Source of the DNA: Anabaena subtropica FACHB-260
Lineage (GTDB): Bacteria; Cyanobacteriota; Cyanobacteriia; Cyanobacteriales; Nostocaceae
Reading direction: 5' to 3'
Assembly (NCBI RefSeq): GCF_014697105.1
Contig: NZ_JACJRF010000035.1
Span: 1-57,937, forward strand
Length of the DNA: 57,937 nt
Of this stretch, positions 1-57,937 are shown in pieces (within the stretch, counting starts at the first letter, position 1; each line of letters opens with the position of its first letter). A program made the position numbers and the translations under genes. Below the pieces are notes generated by a model. It worked only from the letters and a program-made list of their open reading frames with translations, did no database searches and had not been told where the DNA came from.

Positions 1-93
1 ATTGCTGCCAAAATCGCCTCTCACACACTACGCAAATTGCTTCGCCGCCTTTTTGGTATTGATGTTCTCACCTTCCAGTCTCATTCTCTTTAA
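1..93 (+). CDS. C-terminal end of an unrecognised protein
   Basis: An open frame enters from the left edge and stops with TAA at 91-93, leaving 30 residues. The tail is basic (TLRKLLRRLFGIDVL) and ends FQSHSL. It is in frame from base 1 and has no start in the window. I do not recognise the family. The 120 bases between this stop and the stop of the next (minus-strand) gene hold no gene and no strong hairpin. Confidence 0.45.
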   Translation: MAAKIASHTLRKLLRRLFGIDVLTFQSHSL

Positions 94-213
94 TTCACAT
101 TAGACGTAATTGGTAATTGATGATATATCTCATTCACAACCAGTTACCAATGTCCTAAAATTTTGATTTTCCAGTAGCAAATTGAGAAGTAATAATTACA
201 CCTACGGGCTATA

Positions 214-669
214 TTAATCGATTAGACAGTCAAAAGCCCCCGCAATATATTCTTGTAACTGAAACTGATATTCTCCAACTAAAAAGCTAGTTATGGTGTC
301 TTGAGTAGCGGATAACTCATGATGCTGTTTTGTCATTATTTGACAAGAAACTATAGCCACATCAAAGCGACAGGAATACTCTGCTTTTTCAGGGTATTTA
401 GTTAAAAAAATCTGTGATGTTCTCTCAATTTTTGCTTGCTTTTTCAGCGTAATTGCACCTCTTCCCCCATCATCCCAGTTACCTGGACTGCGAGTTTTGA
501 CTTCGACAAATGCCAGTATAGATTCTTGATTAGTTCCATCATATTGAGCGATGATATCAATTTCTCCCCAACGGCAAGAAAATTGACGATGTAAAATCAT
601 CCAACCCGCAGATTGTAACCATTGGGCTACGAGGTCTTCGCCTAAATTGGCAATATTTAAAGATTGCAT
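214..669 (-). CDS. yraN: YraN-family (UPF0102) endonuclease-like protein
   Basis: A 151-residue protein of the YraN/UPF0102 family, which has a restriction-endonuclease-like PD-(D/E)XK fold and no firmly established role. The N-terminal GEDLVAQWLQSAGW stretch is typical. The putative metal site is visible as WGEID (E36, D38) and FVEVKTR (E56, K58). It is slightly longer than the usual 110-130 residues, with extra residues at the C-terminus. The ATG lies inside one arm of a 17-bp inverted repeat shared with the upstream region. It is divergent from nrtS. The family call is fairly secure; the biochemical role is unknown. Confidence 0.8.
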   Translation of the reverse strand: MQSLNIANLGEDLVAQWLQSAGWMILHRQFSCRWGEIDIIAQYDGTNQESILAFVEVKTRSPGNWDDGGRGAITLKKQAKIERTSQIFLTKYPEKAEYSCRFDVAIVSCQIMTKQHHELSATQDTITSFLVGEYQFQLQEYIAGAFDCLID

Positions 670-805
670 AAAAAAATATATAATCTAGAGTGTGATATGA
701 CAGACTAGAATGTTAAATCATGCTTTTCTTGTGGAATGGACTAGAAGACCATCCTGTGTAGGTAAGATGCACACATTACAAAAATCTATTTTATGCAATC
801 TTTAA
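657..805. repeat. 17-bp perfect inverted repeat spanning the yraN/nrtS intergenic region
   Basis: TTAAAGATTGCATAAAA at 657-673 is the exact reverse complement of TTTTATGCAATCTTTAA at 789-805, with 115 bp between the arms. The left arm contains the start codon and first four codons of the YraN gene. The right arm repeats that start region on the plus strand, opening a mini-frame that stops after 11 codons. Origin and function are unknown. Confidence 0.7.
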
Positions 806-832
806 GGTCTGCCAGTCCAATACTATGAATCT

Positions 833-1075
833 ATGGCAAAAAGTAGAAAATTCCTCAAAGGCTATTTTGCTAGCCTGATAGAGCCTAAGTTTGTGCCAAC
901 TGCTTTGAAAGTTGCGGTTGTTGTTGGCTCCATTTTATTTGCTATAAATCATGGTAGCGCTTTATTAACAGGAAATATGGGACGCGATCGCTGGATTTCA
1001 GCAATTCTAACTTATGTAGTACCCTATTTCGTAAATATTCATGGTCAATATATTAGTATCCACCGACGTAAATAA
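833..1075 (+). CDS. nrtS: NrtS-like small nitrate/nitrite transporter subunit
   Basis: An 80-residue membrane protein with two hydrophobic segments (about residues 22-42 and 55-72) joined by a GNMGRDRW loop, and short basic ends. It resembles the cyanobacterial/bacterial NrtS family, small two-helix proteins reported to move nitrate or nitrite across the inner membrane as oligomers. No nitrate-assimilation genes are adjacent. I see no perfect NtcA box (GTA-N8-TAC) in the upstream 160 bases. The family call is from overall resemblance, so substrate is an inference. Confidence 0.6.
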   Translation: MAKSRKFLKGYFASLIEPKFVPTALKVAVVVGSILFAINHGSALLTGNMGRDRWISAILTYVVPYFVNIHGQYISIHRRK

Positions 1076-1097
1076 GTTTGTATTTAAGCTGGAATTG

Positions 1098-1532
1098 TCA
1101 AAGCCATTCTCCTCCCCGGAAACGCGAACGGGGAAAGATAATTCTCATAATGCTTTGGGAAGCAAGAAAAACTGCTAACCAAACAACGCTGTAGTGAAAA
1201 ATTAAACCATCAATAGGTAGGATTTCTTTGGGTATAGGTAATGGTAAGAAACCAAAAAGTTTAGCTCCACAAAAGACAAATATGAATTCCCAAATACCAG
1301 CCATGAGTTGATAAGCACCAGGCCAATCTCGATCCCAACGGAACTTTTGCAGATAATTATAAAGGACATCCCACCCTAAACCAAAGATAGCCACATAGGC
1401 TAATATCCAAAAATAAACAGAATCAGCACCGGGGCCAATTAAACCCATTGCAAAAGGCAATGATACTAATACACCAACAGTAGCAAGTAATAATAGTCTA
1501 GTTTGCCAACGACCAAATAAAGTTGGAGTCAT
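1098..1532 (-). CDS. Hypothetical four-helix membrane protein
   Basis: A 144-residue protein with about four hydrophobic segments (near residues 12-32, 40-60, 80-100 and 112-134). The first loop is GPGADSVYFW, the second loop is charged (QKFRWDRDWPG), and the C-terminus is basic (IFPRSRFRGGEWL). I recognise no catalytic motif or named family. Its stop faces nrtS across 22 bases, so the two are convergent. It is probably an inner-membrane protein of cyanobacteria; function unknown. Confidence 0.6.
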   Translation of the reverse strand: MTPTLFGRWQTRLLLLATVGVLVSLPFAMGLIGPGADSVYFWILAYVAIFGLGWDVLYNYLQKFRWDRDWPGAYQLMAGIWEFIFVFCGAKLFGFLPLPIPKEILPIDGLIFHYSVVWLAVFLASQSIMRIIFPRSRFRGGEWL

Positions 1533-1630
1533 GTTGCTTCGCTCCTAATTTAACAATCAATAAATTTAGGGGATTGTCTGCTTTTAATTTTTCTCAAGTG
1601 AATGAATTATGACGAATTACGAATTAAATT

Positions 1631-2482
1631 TTACGGTTTCATTTCTAGTAATTCGTTAACTGTGACAAATTTGTAACCTTGTTGTTTCAATCCATCAATG
1701 ATTGCTGGTAAGGCTTGTACTGTTCTTCGGCGATCGCCTCCACCATCGTGCATTAAAACTATATCACCGGGTTTTGCACTTTTGACAACATTTTTCACAA
1801 ATACTTGATATTTAGCGCGGGGGTCAGTATCAGCTGAAGTCAAAGACCACATAACTACAGCGTTTTTTTGGTTTTTAGCGTAAGTTGCTAAACCATTGTT
1901 TAAGACTCCTCCAGGGGGTCGAAATAACTGAGTTTTCACTCCTGTAGTTTTGTAAATTAAATCTGATGTGCGTTCAATTTCACTCTTGGCTGTAGCTTGA
2001 TTCATCCGCTTATACCAATGATGCCAAGTATGATTACCAATAGCATGACCTTCAGCTACAATTCGTTTAGCCATGTCGGGATTTGCTTGTATGGCTTGTC
2101 CTACCCAAAAGAATGTTGCTTTTATCTGATTTTGTTTAAGAATATCCAAAATTTCTGGAGTGGTTTTAGGCCAAGGGCCATCATCAAAAGTTAGGGCAAT
2201 GACTTTTTCATTGCTATTAAGTTGTACCTTATAGACTGTTTTCCCTTGATATTGCACCGGCACAGTAAAGTTAAGGTTAGTCGGTTTAACTACTGGGGGT
2301 GATTGGGGTGTAACTGGCGATTGTACCTGATTGCTGGAAACAGGTACATCTTGGGTGACTATTGCAGATGGATGTTTACGAAACGCTAAAAGAGTGCCGA
2401 CTGTAATAGAACAAGTTACCAAAAAAGTGGCGATCGCTATCACGCCAATAAATTTTTCTCTCTTTACGGGGTTGTTGGTCAT
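1631..2482 (-). CDS. Polysaccharide deacetylase (NodB/CE4 domain), membrane anchored
   Basis: A CE4 metal-dependent deacetylase that removes N- or O-acetyl groups from peptidoglycan or extracellular polysaccharide. From the ATG at 2482 there is an N-terminal membrane anchor (about residues 10-35) and a Pro/Gln/Val-rich linker. The NodB domain shows TFDDGP (about 98-103), the metal motif HTWHH, RPPGG, DTDPR and a final MHDGGGDRR. A GTG seven codons upstream is also possible; I prefer the ATG because it starts just before the basic N-terminus of the anchor. The gene lies 39 bases downstream of the SGNH hydrolase on the same strand, suggesting paired modification of cell-envelope glycans. Confidence 0.85.
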   Translation of the reverse strand: MTNNPVKREKFIGVIAIATFLVTCSITVGTLLAFRKHPSAIVTQDVPVSSNQVQSPVTPQSPPVVKPTNLNFTVPVQYQGKTVYKVQLNSNEKVIALTFDDGPWPKTTPEILDILKQNQIKATFFWVGQAIQANPDMAKRIVAEGHAIGNHTWHHWYKRMNQATAKSEIERTSDLIYKTTGVKTQLFRPPGGVLNNGLATYAKNQKNAVVMWSLTSADTDPRAKYQVFVKNVVKSAKPGDIVLMHDGGGDRRRTVQALPAIIDGLKQQGYKFVTVNELLEMKP

Positions 2483-2521
2483 CTCAAAATTCCCAAAACT
2501 CACCCCATGATAAGCGATTAG

Positions 2522-3241
2522 TTAAATCAGCTGATAATCAGGTCGAGCATGATAGGCTGCTAACGGTTCCCAATTAATTACATCTTCCAACAAAGCTTGA
2601 TAACCGAAGGTGTTGGGATGCAGTCCATCTTCGCTTAGACGTTTGTTTCGCCAAGTGTCACCCCGTGACATCCATTGGTCGAAAATATCTAAATAGGGAA
2701 TTTGCCGTTGATTGCAAGCAATCTTCGTTGCTTCTTTGTAGCGGTATTGATCGGCATGATTAAAATAAAAGCAATTTAAAAAAGGCATTTTGGCTTCATC
2801 TACTGGAACCATACCCACAAATAATACGGGGCAAAGTTGCTGCGCTTGATCTAGTAGAGAAGCGATTTCTGATTCAAATACAGCAAAATCTGTACAGTTA
2901 CGTCCATTAAGACGGGTTAACCGCGCTGAATCATTTACGCCGACAGAAAGGATAATCAAATCGGGGACACGATTCCGCAATTCGCCACGATGACGAAATT
3001 CTACCTCTAACCTTTGTGCTACTTGCTGGGTGCGATCGCCTCTGACTCCCAAATTATACAGGACATGACCAGAGCTATCGGGCAACATCCACCAGCGCCG
3101 CAATTGCTCTACCCATCCGCCTTTCTCTGGGTCGCCGAAGCCATATACTAAACTATCCCCCAGTGCGATAATCTTCAAAGGCTGGCATTGAGTTGGCGAT
3201 AAAGACAGCTGCATTGAGGAATGAATGGGAAATGTTGGCAT
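2522..3241 (-). CDS. GDSL/SGNH-family lipase or esterase
   Basis: A 239-residue SGNH hydrolase with no obvious signal peptide. Block I is IIALGDSLVYGFGD (Ser nucleophile), block II is NLGVRGDRT (Gly), block III is LSVGVNDSAR (Asn) and block V is DGLHPNTFGY (Asp and His). The full set of catalytic residues is therefore visible. The family hydrolyses esters or thioesters of lipids or acetylated sugars; the substrate cannot be read here. It is transcribed with the downstream polysaccharide deacetylase. A second in-frame ATG nine codons in is an alternative start. Confidence 0.82.
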   Translation of the reverse strand: MPTFPIHSSMQLSLSPTQCQPLKIIALGDSLVYGFGDPEKGGWVEQLRRWWMLPDSSGHVLYNLGVRGDRTQQVAQRLEVEFRHRGELRNRVPDLIILSVGVNDSARLTRLNGRNCTDFAVFESEIASLLDQAQQLCPVLFVGMVPVDEAKMPFLNCFYFNHADQYRYKEATKIACNQRQIPYLDIFDQWMSRGDTWRNKRLSEDGLHPNTFGYQALLEDVINWEPLAAYHARPDYQLI

Positions 3242-3351
3242 CTTAAAAGACTATATTTTATATCTTTACAAGATTCTATACATTTCTACACCATTACAGG
3301 GTATATTTTCTTTCTTTTGTCCTGAAAGCTTGGTATTGCGGATAATTAAAG

Positions 3352-4023
3352 TTATTCAATATCGGGGGGTTTTGCATCATTCTTATTTCCCCTGAAAGTT
3401 AATTGCCAAGCAGTAAAGATTATGCCCAAGGCAGCTAAAATCGGCAGAGCGATCGCCCATAATGGTAGAGATTTTAATTCACCATCTACTGCATCATTCT
3501 TGATATCTGGCGCATTTTGTGTATTTACTTTATTAGTTCCACCCGCTACAGTCACCTCAAATTTGAACTCAAAGGGTTGAAAGTTTGCCCCAGGCGTCGG
3601 TTTACCACTTAGCTCTAGTTGATAAATCCCCGGTTTGGGAAAGGTAATTTTTGCCCCTGGTATGCCCTGATAACGTTCAGCATTCACGGATGTTAAAGAT
3701 GGCTCCAACAGTGCTGGTTCTCCTGGTATATGAGGTTCGGCGTAAACTGCTAACTGACAATTACATTGCTGGAGAGGAATTGCTGTACCACCTTTACGGG
3801 TGAGGGCAAACCAAGCTTGTGTCGGTTCCCCTGCACGGGGATTATCATTCGGTTCGATGTGTAGTGTACCGCCAACATCTGTTGATACTTGTACCTTATG
3901 GGCAGTAGCCGGGTAAATATTAGTTATGGATAGAGTTAAAAAACTGAGAAATAATATTGGTGTTGATGCCCAGGTTTGCTGTTGGGCTTTGGTTACTTTA
4001 CGGTGACTTGGTAGGGGGGACAT
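3352..4023 (-). CDS. Exported beta-rich protein with C-terminal membrane anchor; partner of the SafE-like protein
   Basis: A 223-residue protein. An N-terminal hydrophobic signal segment (about 18-38, ending PATAHK) precedes a periplasmic region containing a CNC motif (QQCNCQL) and Ig-like strand patterns such as KPGIYQLELSGKP. One membrane helix (about 188-208) ends in a short acidic/basic tail. Its start overlaps the end of the upstream SafE/UreH-like gene by 26 bases, so the two are probably translationally coupled. The topology resembles small periplasmic copper or redox accessory proteins, but I do not recognise the family. A metal role is inference from the Cys pair, the His-containing mature N-terminus and the partner gene. 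Confidence 0.55.
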   Translation of the reverse strand: MSPLPSHRKVTKAQQQTWASTPILFLSFLTLSITNIYPATAHKVQVSTDVGGTLHIEPNDNPRAGEPTQAWFALTRKGGTAIPLQQCNCQLAVYAEPHIPGEPALLEPSLTSVNAERYQGIPGAKITFPKPGIYQLELSGKPTPGANFQPFEFKFEVTVAGGTNKVNTQNAPDIKNDAVDGELKSLPLWAIALPILAALGIIFTAWQLTFRGNKNDAKPPDIE

Positions 4024-5269
4024 AAAACTTCTCTAAGGCTAACTTTGACCAAAAAAAGTGCGAGCGCGCCAGCAACACGGCGAGAATTATAATTCCTAAC
4101 AGCACTGTTGCTAACTTATTCCCCCACGTTGATTGTAGAGAACCCAAATAATGAGAACCAATCAACACTGCATGAATCGCACTCAAAAGCAAAGCCGGTA
4201 CACTCAATAAATGAATTTGTCGCCAGTGCTTGCCTAAAGATTTTTGCCATGATTCCCAACTTGTGAAAGCTGCGGGGGTCATTAATATCAATGCTACAGC
4301 ACCCGCCGTCATCCCTACTTGAAATTGTGGCGGTAAAAAGAAGAAGGCGGCAAAATTCCATTGCAATGAATGTTCAATCATGTGAGTGGTATGTACCACA
4401 GATAACACAAATGCCCCTACCCCCAAGGCGCGACGGTAACGTAGAGGTGATACCCAAACTTTACTGACAGGACGAGCAATCAGCGCCAAAATCAAGCAGA
4501 ATAGGGCTGCGTGTCCGGTGTAATCTGCCATTGTGTCACCAGTCCGCAGCAAGGTAATTGTCCCAATAGTTAAGGTAATCCAACCACCTAAGCGAAATAA
4601 TTGACTACGCCTATCTTGACTTACCAAGGAAGTAGACACACCCACACCAAGCATTGTAGGGAGTGTTCCCAAACCAAAAGCCAGCATCGTTGCCCCACCC
4701 ATCCATAAATTACCAGTCTCCGCCGCTTTAATTTGAGCAGCGTAAAGGAAGCCACAGGGCATCAAACCCCAAGTCATGCCTAAAAGTGTAGGTGTCCACC
4801 AGCGCGGTTGTAGAGAAAGTTTGACCATTCCTGCGCTCAGGCGGTTGTGTAAGTTTCCCTTTAATAGAGGGTGTAATACAGGAATGTGAGGCAGTAAATT
4901 AGGTGCTAATTGTCCTAACCCAAACCAAATCAACATGACACCAGTAATAATTGCCATGACACGGCGGAAGTCGCTACCTATACCCGCTAACTGTCCGCCT
5001 TGGAGTAACACCGAACCGACTCCCCCAAGTCCAGCACCAACAAGGGCATAACTCAACATCCGCCCCAAGTTGAGGAGAAAATGAAACTTTAATTGCTGTT
5101 GCCAAGTCGGATTGGTTTTGGTGGGTGATGTTTTTCCCTGAGAGTCTTTTTCAGGAGTGGTGTGTTGATGAGACAGGGAAAACGCTACTGTTAGCGGCCC
5201 ACACATCCCGAAGCAATGCCCAAAACTGCCCAAGAACCCCAGGATGGTGATGAGTGATAAATCTAACAT
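3998..5269 (-). CDS. SafE/UreH-like membrane protein fused to a ferric-reductase-like haem domain
   Basis: A 423-residue integral membrane protein in two parts. Residues 1-240 show the UreH_2/SafE (TauE-like) signature: GHCFGMCGPLTVAF near the N-terminus and LMPCGFLYAA in the middle, both with conserved cysteines that in relatives are linked to metal or thiol transport. Residues about 245-410 carry a ferric-reductase-like bundle with well-spaced histidines (VVHTTHMIEH, HWRQIHLLS, IHAVLIGSHYL) that could bind haem. It is the first gene of a two-gene unit with the anchored CNC protein. Joint copper/iron or electron transfer across the membrane is inferred; substrate unknown. A 193-bp divergent promoter region separates it from the M28 peptidase. 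Confidence 0.68.
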   Translation of the reverse strand: MLDLSLITILGFLGSFGHCFGMCGPLTVAFSLSHQHTTPEKDSQGKTSPTKTNPTWQQQLKFHFLLNLGRMLSYALVGAGLGGVGSVLLQGGQLAGIGSDFRRVMAIITGVMLIWFGLGQLAPNLLPHIPVLHPLLKGNLHNRLSAGMVKLSLQPRWWTPTLLGMTWGLMPCGFLYAAQIKAAETGNLWMGGATMLAFGLGTLPTMLGVGVSTSLVSQDRRSQLFRLGGWITLTIGTITLLRTGDTMADYTGHAALFCLILALIARPVSKVWVSPLRYRRALGVGAFVLSVVHTTHMIEHSLQWNFAAFFFLPPQFQVGMTAGAVALILMTPAAFTSWESWQKSLGKHWRQIHLLSVPALLLSAIHAVLIGSHYLGSLQSTWGNKLATVLLGIIILAVLLARSHFFWSKLALEKFYVPPTKSP

Positions 5270-5462
5270 AAGGAAAGTCTTGAGGCACTTTTGTAATAAT
5301 CCACCAATCTAAAGTTATTGGGTAAAGGGAATAGAGAAAGAAGCTTTTTCTGAAACTTTTATTCCCTGCAAGGTTGGCTCGACAGAATACTAGGGCAAAA
5401 CTTTAAGTCATATTAGTAACTTTGTCAAAAGACGAACGGTCAAACTTATTGGTTAATAGTCA

Positions 5463-6461
5463 ATGATGAAAAAACGGATTTGGCTGACATTGCTGGTGCT
5501 GGTGGTAATTGTCATTGTGGGTAGTAGGAGTAGTGCATTTTTTGAGCAGCGTTCCTTGCCAGAAATGGTTGAGAGTCAGCCAGTAGCAACACCTCAACCA
5601 CAACTGGAGCCTCAGGAAGTCAAGAATGAGTTAAAAATATCTGTTGATAAATTATTAGCTCATGTTCAAAAGTTAAATTTTCAACGCTACACAACGACGG
5701 AGCGATCGCGCACTCGGACGTATATCATTAATGAACTACGAAAATTTGGCTGGACACCAAATCTGGAAAAGTTTTCTGGTGGTGTCAATGTCTTTGCTGA
5801 ACGCCAAGGAACTGAAAATACAGCCGATGCAATTTTAGTAGCAGCTCATTATGACACTGTACCTGGTTCCCCTGGTGCTGATGATAACGCTAGTGGTGTG
5901 GCTGTCTTACTGGAAATAGCCAGACTGTTTGCTTCCCATCCCACACCCAGGACTTTGCAGTTAGCTTTTTTTGACCTTGAGGAAGCCGGACTAATTGGTA
6001 GCAAAGCTTTTGTTACTAACACTCAACGCTTGGAAAAACTCCAGGGTGTGATAGTTATGGATATGGTTGGTTATGCTTGTTACACTTCTGGCTGTCAGAA
6101 ATATCCGGCAACATTGCCTGTCACCCCACCCAGTGACAAGGGTGATTTTTTAGTAGCAGTAGGTGATATTGAAAATTTACCTTTACTTAACGCTTTTAAC
6201 AATTCTGATACAAAGAATCTACCCACCGTCCTGACTTTACCAATTCCCCTGAAAGGTTTACTCACGCCTGATACACTCCGTAGTGATCATGCCCCATTTT
6301 GGTATCAGGGAGTGGGTGCGGTGTTAGTTACAGATACGGCGAATCTGCGTACACCCCATTATCATCAACCTAGTGATACACCCGAAAATATTGAGAAGCC
6401 CTTTTTTGTTGGCGCTGCACAATTGGTAGTTAATGCAACTAATAGCTTGTTAAAGAGTTGA
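5463..6461 (+). CDS. M28-family zinc metallopeptidase
   Basis: A 332-residue exported or membrane-anchored aminopeptidase-like protein. An N-terminal hydrophobic helix (about 5-20) is followed by a Pro/Glu/Gln linker and the M28 catalytic domain. Zinc ligands and catalytic acid are visible: AHYDTVPGSPGADDNASG (His, Asp), FFDLEEAG (Glu pair), MDMVGY (Asp) and PHYHQPSDT (His). The family removes N-terminal amino acids from peptides. It may also resemble glutaminyl cyclase-type M28 members, which share the fold. ATG at 5463 is followed directly by the basic signal start MMKKR. Convergent with mgtE. Confidence 0.85.
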   Translation: MMKKRIWLTLLVLVVIVIVGSRSSAFFEQRSLPEMVESQPVATPQPQLEPQEVKNELKISVDKLLAHVQKLNFQRYTTTERSRTRTYIINELRKFGWTPNLEKFSGGVNVFAERQGTENTADAILVAAHYDTVPGSPGADDNASGVAVLLEIARLFASHPTPRTLQLAFFDLEEAGLIGSKAFVTNTQRLEKLQGVIVMDMVGYACYTSGCQKYPATLPVTPPSDKGDFLVAVGDIENLPLLNAFNNSDTKNLPTVLTLPIPLKGLLTPDTLRSDHAPFWYQGVGAVLVTDTANLRTPHYHQPSDTPENIEKPFFVGAAQLVVNATNSLLKS

Positions 6462-6520
6462 TGTATTTTCAGGTACTACCCACAAGTAATACCAATTCAA
6501 AATTCAAAATTCAAAAACCG

Positions 6521-6558
6521 ATGTTCGTAGTAAGTACTTTAGTCCTTACTACGAACAT
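6521..6558. terminator. Perfect 14-bp-arm hairpin between convergent genes
   Basis: ATGTTCGTAGTAAG at 6521-6534 pairs exactly with 6545-6558 across a 10-base loop. It sits between the convergent M28 and mgtE genes. No strong T-run follows on the plus strand. The core GTAGTAAG/ACTTTAGT recurs at 21766-21815, so it is a dispersed Nostoc-type repeat that may act as a bidirectional terminator or mRNA 3' end. Confidence 0.6.
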
Positions 6559-6592
6559 TGAATTATTTACACCGTTCTACTTAGGCAAAAGT

Positions 6593-7987
6593 TCATATTC
6601 TTAAAATCAATCTTGCTACATTGAAATAAACTAAAACTCCAAACACATCAACCGCAGTGGTAATAAATGGTGCTGACATTAAAGCAGGATCTAACTTCAT
6701 AGCACGAAATAAGAAAGGTAAAGCTGCACCTGCAAATGAAGCCATGATCGAAATTGCAAATAAACTTATACCTACAGCTAGTGATACTCCCACATTTCCT
6801 TGAAGAAAAGTAGCCCAAACTGTGACGACCACTCCTAGCATTGCACCCAAAACAATACCTGCGGTTGTTTCTTTGCGGATAATTTTTCCAGCTTGGTTAC
6901 TGCGGACTTCTTGGGTATTTAAACCTCTAATTACTACTGTTGAAGACTGCGCTCCTACATTTCCGCCAGTATCAATTAACAATGGAATAAATGCAGCTAG
7001 GGAAACTACTTGTTCTAAAATATCTTCTTGACCACTAATAACTGTACTTGTCAGAGTATTAGTAAGTAAAAGAATCAACAACCAAGATACTCGTCTACGA
7101 GCTACTGTAAACAAGTTAGTTTGAAAATAGTTGTCAGCAGCAGATTCTAATCCTCCCAATTTATAAATATCTTCTGTTGTTTCTTGTTGTAAAATATCAA
7201 GAACATCATCAACAGTCACGATACCAACTAATCTTTTTTCATTATCTACTACAGGTACGGCAAGAAAGTCATAACGTTGAATCGTGCGAGCAACTTCTTC
7301 TTGATCGGTGTCGGTATGAACATAGACTACATCTCTAGTCATGATGTTACCAATGATGTCTTCTGGTTGGGCTGTAATCAAATTTCGCAAAGAGAAAGTT
7401 CCCGTTAAACGACGAGCATCATCAGTAACATAAATGTAATAAATCAGTTCGCTTGCATCGGCCAGACTGCGAATCCTTTCGAGAGTCTGGGTTATGGTCA
7501 TATTTTCTTTAATTGATAAATATTCTGGGGTCATGATTCGCCCCGCAGTATTGGGTTTATAACCCAATAGCAAGGCTGTGCTATCCCGTTCCGCCGGTGT
7601 TAGTTGTTGTAATAATCGCCGGACGACTTTTGCTGGTAATTCGTCAAATAACCTGGCGCGGTCATCGGGTGACATTCTATCAAGAATTTCCTGCACATCT
7701 TGACGCTTAAAATCTGAAATTAGCGCCTGTTGGACATTGGAATCAAGATATTCAAATACTTCGATCGCTTCTTCTTTTGATAATAAACGAAAGGCGATCG
7801 CTTGCATCGGTTCTGGTAAATTACCGATAACTTCGGCAATATCTACATACTGAACCGGAATCAATAAAGCTTTTGCTCCTTCATAGTTTTCCTGAGAGAG
7901 CAATCTTTCTAGTTGTGCTTGTACAAGTTCTTGTAATTCTTGCCGGGAACTAGTCGGTTGGTACGTAGGTGGAGTTTCTTGGTTCAC
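6593..7987 (-). CDS. mgtE: MgtE magnesium transporter
   Basis: A 464-residue inner-membrane Mg2+ channel/transporter of normal length. The N-terminal MgtE superhelical domain (about 30-130; RRLLQQLTPAERDSTALLLG) is followed by two CBS domains (about 135-260; YKPNTAGRIMTPEY, VPVVDNEKRLVGIVTVDD) that sense Mg2+. Five membrane helices (about 290-464) include the pore signature LLIDTGGNVGAQSS and end RLILRI. Its leader is AT-rich and I do not see an M-box riboswitch. It is followed at its 3' end by the 6521-6558 hairpin. Function is well supported by the family. Confidence 0.95.
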   Translation of the reverse strand: MNQETPPTYQPTSSRQELQELVQAQLERLLSQENYEGAKALLIPVQYVDIAEVIGNLPEPMQAIAFRLLSKEEAIEVFEYLDSNVQQALISDFKRQDVQEILDRMSPDDRARLFDELPAKVVRRLLQQLTPAERDSTALLLGYKPNTAGRIMTPEYLSIKENMTITQTLERIRSLADASELIYYIYVTDDARRLTGTFSLRNLITAQPEDIIGNIMTRDVVYVHTDTDQEEVARTIQRYDFLAVPVVDNEKRLVGIVTVDDVLDILQQETTEDIYKLGGLESAADNYFQTNLFTVARRRVSWLLILLLTNTLTSTVISGQEDILEQVVSLAAFIPLLIDTGGNVGAQSSTVVIRGLNTQEVRSNQAGKIIRKETTAGIVLGAMLGVVVTVWATFLQGNVGVSLAVGISLFAISIMASFAGAALPFLFRAMKLDPALMSAPFITTAVDVFGVLVYFNVARLILRI

Positions 7988-8230
7988 TGCAAGCCTCCTG
8001 TATTTACAAATATATAGAAGCAGGTGTAATTTTAGTATATTTATTTTTGAGTATCAAGTGTTACATAAATAGACACAATTAAATATAAAAGATTTTTTTT
8101 AGTGATTATTTGATTAATCTCTCATCAGTTTTTAGAGGGCTAAAGCCCTTAATACAAACTTTAATTTTATTAAAAATTTGTAATTACTAGGGCAGTTATT
8201 TTTAATTAATAAACTTAGATTGGTTGAATT

Positions 8231-9676
8231 TTATTGACCTTTTTTAACTAAAGAATTTGATGAAATCTGAGAATAAGATTTAATTTTATACTGTAACTGC
8301 TCGGCTTCATCAATTAGTTGCTCAATACCAAATTCCTCCACACCTCTAACGTAGTTAATTTTAATTTCCTCTAAAAGGTCTATAAGTAAACTTTGAATTT
8401 CCTGCATATTATGTTTTTTCTGTAACTCTGCTTCTAAAGCATCACGAAAGTTTCTGCTCAAACGTTCTGTAATTTCTGCTGCTATTGGGTCTTCTATCGC
8501 ATTAACTAAATTTTTATATGCAGTTTGAGAGATAAATTTAGATAAATTTTCTGTCAGTTGGGCTGGTAGTTGCTGCAACGCCGGAAAATATTGTAACTGC
8601 TGCCAAACTGGTAATTGATTGAGGGTTGTAGTAATGCTGTGATGTAATAAGTCTTCAATATCTGGCTGTACTTTTGGTAACACATCATAAACACTGACGT
8701 TAACTACCCGTTTAGTTAAAGCTGCAACTTCATTAGTGTTATTTATTTGTACATAAGGTTGACGACTTTCAGGGTGAAGCAACCACGTAGTTACATCTCC
8801 TCGTTTAATAGCAGATTGCATTTGATCAATTACTTGAATACCGACCATTTCCGTCAATTGTGAGGCAAAACCAATGACAAAATCACGTTGTGCTTCTGCT
8901 TGTAAGGGTGCTAAATCCAATAATTCTGTTTGGTATAAGCGGATTAATACAGGAATTACTCTGAGCGATCGCCAAAATGGTAATAATAAGAAAATGTCGT
9001 ACCAACGTCGTAATAAAGCTTTCAACCAACTCAATTTAGGATGATGGCGTTTAATCAAGGAGATACGTACTAATAAATCTAGAGCAAATATAATTATAAA
9101 TGGTAAATCAATCAGCCAAAACCAATCAACGAATTTACCAAATTTATTAATATCCCGGTAGTAATTAATAGCAATCAAAGGTTGAATTTGAGTATTCCAA
9201 AAATTGATTTCTTGCTGCCAACCTCTACTTTGTAAGTGATTTTGACTCCAAAAAGTTGTAAAAGCATCACGACCAGAGTTTTCACCAGTCCTCTGCCGCA
9301 ATTCATCTTTAATTTTTTCTAAAATATTACTTTGGTCGGTAACAGCAAATGGGTTATCTTCAATCATTTGTAGACTAAGTTGACGCAGTTGTGAAAGTTG
9401 ATTTTCTACCTGTGATGAAGGTAATCCCGTAGCTATGACTTGTGCTTGTAAATCCTCCACCTGCGTTAGATAATTCACTGTTTCTGGATGAGGTTTTATC
9501 CCCTTGACTGGATCATATAAACGAGTAATTTCGGGGATAAATTGCCAGTAAAAATCCCTTGCATATATATAACTGATGTCAAAAAATACCAACACCAAAT
9601 TAATCAGGGCAATAATGGCAATAAGACGTTCTCGCCAAAGATGGCGGCGTTCAAAATGGGGCGTGTATTTTGTCAT
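8231..9676 (-). CDS. Membrane protein with a voltage-sensor-like helix set and long soluble C-terminus
   Basis: A 481-residue protein. One membrane helix lies at about 17-38. A predicted extracytoplasmic loop with coiled-coil potential covers 60-185. A helix at about 190-210 ends FALDLLVRI, and a segment WYDIFLLLPFWRSLRVIPVLIRL follows near 226-248. These last two resemble S2, S3 and S4 of voltage sensors (acidic residue plus Arg in S2, Asp in S3, Arg every third residue in S4). No pore signature is seen. The remaining ~230 residues are soluble and helical. The ATG overlaps the stop of the upstream mini-gene (ATGA). Function unknown; a sensor or channel-regulator role is inference only. Confidence 0.6.
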   Translation of the reverse strand: MTKYTPHFERRHLWRERLIAIIALINLVLVFFDISYIYARDFYWQFIPEITRLYDPVKGIKPHPETVNYLTQVEDLQAQVIATGLPSSQVENQLSQLRQLSLQMIEDNPFAVTDQSNILEKIKDELRQRTGENSGRDAFTTFWSQNHLQSRGWQQEINFWNTQIQPLIAINYYRDINKFGKFVDWFWLIDLPFIIIFALDLLVRISLIKRHHPKLSWLKALLRRWYDIFLLLPFWRSLRVIPVLIRLYQTELLDLAPLQAEAQRDFVIGFASQLTEMVGIQVIDQMQSAIKRGDVTTWLLHPESRQPYVQINNTNEVAALTKRVVNVSVYDVLPKVQPDIEDLLHHSITTTLNQLPVWQQLQYFPALQQLPAQLTENLSKFISQTAYKNLVNAIEDPIAAEITERLSRNFRDALEAELQKKHNMQEIQSLLIDLLEEIKINYVRGVEEFGIEQLIDEAEQLQYKIKSYSQISSNSLVKKGQ

Positions 9677-9831
9677 TGTAGATTTGTTGGCACAGTATTT
9701 AAAGGATTTCTGTCATCCATCGTTTCTAGATTCTCTGCGGGACGATTTTGTATCCAGGCAAACATAGCTGCACCGCCAACTAAAATTAGGGTAATGCCTG
9801 TGACAATTTGAAGCATGATACTGTAACGCAT
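9673..9831 (-). CDS. Single-span mini membrane protein
   Basis: A small protein of about 52 residues if started at the ATG at 9831 (MRYSIMLQIV); starts 10 codons upstream or 5 downstream are possible. One hydrophobic helix (ITLILVGGAAMFAWIQ) is followed by a polar tail rich in Asn and Pro. It begins 22 bases after the flavin/haem reductase stop, and its TGA overlaps the next ATG, so it is locked between two genes by probable translational coupling. It is likely a real small subunit or assembly factor; no family recognised. Confidence 0.55.
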   Translation of the reverse strand: MRYSIMLQIVTGITLILVGGAAMFAWIQNRPAENLETMDDRNPLNTVPTNLQ

Positions 9832-9853
9832 AATTGAGAAATGAAAGTAAGGA

Positions 9854-11191
9854 CTAAACAAGGTTGAAGTGTTCCATGTGAATGTTTGTTGGTGGAACTT
9901 CTAGTTGATGCAAAGCTAACTCTACTTGATCCATCATTTTGGGAGATGCACAGATGAAGTATTGGCGGGTAGCGCGGCGTTTCGGGATGTAACGTTGCAA
10001 AAGTTCTTTGTCTACATAACCTGTTTCACCTGACCAATTTTCCGGTGGTTCCTTGAGGACATGAACGACAGTTAGGTCTATCTTTTCTTTGAGTTGTTCT
10101 AATTCTTCACGGAATGTGATGTCTTCCCAAGTCTTACTGGCGTAAATTAATAAATAAGGGCGTTCATCTTTTCGCTCGGCGTGGGTACTCAATATACTAA
10201 TCATGGGTGTAATTCCGATACCCCCAGCAATCAGCACAAAACCGGCTGCATCTTCATAACGGTCTGCGGTAAAAACTCCATAGGGGCCATCTAAGAAAGC
10301 TTTGGTTCCGGCGGGGACATCTTTAATAGTATTGGTGAAGTCTCCCAAGGCTTTGATGCTAAACTCTATTTTTTCTATGTTGTCACCATTGGAAGACATG
10401 GAAAAGGGATGTTCTCGCATTCTGAAAGGAGAAATATCCAAGGTAATCCAGGCAAATTGACCGGGTTGAAATGGAAAGCCGTTGTGTCCTACTGGGCGTA
10501 GTGCAAGTGTCCACACATTACCGCGTTCTGGGCGTACTTCTTCGACTAGATAAGGCTTTTTCAGCATTAACCAAGGTTTAACCAAACGCACATATACTAG
10601 TAACCAGAGAGCAGTGAAAGCGATCGCACTCCACAATACAGCCTTCCAAAACAATCCCAAGTAGTTCTGCACACCAATGGCGTGTCCCAATCCCAAACCA
10701 ACTGTTAACACTGCTAAAATTCCATGAGCAGTACGCCAAGGTTCGTAAGGGATATTTAGTTTCTGTCGCCAAATGGTGGTAATTACTAATACAATTAACG
10801 CCAAAGTTGCTGTGACAGCCATCCTTGCGCGCCACGGTGCTGTGAAAATGTTTAATAGTTGCAGTGTTTCTGGCTCTACTATAAACAAAATTAAGGGATG
10901 AATCAGGACAAAGGCAAAGGCTACAAGGGAAATGTAGCGGTGAAATTGAAGGATAATATCAACACCGTAGGAAGATTCTATCCGATTAATTCGGGCGGTG
11001 AGAGCAAATTGTAATGCCATCATTGCTAAAGCAATAAAACCCAAAGCCACGGAAAAATCGACCCAAAACCCTCGCCCCGAAGGTGCAGGATAGATAAGCA
11101 AAATTGTTAAGGGTGATAGGGCGACAAATATATATGCACCAATCCAACCAGCTGCAATCACAACTGGGCTTTTCATCAATAAACTTCTCAT
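9854..11191 (-). CDS. Ferric-reductase-like haem/flavin transmembrane oxidoreductase
   Basis: A 445-residue membrane electron-transfer protein. About six N-terminal membrane helices (residues 10-215) carry paired histidines for haem (FHRYISLVAFAFVLIHP and WRTAHGILAVLTVGLGLGHAIG). An FNR-type module follows: an FAD site with MREHPFSMSS and a NAD(P) site with GGIGITPMISIL, ending FICASPKMMDQVE and the usual C-terminal hydrophobic strand. The family moves electrons from NAD(P)H to ferric iron, oxygen or other acceptors across the membrane. It heads a three-gene unit with the mini-protein and the voltage-sensor-like protein. The alternative start at M6 (MKSPVVIAAG) is also reasonable. Confidence 0.82.
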   Translation of the reverse strand: MRSLLMKSPVVIAAGWIGAYIFVALSPLTILLIYPAPSGRGFWVDFSVALGFIALAMMALQFALTARINRIESSYGVDIILQFHRYISLVAFAFVLIHPLILFIVEPETLQLLNIFTAPWRARMAVTATLALIVLVITTIWRQKLNIPYEPWRTAHGILAVLTVGLGLGHAIGVQNYLGLFWKAVLWSAIAFTALWLLVYVRLVKPWLMLKKPYLVEEVRPERGNVWTLALRPVGHNGFPFQPGQFAWITLDISPFRMREHPFSMSSNGDNIEKIEFSIKALGDFTNTIKDVPAGTKAFLDGPYGVFTADRYEDAAGFVLIAGGIGITPMISILSTHAERKDERPYLLIYASKTWEDITFREELEQLKEKIDLTVVHVLKEPPENWSGETGYVDKELLQRYIPKRRATRQYFICASPKMMDQVELALHQLEVPPTNIHMEHFNLV

Positions 11192-11275
11192 ATTAATTTG
11201 TAGTGCGTCATTAAAATGGAGTCAAACAGGTTTTTTATTGAAATTATTTATTGCTCTGCGTGTGTCAGTTGTTAA

Positions 11276-11300
11276 GTAGGGTGGGAAATACCCACCCTAC
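11276..11300. terminator. Perfect GC-rich hairpin, 10-bp arms
   Basis: GTAGGGTGGG at 11276-11285 and CCCACCCTAC at 11291-11300 form a perfect stem with a 5-base loop, between the superoxide dismutase gene and the reductase gene, both on the minus strand. It probably ends the sodA message. The stem GTAGGGTGG recurs in the hairpin at 40425-40453, so it also belongs to a dispersed repeat family. Confidence 0.6.
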
Positions 11301-11344
11301 AGATACTCAAATTTTTCAAGAATCAAATCGGATTCTTATATGAA

Positions 11345-12157
11345 TTACGAATTATTTTGTTGTGAAGCTTGGGCGCGTCTATTAATTTCTGTCCAGTTGA
11401 CTACATCCCACCAGTTATTTAGATAGTCAGCCCGGCGATTTTGATATCTCAGGTAATAGGCGTGTTCCCAGACATCATTACCCATGATTGGGTATGAACC
11501 TTCCATGATAGGGCTATCTTGATTGGGAGTGCTGACTATTTGCAACTGTCCTTGGGGATTACGCACCAACCAAACCCAACCACTACCGAAGCGATCGCCT
11601 CCTGCTTGGTTAAACTGTTTTCTAAATTCCTCAAAACTACCGAAGGTTTGGTTGATTTCTTGGGCAATTTCTCCTGTGGGTTGTCCGCCACCTTCAGGAC
11701 TCATGATTTGCCAGAAAATCGTATGGTTGAGATGTCCGCCACCATTGTTGCGTACTGTCGTGCGAATATCTTCAGGTACACTGTTCAAGTCACGCAGTAA
11801 AGCTTCTACACTCCTGTTTTGCAGTTCTGTATGCTTTTTCAAGGCATTATTGAGGTTATTAACGTAAGCTGCATGGTGTCTATCATGGTGCAGTTTCATT
11901 GTTTCTGCATCAATGGCTTTTTCCAGGGCGTTATAACCGTAAGGTAACGGTGGTAACTCGGCGGGGTTTGTACTCAGTTGGCGGTCGAGAAAGGCTATCG
12001 GGCGTGTGTCTGTTGTGGGTGCAGTTTTTTGCACCGGAGTTGCTACAGGACTTGTGGACGACTCAGCTACCTCTTGAGGTTGACAAGCATAAAGGGTAGA
12101 TATCAAGAAAATTCCCATGCAAAAGCAGATAAATTGTTGCCATCGAGATGATTTCAT
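11345..12157 (-). CDS. sodA: Manganese superoxide dismutase, lipoprotein/membrane-anchored form
   Basis: A 270-residue Fe/Mn superoxide dismutase that converts superoxide to H2O2 and oxygen. A signal region with a lipobox (LISTLYAC, Cys25) and a Ser/Thr/Pro linker precede the enzyme, placing it on the membrane facing the periplasm or lumen. Metal ligands are visible in [20 protein letters not shown] and [18 protein letters not shown] and the NQDSPI Gln are the Mn-type signature rather than the Fe-type. Membrane-targeted MnSOD is known in Anabaena. It lies upstream of the reductase operon, separated by a hairpin, so it is probably its own transcript. Confidence 0.92.
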
Positions 12158-12205
12158 CGTATTTTCTCCTACTGATGCTTAAAATTGAGACATATTCTGC
12201 TGTAT

Positions 12206-12580
12206 TTATGTAATTGAAGCCAAAATTCTTAATAGCACGGAATTAATAATTGCTAGAGAAATTGAGCCTAATAAGGCACTCCAAATGCCATAACGTAGTC
12301 TAAATCCAGGCACGATCGCCGCAGATAAGCCAAAGATGATGGCATTTAAGACAAAGAAAAATAAACCTATGGAAAGAATAATCAGTGGTAAGGTAAAAAA
12401 CGTCAGAACTGGCAACAAGACAGCATTTAAAATGCCAAAAACGATCGCAGAAATTAATGCTTTACCAAAACCGTCTACTTCAATTCCTAAAAATGGTAGT
12501 CTAGCAATGATCAAAAAACTCACAGCAGTGACTAACCAGGTAAGTATGATGCCTGCCATAATTATTCCTCTTGTTTGCAA
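12206..12580 (-). CDS. Holin-like (phage holin family 4 type) membrane protein
   Basis: A 124-residue, almost wholly hydrophobic protein with four predicted helices, matching the PF04020-like membrane family that is annotated as phage holin but is common on cyanobacterial chromosomes. Typical features are WLVTAVSFLIIARLPFLGIEV, the GFGKALISAIVFGILNA helix and the VPGFRLRYG loop. No phage genes are nearby, so lysis activity is unlikely. M8 (MAGIILTWL) is an alternative start. Confidence 0.72.
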   Translation of the reverse strand: MQTRGIIMAGIILTWLVTAVSFLIIARLPFLGIEVDGFGKALISAIVFGILNAVLLPVLTFFTLPLIILSIGLFFFVLNAIIFGLSAAIVPGFRLRYGIWSALLGSISLAIINSVLLRILASIT

Positions 12581-12676
12581 CCATGAATAGCTACTGATGA
12601 CAACTTGTATTGGTTTTTATCATCGAAAATAAATGTGATTGAAAAGTGAGTGGGGAGTTAGAGACAGGTAAAGCCA

Positions 12677-12820
12677 ATGCAACAACAAAAAGCTCGACGT
12701 AATCGAGGTGTAATCTTGACCTTAAAAGACTGGGATAGATTTTAAGCAGCTAAGATTCAAGCCGAGTTTGATGAAAATGTTGGAGATAGCTTTTCCTTAG
12801 AAGAACTGGGCGATCGCTGA
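12677..12820 (+). pseudogene. Decayed N-terminus of an NB-ARC/WD40-type regulator
   Basis: From ATG at 12677 the frame reads MQQQKARRNRGVILTLKDWD and RF, then a TAA, then continues AAKIQAEFDENVGDSFSLEE and LGDR before TGA at 12818-12820. This pattern (RNRGV-LT--GW..., then A--QAE--EN-G-R-T-EEL--R) is the N-terminal helix-turn-helix-like module I associate with large cyanobacterial AAA/NB-ARC proteins with WD40 repeats. The internal stop and missing remainder mark it as a relic. The family link is from memory of the motif, not a search. Confidence 0.5.
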
Positions 12821-12955
12821 TATTAACCCAACTTGAGTTCGTCGAACTTACGTTAACTCAGATTCCGCAGGTGCGATCACCAAAGGATAAAGCTTTATTT
12901 ATCGCAGTATTTTTTTAAATCTTTAATTACTTTCTCACTTCAGTAAATTTAGTTA

Positions 12956-13167
12956 GCAAACCGGAGTTTGTTTGCTCATTTGGCTGAAATGCTTGCTAAT
13001 TTTGGTATTTTCCGCAAGCAAACCGGAGTTTGTTTGCTCATTTGGCTGAAATGCTTGCTAATTTTGGTATTTTCCGCAAGCAAACCGGAGTTTGTTTGCT
13101 CATTTGGCTGAAATGATCGCTCATTTTAGTATTTTCCGCAAGCAAACCGGAGTTTGTTTGCTCATTT
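12956..13167. repeat. 62-bp tandem repeat, three full copies plus a partial fourth
   Basis: The motif GCAAACCGGAGTTTGTTTGC begins at 12956, 13018, 13080 and 13142, an exact 62-bp period. Copies 1 and 2 are identical; copy 3 differs in the second half (GATCGCTCATTTTAG in place of GCTTGCTAATTTTGG); copy 4 stops after about 26 bases. Each unit starts with an inverted repeat GCAAAC-N8-GTTTGC that could form a small hairpin. There are no variable spacers, so this is not a CRISPR. It lies about 140 bases upstream of the small basic protein gene. Confidence 0.92.
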
Positions 13168-13304
13168 CGGTAGTTCACGCATTTATGACAATTATTGCTT
13201 GTAGCAAAAGTTGTTACAGATTTGCCAAAATTCGCTCAGGCTGATCGATACGGATATTATTTAAGGTAAATATATTAACAGTAATATTTGACAAAGTGCG
13301 TATT

Positions 13305-13730
13305 ATGCGTAGAAAAAGAAGCTCTCCAGTGCTAAAGAAAGCAGTACGTCGTGCAGCTGGTATAAACTCAATTAATCCCAAGTTAGATGTGGGTAATGGA
13401 CTTACTTTACCTGCTTTTTCAATTTTAATTGAGACAATGCAAGCTAAAGAAAACGCATACAATAGCGCTCTTTCTAACTTGGATAAGTTGTACCGTGAAA
13501 TGCTCGAAACAGAGCGTGAGTTAGGAGATATGACAGAGCATATGCTGATGGGAGTGGGTGTTTTATATGGTAAAAGCAGTGTAGAATATGGCATGGCGGG
13601 AGGAGTTCCGAAGAATCAACGACGCAAGGGACTGCGAGGTGAGTCACCAATTTTTAGTTCACAGCAACCATCATTTGTTGTCAATGTAGACGGTAACGAA
13701 AATGGCAACAAACGAGTAGTGACAAGCTAG
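13305..13730 (+). CDS. Hypothetical basic, helical cyanobacterial protein
   Basis: About 141 residues from the ATG at 13305 (a GTG three codons upstream is possible). A very basic N-terminus (MRRKRSSPVLKKAVRRAAG) is followed by a helical middle with coiled-coil character (KENAYNSALSNLDKLYREML), then GKSSVEYGMAGGVPKNQRRK. The C-terminus is polar. Similar Nostoc proteins end in a GGxxKxxRRK motif; I know no function. The basic ends suggest nucleic-acid binding, but that is inference. It sits alone among repeats, with a relic gene upstream. Confidence 0.6.
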   Translation: MRRKRSSPVLKKAVRRAAGINSINPKLDVGNGLTLPAFSILIETMQAKENAYNSALSNLDKLYREMLETERELGDMTEHMLMGVGVLYGKSSVEYGMAGGVPKNQRRKGLRGESPIFSSQQPSFVVNVDGNENGNKRVVTS

Positions 13731-13789
13731 TACAACGCGGCGTAAATAAGCGTAAGGGACTTCCAGATAAAAAATATCCAAGTAGGTAG

Positions 13790-13846
13790 GGTGCGTCAGT
13801 GCAAGAAAACCTAGCTGTACCAAGAAATTATTCATACTGACGCACC
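13790..13846. repeat. Palindromic dispersed repeat (GGTGCGTCAGT arms)
   Basis: GGTGCGTCAGT (13790-13800) and ACTGACGCACC (13836-13846) form a perfect 11-bp stem around a 35-base loop that contains AACCTAGCTGTAC. The same internal word, in the opposite orientation, lies in the palindrome at 17621-17664. It is therefore a small dispersed repeat, about 60 bases downstream of the basic-protein gene, and could serve as a terminator. Confidence 0.7.
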
Positions 13847-13954
13847 TTACTAACCGTCAATTGGGAATAATTTATTTTTTGGTGTTTCCTAAATTTGGCG
13901 AGGGGAACACACTATTCTCAATAGCGCAACAACCCAACATATAATTTTTTGAAC

Positions 13955-14002
13955 GCCAGTTGCTACAAGTCGGGAAACCTACTTAACGCACTGGCTTTTT
14001 TT
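13955..14002 (+). terminator. Nostoc-type GCCAGT...ACTGGC repeat followed by a T-run
   Basis: GCCAGT at 13955-13960 pairs with ACTGGC at 13990-13995, around CTACAAGTCGGGAAACC-type sequence that I know as a common Nostoc dispersed repeat. Seven T follow at 13996-14002, so in the plus direction it looks like a terminator. The rest of 13731-14141 holds a HIP1-containing inverted repeat near 14014-14046 and an AT-rich leader for the MscS gene, but no further gene. Confidence 0.5.
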
Positions 14003-14141
14003 AATTTTGTAAGGCGATCAGTTAAGCTGAGGAGAATGCGATCGCCTACATCATTCAGTACTTATGATAGTTGAAATTTTGTAATAATTAAAATTATAGT
14101 CTTCTTCATATCAAATCAAGCTCTTAACAAGAAATGATACC

Positions 14142-15815
14142 ATGAGCAGCTTTCATCGCTTTCGGAAGGCAATTGTCATCTTAGTAATTGTTTTAACTAT
14201 GACAATAGGATGGCTATTTACTACTGAAATGATGGTGCAAGCTCAATCTAGACCAATTGCTTACATTACAGTAGATGGTCGTCAGTTATTTGAGGTGTCG
14301 GAAGCTGGACAATTTAGCGCAGAAAATCGTGTTGCTGATGCCAACTTAATTTTAAGAGAAGCAGTCCGTTCTCCAGATGGTGTCAAGGTAGAGATTGTAG
14401 AAACTAATCAATTACCTGTGATTTTGGTAAATAATCGGCATTTATTAACGGTGACTCAAGAGGATACTCCTACTGGAAGAACAAAACAGGAACAAGCAAA
14501 AATTTGGGTGCAACGAATTACGGAAGCAGTTGCACAAGGCCAAGCAGAACGCAGATTAAATTATTTTTGGCGGGCTATATTATTAGTAATTTTATCTGTA
14601 TTAGGCGCGATCGCTCTCCATTTACTTTTAGGTTGGGTTTGGCGCTATTGGTTACGGCGACTGGTTCCTAGAGGAGTAAATCACCCAGAAACGGGAGCGC
14701 AACCCAAGGGAATTGAGTTAATTTTACAATTGACGCTGGTTATAGTGCGATCGCTCCTCTGGATAGGAATCGCTATTTACATTACCGATTTATTCCCCCT
14801 AACGCGAGAATGGAGCAGAAATTTTGCTACTATTCTTTGGATGAGTTTAACTTCACCAGTAATTACTATTGGGGAAAGCTCTTATTCAGTCATTAATATA
14901 ATTATCTTTATTAGCTTATTTTTTGGGATTTTAGCAATAGCTGGAACCTTAACTAATTTGCTGCGATCGCGTGTATTACGTCTGACAAATGTTAACCGTG
15001 GTGTGCAAGAATCTATTGCTATTGCTATTCACTACAGTTTAATTTTTATCGGCACAGTTTTACTACTGCAAATTTGGGGTTTAGACATTAGTTCTTTAAC
15101 AATAGTCGCCAGTGTTTTTGGTGTGGCGATCGGCTTTGGTTTGCAGGGAGTTGCTAAAGAATTGGTAAGCGGTTTTGTGATTACCTTTGAACGTGCTATT
15201 GAAATTGGTGACTTTGTAAAAGTTGGGGATTTTATGGGAACTGTAGAGCGTTTAAATGCACGCAGTACTCACCTCCGCACTTTAGATGACATTGTGGTAA
15301 TTGTGCCAAATTCTCGTTTATTAGATACAGAAGTAGTTAATTGGAACCATCGTGCTTCAGCATCTCGGTTAGTTTTACCTGTGCGGGTTGCTTATGGTGG
15401 GAGTATCAATACTATCCGCACTGCATTACTAGAAGTAGCGCAGACAAATGCTGATATTTTAAAAAAACCAAATCCTACTGTTTGGTTTCAAGGGTATGGT
15501 GAGGATTTTTTAAATTTTCAGTTATTAGTTTGGATTTCTAAACCCCGTAAGCAGTTTCAAATTAAGAGCGATTTATATTTTCAGATTGATGAAATCTTCA
15601 GACAAAACAATATTCATATTCCCTTTCCCCAACGTTCTCTACATTTGCGTACTGGTAGCTTACCTTTGGAACTTTCACCCCAATTAGAAAATTCCTTATC
15701 ACAACTTTCTGAAAGTTTAATTACTTTATTAAAAAGTCAGTTGCAAAAAGATACGGGAAATGGTGCTAATAATTCATCGATGGAAACTAAAAATAAAAAA
15801 TCAGATTCAGATTAA
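14142..15815 (+). CDS. MscS-family mechanosensitive ion channel
   Basis: A 557-residue inner-membrane channel of the extended MscS type that releases solutes on osmotic downshift. An N-terminal signal-like helix (about 8-34) precedes a periplasmic domain (about 35-140), then membrane helices near 142-168, 195-220 and 245-330. The pore and beta domain show VFGVAIGFGLQGVAKELVSG, followed by ERAIEIGDFVKVGDFMGTVE and VIVPNSRLLDTEVVNWNH. The C-terminal cytoplasmic alpha/beta domain ends in a polar tail. It is longer than E. coli MscS because of the periplasmic domain. Preceded by an AT-rich leader; no operon partner. Confidence 0.9.
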   Translation: MSSFHRFRKAIVILVIVLTMTIGWLFTTEMMVQAQSRPIAYITVDGRQLFEVSEAGQFSAENRVADANLILREAVRSPDGVKVEIVETNQLPVILVNNRHLLTVTQEDTPTGRTKQEQAKIWVQRITEAVAQGQAERRLNYFWRAILLVILSVLGAIALHLLLGWVWRYWLRRLVPRGVNHPETGAQPKGIELILQLTLVIVRSLLWIGIAIYITDLFPLTREWSRNFATILWMSLTSPVITIGESSYSVINIIIFISLFFGILAIAGTLTNLLRSRVLRLTNVNRGVQESIAIAIHYSLIFIGTVLLLQIWGLDISSLTIVASVFGVAIGFGLQGVAKELVSGFVITFERAIEIGDFVKVGDFMGTVERLNARSTHLRTLDDIVVIVPNSRLLDTEVVNWNHRASASRLVLPVRVAYGGSINTIRTALLEVAQTNADILKKPNPTVWFQGYGEDFLNFQLLVWISKPRKQFQIKSDLYFQIDEIFRQNNIHIPFPQRSLHLRTGSLPLELSPQLENSLSQLSESLITLLKSQLQKDTGNGANNSSMETKNKKSDSD

Positions 15816-16085
15816 ACTAAGTAGGTGAAGACAATTAAATATAGGAATCCAATTTAATTTTTGAAAAAAATCTAAGTATATGTAGAGTGTGCTAGACTTA
15901 ACCGTAACACACCAGAATCTTTAGATCCAACCACGAAATTTTATTTTCTTGAGCATTTTTATTTAATATAGCTAGTTTTTGATTGTCATTTTCTTAATTA
16001 TTTCTTTCAGATTTTTAGATTAAAATTCCGAATTCCTATCAATCTCAACTGTATCTCTTGTCAATATCTACAAACACAACGAGAC

Positions 16086-17564
16086 ATGGCAGAGATTAAC
16101 GGTACAATGATGCAATATTTCCACTGGTACATCCCTAATGATGGGAACTTGTGGAGCAAAGTTGAAACTTCAGCAGCAGAATTAGCAGATGCAGGTTTTA
16201 CAGCCTTGTGGCTACCACCAGCATACAAGGGCTTTGCCGGGTCTTATGATGTGGGATATGGTGTTTATGACTTATTTGATTTAGGTGAGTTTGAGCAAAA
16301 AGGCTCCACTCGGACAAAATACGGTACACGTCAGCAATATCTTGATGCAATTCAATCTCTGCAAAAGCATGGTTTACAAGTTTATGCGGATGCGGTGTTA
16401 AATCATAAAATGGGTGGTGATCAAGTAGAAACACCAAAAGCAACGCCTTTCCATCAAGATGACCGTCTAAATCCAAAAGGCGGGTTGCAAGAGATTAAAA
16501 CATACACTCATTATAATTTTCCTGGAAGACAAGGCAAATATTCTAACTTTGAGTGGCATTGGTGGCATTTTGATGCTGTTGATTATAACGAATATAATAG
16601 TGGCGATCGCAGCACACTCTATTTATTAGAAGGTAAAAAGTTTGACGACTACGTAGCCTTAGAAAAAGGCAACTTTGCTTACTTGATGGGTTGCGATGTC
16701 GATTTCCAAAATGATTGGGTACGTAGTGAAATTACTTACTGGGGTAGGTGGTATCTTGACACCACTAAGGTAGATGGTTTTCGCATTGATGCGATTAAGC
16801 ATATTTCTTCTTGGTTCTTTCCCCAATGGATAGATGAACTAGAACACCATGCTGGTAAAGATTTATTTATGGTAGGAGAGTATTGGTATAATGATATTAA
16901 TACTCTGCTTTGGTATGTTGATGCTGTTCGTGGCAAAATGTCAGTTTTTGACGTACCACTACATTACAATTTTCACCAAGCTAGTAAATCTGGAGGCAAT
17001 TATGATATGCGCCGGATTTTAGATAGCACAATGATGCAACAACGTCCTACCCATGCTGTGACATTTGTGGAAAATCATGATTCTCAACCGTTACAAGCAT
17101 TGGAATCCGTAGTTGAACCTTGGTTTAAACCTCTAGCGTATGCAATTATTTTGTTACGACAAGAAGGTTATCCTTGCGTCTTTCATGCTGACTACTATGG
17201 CGCAGAGTATGAAGACTGGGGGAAAGATGGCAATCGTTACAATATTTCCATGCCGTCGCACCGTTGGATTATTGATAAACTACTTGATGCACGTCAGCAT
17301 TATGCTTATGGTTCACAATACGATTATTTTGACCATTGGAATACGATTGGTTGGACACGTTTAGGTGATGAAGATCATCCCAAAGCAATGGCTGTAATTT
17401 TAAGTGATGGGTCAGAAGGTAATAAATGGATGGAAGTTGGTAAACCCAATACTAAGTTTATTGATTTAACAGAACATATCAAAGAACCTGTCTACACCAA
17501 TGAGTGGGGTTGGGGGAATTTTCATTGCTTAGGTGGTTCAGTATCAGTTTGGATTCAAGAATAA
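16086..17564 (+). CDS. Cytoplasmic alpha-amylase (GH13)
   Basis: A 492-residue GH13 amylase without signal peptide, resembling the bacterial cytoplasmic subfamily that cuts alpha-1,4-glucans such as glycogen or maltodextrins. The conserved regions are in order: DAVLNHKMGG (region I, near residue 102), VDGFRIDAIKH (region II with the Asp nucleophile near 234), MVGEYW (region III, acid Glu near 265) and FVENHDSQP (region IV, near 331). The N-terminus MMQYFHWYIPNDGNLW is typical. Monocistronic, with a palindromic repeat downstream separating it from the convergent next gene. Confidence 0.93.
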   Translation: MAEINGTMMQYFHWYIPNDGNLWSKVETSAAELADAGFTALWLPPAYKGFAGSYDVGYGVYDLFDLGEFEQKGSTRTKYGTRQQYLDAIQSLQKHGLQVYADAVLNHKMGGDQVETPKATPFHQDDRLNPKGGLQEIKTYTHYNFPGRQGKYSNFEWHWWHFDAVDYNEYNSGDRSTLYLLEGKKFDDYVALEKGNFAYLMGCDVDFQNDWVRSEITYWGRWYLDTTKVDGFRIDAIKHISSWFFPQWIDELEHHAGKDLFMVGEYWYNDINTLLWYVDAVRGKMSVFDVPLHYNFHQASKSGGNYDMRRILDSTMMQQRPTHAVTFVENHDSQPLQALESVVEPWFKPLAYAIILLRQEGYPCVFHADYYGAEYEDWGKDGNRYNISMPSHRWIIDKLLDARQHYAYGSQYDYFDHWNTIGWTRLGDEDHPKAMAVILSDGSEGNKWMEVGKPNTKFIDLTEHIKEPVYTNEWGWGNFHCLGGSVSVWIQE

Positions 17565-17620
17565 GTTTAAGTTCTGATACAAGTTCTTTGCCTCTGCTTC
17601 ATCAAACTCCTGAACTTATT

Positions 17621-17664
17621 AGGGTGCGCTGCTACAGCTAGGTTTCTCGCAAGTAGCGCACCCT
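17621..17664. repeat. Palindromic dispersed repeat at a convergent gene junction
   Basis: AGGGTGCGCT (17621-17630) and AGCGCACCCT (17655-17664) form a perfect 10-bp stem around a loop containing TACAGCTAGGTTT. This loop word is the reverse complement of that in the 13790-13846 repeat, so the two are copies of one family in opposite orientation. It sits between the amylase stop and the convergent minus-strand gene, where it may terminate both. Confidence 0.7.
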
Positions 17665-17704
17665 ACACTTTAGATATTTTTTTATTTATAAATTTCTAAA
17701 CTAA

Positions 17705-18289
17705 TTAACTTTTTAACCGAAAATTAGCCCACATCACAAAACCTTTAACTTGACAATCTAACTGTTCTAACCACACAACTAATTCATGGTTACTATTGTG
17801 CAATATTGTATAATTTTGCTTATCTTTGACTAAAAATAATTCAGTTTGTGAATTTTGAATGCGCGTGGCAATGTTTCTTTCAAAGCGTTTATCTAAAGAT
17901 TGAGCTAACTTAAAAGCGTTGACTTTGGCTATTTTTATATTTAATAAATTAGCATTTTGCTGTTTTACTATCTGCTGCAACTCCTCAACATTACTTAAGG
18001 TGCGTTTTCCTAAAGTCCCAGAAGTGGGGATGAAAAGAGCTGCTAAACCATTGTTGATGTTTCGCTGATTGAGCGCAAAATAATTCCAATCACCGTAAGC
18101 ATACATCATCAATCCCCCTTGGGGATGAGGTAAAACTAGTTCGGGATGTAAATCCAGTATAATTACGTAGGCGGCGATCGCTCCCTGAGGATTAGTAGGG
18201 GGTATGATAGTTGCTGGAGTTAAGACCCAAACCAGCAACGTAAAAATAACAACTATTAAAGTAAATATGGTAATTCGGCGTAAACTCAT
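17705..18289 (-). CDS. Hypothetical membrane-anchored protein
   Basis: A 194-residue protein with one N-terminal hydrophobic helix (about 5-25, ending PATIIPP) and a mature domain containing LDLHPELVLPHPQGGLMMYA, WNYFALNQR and a C-terminal WLEQLDCQVKGFVMWANFRL. I recognise no family. It is probably anchored in the inner membrane facing out. The first base of the flanking target duplication of the 18303-18469 MITE is only five bases upstream of its ATG, so its native leader or promoter has probably been displaced. Confidence 0.6.
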   Translation of the reverse strand: MSLRRITIFTLIVVIFTLLVWVLTPATIIPPTNPQGAIAAYVIILDLHPELVLPHPQGGLMMYAYGDWNYFALNQRNINNGLAALFIPTSGTLGKRTLSNVEELQQIVKQQNANLLNIKIAKVNAFKLAQSLDKRFERNIATRIQNSQTELFLVKDKQNYTILHNSNHELVVWLEQLDCQVKGFVMWANFRLKS

Positions 18290-18302
18290 AGCTGTATATA
18301 GG

Positions 18303-18469
18303 CTGACTTTTCACGGGATCTGGAAAACCCCTCTCCAAACCTCTCCCCTACAAGGAGAGAGGCTTTAATTTTTCCCCCTTCCCTGTCTCCGACACGCTGC
18401 GCGAACGCAGGGAAGGGGGTTAGGGGGTTAGGTTTTACGTTAGCTTTTCCACATAACGTGAAAAGTCAG
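18303..18469. mobile_element. 167-bp MITE with 13-bp terminal inverted repeats and 9-bp target duplication
   Basis: CTGACTTTTCACG at 18303-18315 is the exact reverse complement of 18457-18469; the similarity extends to 25 bases with three mismatches. The element is flanked by a perfect direct repeat GTATATAGG at 18294-18302 and 18470-18478, the mark of a transposition event. The interior has no coding capacity; it holds C-rich and G-rich tracts (CCCCTCTCC, GGGAAGGGGGTTAGGGGG) that can pair. It is a non-autonomous element needing a transposase elsewhere. It lies between the 5' ends of the 17705-18289 gene and the PstS/DUF4912 gene. The rest of 18479-18696 is AT-rich leader for the latter. Confidence 0.9.
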
Positions 18470-18696
18470 GTATATAGGAATTTCCCACTGCTACGTAATC
18501 AAGAAGCGCAAAAATGTTTATTTACCTCTGATTCTACAGACTCACAAAAGAATAAGTATCTAATCAAACCCAGTAAATAAACAATCTGAGAATAAATATT
18601 GACACCAGATGTATAATTAGCCCGTCTTCTGTTGATATAACAAGATAAATTTAAAACTTATTGGTTTTCTGTTCCCTGTACCTGAGATAGGAGCGT

Positions 18697-21600
18697 ATGA
18701 GGCAAAAACAAAAAAAAGATAGTGGGATAGTGAATCTGGCGTTATTGTTTGCCTTAACGACCACGCCGATCGCTACAAATCTGTTATTGTCAGATCCGAT
18801 GCTGGCACAATCGGAAGCGGACACACCCAGTTTTGAGCTACCAGAAACGGTGGAAACTGGAACTACAGTACGAATCGATGGCTCAAGTACTTTGGTAGCG
18901 GTGAATCAAAGCCTGAAACAGAGTTTTGAACAACAGTTCACGGGTACAAGAGTGGACGTGGCTAATAACGGAACAGAAGCTGCACTCAAAGCTGTATTAG
19001 ATGGAAGCATTGATGTGGCGGCTATTGGTCGGGGACTCACACCGGAAGAAAAAGCCCAAGGTTTAGAACAGGTCAGGTTACACCGGGAAAAAATTGCCAT
19101 TATTGTTGGGGAAGAAAACCCTTTCAAGGGTAGTTTGACAGATAGACAATTTGCTAGAATTTTTCGGGGACGCATTACTAATTGGTCGCAACTAGGAGCG
19201 CCATCTGCAAAAATTCGGGTCTTAGACCGTCCTGAAACTAGTGATACTCGTGAAGCATTAAATAACTATCCAGTGTTTAAGGCTGCTAGATTTGCCACAG
19301 GTTCCACTGCTACTCAGGTGACAGAAGACAACACCACCGAAATTGCCAAACAACTAGGTAAGGACGGTATCAGTTATGCTAGAGCCAATCAAGTATCAAA
19401 ACTGCCTGGTGTGCGGGTGCTTCAGTTACATGACACCTTACCGGATGACCCTAAATATCCTTTCTCCCAGCCGCTAGTTTACGTTTATAAAAAAACTCCT
19501 AACCCTGCGATCGCCTCATTTCTCGGTTTCGCCTTAGCATCACCAGGACAGAAGGCGATAGAGACAGCGAGAGTCAATGAGGCTGAAGCGATCGCTAAAG
19601 GTGAATCTCAATTACTGTTAACCACGGCTAATCCTACAGGTACACCAGAAGCTAACAGTTCTCCAATTGAGGGAACCACACAAATTATTAACCCTACGGC
19701 GGAAACTACACCAGCAACGAATATTTTTCCTAATGCTGAAGGTACTACTACCAATGTCACTCAGCCGGCTATTGTTGCTCCCCCAGAAACACCTAAATTG
19801 GATCGTTCTTTGTTGTGGTGGCTATTGTTGCCTGTAGGTGCTATTGGTGGATTATTGTTGTGGTTTGTCAAACGCCCATCTACAGCCAAAGCCTTAGAGA
19901 GTGAATCTACTCCTGACGAGATGGACACGGCTGCACCTGTAACTGAGCCATTAGTGGAAATCCGAGACCACACTACACCTATCCCAGTTGCAGATACCAA
20001 CCCGACTGTATTGCAAACAATAAGTACAAAGCCTGTTGCTGCTCAAGAGTCGGAAAATAACCATAATTCCGGTGGTTATCAAGTCGCAATTCCTCCTGAG
20101 CTTGAGCAATCACCTTGGGACATGGAAGCGCCAGCAGCTGTTGTCAACACTTCCTATCCCCAAATGATGGAAGCAGGGAAAACTCCTACTTATGGAGAAC
20201 AACAAACAGCAGATATTACTAACGAGATTTCCCAAGTTCCATCTGCTGAGGAAAGTTATCAGGAACCAACAGAAAATTCGCCAGAAACTACAGAAGATAC
20301 CCAAGAAGAGGAATTAGCACCACCTACAACTAGCGAAGATACTTTAGAGATAGTAGATTCGCTCCCTGATTTGCCAGATTTTTATGCTATTTTTGCTGAT
20401 GAAGATACGGCGATCGCTGAAGCACCAGCAGAAGAACAAACGAGTATTTCCGATATTCATGAAGAGATGAATGACACCACAGAAGTTGTCATCCCGGCTG
20501 AGTTACCTGAAGCCGAAATAACATCAGAAGTAACAACCTCTCTGCCAAAATTTTCTGATATTCCCGAAGATGCGCTAAATTTGGTAGCTGATGCAGCCGA
20601 ATTTAATGAAAGTGAAACACTGGAAGATACAGAATATTTAACTCCATCCAGTTTAGGAACTTTAGCTAGTGGTGCAGCCTTAGCAGCCGCAGGGACGGAA
20701 GTTTGGGCTAGTAGCAATGAGATTGAGGAGAGTAGTCCATCGCCAGTACCAGCAAATAACACTAGTGAAGAAAACTTACCCGCAATCTTAGCCACAACTG
20801 CTGAGTTAGAAGATGAAGAAGAAGAAAGTAGCATCATCCTCAAACCCCGTAATTCTGAGTGGGCTTACGTTTCTTGGTATGTTTCTCTTACTGACCAGCA
20901 AAGGTTGCAGGAGCAAGGGATCTCAGAATTAGCATTGCAACTTTATGATGTCACTGACATTGATCTGAGTTACCAAAGTCCCCAAGCCATACAGCAGGAT
21001 AAATGTGAGCCAGGAACAAGCGATCGCTATATCTCTATTCCGGCGAGCGATCGCGATTATATGATAGACATTGGCTATGTTACCGTAGGCGAACAGTGGA
21101 CTACTATCGCTCGTTCCCCTATTGTCCGTGTCTTTGATAGTCCGCAAATAGAGTCTTTGTTGGCAAATTCGCCAGCATTAGACGAAAAAAGTACTGTTAC
21201 TTTTAATTCTCGTACTCCCAAGTGGGCTTATGTAAGTTGGGATATTGCCGATGATCATCAGCAATTACTTAAGGATCATGGGATTTCACAACTAGCACTC
21301 AGGCTTTATGATGCCACCAATGTTGACCTGAGTTACCAAAATCCCCAATTAGTTCAGCAATATGAATTTGATGAAATCACCCGCGATCGTTATGTGTTAA
21401 TTCCCAATAGCGATCGTGACTATATGGCAGAGGTTGGTTATCTTACCACAGCAGGGGATTGGGTAACTATAGCCCGTTCCGCTACTGTTCGTGTCTTCAA
21501 TAGTCCTCAAGAAGATTTCTGGTTTGTCGCGGATACTGAATTAATTATCCACGGAGCCACAGATCCCAGTGCAACTGTAACTATTGCAGGTAAGCCCATC

Positions 21601-21738
21601 ACCCTAAAATCCGATGGAACTTTTCACTTACGTGTCCCTTTCTCACAAGATTTACTAGACTATCTAATCACGGTAAGTAGTGGACAACAAAAGAAAACAA
21701 TTCATAAGAAGTTTGCTCAGGAAACTTCCGAAAGCTAA
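18697..21738 (+). CDS. PstS-like phosphate-binding domain fused to two DUF4912 domains
   Basis: A 1013-residue protein, ATG preceded by AGGAG. Domains: signal segment (about 12-38); PstS-like solute-binding domain (about 45-290; RIDGSSTLVAVNQ, NGTEAALKAVLDGSIDVAAIGRG); Thr/Pro linker; one membrane helix (about 371-390, LWWLLLPVGAIGGLLLWF); a long acidic Glu/Thr/Pro-rich low-complexity stretch (about 395-715); two DUF4912 repeats near 718-815 and 840-937 (each with WAYVSW, ALxLYD, DLSYQ and SDRDYM); and a C-terminal beta domain. The PstS part would lie outside and the DUF4912 pair inside. Phosphate binding is inferred from the fold; DUF4912 function is unknown. Confidence 0.82.
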   Translation: MRQKQKKDSGIVNLALLFALTTTPIATNLLLSDPMLAQSEADTPSFELPETVETGTTVRIDGSSTLVAVNQSLKQSFEQQFTGTRVDVANNGTEAALKAVLDGSIDVAAIGRGLTPEEKAQGLEQVRLHREKIAIIVGEENPFKGSLTDRQFARIFRGRITNWSQLGAPSAKIRVLDRPETSDTREALNNYPVFKAARFATGSTATQVTEDNTTEIAKQLGKDGISYARANQVSKLPGVRVLQLHDTLPDDPKYPFSQPLVYVYKKTPNPAIASFLGFALASPGQKAIETARVNEAEAIAKGESQLLLTTANPTGTPEANSSPIEGTTQIINPTAETTPATNIFPNAEGTTTNVTQPAIVAPPETPKLDRSLLWWLLLPVGAIGGLLLWFVKRPSTAKALESESTPDEMDTAAPVTEPLVEIRDHTTPIPVADTNPTVLQTISTKPVAAQESENNHNSGGYQVAIPPELEQSPWDMEAPAAVVNTSYPQMMEAGKTPTYGEQQTADITNEISQVPSAEESYQEPTENSPETTEDTQEEELAPPTTSEDTLEIVDSLPDLPDFYAIFADEDTAIAEAPAEEQTSISDIHEEMNDTTEVVIPAELPEAEITSEVTTSLPKFSDIPEDALNLVADAAEFNESETLEDTEYLTPSSLGTLASGAALAAAGTEVWASSNEIEESSPSPVPANNTSEENLPAILATTAELEDEEEESSIILKPRNSEWAYVSWYVSLTDQQRLQEQGISELALQLYDVTDIDLSYQSPQAIQQDKCEPGTSDRYISIPASDRDYMIDIGYVTVGEQWTTIARSPIVRVFDSPQIESLLANSPALDEKSTVTFNSRTPKWAYVSWDIADDHQQLLKDHGISQLALRLYDATNVDLSYQNPQLVQQYEFDEITRDRYVLIPNSDRDYMAEVGYLTTAGDWVTIARSATVRVFNSPQEDFWFVADTELIIHGATDPSATVTIAGKPITLKSDGTFHLRVPFSQDLLDYLITVSSGQQKKTIHKKFAQETSES

Positions 21739-21765
21739 CACTCTATCAATTTCGTAAGCAAGTTT

Positions 21766-21815
21766 GTAGTAAGGACTTTAGTCCTGATGATTCTAAGAAC
21801 TAAAGTACTTACTAC
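21766..21815. terminator. Hairpin of the GTAGTAAG/ACTTTAGT repeat family
   Basis: The 17 bases at 21766-21782 pair with 21799-21815 with one mismatch. It has the same core as the 6521-6558 hairpin and, like it, lies between convergent genes (28 bases after the PstS/DUF4912 stop and 15 bases before the next stop). A shared bidirectional terminator is likely. Confidence 0.6.
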
Positions 21816-21829
21816 CAACCATCAAAATA

Positions 21830-22369
21830 CTAAAGAGGAGTGAAATCACGCACAGCAATTCTTCTGTTGATAAACCCAACTAATGTGCAGTTTTTCCCTG
21901 GATATATATCACTCAAAGAATTGAAATGTAACCAACGTCTTTCAGGCTGTAATTTAATTGCAACTCGGCGCGGGTATCCAAATTGAGGATCATAACTAGC
22001 ATCTAAGCCTATCGTTCCATCACAAGCACATCCATTCGGCCCGCATTTTTTACCTTTCGCAATAGGTTCAATTTCTTGAAACAACTCAGTGATAGTTAAT
22101 GGCGATAGAGTTGTGCAAGTATTTTCTGTGACAGCAATTACTTTTTCGTCTTTGATTTCTACCTGTTTTTGACATCTATCCGGAGATGAATAATGAAGAG
22201 TTAATCGATAATGTGATATTCCTTGTTTCAACCAGTTTTCTTGCGCTACTTCTAATTGCTTTTTTCCTATATTCCTAAATAGAAATTGGTTACTTAAGTA
22301 AGCAAGACTACTAATTGTTAATATTGAAAAAATAATTACCCATTCCAGGTATGAGCGCTTATTCTTCAT
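21830..22369 (-). CDS. DUF6174-like exported protein
   Basis: A 179-residue protein with an N-terminal membrane helix (about 10-28) and a domain resembling DUF6174: WLKQGISHYRLTLHYSS with RCQKQVEIKDEKV, then TITELFQEIEPI, GLDASYDPQFGYPRRVAI. A Cys-rich insert KKCGPNGCACDG lies before the last motif and may hold disulfides or a metal. Function unknown. Exported or anchored. It starts next to a short AT-rich region separating it from the ABC exporter end. Confidence 0.68.
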   Translation of the reverse strand: MKNKRSYLEWVIIFSILTISSLAYLSNQFLFRNIGKKQLEVAQENWLKQGISHYRLTLHYSSPDRCQKQVEIKDEKVIAVTENTCTTLSPLTITELFQEIEPIAKGKKCGPNGCACDGTIGLDASYDPQFGYPRRVAIKLQPERRWLHFNSLSDIYPGKNCTLVGFINRRIAVRDFTPL

Positions 22370-22447
22370 AGTTATACTTACGCATAATTTGTTGGTATAT
22401 TACACAAGTTAACACAAAACCATAAATCAATTCAAAATGAGAGGCTC

Positions 22448-22480
22448 AGATTCCCGACTTCTTTAAGAAGTCGGGAATCT
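22448..22480. terminator. Long perfect hairpin after the ABC exporter genes
   Basis: AGATTCCCGACTTCTT (22448-22463) pairs with AAGAAGTCGGGAATCT (22465-22480), essentially a perfect palindrome. It lies 6 bases beyond the ABC ATPase stop on the minus strand. The T-run is on the plus side, so it may serve both directions. The sequence is also a known style of dispersed Nostoc hairpin. Confidence 0.65.
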
Positions 22481-22486
22481 TTTGGT

Positions 22487-23398
22487 TTAAAATGATTTAG
22501 GACTGCTATATTTTTGTGTTACTTCTAAATAAATATGTTCTAATCGCACTGGTTGACGGGAAATTGCATCAATCGATATCCCTTCAAATTGAGAAATAAT
22601 TTCTTTCAAATCCCAAGATTCTGGTAACCAAAAAGCTAATTCATTGTCATAATATCTATGGGTAAAACCATATTTTTGGACGCAAGCGATCGCTTCTTTT
22701 TCTTGTGTCGTTTTAATTGTTAAAATTTCTTGTGCTGGAATTAAATTTCTTAACTCAGCTAAACTACCTTCAACTAAAATTCGCCCATCTTTAAGAATAC
22801 CAATTTTTTGACAAAGCCGTTCTGCTTCATCGAGTAAATGGGTTGTGAGTAAAACGGTTATTCCCTGATGTTTCAATTGTCGAATTAATTCCCAAATTTC
22901 ATAACGCGCTTCAATATCTAAGCCTGTAGTTGGTTCATCAAGAATGACTAATTTTGGCTGATGTACTAAAGCCACTGCAATATTTAATCGCCGTTGCATA
23001 CCTCCACTCAAAGTTTCTACTGGATTTTTGGCTCTATCTAATAAGTTTACAGCCGCGAGAATTTCTTTAATTTGTTTTTGAACAGTGGCTCTATTTAAAC
23101 CATAAATTTCCGCAAAAAATTGTAAATTCTCTTCACAAGTCAAAGTTTTATATAAGATATTTTCTTGAGGTGCAATCCCAATTATTTTCTTAGTTGACTC
23201 GGAAATAAGCTGATTATTGATTTTAATATCACCAATATCGGCTTTCAATAAATTACAAATAATATTAATTGTTGTAGTTTTCCCGGCTCCATTTGCACCC
23301 AATAAACCGTAAATTTCCCCACTATCAACATTGAGGTTTAAATCTTGCAATACTTGTCGCTTACCGTAAGATTTATTTAAGTTCTTAATATTTAGCAT
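22487..23398 (-). CDS. ABC exporter ATP-binding protein
   Basis: About 303 residues from the ATG at 23398 (MLNIKNLNKSYG); a start seven codons upstream would overlap the permease gene. The ABC-2 type ATPase shows Walker A GLLGANGAGKTT, Q-loop IAPQENILY, signature LSGGMQRRL, Walker B LVILDEPTTGLD and H-loop TTHLLDEAE, plus a C-terminal DrrA/CcmA-like extension. It starts one base after the permease stop, so the pair forms an exporter for a drug, lipid or peptide; substrate unknown. Confidence 0.9.
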   Translation of the reverse strand: MLNIKNLNKSYGKRQVLQDLNLNVDSGEIYGLLGANGAGKTTTINIICNLLKADIGDIKINNQLISESTKKIIGIAPQENILYKTLTCEENLQFFAEIYGLNRATVQKQIKEILAAVNLLDRAKNPVETLSGGMQRRLNIAVALVHQPKLVILDEPTTGLDIEARYEIWELIRQLKHQGITVLLTTHLLDEAERLCQKIGILKDGRILVEGSLAELRNLIPAQEILTIKTTQEKEAIACVQKYGFTHRYYDNELAFWLPESWDLKEIISQFEGISIDAISRQPVRLEHIYLEVTQKYSSPKSF

Positions 23399-23399
23399 T

Positions 23400-24173
23400 T
23401 TATAATCTTCTTTCCACAACTAACATTCTTTGATAAGCTAACCAACCACCTATCACCATAACTACAGCAAAAATTAATAAAAAATTAAAATTTGAGCTTA
23501 TTTTATCAATAGATTCTCCTCTAGATGACACAGCAACAAGCGCCTCATTCATGTGATATATGGGATTAAATCTAGCTATATTTATCAATGTTTTAGGAAA
23601 CAATGCAGTTGGTAAAAATGCCCCACCTAGAATTAACAAAGGAACTCCAAAAGCCGCCACCAAAGAATTGACATCTTCAATACGTCTAGCTAATTGTGTA
23701 CCTAAAATAAAACCCAAACCAACATAAGCCGCAATACTCAGAAAAATAATGCTTAATCCTAATAAAATTGCACCCTTGAAAGTCGCCCCCCAAAAAGCAG
23801 CGATCGCATAAATTAATAAAGTCTGACCAATACCAATGCAACTATGCGCCAGGAAAATTCCCAAAAAATAAGACGTACCACTCAAGGGAGAAAGAAAAAG
23901 GCGTTTGAGGGTTTTTTGTTCTCTTTCCGCTACCACAGTGGACACAGTACCACCCAAGCAACTAAAAAATAGTGCAGCACCCACTAACGTTGAAGGTGCT
24001 GCATAGGAAAAAGCATCATCCATTGGTAGTTCCGCCCGTTCTGCTAAGATAAATCCGCTTAGAATTAGCACAGAAATCGGGAAGATACACCAAAAGATTA
24101 AACTGCGTCTACGGCGTAACAGTTCAATTAAAATACGTTTGCTAACAGCGATCGTTTCACGCCAATATTTCAT
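23400..24173 (-). CDS. ABC-2 type exporter permease
   Basis: About 257 residues from the ATG at 24173 (MKYWRETIAVSKRILIELLR). The frame is open 40 codons further upstream, but that part is translated from CAGGGAG-type intergenic repeats, so I reject the longer start. Six helices are present; typical are RRRRSLIFWCIFPISVLILS, the coupling region VAEREQKTLKRLFLSPLSG and GVPLLILGGAFLPTALFP. Works with the downstream ATPase at the inner membrane. Confidence 0.85.
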   Translation of the reverse strand: MKYWRETIAVSKRILIELLRRRRSLIFWCIFPISVLILSGFILAERAELPMDDAFSYAAPSTLVGAALFFSCLGGTVSTVVAEREQKTLKRLFLSPLSGTSYFLGIFLAHSCIGIGQTLLIYAIAAFWGATFKGAILLGLSIIFLSIAAYVGLGFILGTQLARRIEDVNSLVAAFGVPLLILGGAFLPTALFPKTLINIARFNPIYHMNEALVAVSSRGESIDKISSNFNFLLIFAVVMVIGGWLAYQRMLVVERRL

Positions 24174-24179
24174 AATTAA

Positions 24180-24226
24180 GAAGCAGGGAGAGGAAGTAGG
24201 GGAGCAGGGAGCAGGGAGCAGGGGAA
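24180..24226. repeat. CAGGGAG-type short tandem repeat
   Basis: Repeated GGGAGCAG-like words lie just upstream of the ABC permease start. It is the kind of short tandem repeat common between Nostoc genes; no coding role is likely. Confidence 0.7.
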
Positions 24227-24338
24227 GACAACAAATATTATCTGAGTAAATTGGATAATTTATTCTCTGGAAGTTCCTAATATTTGCTCTCACCCATTGA
24301 ATATTTTATTTTCTGGAAGTCTATTAGCAACTAACAAC

Positions 24339-25796
24339 TTAAAACCTTTGACCAGTGGTAATTTCAAATCTGACTTCTCCTTGGTCACTAACTCCCAAGT
24401 CGCCGCGAAATAACCCGAAAGGAGAGTTCAGGCGGACTCCCAAGCCGTAACCAAAACCGCTTCCGGGTTTGTCTCTGACTACGCCTGGTTCCCCGATGAC
24501 TGTTTTACCAGACCCGAAATCTGAGGCGAAATCGGTAAATAAAACTCCGCCAATTGACTCGACAATGGGAAAGCGATACTCCACAGAAGCTAAACCATAA
24601 CTGCGACCACTGGCGAGTTTTCCGGAACCGTAACCACGAACAGAATTTAAACCACCTAGATTAAACGCATCAGCTGGGGGAAAATCTCCAAAAATTGTGC
24701 CAAGTTGTAAATTTACAGCCAACATTTCTGGATTATCTGTAAGATTTGGATTACCTATCCAGGTGACTGGTAGATACTGAATATAGTTTCCTTGGAGGCG
24801 ATGACTGAAAATATTGCCCAGTCCTAAGGGTATGGCTTGTTCAGTGCTGAGAGTGAGAATTGATCCTTGAGTGGGATTGAAGCGACTGTCTCGTAAATCT
24901 CTAGTCACAGACAAGGATAATGTATATAGGTCATCAATTCCCTGACCACTCACAGAAAGGGGATTACCTAATTCATCAACCTGGACAACGTTATAGTCTT
25001 TGTTACGTAAACTAATCCTGGCATAGTTAAGGGCTAAAGCTGCGTCCCATTCCTCAAAGGAACGTAATAACGCCACAGAACCGCCAAATCTACCTTCCCT
25101 GGTTCTGTCACCGTTGGCTAGTCTAATCTCATCATCAAATGTACGGGATATTTGGCGATCGCGGAAAGCCGTAACTCTGTAACCCAGGCGTTCTGGTTCT
25201 CCTAAACGATAAGGACTAGTAAATCGGCTATTAAATTGAATATCTTTACCACTAAGTTGCACGGTTGTAGCTAGTTGGTCATTCAAACCACTAATGTTGC
25301 TATCCCCGTAACGTACCTGACCATATAAACCGATATCACTATTACTACCTACGCCATAATTCCAAGTAGGAAAGCGACGTTCGTTAATGTCATAAACAAT
25401 ACTGACACCAAAAGGATTTTCCTCACGGTAAGCCCTGACATAATTGAAAGACTCTAATTTTTCCAACCTCCGCAAATCCGCTTGTAGTGCTTCATCGCGG
25501 AATATTTGCCCAGGCTGTAACTTTAACAAACCCAGAATAAAATCTTTTTGAGTGCGTCCTCTAATCGGTTGTCCCTGGTTATCAACTGACTGATTGTTGT
25601 CATTAATAAACCGAATTTGGATATCCTGAACAATTTTTTGGGAAAATTCATCTGTTTCGGGAACACCTACATAATTGCCATATTTGGCGTATCCATCGAT
25701 CACCACACCATCAGATGCAGTGTTCGCCAGCACTGGCTGATGTTGTCCATTTACGAACAGCCCTATAAGTAAAAACCCAACTATTGGAACACGCAT
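24339..25796 (-). CDS. BamA/TamA-family (Omp85) outer-membrane protein
   Basis: About 485 residues from the ATG at 25796 (MRVPIVGFLLIG); an ATG four codons earlier is possible. The signal peptide ends near VLANTA. A single POTRA-like domain follows (about 45-140; DIQIRFINDNNQ, GQIFRDEALQADLRRLEKLE), then a 16-strand barrel of about 340 residues with the Omp85 motifs LNSVRGYGSGKLASG, GVLFTDFASDFG and FGYGLGVRLNSPFG. It ends in aromatic Phe (TTGQRF), as usual for outer-membrane proteins. Shorter than BamA (one POTRA), so a TamA/FhaC-like or lipid-handling paralogue rather than the main assembly factor. Confidence 0.85.
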   Translation of the reverse strand: MRVPIVGFLLIGLFVNGQHQPVLANTASDGVVIDGYAKYGNYVGVPETDEFSQKIVQDIQIRFINDNNQSVDNQGQPIRGRTQKDFILGLLKLQPGQIFRDEALQADLRRLEKLESFNYVRAYREENPFGVSIVYDINERRFPTWNYGVGSNSDIGLYGQVRYGDSNISGLNDQLATTVQLSGKDIQFNSRFTSPYRLGEPERLGYRVTAFRDRQISRTFDDEIRLANGDRTREGRFGGSVALLRSFEEWDAALALNYARISLRNKDYNVVQVDELGNPLSVSGQGIDDLYTLSLSVTRDLRDSRFNPTQGSILTLSTEQAIPLGLGNIFSHRLQGNYIQYLPVTWIGNPNLTDNPEMLAVNLQLGTIFGDFPPADAFNLGGLNSVRGYGSGKLASGRSYGLASVEYRFPIVESIGGVLFTDFASDFGSGKTVIGEPGVVRDKPGSGFGYGLGVRLNSPFGLFRGDLGVSDQGEVRFEITTGQRF

Positions 25797-26030
25797 TTTG
25801 GCAACCAATTAGTGCTATTAATTTTGCCTTATTTCATGGGTGTAAGCAACTGTTGAGGAGTAATGAGTAAGAAATATAGTTCTTGCGTTGGTTTTATGGT
25901 GGAGGATTAAAATAGCAGTTTTATAGAAAGGCTCAAAAACTTAAAACCTAGTTACAGCAATAAATTGAGTCTATCTTTATGTTTTATTTATTATTCTGTT
26001 CTATAAAATGAACTGAAGAACCAAAAATAT

Positions 26031-26083
26031 TTACTCCTTACTCATTACTCACTCATTACTCCTTACTCATTACTCATTACTCT
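26031..26083. repeat. ACTCATT-type short tandem repeat overlapping a gene end
   Basis: Repeated TTACTCATTACTC words. On the minus strand the last codons of the glycosyltransferase gene (Ser-Asn-Glu-stop, AGTAATGAGTAA) are read from this repeat. The rest of 25809-26030 is AT-rich upstream sequence of the Omp85 gene with no gene seen. Confidence 0.75.
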
Positions 26084-27308
26084 TGTATATTTTCACCAGA
26101 TCATTATTCAAGGTATGAATGTCATAGTGGGTTTCCACATACTTTCGTCCAGCTTCTCCCATTGCTTGCCAGATTGAGGGATGATCAATCAAGTATTGTA
26201 GTTTTTCTGCCAAGGCATCAGCATCTCGTTCTGCTACTAGAAAGCCGGATATGCCATCTTCTACCACTTCCGGAATGCCTCCGTGGAATGTACTGACTAC
26301 AGGTAAACCCATTGCTGCGGCTTCTTTGATGGTGTTTACTGGTGCATCTTGGTTGCCATCTGCGGCTGTGACGTTTGGTGATAGAAAGATATGGGAACGA
26401 TCAAGTATGTTAATCAATTCTTGTTGCTGCATCCAACCCAAAAGCTTGACTGATTTGTCTACGTTTAATGAGTCAATGAGTTGTTGAAGATTTTTGTGGA
26501 GGGGGCCATCACCTACTACATAATATTCAACGGAGGCTCCAGCCGCAATTAATTTAGCGATCGCCCGAATCCCATATTCTACCCCTTTCTTTTCGGTTAA
26601 CCTTCCTGTGGTGACAATGCGAATCGGTTCTCCTGCTATGGGATGGCGTGGTTTGAAGATAAAGCGATCGCCATCAATACCTGAACGTAAAACGGTGATT
26701 TTCTCTGGAGGACATCCCAACTTTAACAAGCGATCGCGGAAAAAATCGCAGTTGGGTAAGAATTGATCTCCATCGGCAAATATCTGACGATGAATGGACT
26801 CACTCACCTCTTCCATGTAAGCACTGATGTCGTGTCCCCGACATGATACTACTAGTTTGGCATTGGCTGTTCCCACTTTAGGCAGGGCGACGGCTCCAAT
26901 AAAGGTTAAGGTGGCAAATTGACAGTGAATCACATCATAGGAACCCTTATCCAACAAGGGAATCACCGCATAAAGCAGTTTTAAGGATGTGGCTTGCCAC
27001 CCATACTTAAAACCATTGAGCGATCGCATCAATGTTAAGGGTGCTTTATAAAAATTGGTGAGTAATAACCACAGTCCTAAAACAATCCGCCAGATGCGAT
27101 TTGTGGGGGGGGTTTGGGCATAGAAGGTATGTTCTAGGAGGTGGTATTTAGTCACATCCGAGTGCATCTTCTCAGTATTTTTCGGGTCAGGACTGTAGGT
27201 GGTAAAAATGTCTACTTCATGCCCTAGATCAATCAATCCAGTTGCCTGATTGAGAATAAAAGTTTCCGATAACATGGGAAACTGATTGACGATAAATGCA
27301 ACTTTCAT
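26070..27308 (-). CDS. Group 4 glycosyltransferase (exopolysaccharide type)
   Basis: A 412-residue GT4 (GT-B fold) enzyme. The N-terminal domain begins MKVAFIVNQFPMLSETFILN, typical of colanic-acid WcaL-like or exopolysaccharide transferases. The donor-binding half shows TTGRLTEKKGVEYGIRAI and the E-x7-E motif (KEAAAMGLPVVSTFHGG followed by PEVVEDG). The ATG overlaps the upstream stop by four bases. It is the last gene of the five-gene glycosyltransferase operon. Its final residues lie in a short tandem repeat. Donor and acceptor sugars unknown. Confidence 0.88.
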   Translation of the reverse strand: MKVAFIVNQFPMLSETFILNQATGLIDLGHEVDIFTTYSPDPKNTEKMHSDVTKYHLLEHTFYAQTPPTNRIWRIVLGLWLLLTNFYKAPLTLMRSLNGFKYGWQATSLKLLYAVIPLLDKGSYDVIHCQFATLTFIGAVALPKVGTANAKLVVSCRGHDISAYMEEVSESIHRQIFADGDQFLPNCDFFRDRLLKLGCPPEKITVLRSGIDGDRFIFKPRHPIAGEPIRIVTTGRLTEKKGVEYGIRAIAKLIAAGASVEYYVVGDGPLHKNLQQLIDSLNVDKSVKLLGWMQQQELINILDRSHIFLSPNVTAADGNQDAPVNTIKEAAAMGLPVVSTFHGGIPEVVEDGISGFLVAERDADALAEKLQYLIDHPSIWQAMGEAGRKYVETHYDIHTLNNDLVKIYKSNE

Positions 27309-28384
27309 TGGGATATGGATTTGATGTGGGTATTAATTGGCTCAGGTAATTGCATTTTGGCGCGTTGACGGGTGTAGCGATCGCTCCAATAGCGGTTAAA
27401 GATGCGGTCTGCTTTTTCCAACACTTTTTCTAACCAAGGGTTAGGTTTGCCAAAGTTCAAACGGCGTACAATTGGCTTCACCACCCAAATATGTCGCCGC
27501 CAACCCAAGCGATTCCGGCGCATTTTGAAAAAAGCTGAGTCATCGCTTAAATTCCATTTTTCCTGCAAATGAGTCAGGCTATCCATTTCCCAGCCATCAC
27601 TCCACCGCAGCAGGTAATAAGGAATGTCATATACTTCCATCGGTGGCCCTGGTACATAAGTGACAACTGAATCAGGTTCAAAATAAATTGTGCCACCGAC
27701 CTGTGTCACCAACATACAAAAATCGATGTGTTCACGGGTATTAAGTAATCCTTCATCCAAAAGCCCCACTTGTGCAAACACATCGGTGCGAGCTAACATA
27801 CAGTGAAATTCTGCTAGTCCTGTCTGCATCCGATGGAGGCGATCGCGCACGTTTTCTAGCTTCTTCTCAGCGTAATATTGCTTTTCCCGAATCCGCCGCT
27901 TTACTTGTCCATCTTTTTGAGATTCCAGAATGTGAGCCAATCCCCCGGCACAGTGGACTTTACTATGTAAGGGCAAACTAATACAAGTTAAGGGGCCGAC
28001 GATGGCTGCTTTGGTATCATCGGCACACTCCAACAATTTTTCTAACCACTGGGGTGACACAATTACATCATTATCTACAAATACGGTGTATTCAGTGTCA
28101 ACCTGACTCACACCAATGTTTCTGGCCAGATTTGGCGACAGGTATTCCTCAGTGCGAATCAGTTTAAACCCTTTTGCTTGGGATTGTGCTTCCAAATAAC
28201 GGCGAATTTTGGTTGGTGAACCCCCATCAACGTACACCAGTTTAAAGGGACAGGTGGTGTATTCATAAATACTTTCTAATGATTTTTGGGCGTAGCTAAA
28301 CCGTTCTCTGGGAACCACCACAATTGTCACGTTGGGTTCTTTGGTGTCGGTGTTTGGTTTGATGGTATTTTCGATTGCAACCAT
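27305..28384 (-). CDS. Family 2 glycosyltransferase
   Basis: A 359-residue GT2 (GT-A fold) enzyme: VTIVVVPRERFSYAQKSLES, FKLVYVDGGSPTKI (nucleotide-binding Asp), NLARNIGVSQ, and the metal motif VFVDNDVIVSP. The middle has HCAGGLAH and LLDEGLLNTREHIDFCMLV, typical of GT2 acceptor loops. The C-terminus is basic and helical, with no membrane helix. It starts 19 bases after the upstream transferase stop. Part of the operon that likely assembles a secreted heteropolysaccharide. Confidence 0.88.
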   Translation of the reverse strand: MVAIENTIKPNTDTKEPNVTIVVVPRERFSYAQKSLESIYEYTTCPFKLVYVDGGSPTKIRRYLEAQSQAKGFKLIRTEEYLSPNLARNIGVSQVDTEYTVFVDNDVIVSPQWLEKLLECADDTKAAIVGPLTCISLPLHSKVHCAGGLAHILESQKDGQVKRRIREKQYYAEKKLENVRDRLHRMQTGLAEFHCMLARTDVFAQVGLLDEGLLNTREHIDFCMLVTQVGGTIYFEPDSVVTYVPGPPMEVYDIPYYLLRWSDGWEMDSLTHLQEKWNLSDDSAFFKMRRNRLGWRRHIWVVKPIVRRLNFGKPNPWLEKVLEKADRIFNRYWSDRYTRQRAKMQLPEPINTHIKSISQ

Positions 28385-28403
28385 AATATTAGTTTGATCC
28401 TCC

Positions 28404-29579
28404 TTAGACTATGTTGGACAATAAATTTCTCACCGATTGACCGGCGGCTGACCAATCAAATCGTGTTTGATATTCGTGAAAAGCTGATAATGCTAAAGAT
28501 TTGTATGTGGAATAGTGGGAAAATATATCTTCAATGTAGGTGCAGTATTCTTGCGGGTTAGCATCAGGTGAGAAGGTTTTGCCATTTATCCCATCGCGGA
28601 TGATGGTAGCAATTCCCCCTGCATTGGTAGCGAGACAGGGAACACCAAAGGAATTGGCTTCACAAAAAACATTGCCATAGGTTTCTGCTTGGGACGGCAC
28701 AATTAAAAAGTGAGATTCGGCAATCAAGCTGTTAAATTTAGCTAGTCCGGCTGGTGTTGATTTATTAATGAAACCCAGGGGTTTGACAAAATCAGGGAGT
28801 GGATATTCGTTTTCTGGGGGCTGACAACCTACTATAATTAATTCCACATCCAAGCCATTTTCTTGGAGTTGCTTGGCAACATTTAGAGCAATGGTTCCAC
28901 CTTTCCTCACCCAATCAACGCCAATGAATAGGAGTTTACAGGTTTGTTGGGAGCGTGCATTGACTAGTGATTGAATGTCTGCAAGGGTGCGATCGCATTC
29001 GATATTTGCGCCAAAAGGCACTACCTCCACCTTAGCTGGATCAACTTGGTAGTTTTTGATGGCAATATCTGCTGCCCATTTTGATGGGAAAATGACTAAC
29101 TGACATTTATGCAGTGTCAACCGATCCATTGTGGTGAGATGGTTGATTGTTTCTCTACACAAGTGGCTAAAATCGGTGTAACCATCAAATAGCCCAGCGT
29201 AGGGGGTATCTGTCCAAAGGACTAGGGGGCGATCGCACTCCAAATAAGCTAGTAAATTAATTTCTGGAGCCATCACCACATCTGATTTTACATTAGATAG
29301 GCGCTGTTTGATTTGAGCAGCATAATTCTGACTCACTGATGGTTCTGCCCAGGCAATGTATCTCTGCTGTAAAATATAACGATAAAATCGCCATTTCAAT
29401 TTAGAGATGAGGGCTGATTTTCGAGATAAAGGACAAAGGTACTGCACCGTTGTTTGCTCATCTACCAGCGACTTAGCAGCATAAAAACATCGCCCCCGAT
29501 GCCCTACGGCTTTGGGATGATGGCTGTTCCGTTCCGTCGGATTTAAAATATCAAAATCTGTAATATAAGTAATTTTCAT
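28404..29579 (-). CDS. Group 4 glycosyltransferase
   Basis: A 391-residue GT-B fold enzyme. It begins MKITYITDFDILNPTERNSHH; the centre has VIFPSKWAADIAIKNYQV and CKLLFIGVDWVRKGG, and the C-terminal donor site has FCEANSFGVPCLATNAGG. The GT4 E-x7-E pattern is retained in the SQAETYGNVFCEA region. Only five bases separate its ATG from the upstream stop. Third gene of the operon; sugar unknown. Confidence 0.86.
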   Translation of the reverse strand: MKITYITDFDILNPTERNSHHPKAVGHRGRCFYAAKSLVDEQTTVQYLCPLSRKSALISKLKWRFYRYILQQRYIAWAEPSVSQNYAAQIKQRLSNVKSDVVMAPEINLLAYLECDRPLVLWTDTPYAGLFDGYTDFSHLCRETINHLTTMDRLTLHKCQLVIFPSKWAADIAIKNYQVDPAKVEVVPFGANIECDRTLADIQSLVNARSQQTCKLLFIGVDWVRKGGTIALNVAKQLQENGLDVELIIVGCQPPENEYPLPDFVKPLGFINKSTPAGLAKFNSLIAESHFLIVPSQAETYGNVFCEANSFGVPCLATNAGGIATIIRDGINGKTFSPDANPQEYCTYIEDIFSHYSTYKSLALSAFHEYQTRFDWSAAGQSVRNLLSNIV

Positions 29580-29584
29580 AAATA

Positions 29585-30565
29585 TTAAAAAAGCCCGATA
29601 AACGGACTGATAAATCTGCCCAATCGTGATTCAAATTCACAGGCTTTAGCAATATCATCTGCAAATTGTTGGCGATATTTGAGATAATAAATTAAGGCTT
29701 TATATCCATCAGATATTACATAAAATGGCAGTAAAATAAATATTAAATGTCGTTGTGAATTTTGCAATCTCGCTATTCTTAAGGCATGGTTTGATAGACC
29801 AGATGTGCGGGCAACTTTTAATAAATAGTTGCGTTCTAAACGTCGGGAGGGGATATGATGCCATATTTCCATTTGGGGATTATGCCAAACTTCCCAATCA
29901 CTATTTTGGATATAGTACATCATCTCTAAATCTTCACAGGCTCCTAACATTGTTTTACCTGCTTCATCCCTACCCGCTAATAACAATTGCTCAGGGATAC
30001 AATCTTGCCAAGCTTGCTGGCGAATTACACAACCTGGAGCGATGGGAACTTTACGAGGCTTGGCTGAACGGTGATATTGGAAGGCTTGATTACCCCGATT
30101 GAGGATAGCTAACATAATTTTGATGCTATCAAAATAATCAGGTGGTGGCTCATCTAAACGAGCGTGAATGATCCCCCCATAAGCACCCGCCTGGGGATGT
30201 TCTTGACCAAATTGGTAAGCTGCAAATACCCACGTTTGTGAGGGTAAATTATCATCATCTAAGAACCCTATCAGGTCTTGACTTTGAGCCATCTGCACGG
30301 CTTTTTGCCGAGCATAGGTAGTTCCCTGTCTACCCTCAAACACATACCGTAGTTGGCAATCTTGTCGCCAATGCTGGGCATAATCCATCACTACATCTTT
30401 AGTGTTGTCGTTACTGTTGTTATCGACTACCAAAACTTCCCATTTAATACCTGTCAGGATTTGACACTGCAAACAATCAAGAACAGCAGGTAGACGATCC
30501 GCCCCGTTGTATGTACAGATTGCTACACTAAAGTCTATGGAGCCGATTTCAGATTGTTCAACCAT
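29585..30565 (-). CDS. HpsE-type family 2 glycosyltransferase (second copy)
   Basis: A 326-residue GT2 with VAICTYNGADRLPAVLDCLQ, WEVLVVDNNSNDNTKDVV, RQGTTYARQKAV and GFLDDDNLPSQTWVFAAYQF. The pattern HPQAGAYGGIIHARLDEPPP and the PNPQMEIWHHIP-like stretch (here WHNPQMEIWHHIP) closely parallel the upstream gene, so the two look like tandem paralogues. HpsE acts in hormogonium polysaccharide synthesis in Nostoc. Its start is 17 bases after the upstream stop. The motility link is inferred from the family. Confidence 0.82.
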   Translation of the reverse strand: MVEQSEIGSIDFSVAICTYNGADRLPAVLDCLQCQILTGIKWEVLVVDNNSNDNTKDVVMDYAQHWRQDCQLRYVFEGRQGTTYARQKAVQMAQSQDLIGFLDDDNLPSQTWVFAAYQFGQEHPQAGAYGGIIHARLDEPPPDYFDSIKIMLAILNRGNQAFQYHRSAKPRKVPIAPGCVIRQQAWQDCIPEQLLLAGRDEAGKTMLGACEDLEMMYYIQNSDWEVWHNPQMEIWHHIPSRRLERNYLLKVARTSGLSNHALRIARLQNSQRHLIFILLPFYVISDGYKALIYYLKYRQQFADDIAKACEFESRLGRFISPFIGLF

Positions 30566-30582
30566 AGTAATTAGTACAGATT

Positions 30583-31578
30583 TTAACGAGTCGAGAGGTT
30601 TTTCTGGGAACGCTGCTGTTTACGAAAATACTCCTTGATATATTCCGCCCAGATGTAAGAAGGACTTAGTAGACTACCAATGAATAGTTCTAGTTCACAG
30701 GCTGCAATCAGATCACTCTTGACCTTCCCCCGATATCTGTATAAATGAACGACAATTTTACGCATATCATTCAAAACATACAACCAAAACATTAGAGGCG
30801 CTTGCCAAAGCTTAACACTCAACATCCGTGTATGATAACGACTCAATCCAATACCGCGAGATAGATTAATTAAATAATCTTTGTTTAACCGCCAATGAGG
30901 GATTTGGTGAGCTATTTGCATCTGTGGATTATACCAAATTTCCCATCCGCCTCGTTGTATATGTAACAGTGCTTCTAAGTCTTCACCAGGTAAATAGGGT
31001 TCACGAACTCGACCTTGGAGAAAACATCGTTTCGGGACATTCTCTAACCAAGCTTGCTTTCGCACCACTAACCCAGCGCCAGGGGGAAGTACCTTTTTTT
31101 TGGGTTCATAGAGAAGCACTTTCGATCCTTGATCTGTTAGCGCTAATAGAGAAGCTATGCGTTGGAAATTATCTGGAGGTGGAATCTCAAATTCACCATG
31201 AATTTGGCTACCATAAGCACCTGCGCGGGGATGAGTTTGAGCGAATAAATATGCACTAGCAACCCATGTTTGACAGGGAATGTTGTCATCATCTAAAAAG
31301 CCAATTAACTCTCCCCTAGCTTCTGTAACAGCGTGTTGACGAGCGATCGCTAATCCTTGTTCTGGTTCAAAACTATACCGTAATTCCCTTTGATTAAACC
31401 AAGCATTTCGATACTGCTGAATTACTTGTTTCGTTTCATCCGTACTGTTGTTATCAACTACAAGCACTTCCCAATAAATATCTTCTGTCCCGACTTGATT
31501 TTGCAGTCGATTGAGAACATGGGGAAGGCGTTCTGCGCCATTATAGGTGCATATAACTACAGTAAATTTGTTGATCAT
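30583..31578 (-). CDS. hpsE: HpsE-like hormogonium polysaccharide glycosyltransferase
   Basis: About 331 residues from the ATG at 31578 (MINKFTVVICTYNG); an open frame 11 codons longer is less likely. GT2 motifs: ICTYNGAERLPHVLNRLQ, VLVVDNNSTDETKQVI, GFLDDDNIPCQTW, AGAYGSQIHGEFEIPPP, KKVLPPGAGLVVRKQAW, YNPQMQIAHQIPHWRL. These match my memory of HpsE, needed for hormogonium polysaccharide and gliding in Nostoc punctiforme. It heads the five-gene operon. HpsA-D pseudopilin genes are not in the window, so assignment as the true orthologue needs wider context. Confidence 0.72.
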   Translation of the reverse strand: MINKFTVVICTYNGAERLPHVLNRLQNQVGTEDIYWEVLVVDNNSTDETKQVIQQYRNAWFNQRELRYSFEPEQGLAIARQHAVTEARGELIGFLDDDNIPCQTWVASAYLFAQTHPRAGAYGSQIHGEFEIPPPDNFQRIASLLALTDQGSKVLLYEPKKKVLPPGAGLVVRKQAWLENVPKRCFLQGRVREPYLPGEDLEALLHIQRGGWEIWYNPQMQIAHQIPHWRLNKDYLINLSRGIGLSRYHTRMLSVKLWQAPLMFWLYVLNDMRKIVVHLYRYRGKVKSDLIAACELELFIGSLLSPSYIWAEYIKEYFRKQQRSQKNLSTR

Positions 31579-31970
31579 ATTTTCTCGATGACATGAAATA
31601 AAAGCAATCAATTAATGCTTGGTTTGTCAAACGCAGTTACACGTGCCAATGAGATACTCCGCGTAGCTGATCTCTCCGCAGAAGCACAATACAAACCTTT
31701 AATTATTGCCACTTACCTACTTATCTCTTTATCTCTCTTGTTAGTTTGCTGGACAAATTGTTAAAATTTTAAAATCTTGGTATTAAGAATAAATTAAGAG
31801 AAAGTTATGAATTGCGTGATAACAGAATGGTAAAGCAATCAACGAATTTTGAATTTGTTTCACCAACAAGGAGGAGTCACTGCGTTGGGCTGTTCTGCGG
31901 ACTTATTCGCTCTTAGCGTTGAGGCATATAGTTTGTTTGTTTCACCGCAGGAGTACTAAAAAAAATCTAA
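31579..31970. other. Leader region of the glycosyltransferase operon
   Basis: No gene seen. The first ~200 bases are AT-rich and should contain the operon promoter (minus strand). Further right are Nostoc repeat words, for example GGAGGAGTCACTGCGTTGGG near 31870 and TTTGTTTCACCG. Confidence 0.4.
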
Positions 31971-32144
31971 AATTGGCACGGTCAAGATAACATAGAAAAG
32001 CTTTACAGGCAGCTAAAAAATGCAGAATTCATTGGTATTTTTGGTCTGCCAAATGTCACGCGACAGTTAAGTGAAGAAATGTCAGTCTACACTTTTCTGC
32101 GGAACACTACGGCTACGCGATCGCTTTGTACATTCGACAAATAA
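31971..32144 (+). pseudogene. Fragment of an unidentified coding sequence
   Basis: A 57-codon open frame without start codon, bounded by TAA on both sides. It reads WHGQDNIEKLYRQLKNAEF, then IGIFGLPNVTRQLSEEMSVY and TFLRN, which looks like real protein. It then runs into ACTACGGCTACGCGATCGC, a dispersed Nostoc repeat, where coding quality is lost. I infer a gene remnant cut by a repeat. Family not recognised. Confidence 0.4.
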
Positions 32145-32216
32145 TTATGTCAATCTACTTAATTATTTTTATCTCTATCTTTTGGTGTTCCCATAACTTC
32201 ATGATGGGGAATGCTA

Positions 32217-32999
32217 TTACTGCAATAATTCTTGTATTTGGTCTGAATGTAATTGTTCCACATTACTCAACACTACTGCTGCACCTGCTGTTATTAGTGT
32301 TTGTGCATAATCTTCTTGACGGGCTGCTGTTTCTTGGACATGAGGCGGTAAGATACCTACCCCAATCCAAGTGCGGTGAGGCTTGAGTTCTCTAGCCTTG
32401 CTGACTGTATACATATCCGCCACAGTATCCCCGACGTAGAGAACTACTGATGTCCCTTCTACACCATTTTCTAACTGGCTAACAGTGGCGAAAAGCCCGG
32501 TGGGATCTGGTTTACCTGGCGCATCTTCCATTGCAATCAATACTGGAGAAGATAAACCTAAGCGTTGTGTTAAAACATAGTTAGCAGAACCACGAGTAGC
32601 ACCACTAAAAAATCCCCAAGCAATACCTGCTTGTGTAAGTTCGTCTAAATAACTTGGTTGTAATAATAACGGTTCATCACAGATATATCCCGTCCAATTG
32701 TCTGGGTCTGGGCCGCGATAACGGGATTGAAAAAAGGTCACAATAGTTTTGTAGTCTAGTTGCAATTGTTCAGGAGACTTTCCTTGAGCCACAAAGTAGC
32801 GGTAAATTAATTCCTGAGAAGCTTCCCAATCGTTATTCCAAATACCTTCAGATTTTAGTTGGTCAATTTCTATAGAGGTGGGACGATAGGCGTTGTTTGT
32901 AAAGTACTCTACCGTATCTGCCAGCGCCCGACGATAAGAATTGCCAACATCGCGGATAACTCCATCTATATCAAATACTGCGATCGCTTTTGTCGTCAT
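32217..32999 (-). CDS. HAD-superfamily phosphatase, subfamily IA type
   Basis: A 260-residue HAD hydrolase. Motif I is VFDIDGVIRDVGNSY (nucleophile Asp), motif II is GFFSGATRGS, Lys in DAPGKPDPTGL (motif III) and motif IV is VVLYVGDTVADMYT. An acidic helical cap lies between motifs I and II. It resembles the cyanobacterial/archaeal HAD group TIGR01548. Substrate unknown. Monocistronic between the glycosyltransferase operon and the response regulator; its start has a short leader. Confidence 0.82.
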   Translation of the reverse strand: MTTKAIAVFDIDGVIRDVGNSYRRALADTVEYFTNNAYRPTSIEIDQLKSEGIWNNDWEASQELIYRYFVAQGKSPEQLQLDYKTIVTFFQSRYRGPDPDNWTGYICDEPLLLQPSYLDELTQAGIAWGFFSGATRGSANYVLTQRLGLSSPVLIAMEDAPGKPDPTGLFATVSQLENGVEGTSVVLYVGDTVADMYTVSKARELKPHRTWIGVGILPPHVQETAARQEDYAQTLITAGAAVVLSNVEQLHSDQIQELLQ

Positions 33000-33111
33000 G
33001 GGAATAAGTATTGGGTAACGAGGATTGGGTAAGGGGTATGAGTCTTTTTCCCAGTTTCACTTAGTACCCAGTCCCGATCTTTTACGTAATTATCCCATTT
33101 CTTGAGAATAT

Positions 33112-33786
33112 TTAATATTGTGGATTTAAGCGATAGCCCATGCCATATACTGTCCTAATCCAATCCCCTGCATCTATTTGCTGTAAACGCTGCCTTAATT
33201 TGCGTATTAGTACAGTTAAAGCATTGCTTTCTGGTTCCATACCCCACTCCCATAGGGCTTCTTCTATCTGGTTGCGAGATAAAACCTGATTGGGGTGACG
33301 CATCAGGTATTCTAGTAGTCGTGCTTCACGCGGAGATAGTTCTACTTTGACTTGTTCTCGTTCTACAGTTAAATATGCTAGATGCAATTGTAAATCTGCA
33401 ACACGCAAGCTCTCCCCTTGCCAATTGGGAACTCTCCTTCCTAAAGCACGTACCCGCGCCAAGAGTTCCACTAAGTCTGCGGGTTTGACGATATAATCAT
33501 CTGCGCCTGCATCTAAGCCCATGACTTTATCATGAGTGGTATCTTTAGCAGTTAGCATCAATACAGGGGCGGTTTTACCAGAGCAACGATACTGGCGACA
33601 TAGACTTAAACCGCTCATTGTCGGTAACATCCAGTCCAAAATCAATAGATCGTAATCTTTTTGGGAAATCAACCACTCTGCAATTTCCCCATCTTCCGCC
33701 GCATCTACAATATAGCCAGCTTCCGATAGGATACCTTGTAATGGCTCTAATTGTTCAATGTCGTCTTCTACTAGTAAGATCCGCAT
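33112..33786 (-). CDS. OmpR-family response regulator (RppA-like), without adjacent kinase
   Basis: A 224-residue two-domain regulator. The receiver (1-115) has acidic pocket VEDD, phosphorylation site in LLILDWMLPTMSG (Asp near 51), MLTAKD (Thr) and VKPAD (Lys). The winged helix (about 125-222) has VELSPREARLLEYLMRHPN, LTVLIRKLRQRL and IRTVYGMGYRL. The overall sequence resembles the cyanobacterial RppA regulator of redox or metal response. No histidine kinase is nearby, so the partner is elsewhere. The ATG has an AT-rich leader shared with the divergent 33998 gene. Confidence 0.88.
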   Translation of the reverse strand: MRILLVEDDIEQLEPLQGILSEAGYIVDAAEDGEIAEWLISQKDYDLLILDWMLPTMSGLSLCRQYRCSGKTAPVLMLTAKDTTHDKVMGLDAGADDYIVKPADLVELLARVRALGRRVPNWQGESLRVADLQLHLAYLTVEREQVKVELSPREARLLEYLMRHPNQVLSRNQIEEALWEWGMEPESNALTVLIRKLRQRLQQIDAGDWIRTVYGMGYRLNPQY

Positions 33787-33997
33787 AAAATTTTTTGGGG
33801 TAAAATAGGCAGACCTTTCTCGATCAGAAAAAGCTAATCTATTTTTGTGTCTGTCATCATTACTATCTCAATTTAAGATTTTGAAGTATTCGACCATGAG
33901 ACATATTATGTATCTGCCAAGAGATAGTTTTTAGGACTGCCAAAATTGCAGGGATAAGACCAGTGAGTATTATCAATAAACGCAGCAATTCTCCACT

Positions 33998-34579
33998 ATG
34001 CCTGATTTACGTCCACAAATTTTACTAATTATTCTCTCCCTGTTGCTAGTCGGAATTTCCTTTTGGGCTGGTAGTGATTTGTTGACAAAACAGTTATTAG
34101 CTCTATCTTACAGGACGGTAGATAAATTACAAGCTGATCAACTAACACAAGTGCTAATAAATATGAATTTTACGGTGATTGATACGCAAATACAGCAAGA
34201 GCAAAAATTTACTCAAGTTAATATTAAAATCGGTGATTCTGTGCTTAAAAGAATAGAATTGGAATTTCCTGATGCTAATGTTCCAGAAGTGGCGATCGCT
34301 AAAACATTTGGATTATATCCTCAACTAAAAAAATTAGAACCTAATCAACCAATACAAGTAACAATTCCTGTAACATTGAAAGTGATTAAAGCTGAAATTG
34401 AAAAAGAACAAGGTTTAACATTTGTTGAAGTAATAACTGCTAATAACTCGCTGAAAAAGTTGAATTTTGTGTTTCCAGTCACTGAGATAAGTATGGTAGA
34501 AACATTGGCTGCTCAGATATTAAATTTATCTTCGGAAGATGTCAGAAAATTAATACGTTATCAAGTGAGAAAATTATAA
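33998..34579 (+). CDS. Hypothetical membrane-anchored cyanobacterial protein
   Basis: A 193-residue protein with one N-terminal helix (about 6-24, ILLIILSLLLVGISFWAG) and a soluble domain built of two similar halves: TVIDTQIQQEQKFTQVNIK then LKRIELEFPD..EVAIAKTFGL, and FVEVITANNSLKKLNFVFPV then ISMVETLAAQILNL. The repeat suggests an internal duplication. No family recognised. Divergent from the response regulator, which might control it; that is a guess. Confidence 0.55.
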   Translation: MPDLRPQILLIILSLLLVGISFWAGSDLLTKQLLALSYRTVDKLQADQLTQVLINMNFTVIDTQIQQEQKFTQVNIKIGDSVLKRIELEFPDANVPEVAIAKTFGLYPQLKKLEPNQPIQVTIPVTLKVIKAEIEKEQGLTFVEVITANNSLKKLNFVFPVTEISMVETLAAQILNLSSEDVRKLIRYQVRKL

Positions 34580-34726
34580 ATATTGGATACTGAGAGATTA
34601 GGCAGCAAAAGTTGAAATAGGAGCAACCCTTGGGGCGCAAAATCATACCGAGCTAGCAAAAAAAATTAATAAGCCGACTGCTTATCTGCTGTCGGCTTGG
34701 CAAATTCACTTAAGAATGGTGTTAAT

Positions 34727-35584
34727 TCATCCTTGATTCATTCTTTGCGATGGTGGTAAAACTACTTTCTTCGCTAAACCCAAAGTTTGCAACAGTTTAA
34801 TACTCCACCAAGTGACATCAATTTCCCACCATTGGAACCCAGCTTTTGCTACATTGGGGTAAGTATGATGGTTGTTGTGCCAACCTTCGCCGTAAGTAAC
34901 GATAGATACCCACCACAAATTACGAGCATCATCGTCAGCATCAAAGGTGCGATAACCCCACATATGGGTTGCAGAGTTGACAAACCAAGTGGAGTGCCAT
35001 AGTAACACTGCTCTCAGAATTACACCATAAATCACAAAAGACCATCCTCCCACGGCGTAAAGCAGCAATGCTAAAGGAATTTGCATCAACAGGAAGTAAC
35101 GATCTAACCAACGATAGAAAGGTTGTCTTGCTAAATCAGGCGCATACTTTTGATAGATTTCATAGTCAAAAAATTCAGACCGGGGATATAGAATCCACTG
35201 CATATGGCTCCACCAAAATCCCCGCTTGGAAGAATAAGGATCTAGATTGACATCTTCGGTGTAAGCGTGATGCTGGCGGTGTCCCCCAATCCAAAAAATC
35301 GGCCCTCCTTGCATAGCTAATGCTCCGATAATGGCGATCGCATATTCCAACCATTTGGGTACTTGAAAACTCTTGTGACTAAGTAATCTGTGATACCCAA
35401 GGCAAATGCCAATGCTGCCAAACAACCAGTGGAGAAACAACAGCAAACCCAATGCTAACCAGGAAAAAAACCAAGGAGCCAACAAAGCTAGAGCGTGAAC
35501 GGTTGTAAAAAACGCCACATTTGACCAGCTGAGGCGCAATGACTTCTTCCCCTCAGGGGCAATTGCCAGATGTTTTACGGTCAT
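34727..35584 (-). CDS. desC: Delta-9 acyl-lipid fatty acid desaturase
   Basis: A 285-residue membrane desaturase that introduces the first double bond (C9) into lipid-linked fatty acids. The three di-iron histidine boxes are complete: HRLLSH (H65, H70), HRQHH (H102, H105, H106) and WHNNHH near residue 240. Four hydrophobic stretches match the family. The N-terminal extension and GEGWHNNHHTYP box are typical of cyanobacterial DesC. It is transcribed away from the TetR gene across 269 bases, which makes that regulator a candidate controller. Cyanobacteria often have two DesC paralogues; which one this is cannot be told here. Confidence 0.92.
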   Translation of the reverse strand: MTVKHLAIAPEGKKSLRLSWSNVAFFTTVHALALLAPWFFSWLALGLLLFLHWLFGSIGICLGYHRLLSHKSFQVPKWLEYAIAIIGALAMQGGPIFWIGGHRQHHAYTEDVNLDPYSSKRGFWWSHMQWILYPRSEFFDYEIYQKYAPDLARQPFYRWLDRYFLLMQIPLALLLYAVGGWSFVIYGVILRAVLLWHSTWFVNSATHMWGYRTFDADDDARNLWWVSIVTYGEGWHNNHHTYPNVAKAGFQWWEIDVTWWSIKLLQTLGLAKKVVLPPSQRMNQG

Positions 35585-35781
35585 AAAAATTCCTAATTAA
35601 TAGATCAGGTTGCGATTTGCTCTTGTACCTGGTGCATCATACCAATTCAAAATACCCTGCGGGAAGCAAGCTACAAAATTATCGGGCATCAGATTTAATC
35701 AGGATTGCTGGTTTTGCTTCTGGTGCTTGATTTTGCAGAATTGATATGACTCATATAGACCTATGCGTTACAGTAAATTAG

Positions 35782-35798
35782 AGCAAGTATCACTTACA
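35782..35798. promoter_or_regulatory. Candidate TetR operator, upstream copy
   Basis: AGCAAGT-ATC-ACTTACA, an imperfect palindrome matching the second copy at 35828-35846 in 14 of 17 bases. Their centres are 47 bases apart. It lies in the desC/TetR intergenic region, nearer the TetR gene. Autoregulation is inferred. Confidence 0.55.
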
Positions 35799-35827
35799 TT
35801 TGATATCCTAGCACTTCTCTTTTTTCT

Positions 35828-35846
35828 ATGCAAGTAGCACTTGCAT
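35828..35846. promoter_or_regulatory. Candidate TetR operator, start-proximal copy
   Basis: ATGCAAGTAGCACTTGCAT is a perfect palindrome (8-bp arms, 3-base centre) ending 7 bases before the ATG at 35854. Its position would block transcription or ribosome loading when bound. TetR-family repressors commonly bind such palindromes near their own start. Confidence 0.65.
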
Positions 35847-35853
35847 TTTGTCT

Positions 35854-37068
35854 ATGGCCACTCAACCTCTTTCAACTCGCAAACGCTTGATTCAAGCTGC
35901 ATTAGAGTTATTTACTGCTCAGGGAGTCAGTGCCACTACCACCCGCCAAATTGCTGAAAAAGCAGCAGTTAATGAAGTGACCTTGTTCCGCAATTTTGGT
36001 AATAAACATGGACTGCTTTTGGCTGTTTTAGAAGAATCAGCCGCTTTTACAAATTTAGGTGAATCTCTCGTACAACGGGCAACACCTCCAGGCAATGTTT
36101 ACCAAGCCTTAAAAGACTATGCAAGTGATAGCTTACAGGCTTTGGAAAGAGTGCCAGAGTTAGTTAGGTCTGTAGTCGGTGAAGCCGACCAATTTCCGGC
36201 AGAGAATCGCCGTGCTTTGGGACGGGGACTAACGGAAGCTAACCGCTATGTAGCCCAATATCTGGCCACTGTAATTCAACAGGGAGACTTAAACACCTAT
36301 CTACCCGCAGAAAAATTAGCTAGTTTACTCAATGGGATGATTTTGGGATATGCCGTCATCGAATTCACCAGCGAATTTCATCAATTGTGGGAAAGTAGGG
36401 ATGATTTTCTGGAAAATTTGGTGGAGTTATTTCTGCACGGGGCGATGTCACCCGCAACCAATATAGAAAGAAAAGTTATTACTCAAGAAGTAGCTGATTT
36501 ACCTGCTGCATTAGTTCACGAAATCCTCCGACAAGCTAGAAAGTCAGGAGTACAAGATTATGCAATTGCATACGTTTTATTTGCTGCTGGTTTATCTGCG
36601 ACAGAAATAGTTAATTTACAACGCAATCAGCAAATCTACGACTCTCACGGACACTTTCTACAAATTATCATCCCCAGATTTGTCCGCCAAGTCCCCGTCA
36701 ATCAGTGGATTTTGGGTAAACGCTATGGTTCTTACACCGACAATCCTTTAACTAAATGGCTGAAAAGTCGTAAAGATAATTATGCTGCCATGTTTATCAA
36801 TACAGCAGGTGAGCCAATTTCTGAATCTGAAGTTTTAGCATATTGGCAAGCATGGACTCAAGCCTTATTAACTCCCCAGGGAAAACTACCGGAAATCAAC
36901 CAAGCACAACATACCTGGCGTGTAGAAATGTTAATGCGGGGGATGAGTCTAGAAAATTTAAGCATCATCACAGCTTGCGATCGCACTCAGTTACAACTCT
37001 ACGCCCACAGGGCTAAGGAAAAAGCGGCTCTTGAACAAGCAACTCGTTTGGATCAAAAACCAGGCTAA
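35854..37068 (+). CDS. TetR-family regulator fused to a degenerate tyrosine-recombinase-like domain
   Basis: 404 residues from the ATG at 35854 (a TTG two codons upstream is less likely). The TetR DNA-binding domain (about 8-55) shows RLIQAALELFTAQGVSATTT, RQIAEKAAVNEVTLFRNFGN. A TetR ligand/dimer region runs to about 205. The C-terminal ~190 residues are not part of TetR. They resemble the tyrosine-recombinase core: AYVLFAAGLSATEIVNL aligns with the Arg-I motif (Arg replaced by Ser248), QHTWRVEML gives HxxR (H353, R356), and LQLYAHR gives the Tyr position (Y383), but the second His is lost. Thus likely non-catalytic, perhaps DNA binding. Divergent from desC. Confidence 0.78.
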   Translation: MATQPLSTRKRLIQAALELFTAQGVSATTTRQIAEKAAVNEVTLFRNFGNKHGLLLAVLEESAAFTNLGESLVQRATPPGNVYQALKDYASDSLQALERVPELVRSVVGEADQFPAENRRALGRGLTEANRYVAQYLATVIQQGDLNTYLPAEKLASLLNGMILGYAVIEFTSEFHQLWESRDDFLENLVELFLHGAMSPATNIERKVITQEVADLPAALVHEILRQARKSGVQDYAIAYVLFAAGLSATEIVNLQRNQQIYDSHGHFLQIIIPRFVRQVPVNQWILGKRYGSYTDNPLTKWLKSRKDNYAAMFINTAGEPISESEVLAYWQAWTQALLTPQGKLPEINQAQHTWRVEMLMRGMSLENLSIITACDRTQLQLYAHRAKEKAALEQATRLDQKPG

Positions 37069-37413
37069 GGACTAGAGAAAAGTGATTTTTAATACTTTTA
37101 TATGAATAATCACCTGTGAGTATCTATCTTGGAGTGGTGGTTTTACAGGTGTGTTAACTGGGAAACTTTCCGAAAACTGCTGCTTGCTTGAAGAAGGGTA
37201 TAGGGAGGTGTGGGAAGAAACCTTTTTTCTGTTTGATTGTGGGCTTTTCCCATGATTCGCTGATTTTATGTTGTGCAGATTTTTTGTTGAGAAAATTCAC
37301 AACATTTTATGTGAATAATAAATGTTAATAAAGCAGAATATAAGTTTACGAAAATTCATTTTGTTAAATTACAAACCGCACACCAAAGCCGTAACCAAGC
37401 AGAGGCAAATTCC
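37069..37413. other. 345-bp intergenic region with an inverted repeat
   Basis: No protein-coding feature seen. CACCTGT near 37111 pairs with ACAGGTG near 37145, and a CCTTTTTTCTG tract near 37222 could end a short transcript. The right half is AT-rich and should hold the NUDIX gene promoter. Confidence 0.35.
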
Positions 37414-37851
37414 ATGAGACGAAAAATGAACAAAGTCTTAAACCAGTCTGGGGTCATTCCTTACAGAGAGAGAAATGGCAGAATTGAGATATTGTTGATT
37501 ACAACGCGCGATCGCCAAACTTGGGTAATTCCCAAAGGTGGGATCGTCAATGGTATGACTCCTCCTGCGTCAGCCGCCAAGGAAGCTTGGGAAGAGGCCG
37601 GAGTAATTGGGCAAGTAGATGTTAATGAACTGGGTACTTATAAGTATCGTAAACGAGGTAAGATTTACCGAGTTAAAATGTATTTATTACCAGTGGAAAT
37701 AGTAAGTAATAGTTATCCAGAAGCAAGTACTAGATATCGACGTTGGCTAGATGCAACTCTAGCTATCAAGTTGATTAAGAAAAGTTCTCTCAAACGGATA
37801 TTAAAAGGATTTCTCGAAACAAGATTACACTCTTGTGCTTCGTCTCTTTAA
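37414..37851 (+). CDS. NUDIX hydrolase
   Basis: A 145-residue NUDIX pyrophosphohydrolase of the small DIPP-like kind, cleaving nucleoside diphosphate-linked compounds. N-terminus SGVIPYRERNGRIEILLITTR is typical. The Nudix box GGIVNGMTPPASAAKEAWEE with AGV follows the GX5EX7REUXEEXGU pattern except that the first Glu is Thr and Arg is Lys; the metal-binding EAWEE core is intact. M5 (MNKVLNQSG) is an alternative start. Probably monocistronic. Confidence 0.82.
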   Translation: MRRKMNKVLNQSGVIPYRERNGRIEILLITTRDRQTWVIPKGGIVNGMTPPASAAKEAWEEAGVIGQVDVNELGTYKYRKRGKIYRVKMYLLPVEIVSNSYPEASTRYRRWLDATLAIKLIKKSSLKRILKGFLETRLHSCASSL

Positions 37852-37873
37852 TCACGTCAAGTCCATACCTCAA

Positions 37874-37945
37874 GTACTGGAAATGGGGATGAGCCAAAAA
37901 CAAGTTGCACAAGTACTAAGGTTGACCATAGCGGAAGGGAGATGA
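37874..37945 (+). pseudogene. Possible relic of a recombination-promoting-nuclease C-terminus
   Basis: One frame reads VLEMGMSQKQVAQVLRLTIA and EGR before TGA. This resembles the C-terminal helix-turn-helix-like tail of cyanobacterial Rpn/PD-(D/E)XK transposase-like proteins (LEMGMxxxQVAQxxGLxxxE). No upstream body is present. It is very short, so the call is weak. Confidence 0.3.
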
Positions 37946-38274
37946 GGAAGTAAATTAATCAAAATTCAAAATACCCTATGGGTAGACTTACGCCTGCCTA
38001 GCAAAGGCTGCGCCCACAAAATTCAAAAATAACTCAGGACTTATCACTCATCAACACGAAACTGTTACTTTAATGCTATGCTACTTACCCGTTATCATTT
38101 GAGTATTTTATAGCTTTGTTCCCATTACTTTGTATTTTCCAGTAACTAGAATGGGAGCGAAACTGTTGTAAATGTGGCGACTATCTTAAGATAGGGTCGG
38201 TGTGACGGATTGTACTTACCTGGAAAATAAAATACTGGTGTCGGAAATAATTCTGTAGCATTTGTAATATTTTT
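37946..38274. other. Leader region of agrE with repeats
   Basis: No gene seen. It holds AAAATTCAAAAT-type repeats, a fragment GGTAGACTTACGCCTGCC, and the palindrome CTATCTTAAGATAG near 38183-38196. I found no perfect NtcA box. Confidence 0.35.
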
Positions 38275-40386
38275 ATGACTTCTCGGATTCGTTTTTTGAT
38301 GTGTCCTCCTGACCACTATGATGTGGACTATGTGATTAACCCTTGGATGGAAGGGAATATTCACAAATCATCACGCGATCGCGCCGTGGAACAGTGGCAG
38401 GGATTACACCAAATCCTTAAAGAACACGCCATTGTAGATTTAGTTACACCTCAAAAGGGTTGGCCTGATTTAGTTTTTACAGCCAATGCTGGTTTAGTCT
38501 TGGGTAACAATGTGGTATTGAGTCGCTTTTTACACAAAGAGCGTCAGGGAGAAGAACCATACTTCAAAGAATGGTTTGAAAGCAATGGTTACACAGTTTA
38601 TGAACTACCTAAAGACTTACCATTTGAGGGCGCAGGCGATGCGCTTCTAGATCGAGAAGGGCGTTGGTTATGGGCGGGTTATGGTTTCCGTTCCGAATTA
38701 GATTCTCATCCATATTTGGCTAAATGGCTGGATATTGAAGTATTATCACTGCGATTAATTGATGAGCGTTTCTATCATTTAGATACCTGTTTTTGTCCCT
38801 TAGCTAACGGCTATTTACTCTACTATCCTGGTGCATTTGATTCCTACTCAAATCGCTTAATTGAGATGCGAGTAGCAGCCGAAAAGCGCATAGCAATTTC
38901 TGAAGCCGATGCTGTGAATTTTGCCTGTAATACGGTGAATGTGGAAAGCATCGTCATTATGAACAAAGCCAGTAATGCGTTAAAGCAGCGCTTGGCCGAT
39001 TTGGATTTCCGTGTGTTGGAAACGCCACTCACCGAATTTCTCAAAGCAGGCGGTGCGGCCAAATGTCTTACCTTGCGGGTGACAGAACCCGTCAGATCAG
39101 AAGTTCACGCTAACGTATCAGTTGAAAGCCGAATTATTCGTCTAGAAGGGCATTTACTAGATTCTGGTTTGATTAATCGCGCCTTGGATATGATTGTCGA
39201 TACTGGCGGTAGTTTCCAAGTATTGAATTTCAACTTGGGAGAACAACGCCAAAGCACATCCGCCGCCGAGGTGAAGGTTTCCGCACCTTCCCACGAGGTA
39301 ATGGAAGAAATCATCTCTCTGTTGATTGATTTGGGTGCTGTAGACTTGCCCCAAGATGAGCGTGATGCCAAACTAGAGCCTGTAGTGCAGAATGGTGTAG
39401 CCCCTGATGATTTCTATGTGAGTACGATTTATCCTACCGAAGTCCGAATTGATGGGCAGTGGATCAAAGTAGAAAATCAACGCATGGACGGCGCGATCGC
39501 TATTACCCAAACCGCCAATGGTCTAGTAGCAAGGTGTAAAATCTTACGTGACTTAGAAGTAGGCGAACGGGTAGTTGTAGACGTGCTAGGTATCCGCACC
39601 ATCCGCAAAACAGAATCACGGGAACAACGCAATACCCAAGAATTTAGCTTTATGTCCTCTGGAGTTTCCAGCGAAAGGCGGGTGGAATTAGTTGTTGAGC
39701 AAGTTGCTTGGGAATTGCGAAAAATTCGGGATGCTGGCGGTAAAGTAGTTGTTACAGCCGGGCCTGTGGTAATTCATACTGGTGGTGGCGAACACCTATC
39801 TCAACTGATTCGGGAAGGTTACGTACAAGCGTTACTTGGGGGAAATGCGATCGCTGTCCACGACATCGAACAAAATATGATGGGTACATCCCTTGGTGTG
39901 GACATGAAGCGTGGTGTCGCCGTCCGTGGTGGACACCGCCATCACCTGAAGGTAATTAATACCATCCGCCGTTATGGCAGTATAGCCAAAGCTGTGGAAG
40001 CAGGGATAATTCCTAGCGGTGTCATGTATGAATGCGTCCACAATCAAGTTCCCTTTGTCCTGGCTGGTTCGATTCGGGATGATGGGCCTTTACCAGATAC
40101 CCAAATGGACTTAATTAAAGCACAGGAGGAATACGCCAAAAACCTGGAAGGCGCGGAGATGATTCTGATGCTGTCATCAATGCTGCACTCGATTGGTGTG
40201 GGGAATATGACCCCCGCAGGCGTGAAAATGGTCTGTGTAGATATTAACCCAGCTGTTGTGACAAAATTGAGCGATCGCGGTTCAGTTGAATCAGTAGGCG
40301 TAGTCACAGACGTGGGATTATTCCTCAGTTTGTTGATTCAACAGCTTGATAAGTTGACAAGTCCTTATCGTGCAGTGGTAGGTTAG
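38275..40386 (+). CDS. agrE: AgrE/ArgZ bifunctional arginine dihydrolase with LOR/SDH ornithine cyclodeaminase domain
   Basis: A 703-residue enzyme of cyanobacterial arginine catabolism. The N-terminal guanidine-modifying domain (about 1-275) turns arginine into ornithine, CO2 and ammonia; Asn71 (TANAG) and catalytic Cys264 (AAKCLTL) match the residues reported for ArgZ/AgrE. A LOR/SDH middle (about 280-410) precedes the TIGR00300-type domain (about 410-695; VVVTAGPVVIHTGGGEHL, GGNAIAVHDIEQNMMGTSLG) that converts ornithine to proline in AgrE. It completes nitrogen recovery from cyanophycin and arginine, feeding heterocyst and storage metabolism. Monocistronic, followed by a strong hairpin. 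Confidence 0.95.
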   Translation: MTSRIRFLMCPPDHYDVDYVINPWMEGNIHKSSRDRAVEQWQGLHQILKEHAIVDLVTPQKGWPDLVFTANAGLVLGNNVVLSRFLHKERQGEEPYFKEWFESNGYTVYELPKDLPFEGAGDALLDREGRWLWAGYGFRSELDSHPYLAKWLDIEVLSLRLIDERFYHLDTCFCPLANGYLLYYPGAFDSYSNRLIEMRVAAEKRIAISEADAVNFACNTVNVESIVIMNKASNALKQRLADLDFRVLETPLTEFLKAGGAAKCLTLRVTEPVRSEVHANVSVESRIIRLEGHLLDSGLINRALDMIVDTGGSFQVLNFNLGEQRQSTSAAEVKVSAPSHEVMEEIISLLIDLGAVDLPQDERDAKLEPVVQNGVAPDDFYVSTIYPTEVRIDGQWIKVENQRMDGAIAITQTANGLVARCKILRDLEVGERVVVDVLGIRTIRKTESREQRNTQEFSFMSSGVSSERRVELVVEQVAWELRKIRDAGGKVVVTAGPVVIHTGGGEHLSQLIREGYVQALLGGNAIAVHDIEQNMMGTSLGVDMKRGVAVRGGHRHHLKVINTIRRYGSIAKAVEAGIIPSGVMYECVHNQVPFVLAGSIRDDGPLPDTQMDLIKAQEEYAKNLEGAEMILMLSSMLHSIGVGNMTPAGVKMVCVDINPAVVTKLSDRGSVESVGVVTDVGLFLSLLIQQLDKLTSPYRAVVG

Positions 40387-40424
40387 GAAAAGTTTCACGC
40401 AAAGAAACAGCACAAAAAAGATAA

Positions 40425-40453
40425 CAGTAGGGTGGACAATGTCCACCCTACTG
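40425..40453. terminator. Perfect 13-bp-arm hairpin after agrE
   Basis: CAGTAGGGTGGAC (40425-40437) and GTCCACCCTACTG (40441-40453) with a 3-base loop, 39 bases after the agrE stop. No strong T-run follows. It shares the GTAGGGTGG stem with the 11276-11300 hairpin, so it is a dispersed repeat that probably also marks the agrE 3' end. The remaining 40454-40719 is AT-rich leader with no gene seen. Confidence 0.68.
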
Positions 40454-40719
40454 CTTTCGAGATTAATTCGTTTAATTATTAGTTTAGATGTGGGAAATCA
40501 GAAGTGTTGAATGTTAAGATGCTTAAAATGAATACCCATTTTAAGGTAGTTAAATTTCATAATATTACCTCAATCAAGTATTAAGAATAGCTAAACAAAG
40601 CAGTCTCAATAGGAATTAGCTTGTGAAAAACAAGCATGATAAACAATAATATTGAATGTGAACATGAAACCAGTACCTGACAATACCAAAAAATAGGAAA
40701 AGATAGAAAAGTAACTTTT

Positions 40720-41223
40720 ATGCAACAAACTGTTTCCACAAATCAGTTACAGCGTTTCAAGAATATTAAATTAGTTAGTTTCATTGCTGACTTCATGCTA
40801 GTGGGAATGGTCTTCGGCCCTCCCATAGCTCCCTTTCTCGCTGCGTCTGGTGTATGGTTGCTTGGGGGTATTGCGGACATTATTTACTTCATGGGTAATC
40901 ATGTATGTCCCCAACCAGATATGGGTTTAGATTTAGCATCCCCATTTCTCATGGCTGTTTGTATGCGTTGTTATGGTACCGTTACAGGATTGCTAATCAC
41001 TCGCCTACTTTATGCTGTAACCGGTGGTAAAGGCGTTTACTGGCTCAGTCAGTATGGTTGGAATGGTGCAGCCTTAGCCAGTGTGTTGATGATGGCTTAT
41101 CCTTTGGAATTAGCAGCGCAAATTTTTGGTTTGTGGGATTTTAATAATTATTTAGTCACACCCTTTGGGTTAATTACAGGTTTGGCATGGGGGTTATTTG
41201 TAATGCCAATTTTACATCGTTAG
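40720..41223 (+). CDS. DUF2085-like membrane protein
   Basis: A 167-residue protein with four or five helices. The DUF2085-type motif is visible: GNHVCPQPDMGLDL followed by FLMAVCMRCYGTVTGLL, with Cys and Arg conserved (the family pattern is CHQxPxRSF ... CARCTGIY). The C-terminal half has MMAYPLELAAQIFGLWDFNN. Function unknown. Followed four bases later by a small acidic protein, so likely a two-gene unit. Confidence 0.68.
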   Translation: MQQTVSTNQLQRFKNIKLVSFIADFMLVGMVFGPPIAPFLAASGVWLLGGIADIIYFMGNHVCPQPDMGLDLASPFLMAVCMRCYGTVTGLLITRLLYAVTGGKGVYWLSQYGWNGAALASVLMMAYPLELAAQIFGLWDFNNYLVTPFGLITGLAWGLFVMPILHR

Positions 41224-41227
41224 CAAT

Positions 41228-41461
41228 ATGAGTTATTTAGATGTAGATAACCAGTTTGAACTGGAAGATGAAGTTGACTTCCTTTTGGATGGTGAGGATG
41301 CAGACATACTCGATTTTTCAATTGAAGTTGAGTCATTGAGTGATGATAGAAACTCTGTAGCAGAAGACAAATTAGTTGAGTTTTTGGATCAGAGATACTT
41401 AGAGGACTCAGAATTCAGACTGTCAGGAGAACAAAGACTCAAGCTAGAAAAACGACATTAA
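41228..41461 (+). CDS. Small acidic hypothetical protein
   Basis: 77 residues, strongly acidic in the first half (FELEDEVDFLLDGEDADIL), ending in a basic KLEKRH. It starts four bases after the DUF2085-like gene and is probably co-translated. No family recognised; no membrane helix. The tRNA-Gly lies just beyond on the other strand. Confidence 0.55.
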   Translation: MSYLDVDNQFELEDEVDFLLDGEDADILDFSIEVESLSDDRNSVAEDKLVEFLDQRYLEDSEFRLSGEQRLKLEKRH

Positions 41462-41504
41462 TTTGCGAATTGCGACATATAACGTGCGAATGTACAACAA
41501 CAAA

Positions 41505-41576
41505 AGCGGGCGATGGGACTCGAACCCACGACGTTCACCTTGGGAAGGTGACATTCTACCACTGAATTACACCCGC
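41505..41576 (-). tRNA. tRNA-Gly (anticodon CCC)
   Basis: Read on the minus strand: acceptor GCGGGTG pairs with CGCCCGC, D-arm TTCAGTGGTAGAA, anticodon stem TCACC/GGTGA with loop TTCCCAA giving anticodon CCC, and T-arm GTGGGTTCGAGTCCCAT. 72 bases; CCA is not encoded. It is close to the end of the small acidic gene. Region 41577-41922 beyond it holds one HIP1 site and AT-rich sequence, with no gene seen. Confidence 0.96.
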
Positions 41577-41922
41577 ACATAATATAAAGAATACTGTAAC
41601 ACTATTGTTGCACTGATTCAAAGCAAAGTATTTATACTTATACGATGCCTTGGTGTTTCTCTAACCATAGGCGATCGCTCATATTTGCATCACACAGTTG
41701 TTGTATTTAGATCACCGCCACACTGTGAAAAGTTATGGAACATAGATAGTCATGATTGCATAGCCTATTTTCCACCTAAAACAGAAATCTAGTTAGCACA
41801 ACACCAATACCTGAGTTAAAAAGGATAAATCTGAATTGTCTTACATTCTAATTGGGTCTTTCCTGATTATGTATTTTTGTAAACAACAAAGTGAGAATTG
41901 CCATTCTACTTGAGTAACTGAT
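41577..41922. other. Intergenic region between tRNA-Gly and the HD-domain gene
   Basis: 346 bases with no coding feature. It should contain the promoter of tRNA-Gly (minus) and that of the HD-domain gene (plus). One HIP1 site near 41672. Confidence 0.4.
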
Positions 41923-42798
41923 ATGTTCAACGCCACAGAAATTTTAATTGATGCTTTTGTTAACCAAATTCGAGAAGGTTACAGTCGGACTTATGGCTGC
42001 TTAAAGAATGATTACCAAGACATCATCGCTTGGGCTGGTAGTATGGCTTTGGAAAACATTGCCAATAGTGATGCTCTCTATCACAATGTTGAACACTCTA
42101 TATTAGTTACTCTTGTAGGGCAAGAAATTTTACGCGGTAAGCACATCCGCGAAGGTGGAGTTTCTAGCGAAGATTGGTTGCACTTTATTATTTCTTTGGT
42201 CTGTCATGATATTGGTTATGTGAAAGGAGTCTGCCGACAAGACCAAGAACAGGCCGGTTTATATGCGACTGGAAGTAATGGCAGAATGATTTCTCTAGCC
42301 CCTGGGGCTTCTGATGCCAGTCTGACGCCTTATCATGTTGACAGAGCTAAACTATTTATTGATGAGCGTTTTGGCGGACATAAGCTGATAGACGCTGAGG
42401 TAATTAAAAGTAATATTGAATGGACTCGTTTTCCTGTACCAACAGCAGAAGACCATCAAGAGACAACTAACTTTGCTGGGTTAGTTCGTGCTGCTGATTT
42501 GATTGGGCAATTAAGCGACCCGCGTTATTTGAAAAAAATCACATCTTTATTCTATGAGTTTGAGGAAACTGGTATCAATAAAGTTTTAGGCTACGAAACA
42601 CCAGCCGACTTACGCAAGAACTATGCCAAGTTTTACTGGAATGGCGTTCATCCCTATATTAAAGATGGACTGCGCTATTTGTCTCTGACACAGCAAGGCA
42701 AACAAATTCTGGCTAATCTTTATTCAAATGTGTTTGTCGTAGAACATGAAAAAACTCAAGAAGAACATCTCTACCTAGTTGAGCAACTCCATGCTTAG
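41923..42798 (+). CDS. HD-domain metal-dependent phosphohydrolase
   Basis: A 291-residue cytoplasmic protein. HD-type metal ligands appear as YHNVEHSILVTLVGQ (H54, H58), VCHDIGYVKG (H95, D96), HVDRAKLFI and a later RAADLIGQLSDPRYL (Asp). The family hydrolyses phosphoesters, sometimes cyclic nucleotides or (p)ppGpp; the substrate here is unknown. The C-terminus is helical. Monocistronic, followed by a long repeat-rich stretch. Confidence 0.78.
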   Translation: MFNATEILIDAFVNQIREGYSRTYGCLKNDYQDIIAWAGSMALENIANSDALYHNVEHSILVTLVGQEILRGKHIREGGVSSEDWLHFIISLVCHDIGYVKGVCRQDQEQAGLYATGSNGRMISLAPGASDASLTPYHVDRAKLFIDERFGGHKLIDAEVIKSNIEWTRFPVPTAEDHQETTNFAGLVRAADLIGQLSDPRYLKKITSLFYEFEETGINKVLGYETPADLRKNYAKFYWNGVHPYIKDGLRYLSLTQQGKQILANLYSNVFVVEHEKTQEEHLYLVEQLHA

Positions 42799-42799
42799 A

Positions 42800-43118
42800 T
42801 ATTAGTCATTGGTCACTAGTCATTAGTAACCAGCCAATGACGACTGACAACTGACAACTTACCCTTCTCTTCTGCTTCGGAGACGCTAACGCGAACGAGA
42901 GGCTGCGCCAACGGGTGACGCTCGTTCCTCTCTACGAGACGCTGCGCTAACGCCAGTTGCTCATGGGGGAAACCACGCCAGTTCGTACAACGGAGGGAAC
43001 CTCCCTCCGGATTAACCAGTCCCCAGGGCGCGGGAAACCCGCCTATAGGGCTGGATTCACCGCAACGGACTGGCTCCCCAAGACCGCACTGGCTCACAAC
43101 TGACAAAAGGCAAATAAA
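42800..43118. repeat. Mosaic of dispersed Nostoc repeats
   Basis: No real gene. From left: CATTGGTCACTAGTCATTAG and GACAACTGACAACT short tandem units; GAGACGCTGCGCTAACG-like words twice; CCAGTTGCTCATGGGGGAAA; a GCGCGGGAAACCCGC hairpin; and CCAGTCC/GGACTGG arms about 43017-43075. An open minus-strand frame across it is translated repeat. Confidence 0.75.
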
Positions 43119-43120
43119 CT

Positions 43121-44269
43121 ATGAATTGGTGGCGAAGACTTCAGAATAATCCTTTGGCGAGATTTGGGGCAATTCTGCTGATAATTTTCTATGTAGCAGT
43201 GATTGGTGCTGACTTTGTCGCCCCCTATCGACCTTGTGACTCTGCCGATATATCTAGTGGTCGATGTGATTTGCCACCAAACAGTTCGCTGTTACCACCA
43301 ACGAAAATTTATTGGATTTCAAAAACATCTGGTCAGTTTATAGGCCCCCATATTTATCCGACAACCCAAGGCAACACTGACTTAGAAACAGGCGATCGCC
43401 AACTCATTGTAGACTTTAAACAGCCTTCACCAGTGCGCTTGTTTGTTTCTGGACCAGAGTACCGGGTATTTCAGCTAAGTTTACCGCTACCGCCCAAGTG
43501 GGAAGAGACTACTATTATCCCTGGTATCCCCTTAAACTGGCATTTATTTGGCGCAGATGGCGAGGCTAGACTAAATATTTTAGGTACGGACGAACAAGGA
43601 CGCGACCAATTCAGCCGTTTGTTGCATGGTGGACGTATTAGTATGTTTATCGGCCTTATTGGGGTGGCAATTACCTTTCCCCTTGGTTTGCTGATTGGTG
43701 GTATTTCTGGTTATTTCGGCGGTTGGACGGACAGCATCATTATGCGTGTAGCAGAAGTTCTGATGACTTTCCCCAGTATTTATCTCCTAGTTACCTTAGG
43801 GGCAGTTTTACCAACTGGTTTAAGTAGTAGCCAGAGATTTTTGCTAATTGTGTTAATTACTTCTGTCATTAGCTGGGCTGGTTTAGCAAGGGTAATTCGT
43901 GGACAAGTATTGTCAATTAAAGAACGAGAATTTGTCCAAGCCGCAAGAGCTATGGGTGGTAAGCCAATATATATTATTCTGCGCCACGTTTTGCCGCAAA
44001 CTGCGACTTATGTCATCATCTCTGCTACCTTGGCGGTTCCTAGCTTTATTGGTTCAGAAGCCATACTCAGTCTTATTGGTTTAGGTATTCAACAACCAGA
44101 CCCGTCTTGGGGTAATATGCTATCTCTAGCCAGCAACGCTTCTATATTAGTGTTACAACCTTGGTTAATTTGGCCGCCAGCCGTGTTAATTATTCTGACA
44201 GTGTTAGCTTTTAATTTACTCGGCGATGGGCTAAGAGATGCCCTTGACCCTCGGAGTTTACGCCGCTAG
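43121..44269 (+). CDS. ABC peptide/nickel-type importer permease (DppC-like) with large periplasmic insert
   Basis: A 382-residue inner-membrane permease. TM1 (about 12-32) is followed by an unusually long periplasmic segment (about 35-150), then LGTDEQGRDQFSRLLHGGR, the DppC/OppC entry motif, and five helices. The ATPase-coupling EAA loop is EREFVQAARAMGGKPIYIIL. It ends LLGDGLRDALDPRSLRR as DppC-type proteins do. Next to a second DppC-type permease; no DppB, substrate-binding protein or ATPase is near, so these must be supplied elsewhere. Confidence 0.85.
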   Translation: MNWWRRLQNNPLARFGAILLIIFYVAVIGADFVAPYRPCDSADISSGRCDLPPNSSLLPPTKIYWISKTSGQFIGPHIYPTTQGNTDLETGDRQLIVDFKQPSPVRLFVSGPEYRVFQLSLPLPPKWEETTIIPGIPLNWHLFGADGEARLNILGTDEQGRDQFSRLLHGGRISMFIGLIGVAITFPLGLLIGGISGYFGGWTDSIIMRVAEVLMTFPSIYLLVTLGAVLPTGLSSSQRFLLIVLITSVISWAGLARVIRGQVLSIKEREFVQAARAMGGKPIYIILRHVLPQTATYVIISATLAVPSFIGSEAILSLIGLGIQQPDPSWGNMLSLASNASILVLQPWLIWPPAVLIILTVLAFNLLGDGLRDALDPRSLRR

Positions 44270-44366
44270 TACTTTTAAAACACAATATATAGTTTTGCCC
44301 AGTCCCCAATCCCTAGTTTGATATGTAAAATGGTCAGCGTATCTTGCGCTATGCAGGCGATCGCTC

Positions 44367-45257
44367 ATGACCATCACTAAACGTCAAATGCCTAAATTGG
44401 GGCTTTTTGTCAAAAATCCCAGTCTTTCCCAAAAATTAATGCTGATTGGGTTAGCTATTACCCTGTTTTTCATCTTCTTGGCATTCTTTGCCCCTGTAAT
44501 TCAAAGTTGGGGATGGCTACAAAACCCTAAAGAGTTTCTTTCTAACCCGATTCAAGAAGCACCATCTGCTAAACATTGGTTTGGAACCAGTCGTCTGGGG
44601 CATGATGTTTTCTCTCGCACATTGTTTGGCGCTCAAGCTGCGTTGCAAGTAGTGATTTTGGCTACAGCGCTGAGTATGGTAATTGGCGTGCCTTTGGGGA
44701 TGCTGAGTGGCTATCTAGGGGGTAGGTTAGATAAGGCGCTGCTGTTTTTAATGGATAGTATTTATACGTTGCCAGGATTGCTACTGTCAGTAACACTGGC
44801 GTTTGTTGTAGGAAGGGGGATATTAAATGCAGCGATCGCTATTAGTATTGCATACATTCCTCAATACTACCGCGTAGTGCGTAACCACACCGTCAGTGTC
44901 AAAACCGAAGTATTTATTGAAGCAGCTCAAGCAATGGGCGCTTCTACTTGGGTTGTGCTTTCTCGATATCTCTTTTTCAATGTTATTCAAAGTGTACCTG
45001 TACTTTTCACTCTCAACTCAGCCGATGCAATTTTAGTACTAGGCGGTTTGGGCTTTTTAGGGCTAGGATTACCGGAAGAAGTACCAGAATGGGGACATGA
45101 TTTAAAACAAGCCCTAGAAGCACTACCAACAGGTATTTGGTGGACTACACTTTTCCCTGGTTTAGCAATGACATTGATGGTAGTAGGGTTATCACTACTC
45201 GGAGAAGGGTTGAATGAGTTTGTCAATCCGCGATTACGGGGAGAAAATCGGAAATAG
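44367..45257 (+). CDS. ABC peptide/nickel-type importer permease (DppC-like)
   Basis: A 296-residue permease with HWFGTSRLGHDVFSRTLFGA, six helices and the EAA loop TEVFIEAAQAMGASTWVVLS. It ends LLGEGLNEFVNPRLRGENRK. Separated from the upstream permease by 97 bases that include a HIP1 site just before the ATG. Both adjacent permeases are of the C type rather than a B plus C pair, which is unusual. Confidence 0.86.
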   Translation: MTITKRQMPKLGLFVKNPSLSQKLMLIGLAITLFFIFLAFFAPVIQSWGWLQNPKEFLSNPIQEAPSAKHWFGTSRLGHDVFSRTLFGAQAALQVVILATALSMVIGVPLGMLSGYLGGRLDKALLFLMDSIYTLPGLLLSVTLAFVVGRGILNAAIAISIAYIPQYYRVVRNHTVSVKTEVFIEAAQAMGASTWVVLSRYLFFNVIQSVPVLFTLNSADAILVLGGLGFLGLGLPEEVPEWGHDLKQALEALPTGIWWTTLFPGLAMTLMVVGLSLLGEGLNEFVNPRLRGENRK

Positions 45258-45277
45258 TCATTGGTTATTGGATTATG

Positions 45278-45318
45278 GACAACTAACAACTGACAACTAA
45301 CAACTGACAACTGACAAC
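45278..45318. repeat. ACAACTGAC short tandem repeat
   Basis: Four to five copies of an (A)CAACTAACAACTGA-like unit follow the permease gene. Related copies occur near 42840. Typical Nostoc intergenic short tandem repeat; no coding role. Confidence 0.85.
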
Positions 45319-45348
45319 AATTTTCTTATTAATTACTGAGAGATTAGA

Positions 45349-45552
45349 GTGAAAGATAACATTTCTTTAATAGCTGCTGCTGCTGGTGGGTTTATGCTTT
45401 CTGTGGCGTTGGCTGGGATTTTAAGAGGTGCGCCAGTCACAGCTTGGCATGAAATATCTAGTTTTCATTCCAGTATGGTTACAGATTTAAGAGTCACCAA
45501 CAAAAAAAACGATAACTTAGAATTTTTTGGCTCAGAAACACCAAAAAGCTAA
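45349..45552 (+). CDS. Small hypothetical membrane protein
   Basis: 67 residues from a GTG start (AGAGATTAGA precedes it). One hydrophobic helix (SLIAAAAGGFMLSVALAGIL) is followed by a polar tail ending FFGSETPKS. No family recognised. It lies between the permease and ROK genes on the plus strand. The codon pattern and clean helix suggest a real gene. Confidence 0.5.
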   Translation: MKDNISLIAAAAGGFMLSVALAGILRGAPVTAWHEISSFHSSMVTDLRVTNKKNDNLEFFGSETPKS

Positions 45553-45716
45553 TATGCTTTTGTGAAATACTCCAAATGGGGAATTATTGTCAGCTTAGTC
45601 AAACAATTTTAGATTTTAGATTATCTTCTCATCCAAAATTGGTAATTTAAAATCTAAAATTCCCAGAGTCAACGCTGATAATTTCTGCTGTGGTGGCTTG
45701 GTGTGAGGAATTGAAC

Positions 45717-46613
45717 GTGGGGAATTTTCAAGTAATTGGCATTGACTTGGGGGGAACAGCCATAAAATTGGGGAGATTTAGTCAAGATGGTACTTGTTTA
45801 CAATCTTTGACTGTGGCGACTCCCCAACCGGCGACACCAGAAGCGGTTTTGTTGGTAATGGTGGATGCGATCACGCAAATTGACCCAGATAATCAAACTA
45901 TAGCTATAGGTGTGGGTACTCCCGGCCCTGCTGATGCTACAGGACGCATTGCCCAAATCGCTATTAACTTACCGCAATGGGTAAATGTGCCTTTGGCTGA
46001 TTGGTTAGAGGCAAAAACTAGCAAGCCTACCGTGATTGAAAATGATGCCAATTGTGCTGGAATCGCGGAAGCATGGTTGGGAGCTGGTCGCCACTTCAAA
46101 AATTTTATGATGTTAACCTTGGGAACTGGTGTCGGTGGGGCTATTTTTTTAGATGGCAAATTATTTGTCGGACAACGAGGTGCGGCTGGAGAACTAGGAT
46201 TAATTACACTCCAACCCGATGGCCCAATGTGTCAAAGTGGTAATCAAGGCTCTTTAGAACAACACACCTCAATCAAAGCTATTCGTCGTCGTACTGGTAA
46301 AGAACCTGCACAATTAGGTGTACTTGCTCAAGCTGGAGATGCAGAAGCCTTAACATTTTGGCGAGAATATGGTAAGGATTTAGGTATAGGTTTAGCTAGT
46401 TTAATTTACGTTTTAACACCAGAAGCGATCGTCCTTGGTGGTGGTGTTAGTGCCAGCTTTGAATTTTTCTCACCAACTCTCAAGGCAGAGATTAACCAGC
46501 GAGTCATGCCAACATCTCGCGCAGGTTTACAAATCCTCCCAGCACAATTAGGGAACTCAGCCGGAATGGTAGGCGCGGCAAGATTAGCATGGCAGAAAAT
46601 AATTCGTAACTAA
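45717..46613 (+). CDS. ROK-family sugar kinase (glucokinase-like)
   Basis: 298 residues from the GTG at 45717, chosen because GAGG lies eight bases upstream; the frame is open nine codons further. ATP-binding IGIDLGGTAIKLGRF, catalytic IENDANCAG (Asp), and LGTGVGGAIFLDGKL are clear, so it should phosphorylate glucose or a related hexose. The ROK zinc site is degraded: the usual CxCGxxGC reads CQSGNQGS, with only the first Cys left. Monocistronic. It ends close to a convergent minus-strand gene. Confidence 0.85.
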   Translation: MGNFQVIGIDLGGTAIKLGRFSQDGTCLQSLTVATPQPATPEAVLLVMVDAITQIDPDNQTIAIGVGTPGPADATGRIAQIAINLPQWVNVPLADWLEAKTSKPTVIENDANCAGIAEAWLGAGRHFKNFMMLTLGTGVGGAIFLDGKLFVGQRGAAGELGLITLQPDGPMCQSGNQGSLEQHTSIKAIRRRTGKEPAQLGVLAQAGDAEALTFWREYGKDLGIGLASLIYVLTPEAIVLGGGVSASFEFFSPTLKAEINQRVMPTSRAGLQILPAQLGNSAGMVGAARLAWQKIIRN

Positions 46614-46630
46614 GAACTAATGACTATGGA

Positions 46631-47053
46631 CTAAGAAAAAGAATACCCCGTAGTCTTTTGAACGTATTGCCAAACTTTTTTATAAGACTCTGGATTACTC
46701 ACAGGATTGATGATGATGGGGATAGTACCATCGGGTAGCCAAAAGGTTATTCTGCCATTGGTTTCTTGGCAAAAAGAACTAATACAATTGAGGTTGATTA
46801 CATATTCATTTCTTTCGTAAATGATTTTTACCCAATGGGCATTTTCTACTGCCACGTTTGTCACTTGTTCTAGATATTCCAGAATTTTGTGATAGTCTTC
46901 TAAGTTGGTTTGGGGATTAATCACAATCGGAATGGCACTATCGGGCAACCAAAATGTTACCCTGCCGTTCTTTTCGTAACAAAAAGCATTTACGCGGTCA
47001 AAATTGATTACATATTCTTTCCTCTCATATAGAATTTTCACCCAGTACGCCAC
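46631..47053 (-). CDS. Hypothetical protein made of a tandem duplication
   Basis: 140 residues in two halves: WVKILYERKEYVINFDRVNA, FCYEKNGRVTFWLPDSAIP then WVKIIYERNEYVINLNCISS, FCQETNGRITFWLPDGTIP. The spacing is 72 residues. Each half predicts a small beta domain followed by a helix. No membrane helix. Function unknown; conserved style in cyanobacteria. It lies between the ROK kinase (convergent) and the pyrG 3' end. Confidence 0.65.
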   Translation of the reverse strand: MAYWVKILYERKEYVINFDRVNAFCYEKNGRVTFWLPDSAIPIVINPQTNLEDYHKILEYLEQVTNVAVENAHWVKIIYERNEYVINLNCISSFCQETNGRITFWLPDGTIPIIINPVSNPESYKKVWQYVQKTTGYSFS

Positions 47054-47177
47054 AACAGCTCCTCAAGTCCGAAATTCATGAATGATGCTTACCCTGTATG
47101 TTATGAAATCTGTTGACGTTCTCGGTTGATGTTACAAAATGTTAATGCAAAATCCAAAAATTTATTTTGAATTTGGC

Positions 47178-47220
47178 GGAAAGTGCGGTCTTGGGCAAAG
47201 CCCAAGATGAGCAACTTTCC
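47178..47220. terminator. Palindromic element downstream of pyrG
   Basis: CTTGGGC-AAA-GCCCAAG at 47190-47206 is a perfect stem nested in outer arms GGAAAGTGC (47178-47186) and GCAACTTTCC (47211-47220). It lies about 20 bases past the pyrG stop on the minus strand. Dispersed-repeat style, probable transcript end. Confidence 0.55.
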
Positions 47221-47238
47221 CAGACTAATTTTGAATTG

Positions 47239-48900
<1,662 letters not shown>

Positions 48901-48972
48901 CTAACAATACCATCCAAAACACATCCCGTCATTGTGCCACAGTCACATAGTGAATACTTCTGTGATCCTGCT

Positions 48973-50727
48973 GTGAAAAAAGTTATCATCCCAGTAATAT
49001 TAAGCTTCCTTGTCACCTCCTCAGTTGCCTTGGCTTCCTCACCTCTGAAAGTTGTTTATCCGCCGACAAACCACCAGACTAGTGCAGAAAAAATTTTTTT
49101 TATTGGTACAGCACCAGTAAATGGACAAGTTCTCATCAATGGTAAGCCAATTAACCGTAGTCGCTCTGGTCATTTTGCACCAAGTTTTCCCCTACAGTTA
49201 GGAGAGAATATCTTTACAGTACGTCACCAAAATCAAGAGCTTCAGATTAAGGTCACAAGGCTGAGTACTCAGCCAGAGATACCACAAGGTTTAGCTTTTG
49301 CTAAAGGTTCTCTCACACCAACCGCCGATATCGCCAGACTACCAGGAGAACTAATTTGTTTTAGTGCTGTTGCACCTCCTAACGCCAATGTCTCGGTGAA
49401 ACTGGCAAATCAAACTGTGGCACTTCTGCCTCAACAAAAACAGGTAAGACTACCAAGTAATTTGTCTGCTCTCACTGGGCAAAACCAACCCACTACCCAG
49501 TCTATCCCAGGAAAGTATGAGGGTTGCACAACAGTAACAGCCGCAGCTGATTTGGGACAACCTCAATTTCAACTGACGTTGAACGGTAAGACGATAAATC
49601 AACCAGGGAATGGCAAAATTACAATCCTCTCACCCGCGCAGTTACCTGTAGCTGAGGTGGTAGCAGACGCAGGAGTTGCCCGGACTGGCCCTAGTACCGA
49701 TTTTTCTCGACTTACACCACTGCCTAAGGGAACACGAGCTACTGTCACAGGAAAAGAAGGTGAATGGTTGCGCCTAGACTATGGCGCTTGGCTTAATAGT
49801 CAGGAAACCCGCATTCTTCCAGGAGCCGTTCCGCCACGCACAATTATTCGCAGTGTCGGATATCGAAGAGTTCTTGGTGCAACAGAAATGCTTTTCCCTC
49901 TGCAAACTCCTGTACCTGTGAGTGTGCAGCAAGGAGAAAAAACTTTCACCCTCACACTCCACAACACCACTGCCCAAACAGATATTATTCGCTTGGATGA
50001 TGACCCTTTAATTTCTCGTCTAGATTGGCAGCAGATGGCATCAGGAGAGGTAAAATACACCTTTAACCTCAAAAAAGCTCAACAGTGGGGATATAAGCTG
50101 AGATACGACGGTACAACCCTGGTTTTAGCTTTACGCCATGCGCCTGTTGTCAAGCAAAATAGGCAAAAGCCGCTTTCTGGTATCAAGATTTTACTCGATC
50201 CTGGTCACGGTGGCAAAGAATCTGGTGCAGTTGGGCCTACTGGATATCCAGAAAAAGACGTAAATTTGGTGGTATCTAAGTTATTGCGCGATAAATTGCT
50301 CAAATTAGGGGCAAATGTGGTGATGACTAGGGACGATGATCGCGATGTCTCACTGGTAGAGCGTCAAGCAATTATCAATCGAGAAAATCCAGCGATCGCA
50401 CTTTCCATCCATTACAACGCTCTCCCCGATGCTGGTGATGCGGAAAATACTCAGGGTGTGGGTATGTTTTGGTATCATCCCCAAGCTCATAACCTCGCCG
50501 TGTTTATGCACAATTATTTAGTAAATAAACTCCGTAGACCTTCCTACGGTGTATTTTGGAATAACCTTGCACTGACACGCCCAGCCGCAGCACCCTCGGT
50601 ATTATTAGAGTTGGGTTTTATGAGCAATCCCAATGAATTTGAATGGGTGACCAATCCCCAAGAGCAGAAAAAGTTAGCCAAGGTTTTGGCTGAAGGGGTA
50701 ACTGAGTGGTTTAAGACTGTTAAGTAG
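48973..50727 (+). CDS. N-acetylmuramoyl-L-alanine amidase with N-terminal Ig-like and SH3-like domains
   Basis: 584 residues from the GTG at 48973, chosen because it opens a clean signal peptide (VKKVIIPVILSFLVTSSVALAS); the frame extends 30 codons upstream without such a signal. An Ig-like module (about 30-95; FFIGTAPVNGQVLINGKPI), a bacterial SH3-like region (about 225-280; ARTGPSTDFSRL, GEWLRLDYG), a strand-rich AMIN-like stretch and the Amidase_3 zinc domain (about 400-580; DPGHGGKESGAVGP, ALSIHYNAL, LLELGFMSNPNE) follow. It cuts the glycan-peptide bond of peptidoglycan. In filamentous cyanobacteria such enzymes drill septal nanopores; which role applies here is unknown. Confidence 0.9.
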   Translation: MKKVIIPVILSFLVTSSVALASSPLKVVYPPTNHQTSAEKIFFIGTAPVNGQVLINGKPINRSRSGHFAPSFPLQLGENIFTVRHQNQELQIKVTRLSTQPEIPQGLAFAKGSLTPTADIARLPGELICFSAVAPPNANVSVKLANQTVALLPQQKQVRLPSNLSALTGQNQPTTQSIPGKYEGCTTVTAAADLGQPQFQLTLNGKTINQPGNGKITILSPAQLPVAEVVADAGVARTGPSTDFSRLTPLPKGTRATVTGKEGEWLRLDYGAWLNSQETRILPGAVPPRTIIRSVGYRRVLGATEMLFPLQTPVPVSVQQGEKTFTLTLHNTTAQTDIIRLDDDPLISRLDWQQMASGEVKYTFNLKKAQQWGYKLRYDGTTLVLALRHAPVVKQNRQKPLSGIKILLDPGHGGKESGAVGPTGYPEKDVNLVVSKLLRDKLLKLGANVVMTRDDDRDVSLVERQAIINRENPAIALSIHYNALPDAGDAENTQGVGMFWYHPQAHNLAVFMHNYLVNKLRRPSYGVFWNNLALTRPAAAPSVLLELGFMSNPNEFEWVTNPQEQKKLAKVLAEGVTEWFKTVK

Positions 50728-51051
50728 AAGGTACGAATGAGGATACAAGGATGATCAGGCTAACTCATAACAAATGACTTTTCACCTTGAGTCCTCACTC
50801 AATTAATACCCAAATTTTGTACTGAAAGTAAAAGCGATCGCCTAATCCAAATAGCATAGCAGGATGTCTCTCTGGTACTGCTGTTGAGCCTGTTTTTGGT
50901 AAGTAATAGTAGGTTCTGGCTCTGGTTGTACCAAGAAGCTGCCAAGGATGGAAGAATTCTCAGATTTACACACTACTACTTTTGTAATGCAGTGATATTT
51001 TGTTTACTTAATATCAACTATCGAATAATACGTACTTAAAATATTGATATA
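50728..51051. other. Intergenic region before the parA-like gene
   Basis: 324 bases with no convincing gene. One HIP1 site near 50835. A 40-codon minus-strand open frame (ending at 50842) could be a gene tail relic but has no recognisable motif. Confidence 0.35.
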
Positions 51052-51097
51052 CTTAACATTTAAATGTTTGAATTTATAAATGCTTAAACATTTAAAT
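51052..51097. promoter_or_regulatory. AT-rich repeated palindromes upstream of parA
   Basis: CTTAACATTTAAAT (51052-51065) and CTTAAACATTTAAAT (51083-51097) are near-direct repeats; AACATTTAAATGTT (51055-51068) is a perfect palindrome. They lie 70-110 bases before a ParA gene followed by a ribbon-helix-helix gene. An operator or partition site for the RHH protein is a plausible inference. Confidence 0.4.
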
Positions 51098-51164
51098 TTA
51101 AATAAAATGTCCAGATGTTTAGATATGGAGTACAATCTTGGGATGATTTGCGTATGTAAGAAAA

Positions 51165-51755
51165 ATGATTATTACTGTAGCGGCCTTCAAAGGCGGTGTC
51201 GGTAAATCTACGACTGCACTGCACCTAGCTACTTACCTCCAGAAAAAAGCTGACACACTGTTAGTAGATGGCGATTTAAACCGCAGTGCTTTAGATTGGT
51301 CAAATCGGGGCTGTTTGCCCTTTAAAGTAGCTGATGAACAGCAGGGAGTTAATCTGGCAAAACTTTATGAACATATAGTCATCGATACACCAGCCCGTCC
51401 AGATGCGGAAGAACTCAAAACTCTAGCGAAAGGATGTGATTTGTTAGTAATACCAACAACTCCAGATGCGATCGCTTTAGCTGCTACGTTGCACATGGTT
51501 GATCTGCTGAAAAAAAATAAAAGTAAGTATAAAATTTTACTTACTATCATTCCCCCAAATCCTAATAAAGCAGGAGAGGAAGCAAGAACAACTCTCTTAA
51601 ATGCAGAACTACCCGTATTCAAATCAGGAATTCGCCGCTTAGCTGTGTTTCAACGTGCTGCTTTAGAAGGTATTCCAGTTAATGCGGTCAAAGACCCTTA
51701 CGCCCAAATTGCTTGGCGATGTTACGCCGAGGTTGGTAAGGAAATATTAAACTAA
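51165..51755 (+). CDS. ParA-family partition ATPase (short, type Ib-like)
   Basis: A 196-residue deviant-Walker ATPase: FKGGVGKSTTALHLA (both lysines present), LLVDGDLNRSALDW, VIDTPARPD and LLVIPTTPDAIALAA. The short length without an N-terminal HTH is like plasmid ParA/ParF proteins that pair with a ribbon-helix-helix DNA-binding partner. It precedes such a gene by 28 bases. On a chromosome it could be a leftover plasmid partition cassette or position another cargo. Confidence 0.88.
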   Translation: MIITVAAFKGGVGKSTTALHLATYLQKKADTLLVDGDLNRSALDWSNRGCLPFKVADEQQGVNLAKLYEHIVIDTPARPDAEELKTLAKGCDLLVIPTTPDAIALAATLHMVDLLKKNKSKYKILLTIIPPNPNKAGEEARTTLLNAELPVFKSGIRRLAVFQRAALEGIPVNAVKDPYAQIAWRCYAEVGKEILN

Positions 51756-51783
51756 TTCGTAATTCTTAATTGAGTGGAGTTCC

Positions 51784-52080
51784 TTGGATAATAAGAAAAA
51801 AACCAGCCGCTTTGATGATTTAATTGATGCTGCTCGCAGTCGTCAACAACGAGATCAGCCACAGTCAACGGAAGACAAACTCAGTTCCCAAAGCAAAAGC
51901 ACTGACCCAGCTTATACCCGTACAACTATCTATTTACCAAAGCAATTACATCGACAACTTAAAGCAGCAGCAGCCTTTCAAGAGCGTCAAATGAGCGATA
52001 TTGTGACGGAACTGGTTGAGCAGTGGCTTTCGAGAATAGGGAAAGAAGCAGGAGAGCAGGAGGAGAAAACTAATGACTAA
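51784..52080 (+). CDS. Ribbon-helix-helix DNA-binding protein, partner of ParA
   Basis: 98 residues from a TTG start with GGAG five bases upstream. A polar, disordered N-terminus (about 1-45) precedes an RHH/CopG-like domain TRTTIYLPKQLHRQLKAAAA with FQERQMSDIVTELVEQWL. In type Ib partition systems such proteins bind the centromere and stimulate ParA. It is in the same unit as ParA. The role in segregation is inferred from architecture. Confidence 0.78.
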   Translation: MDNKKKTSRFDDLIDAARSRQQRDQPQSTEDKLSSQSKSTDPAYTRTTIYLPKQLHRQLKAAAAFQERQMSDIVTELVEQWLSRIGKEAGEQEEKTND

Positions 52081-52083
52081 TGG

Positions 52084-52605
52084 CTAAAGCACAATATCTT
52101 CGCCTTTTTCGGTGAAGCGAACTTCTTTAATCTTCCATTGGGTATTACTGGTTAAGGTTTTACGGAGACTACCAAACAGGGCAAATTGTTCACAACTAGA
52201 TAAGGAGACGAATTGTCGTTTTGACTGTGGTGAGAGTCTTAAATCAACTGTAGCAACCCCATTTTTGACTCTGATGCGATAACCAGATAAGCTAAAGTCA
52301 GCTGTGTCTTGTCCTTGTATAATTTTACCTACAGCATTGGTTACAGGTTCGGTTGCTGGTACGGCGACATTTTGCGGTACAAGTTCTTGGCATTGAATAT
52401 CGCTAGTATATAAAGTAACATTTACTGTTTTACCCGATACAGCTTGAGATTTGGTGTTATTGGGTTTCGCTCGCAGTTGAGCCATGCTTGGGGCTGGGGT
52501 TGGAGATATTGTATTAGTTGTACTGGTAGGCTTAGAACTACAACTGCTGAGGCTGGCGATCGCTACAACCATAAATGGTAAAAAATATCTATTGTTCATT
52601 TTCAT
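52084..52605 (-). CDS. GerMN-domain lipoprotein
   Basis: About 173 residues from the ATG at 52605 (MKMNNRYFLPFMVVAIASL); the frame is open 37 codons further, without signal character. Lipobox SLSSC, then a Ser/Thr/Pro linker, then a GerMN domain: VNVTLYTSDIQCQELVPQNV, NAVGKIIQGQ, NGVATVDLRLSP and LRKTLTSNTQWKIKEVRFT. GerMN domains occur in spore germination and envelope proteins and probably bind cell-wall ligands; the exact role in cyanobacteria is unknown. Its stop is three bases from the convergent RHH stop. Confidence 0.8.
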   Translation of the reverse strand: MKMNNRYFLPFMVVAIASLSSCSSKPTSTTNTISPTPAPSMAQLRAKPNNTKSQAVSGKTVNVTLYTSDIQCQELVPQNVAVPATEPVTNAVGKIIQGQDTADFSLSGYRIRVKNGVATVDLRLSPQSKRQFVSLSSCEQFALFGSLRKTLTSNTQWKIKEVRFTEKGEDIVL

Positions 52606-52846
52606 AATATTGCTTGTATATCTTTCTCTTAACTTCAGTATTGCTGGTATCAATTCCGTATAAAACCAATTAAGCTTCACTTTTTTACTGTCATTGGCTA
52701 AACCCAGCCATTTCAAATTGACGCAACGCTTACGCTATATTAATTTTGCAGTTTGAATTTTGTTGGCGCAAATATAGCCTTAGGTTATTTTAACTTCCGC
52801 CTTGCGAAACTAGTCTCTAACCCCTAACCCCTCATTTCTAGCCTCT

Positions 52847-54310
52847 ATGTCTCAGAAAGAATCAAATAATTTTGTCCCACATAAATCACAATGGGACGGT
52901 ACACCAATCGAGGAATGGGAGCCTTCTAAATGGAAGCAATGGAAGGCTAAACAAGCCGATGAACAAGCCAAAATGGAACGGGAATATCTCCGCATTAAAT
53001 ACGCGATTCAGCAGGCTAACACGGCATTAAATTTAGATAGGGTTAAAATTAAACTTAAACTGACTAGCTCTAAAACTATAGGTCTACAAGGTACTTTTCC
53101 GTGTAGACCTGGTGATGTTGGTAAAAAGGGTAGTCCTAACAAACAATATACTATTTCTTGCGGCTTTACGGCTAATGATTCTGGCGTAAAAATGGCTGTT
53201 TTGAAAGCACGAGAATTAGATTTATTGTTAATTACGAAACAATTTCAATGGACACCAGAATTACTAGGTAAACAGGCACAAAAAATAGAATTATCAATTG
53301 AAAAAACTTCGGGAAAATTGATTAGTGAATTAATTCAAGAATATGAGCATGATTTTTGGAAAACTCATGAGTCAAATAGACGAGGGATTCGGACATGGGA
53401 AACTCATTACATGAGACATCTAAAAAAACTGCCTCAAGATTTACCAATATCTGCCAAAGCATTAGAAATAGCTTTAGAAAAGACTAAGCCTAATACATCG
53501 GCTAGGTTTTTTATGGTATGGCAATTAAAGAAGTTCTGCGAGTTTTGTGGAATTGATGATTTTAAAACAATTTATGCTTATGCGACTCCTAAGCCTCATC
53601 CAACTATCCGTAAGGTTCCTTCAGATGAGGAAATTGTCCAAGGTTTCGATAAGATTGGTATGCCTTTATCAACCTACACTAGCAAAGATAACACTACACA
53701 ACCAGAACAATGGCAATGGGTTTATGGAATGTTGGCTACCTATGGTTTAAGACCTCATGAATTATTTGCGGTAGATATCGAAGCTTTTATTAATCCTAGT
53801 AATACTTTTCATTTAGTAAGTTTAAATCCTAGTTTGACAGAAGGGACTAAAACTGGTGAACGGAGTTGTGGTATTCCACCACTGTATCCTCATTGGGTAG
53901 ATTTATTTAAGTTGAAAAATATTCGCCTGCCTTATAACGAAGGTAAGTTGAACAATAAAACAGCAAAGCTGCAAACCAGATTTAGAAATGCAGAAATAGG
54001 CTTTAGACCCTATGATTTACGTCATGCCTATGCTATACGTGGTCATCGTTTACGAATGCCTATAAAGACTATGGCGGATTATATGGGACATACTGTCCAA
54101 GAGCATACTAAAACTTATCAAAGATGGATGAATGAGGACACTAATTTAGCGATTTATAAAGAGGTAGTTATTCACAAACAAGGTACGACAAAGGAGGCAA
54201 TGAAAGAAAGAATCAATGAATTAGAAGCTGAAAATCTAGCTCTCAAAGCTGAAAACGCCACACTTAAAAGTTTATTAGTACAACATCAATTGGGTGAATT
54301 ACTGAGTTAA
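52847..54310 (+). CDS. XisA/XisC-type tyrosine recombinase
   Basis: A 487-residue site-specific recombinase resembling XisA and XisC, which excise the nifD and hupL elements during heterocyst development. The N-terminal DNA-binding half has KLKLTSSKTIGLQGTFPCRPG and QYTISCGF. Catalytic residues: R302 (GLRPHELF), Y389 and R392 (PYDLRHAYAIR; Tyr replaces His of HxxR, as reported for XisA/XisC), H415 (MGHTVQEHTK) and nucleophile Y424 (TYQRW). A C-terminal leucine-zipper helix (INELEAENLALKAENATLK) follows. No interrupted gene is visible in the window. Confidence 0.88.
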   Translation: MSQKESNNFVPHKSQWDGTPIEEWEPSKWKQWKAKQADEQAKMEREYLRIKYAIQQANTALNLDRVKIKLKLTSSKTIGLQGTFPCRPGDVGKKGSPNKQYTISCGFTANDSGVKMAVLKARELDLLLITKQFQWTPELLGKQAQKIELSIEKTSGKLISELIQEYEHDFWKTHESNRRGIRTWETHYMRHLKKLPQDLPISAKALEIALEKTKPNTSARFFMVWQLKKFCEFCGIDDFKTIYAYATPKPHPTIRKVPSDEEIVQGFDKIGMPLSTYTSKDNTTQPEQWQWVYGMLATYGLRPHELFAVDIEAFINPSNTFHLVSLNPSLTEGTKTGERSCGIPPLYPHWVDLFKLKNIRLPYNEGKLNNKTAKLQTRFRNAEIGFRPYDLRHAYAIRGHRLRMPIKTMADYMGHTVQEHTKTYQRWMNEDTNLAIYKEVVIHKQGTTKEAMKERINELEAENLALKAENATLKSLLVQHQLGELLS

Positions 54311-54413
54311 ATTTATTTTGCCAAAATGTATGTGCAATATTGATATTGCGGCATTGAGATTGGGCAGAATAGATACTGAAGTTAACTTCAAATCCTTGGT
54401 AAATAGTATACCT

Positions 54414-57400
54414 ATGACTGACCATCTCATTACTATACATAAAAATACTTATGATTCTCTTCAACAAGAACTGATAGAACTGCGTCAGGCAGTGGCAACG
54501 ACTTTAAAATCAGATTTATATATTGAATATACGCCTGCGGCGATCGCTATATTCGACCACCAGATGCGTTACTTGCTGGCTAGCCGTCGCTGGCGTGAGG
54601 ACTATAACTTAGTTGATGAGAATATTATTGGTTGTTCACATGATGATGTTTGTCCAGAGAGTTCTTTAGGTTGGCAAACAATTTATCAGCGTTGTTTGGC
54701 GGGAACTAGGGAAAAATGCGAAGAAGACACTCTCGTTCGTAGCGATGGTACCATCGACTGGGTGAAATGGGAAATAAATCCTTGGTATGAAGAATCAGGT
54801 GAGGTGGGTGGTTTAGCTATTTTCTCTGAGGTAATTACTGCACGCAAACAGGCAGAAATGGCTCTAGTCAATAGTGAAAGGCGTTTAAGAGATATTGCAG
54901 CAAATATGCCTGGTGTCATCTTCCAGTTCACAAATTGCAACGGTAACTGGCAAGTAGACTATATCAGTGATTTTATCTGGCAACTGGCAGGTGTCACTCC
55001 CGCAGAAATGATGACAGATTTAAGTTGTTTTTTTGCGCTTGTCCATCCAGACGATTGGGACAGCTACATTGCTTCAGTAGTGGAAGCAGTAGAAAATTCT
55101 ACTCCTTGGCACTATGAGGGACGTTTGGTGAAGTCTAACGGTGAAATTCGCTGGTGGCAAGGAGACTCAACTCCTACAAGGACTCAAACTGGAGAAATAA
55201 TCTTTTGTGGAGTCATGATAGATGTTACTGAGCGTAAGCAAACAGAAGCAGAACTTCAAAGATTAAATGAAGAGTTAGAAGCCAGAGTTGAGGAACGTAC
55301 AGCAGCTTTGCAGCAGACAGAAGCACGGTTGCAGCGACTAACTGATAATATGCCAGGGATGCTTTATGAATTTCGCCTCAAACCCGATGGCACAATGTTT
55401 TTCCCTTATGTTTCTTCTGGGTGTCGAGAACTGATGGAACGAAAACCCCAAGATTTACAAAATGATGCTGCACTCATCTTTGCAGATATTCATCCTGCGG
55501 ATGTGATGGGGGTACGAGAGGCGATCGCTCACTCTGCCCAAACTCTGCAAAACTTTGAATATGAGTGGCGACTTATAACTCAATACGGGCAGCAAAAATG
55601 GGTCAAAGCAGCCTCCAGAACAGAAAGCCTCAGGGAAGGAGAAATTGCCTGGTATGGCTATCTACTTGATATAAGCGAACACAAAAAAGCAGAGCAACAA
55701 CTCCAACAGCAAGCACAGTTTTTACAAGGTATTTGGGAAGGTGTAGATTACTGTATTTTTGTCTTAGATGTTGTGGATGATGGTACTGAGTTTCGTTACG
55801 TTAAATTCAATCCCGCCATGCTCCGAATTAGCCCCATACCTCTTGAAAATTTCATAGGAAAAACAACAGCAGAAGCACTACCACCCCAAATGGTAGACTT
55901 TTATTGCCAACGGTATAGGGAATGTATCCAATCCAAAAAAAGCCTATTCTTTGAGGATAGTTTTTTAGCTAATGACAAAGAAACTTGGTGGCTGATCAAT
56001 GTTACACCTCTTGGTGATAGCAATTCGTGTATTTCTCAACTCGTAGTGACAGCAACGGATATTACAGAACGCAAACAGGCTGAACAAGAACGGCAAATGT
56101 TCGTCTCTTTGGTTGAAAATAGCAGTGATTTTATTGGTTTTTCCACCTTAGCAGGAAAACCTTTATTTGTTAATGAAGCTGGACTTAAATTAGTTGATAT
56201 TGATAGTTTAGAAACTGCCAAAACACTACATATTACTGATTTTATTTTACCAGAAGATAGAGAGGATATACAGCAACGAATCTTGCCTATTGTTAATGAA
56301 CTTGGTTTGTGGCAAGGTGAATATCATTTTCGCAACTATCAGACTCACGAAGCAATACCAGTAGATTTTAATATGTTTACTGTCAAGAGTTCAGAAACTG
56401 GTAAGCCTTTGTGTTTGGCAACAGTTACTCGTGATATTCGAGAACGCAAACAAGTAGAAGCCTTGCTACAAGAACAAGAGCAGTTTTTACGTAATATTTA
56501 TGATGGTGTTGATCAAATTATCTTTGTGGTTGATGTTTTAGAGAACTTTGAGTTTCGTTTTGCTGGTTGGAACTCCTCAGCAGAAAAATCCACAGGAATT
56601 AGTCAAGCTGATGCTATTGGTAAAACTCCTGAAGATTTGCAGGGTAGTGTTAAAGGTGCAGCCGTTCGTCAACGATATAAAAACTGTGTAGAAGCTGGTA
56701 CTAGTATTTCCTATGAAGAGTGTTTAACTTTCCATAATCAAGAAACTTGGTGGCTGACCAAAATCACACCCTTGAAAAACAGTGAAGGTAGAATTTATCG
56801 TCTGGTAGGCACAACTTTAGATATTACACAGCGTAAATACGCTGAAATTCAGTTGCAACAACAAGCCGAAAACTTAGAACATACTCTGCGTGAATTGCAA
56901 CGTACCCAAACTCAACTTATCCATAGCGAGAAAATGTCTTCTATTGGGAATATGGTTGCAGGTGTTGCCCATGAAATCAATAATCCAGTTAACTTTATTC
57001 ATGGTAATCTGATTCCAGCTAGTGAATATGCTCAAGATTTATTACGGCTAGTGGAACTTTATCAACTCCATTTTCCCTATCCACCAGAAGAAATTCAAGA
57101 AGCTATTATAGATATTGACCTCGATTTCCTGAAGGAAGACTTGGTTAAACTCCTTCAGTCTATGCGGGTAGGAACCCAACGCATTCGGGAAATTGTCCTA
57201 TCACTCCGCAATTTTTCTCGCCTTGATGAAGCTGAATTTAAGCAAGTAGATATTCATGAAGGTATTGATAGTACTTTGATGATTTTACACAATCGTCTGA
57301 AAGCTAAATCAGATCATCCAGAAATTGTGATAGTAAAAGATTATAGTAATTTACCATTAATTGATTGCTATCCTGGTCAATTAAATCAGGTATTTATGAA

Positions 57401-57731
57401 TCTTATAAGTAATGCTATTGATGCTTTGGAAGAGTCATTGGTCAGTGGTAATCTGTCAGTTGCTACACCCTCAATTTCTATTCAGACTGAAGCTGTTAAT
57501 AGTAACTGGATACGTATTATTATTGCAGATAATGGTGTTGGAATTCCCCCAGCAATATTATCAAAACTATTTGACCCATTTTTTACTACTAAATCTGTGG
57601 GTAAGGGAACTGGACTAGGCTTATCTATTAGTTATCAAATTGTTGTGGATAGACACAATGGAAAATTATCTTGTAAATCAACACCTGGACAAGGAGCGGA
57701 ATTTGTGATTGAGATTCCTATTCATCAGTGA
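54414..57731 (+). CDS. Six-PAS sensor histidine kinase (soluble)
   Basis: 1105 residues from the ATG at 54414; the frame is open 32 codons earlier but that part is poor. Six PAS domains follow: about 30-150, 150-280, 310-430, 435-560, 560-680 and 685-815 (each ends near an ITERKQ-like linker). PAS 4 and PAS 6 are similar ([20 protein letters not shown] versus [19 protein letters not shown]). The DHp helix has [14 protein letters not shown] (His near 853) and the HATPase has [29 protein letters not shown] and [13 protein letters not shown]. No membrane helix or receiver domain. Signal and partner regulator are unknown. Confidence 0.93.
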
Positions 57732-57891
57732 ATAGTTATTATTGCTTTACCAAACTATTTGTAGACTTAAAGTTAGCCCTGGTAATATATCTTCTCCTGA
57801 TAATGTTGTGGGAGAATCTAATATTTCTAATACCAGTTTAATATGAAGGTGCATATAATAGAGGAAACAAACTCGATAAATTAAAATAACC

Positions 57892-57937
57892 ATGAGCCGC
57901 ACTTTTAAGATTGAAATCGCAGAGAGCGAAGAAGAAC
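57892..57937 (+). CDS. N-terminus of a probable IS630-type transposase (cut by window end)
   Basis: ATG at 57892 opens MSRTFKIEIAESEEE before the window stops. This start is reminiscent of Nostoc IS630-family helix-turn-helix transposases. A TATAAT box (57854-57859) and GAGGA (57861-57865) lie upstream. The family call rests on 15 residues, so it is weak; the rest of 57732-57891 holds no gene. Confidence 0.4.
   Translation, partial: MSRTFKIEIAESEEE

Follow-up and report, generated by a model that had tools for sequence, protein, structure and literature searches.

A TetR-type regulator beside desC carries a tyrosine-recombinase fold with its catalytic residues largely lost

A protein of 404 amino acids from Anabaena subtropica FACHB-260 joins a TetR-type regulator to the catalytic fold of a tyrosine recombinase (YR), stripped of nearly all the residues with which such enzymes cut DNA. 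Its gene occupies 35854..37068 on the + strand of the window (the whole stretch of DNA analyzed, 57,937 nucleotides: contig C34 of a 5.8-Mb genome, with Nostoc and Anabaena species as its best relatives). On balance we favor the view that this is an autoregulated TetR repressor of the adjacent gene, which we take to be desC, and that the dead YR domain is a tethered module that grips DNA or bridges dimers on paired operators. An earlier note on this DNA had suggested that the core of a recombinase was recycled within the repressor adjacent to desC; fold, profile and conservation all support that idea, and the observation holds in most of its parts.

One frame, two protein families

The open reading frame begins with an ATG at 35854, with an in-frame TTG ahead of it at 35848. 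Both of the parts that define a TetR-family regulator are recognized by Pfam in the N-terminal half: a helix-turn-helix (TetR_N, PF00440, E 4.3e-14; residues 12-58, 35887..36027, +) and a helical C-terminal ligand/dimer domain (TetR_C_7, PF14246, 25.7 bits against a cut-off of 22, E 1.2e-5; residues 99-194, 36148..36435, +). A linker follows (residues 200-212, 36451..36489, +), its residues 201-209 modeled with low confidence in the full-length structure; across the family of fusions it varies between 4 and 74 residues. The remainder of the protein, residues 213-402 (36490..37059, +; modeled as residues 208-404), is assigned to the catalytically dead YR domain by profile, fold and alignment. 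In the standard profile libraries, the Phage_integrase match to residues 221-374 is sub-threshold (22.5 bits against a gathering score of 27.1, Pfam), and the XerC match (6e-5, NCBIfam) is far below cut-off. With the two TetR domains in front and the Phage_integrase match behind them in a single 404-residue frame, the reading of the gene as a TetR regulator with a recombinase-like C-terminal half stands. In the rest of the window's genome the C-terminal domain does not recur at E <=10, either fused or free-standing, and three distant TetR paralogues are found at E <=0.001.

The fold of the C-terminal half

Tyrosine recombinases clamp DNA, and their core-binding domain closes the clamp. That the C-terminal ~190 residues of the fusion adopt the catalytic part of this fold is shown by three comparisons. 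1) The AlphaFold2 model of the isolated domain (pLDDT 94.6, pTM 0.90), compared with the PDB by Foldseek, retrieves tyrosine recombinases as 50 of the 50 among the matches listed, with XerA (5hxy, E 4.6e-8) as the best. 2) A profile, A2, made of 44 homologous C-terminal domains finds the Xer-like protein 4a8e among PDB sequences at E 3.6e-9; seven of its nine matches at E <=1 are YRs, and the non-YR pair lies at E 0.27 and 0.44. 3) Aligned by hhalign with 18 YR frames of phylum genomes (292-388 aa; sampling is described below), the domain scores 99.5%, E 6.6e-22, a result that is not independent of the phylum-genome search with A2, because these frames were fetched from among its weaker matches. 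The earlier note had named the catalytic-core fold as the outcome of structure prediction that would bear out its claim, and that fold, rather than an unrelated one, is what appeared; comparing profiles likewise places the relation to YRs beyond chance.

The known proteins nearest in fold and profile, XerA 5hxy, Xer-like 4a8e and XerH 5jk0, share the catalytic domain with the fusion. The fusion differs from Xer recombinases in having no core-binding domain, in having lost the catalytic residues except the tyrosine, and in carrying an extra insert after strand 3. Where YRs have their N-terminal core-binding domain, the fusion has its TetR domains. How the halves are disposed in space is given without confidence by the full-length AlphaFold2 model (pLDDT 85, pTM 0.51).

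A dismantled active site

YRs of the XerC/D type cut DNA with a set of residues designated Arg-I, Lys, His-II, Arg-II and His/Trp-III, together with the nucleophile Tyr. Two alignments, one of A2 with the PDB Xer-like protein and one by hhalign with the 18 YR frames, set the register: S248 stands for Arg-I, N349 for His-II, Q352 for Arg-II, C375 for His-III, and Y383 for the nucleophile. (A technical note: the counts that follow refer to 106 full-length fusions, or to 105 for the downstream columns, since the 3' part of L057 is masked.) Arginine is found at the Arg-I column, Ser248 in the window (36595..36597, +), in one of 106 fusions. The canonical HxxR position is N-Q-A-Q (residues 349-352, 36898..36909, +) and has lost both catalytic residues: no fusion (0/105) has His at column 349, and Arg at column 352 is retained in 5/105. 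Tryptophan stands at column 375 in 12 of the 105. The hairpin lysine is missing from the protein of the window, and any lysine in the hairpin stretch is found in 3/106 rows. Tyr383 (37000..37002, +), in contrast, is present in all 105 homologues, though nearly all of its catalytic partners are gone.

The earlier note had read the serine at Arg-I, the tyrosine at the nucleophile position and the missing second histidine correctly, cysteine 375 standing where that histidine should be. Its HxxR pair, thought to be kept as H353 and R356, was read four residues out of register: H353 aligns with the histidine that follows Arg-II and R356 with an alanine, and that assignment is rejected. These two columns are variable in the family (His 28 and Gln 72 of 105 at column 353; Arg 62 and Cys 41 of 105 at column 356) and, on a tree of the TetR domains (50 rows), have changed at least 11 and at least 10 times, respectively.

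By these residues, the domain would be a pseudo-recombinase in nearly the whole family. Could it nevertheless be a working recombinase, or a nicking and joining enzyme, with an active site rebuilt around Tyr383? The invariance of the tyrosine and the purifying selection described below speak for such an enzyme, as does the one member, L096 of genome G062, that has Arg-I, Arg-II, Trp-III and Tyr together. The losses recounted above (Arg-I from 105/106, His-II from 105/105 and Arg-II from 100/105 fusions, with the hairpin lysine a rarity) speak against it. So does the position of desC: at all 111 loci compared it lies upstream, is read divergently and gives no sign of inversion, the rearranged locus of genome G449 notwithstanding. 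We consider a surviving enzymatic activity highly improbable. L096, with neither His-II nor a hairpin lysine, is nonetheless where the term "dead" is weakest, since four of the catalytic residues are all present there; the set may be a chance assembly or a remnant of the ancestral site.

Conservation of the dead domain

In eight pairs of homologues, which share members and in some of which dS is near 1, dN/dS amounts to 0.08-0.14 in the C-terminal half and 0.02-0.06 in the TetR half: the C-terminal half evolves faster, yet it is under purifying selection. Twenty-two columns of the domain are invariant over 44 sequences, among them R278, N283, Y291, G292, N297, P298, R306 and F314, and further W331, Q350, T354, W355 and Y383. 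Basic residues are prominent in this pattern, with R278 and R306 invariant and R290, K307, R386 and K390 nearly so.

One could also take the C-terminal half for a decaying remnant without function. Its more rapid evolution would fit decay, and some lineages have lost the domain (at least one of them, probably two or more; see below) and thereby show that it is dispensable. The same dN/dS values and the 22 invariant columns contradict decay, as does the spread of the domain over many families, 41 of the 386 genomes sampled having it; this explanation, too, is hardly credible.

The conservation has a center of its own. Between strand 3 and the next helix lies a family-specific insert of about nine residues (LGKRYGSYT, residues 287-295, 36712..36738, +) that is absent from the Xer proteins compared; it adjoins or includes the invariant R278, N283, Y291, G292, N297 and P298. 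The domain might work off DNA: by binding a partner or a ligand, for example around the QWILGKRYGSYTNNPL insert, it would supply the repressor with a second input. Strong conservation in and beside a feature that Xer proteins lack would suit such a module, as would a tyrosine held invariant when the catalytic residues around it have been lost. The argument is one of position only, however, and neither Pfam nor NCBIfam places a ligand-binding family above cut-off in the C-terminal half. We think this reading unlikely.

Occurrence among cyanobacteria

An even draw of 386 genomes from the phylum contains the C-terminal domain at E <1e-70 in 41 genomes belonging to many families, in frames of 399-496 aa, and in all 41 the TetR part lies in the same frame; the next A2 matches follow at E 4e-9 and weaker. 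The fusion is an old orthologous family, conserved over a wide range of genomes, and this age and breadth make it probable that a fold for cutting DNA has been put to new use in gene regulation. A draw at the level of the class yields matches to the fusion protein at E <=1e-25 in 199 of 388 genomes, not all of them with the C-terminal half. Two genomes of incomplete assembly, G391 (locus L192) and G404 (L226), have the TetR and C-terminal parts in different frames, which may mean a split gene or a sequencing error.

A scan for close relatives, the one search that covered the other phyla, returned 67 loci, all with cyanobacterial titles. In viral contigs no relative of the domain was confirmed by a scan that works from patterns, to which distant relatives may be lost; phage records gave no match; a phage or viral origin of the domain was rejected on these grounds. 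Among 72,556 plasmid records the desaturase-fusion pair is found once, on the mobilizable plasmid pP742403 of Gloeothece citriformis PCC 7424 (L233, NC_011730.1), where it is annotated as a fatty acid desaturase and a TetR/AcrR regulator. Both operators (see the following section) accompany that pair, 47 bp apart, and its neighborhood includes a gene for an orange-carotenoid-protein N-domain and another that is light-harvesting-like. Near its edge the window itself encodes a further integrase-like frame of 487 aa (52847-54310, +), following a ParA-like ATPase (51165-51755); its C-terminus looks YR-like by eye (PYDLRH ... GH ... Y), and it is probably the tyrosine recombinase of a mobile element.

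The desC neighborhood and its paired palindromes

The gene that adjoins the fusion gene and is read divergently from it (34727..35584, -) codes for a fatty acid desaturase of the type that we take to be DesC, presumably the enzyme responsible for the first double bond in the membrane lipids of these phototrophs. It is the probable target. At each of 111 loci, comprising 106 full-length fusions, three TetR-only regulators and two truncated fusions, the neighborhood comparison, which took in five neighbors in the window, finds desC upstream of the regulator and in divergent orientation, its match beginning 80-703 bp away; the loci come from two collections, so that some species may occur twice, and small intervening genes are possible. 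A second set of 47 loci shows the same disposition throughout, with genomes G177 and G332 common to both sets. The adjacency of desC that the earlier note described is borne out, and a linked desaturase gene, as DesT and MadR have, is a constant of the family.

The intergenic region contains two copies of a 17-bp palindrome, TGCAAGT-N3-ACTTGCA, which we regard as candidate operators of the fusion protein. Operator 2 is a perfect copy (TGCAAGT-AGC-ACTTGCA, 35829..35845) ending 8 bp before the fusion ATG; operator 1 (AGCAAGT-ATC-ACTTACA, 35782..35798) has two mismatches and lies 47 bp from it. No other site with <=2 mismatches exists in the window's 57.9 kb. The spacing of the pair is nearly constant: with up to three mismatches allowed per site, the distance between the two operators is 44-53 bp in 105 of the 106 fusion loci (the masked L057 and the truncated L060 were left out, one locus is cut by a contig end, and the distinct sequences number 101), 68 of them at 47 bp, 18 at 46 and 12 at 48, and in L102 the separation is 85 bp. 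In the second set, pairs at 42-58 bp are found in 40 of 40 fusion loci. Genome-wide, 31 palindrome sites have <=2 mismatches, compared with 10 for a reversed control pattern; at <=1 mismatch only one further place comes up beyond the locus (L146, G000:C17:152663), upstream of a gene that by eye is saccharopine-dehydrogenase-like. With this single additional site, a wider regulon was rejected.

One locus presents the pair in another setting: at L220 (genome G449) the order is rearranged to fusion gene, two perfect operators 48 bp apart, and desC, all in the same direction. One TGA interrupts the match to the fusion there. That these operators stand just before desC is an indication of which gene they serve, desC being the target to which they point.

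Around the palindromes, two more sequence elements are recurrent. ATCCTAGCA (35805..35813), the local form of A...YTAACA in relatives, lies between the operators, ahead of operator 2 and at a distance from it that hardly varies over 29 diverse loci. TACAGT (35769..35774) is found toward desC from operator 1, 8-18 bp away, in 13 of the 29 loci, against 0.48 expected by shuffling. We infer that both are promoter parts, TACAGT perhaps the -10 region of desC; both occur at the TetR-only locus L112. Alternatively, these elements, which flank operator 1, could be sites of the C-terminal domain itself: the domain would then be a second sequence-specific reader of DNA, recognizing a site of its own beside the operators or in the space between them. 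A fold that is by nature a DNA clamp, with its invariant and near-invariant basic residues (R278 and R306; R290, K307, R386 and K390), would lend itself to such a task, and TnsF provides a precedent for an inactivated YR in a target selector (PMC10293859). Yet both flanking elements look like promoter parts and are present at L112, where the domain is missing, and the core-binding domain that would close the clamp has been replaced by TetR. Specific reading of this kind is accordingly of low likelihood in our judgment.

TetR-only lineages

On a TetR-domain tree of 46 rows, in which the backbone has little resolution and L220, L229 and L232 have long branches, the labels "fusion" and "TetR-only" change three times. 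G011 and G416, TetR-only members of genus g56, are nested among fusions with starred support, for which loss of the domain is the simple reading. TetR-only G550, on a long branch, joins the fusions found in f28, the family to which it belongs (100/100), and its state is likewise most simply taken as loss. The TetR-only genomes of family f27 make up the third group; another family of the same order (G421) has the fusion. From these placements we read loss in at least one of the three lineages, and probably in two or more.

What becomes of the operators when the domain is absent? Seven of the ten TetR-only genomes have one operator and three have two. G550 has one (its next best site has five mismatches), as do six of the seven f27 genomes; the seventh, G423 (L200), has a second site with two mismatches, 49 bp away. 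Both of the g56 genomes examined, G011 and G416, have two operators, 47 bp apart. A clean correlation between loss of the domain and loss of an operator was therefore rejected, the two sites being present in 3/10; the pairs kept by g56 and G423 imply that paired operators do not need the YR domain. The counts fit a link between domain and paired sites weakly.

A proposed mechanism

Palindromes that lie between divergent genes and bind a TetR dimer, with one palindrome just before the regulator's own start codon, make an ordinary autorepressor design, and the scheme that we favor builds on it. The TetR dimer would recognize TGCAAGT-N3-ACTTGCA. Two operators about 47 bp apart would be occupied, the first toward desC and the second 8 bp ahead of the regulator's start codon, and the regulator would repress both the divergent desC and its own gene. 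A ligand, most likely acyl-ACP, acyl-CoA or a free fatty acid reporting the saturation of membranes, would release the repressor. The Xer-like catalytic fold, which presumably no longer cuts DNA, would hang on its flexible linker and most likely grip DNA non-specifically or contact the domain of the neighboring dimer, so that both operators come to be occupied cooperatively. The sequences themselves show the fold, the loss of catalytic residues, the long conservation, the link to desC and the paired palindromes; binding to these sites, repression, the ligand and the part played by the domain are our inference. With a linker of 4-74 residues a rigid arrangement is unlikely; a tethered module that grips DNA or bridges dimers is the best fit to linker, fold and paired sites. 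That the domain may be a DNA-binding or dimerization module, as the earlier note suggested, is plausible, and the paired operators make the idea testable. The spacing of the operators may have a separate origin in promoter geometry, for the distance between operator 2 and a promoter-like element is nearly constant.

A bolder version of this scheme, which we hold to be possible but doubtful, is that an Xer-like domain, its chemistry gone but for the tyrosine, was taken up by a TetR repressor early in the evolution of cyanobacteria and came to couple two dimers across a fixed 46-48 bp, making the control of membrane desaturation switch-like, with lineages that drop the domain tending to drop the second operator.

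Comparison with described proteins

FabR is a member of the TetR family. DesT of Pseudomonas aeruginosa, FabR, and MadR of mycobacteria are repressors of fatty acid desaturase genes that bind acyl-CoAs (PMC8872791); with acyl-CoA-responsive repressors of desaturases known, lipid sensing is the natural guess for the fusion. They resemble it in being TetR-type repressors with a desaturase target (predicted, for the fusion); the descriptions consulted mention no recombinase domain, and the fusion is set apart by its divergent pairing with desC. PfsR (sll1392) of Synechocystis is a TetR autoregulator, as the fusion is predicted to be, and also cyanobacterial; at 203 aa it has no such C-terminal domain and was rejected as the same protein (PMC4092027).

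For the other half, TnsF of the Tn6022-like Tn7 transposons offers a close analogy in being a bacterial protein with an inactivated YR domain, there a selector of DNA targets. TnsF has N-terminal zinc fingers, serves transposon targeting and is missing the chamber that holds the catalytic Tyr (PMC10293859), whereas the fusion has TetR domains, has kept the Tyr and would act in gene regulation. Pfam finds no zinc finger in the N-terminus of the fusion, where the TetR domains lie. Crypton-derived host genes are eukaryotic and have other partners. They are nonetheless reported as a case of YR-encoding transposon genes reused by the host (PMC3212892).

Both halves of the protein are of a known kind. 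Their combination, in its fixed genetic setting, is undescribed in the literature as far as we have searched it, and no account of the fusion, or of a desC regulator of such a kind, was found in that search of open-access papers.

Implications

One can think of the fusion as what looks like a bacterial recombinase fold long kept within a transcription factor after its catalysis was lost. A candidate regulator and a candidate operator can now be named for desC. With a likely target gene, likely operators and natural lineages that have lost the domain all at hand, the purpose of a dead recombinase domain becomes directly testable.
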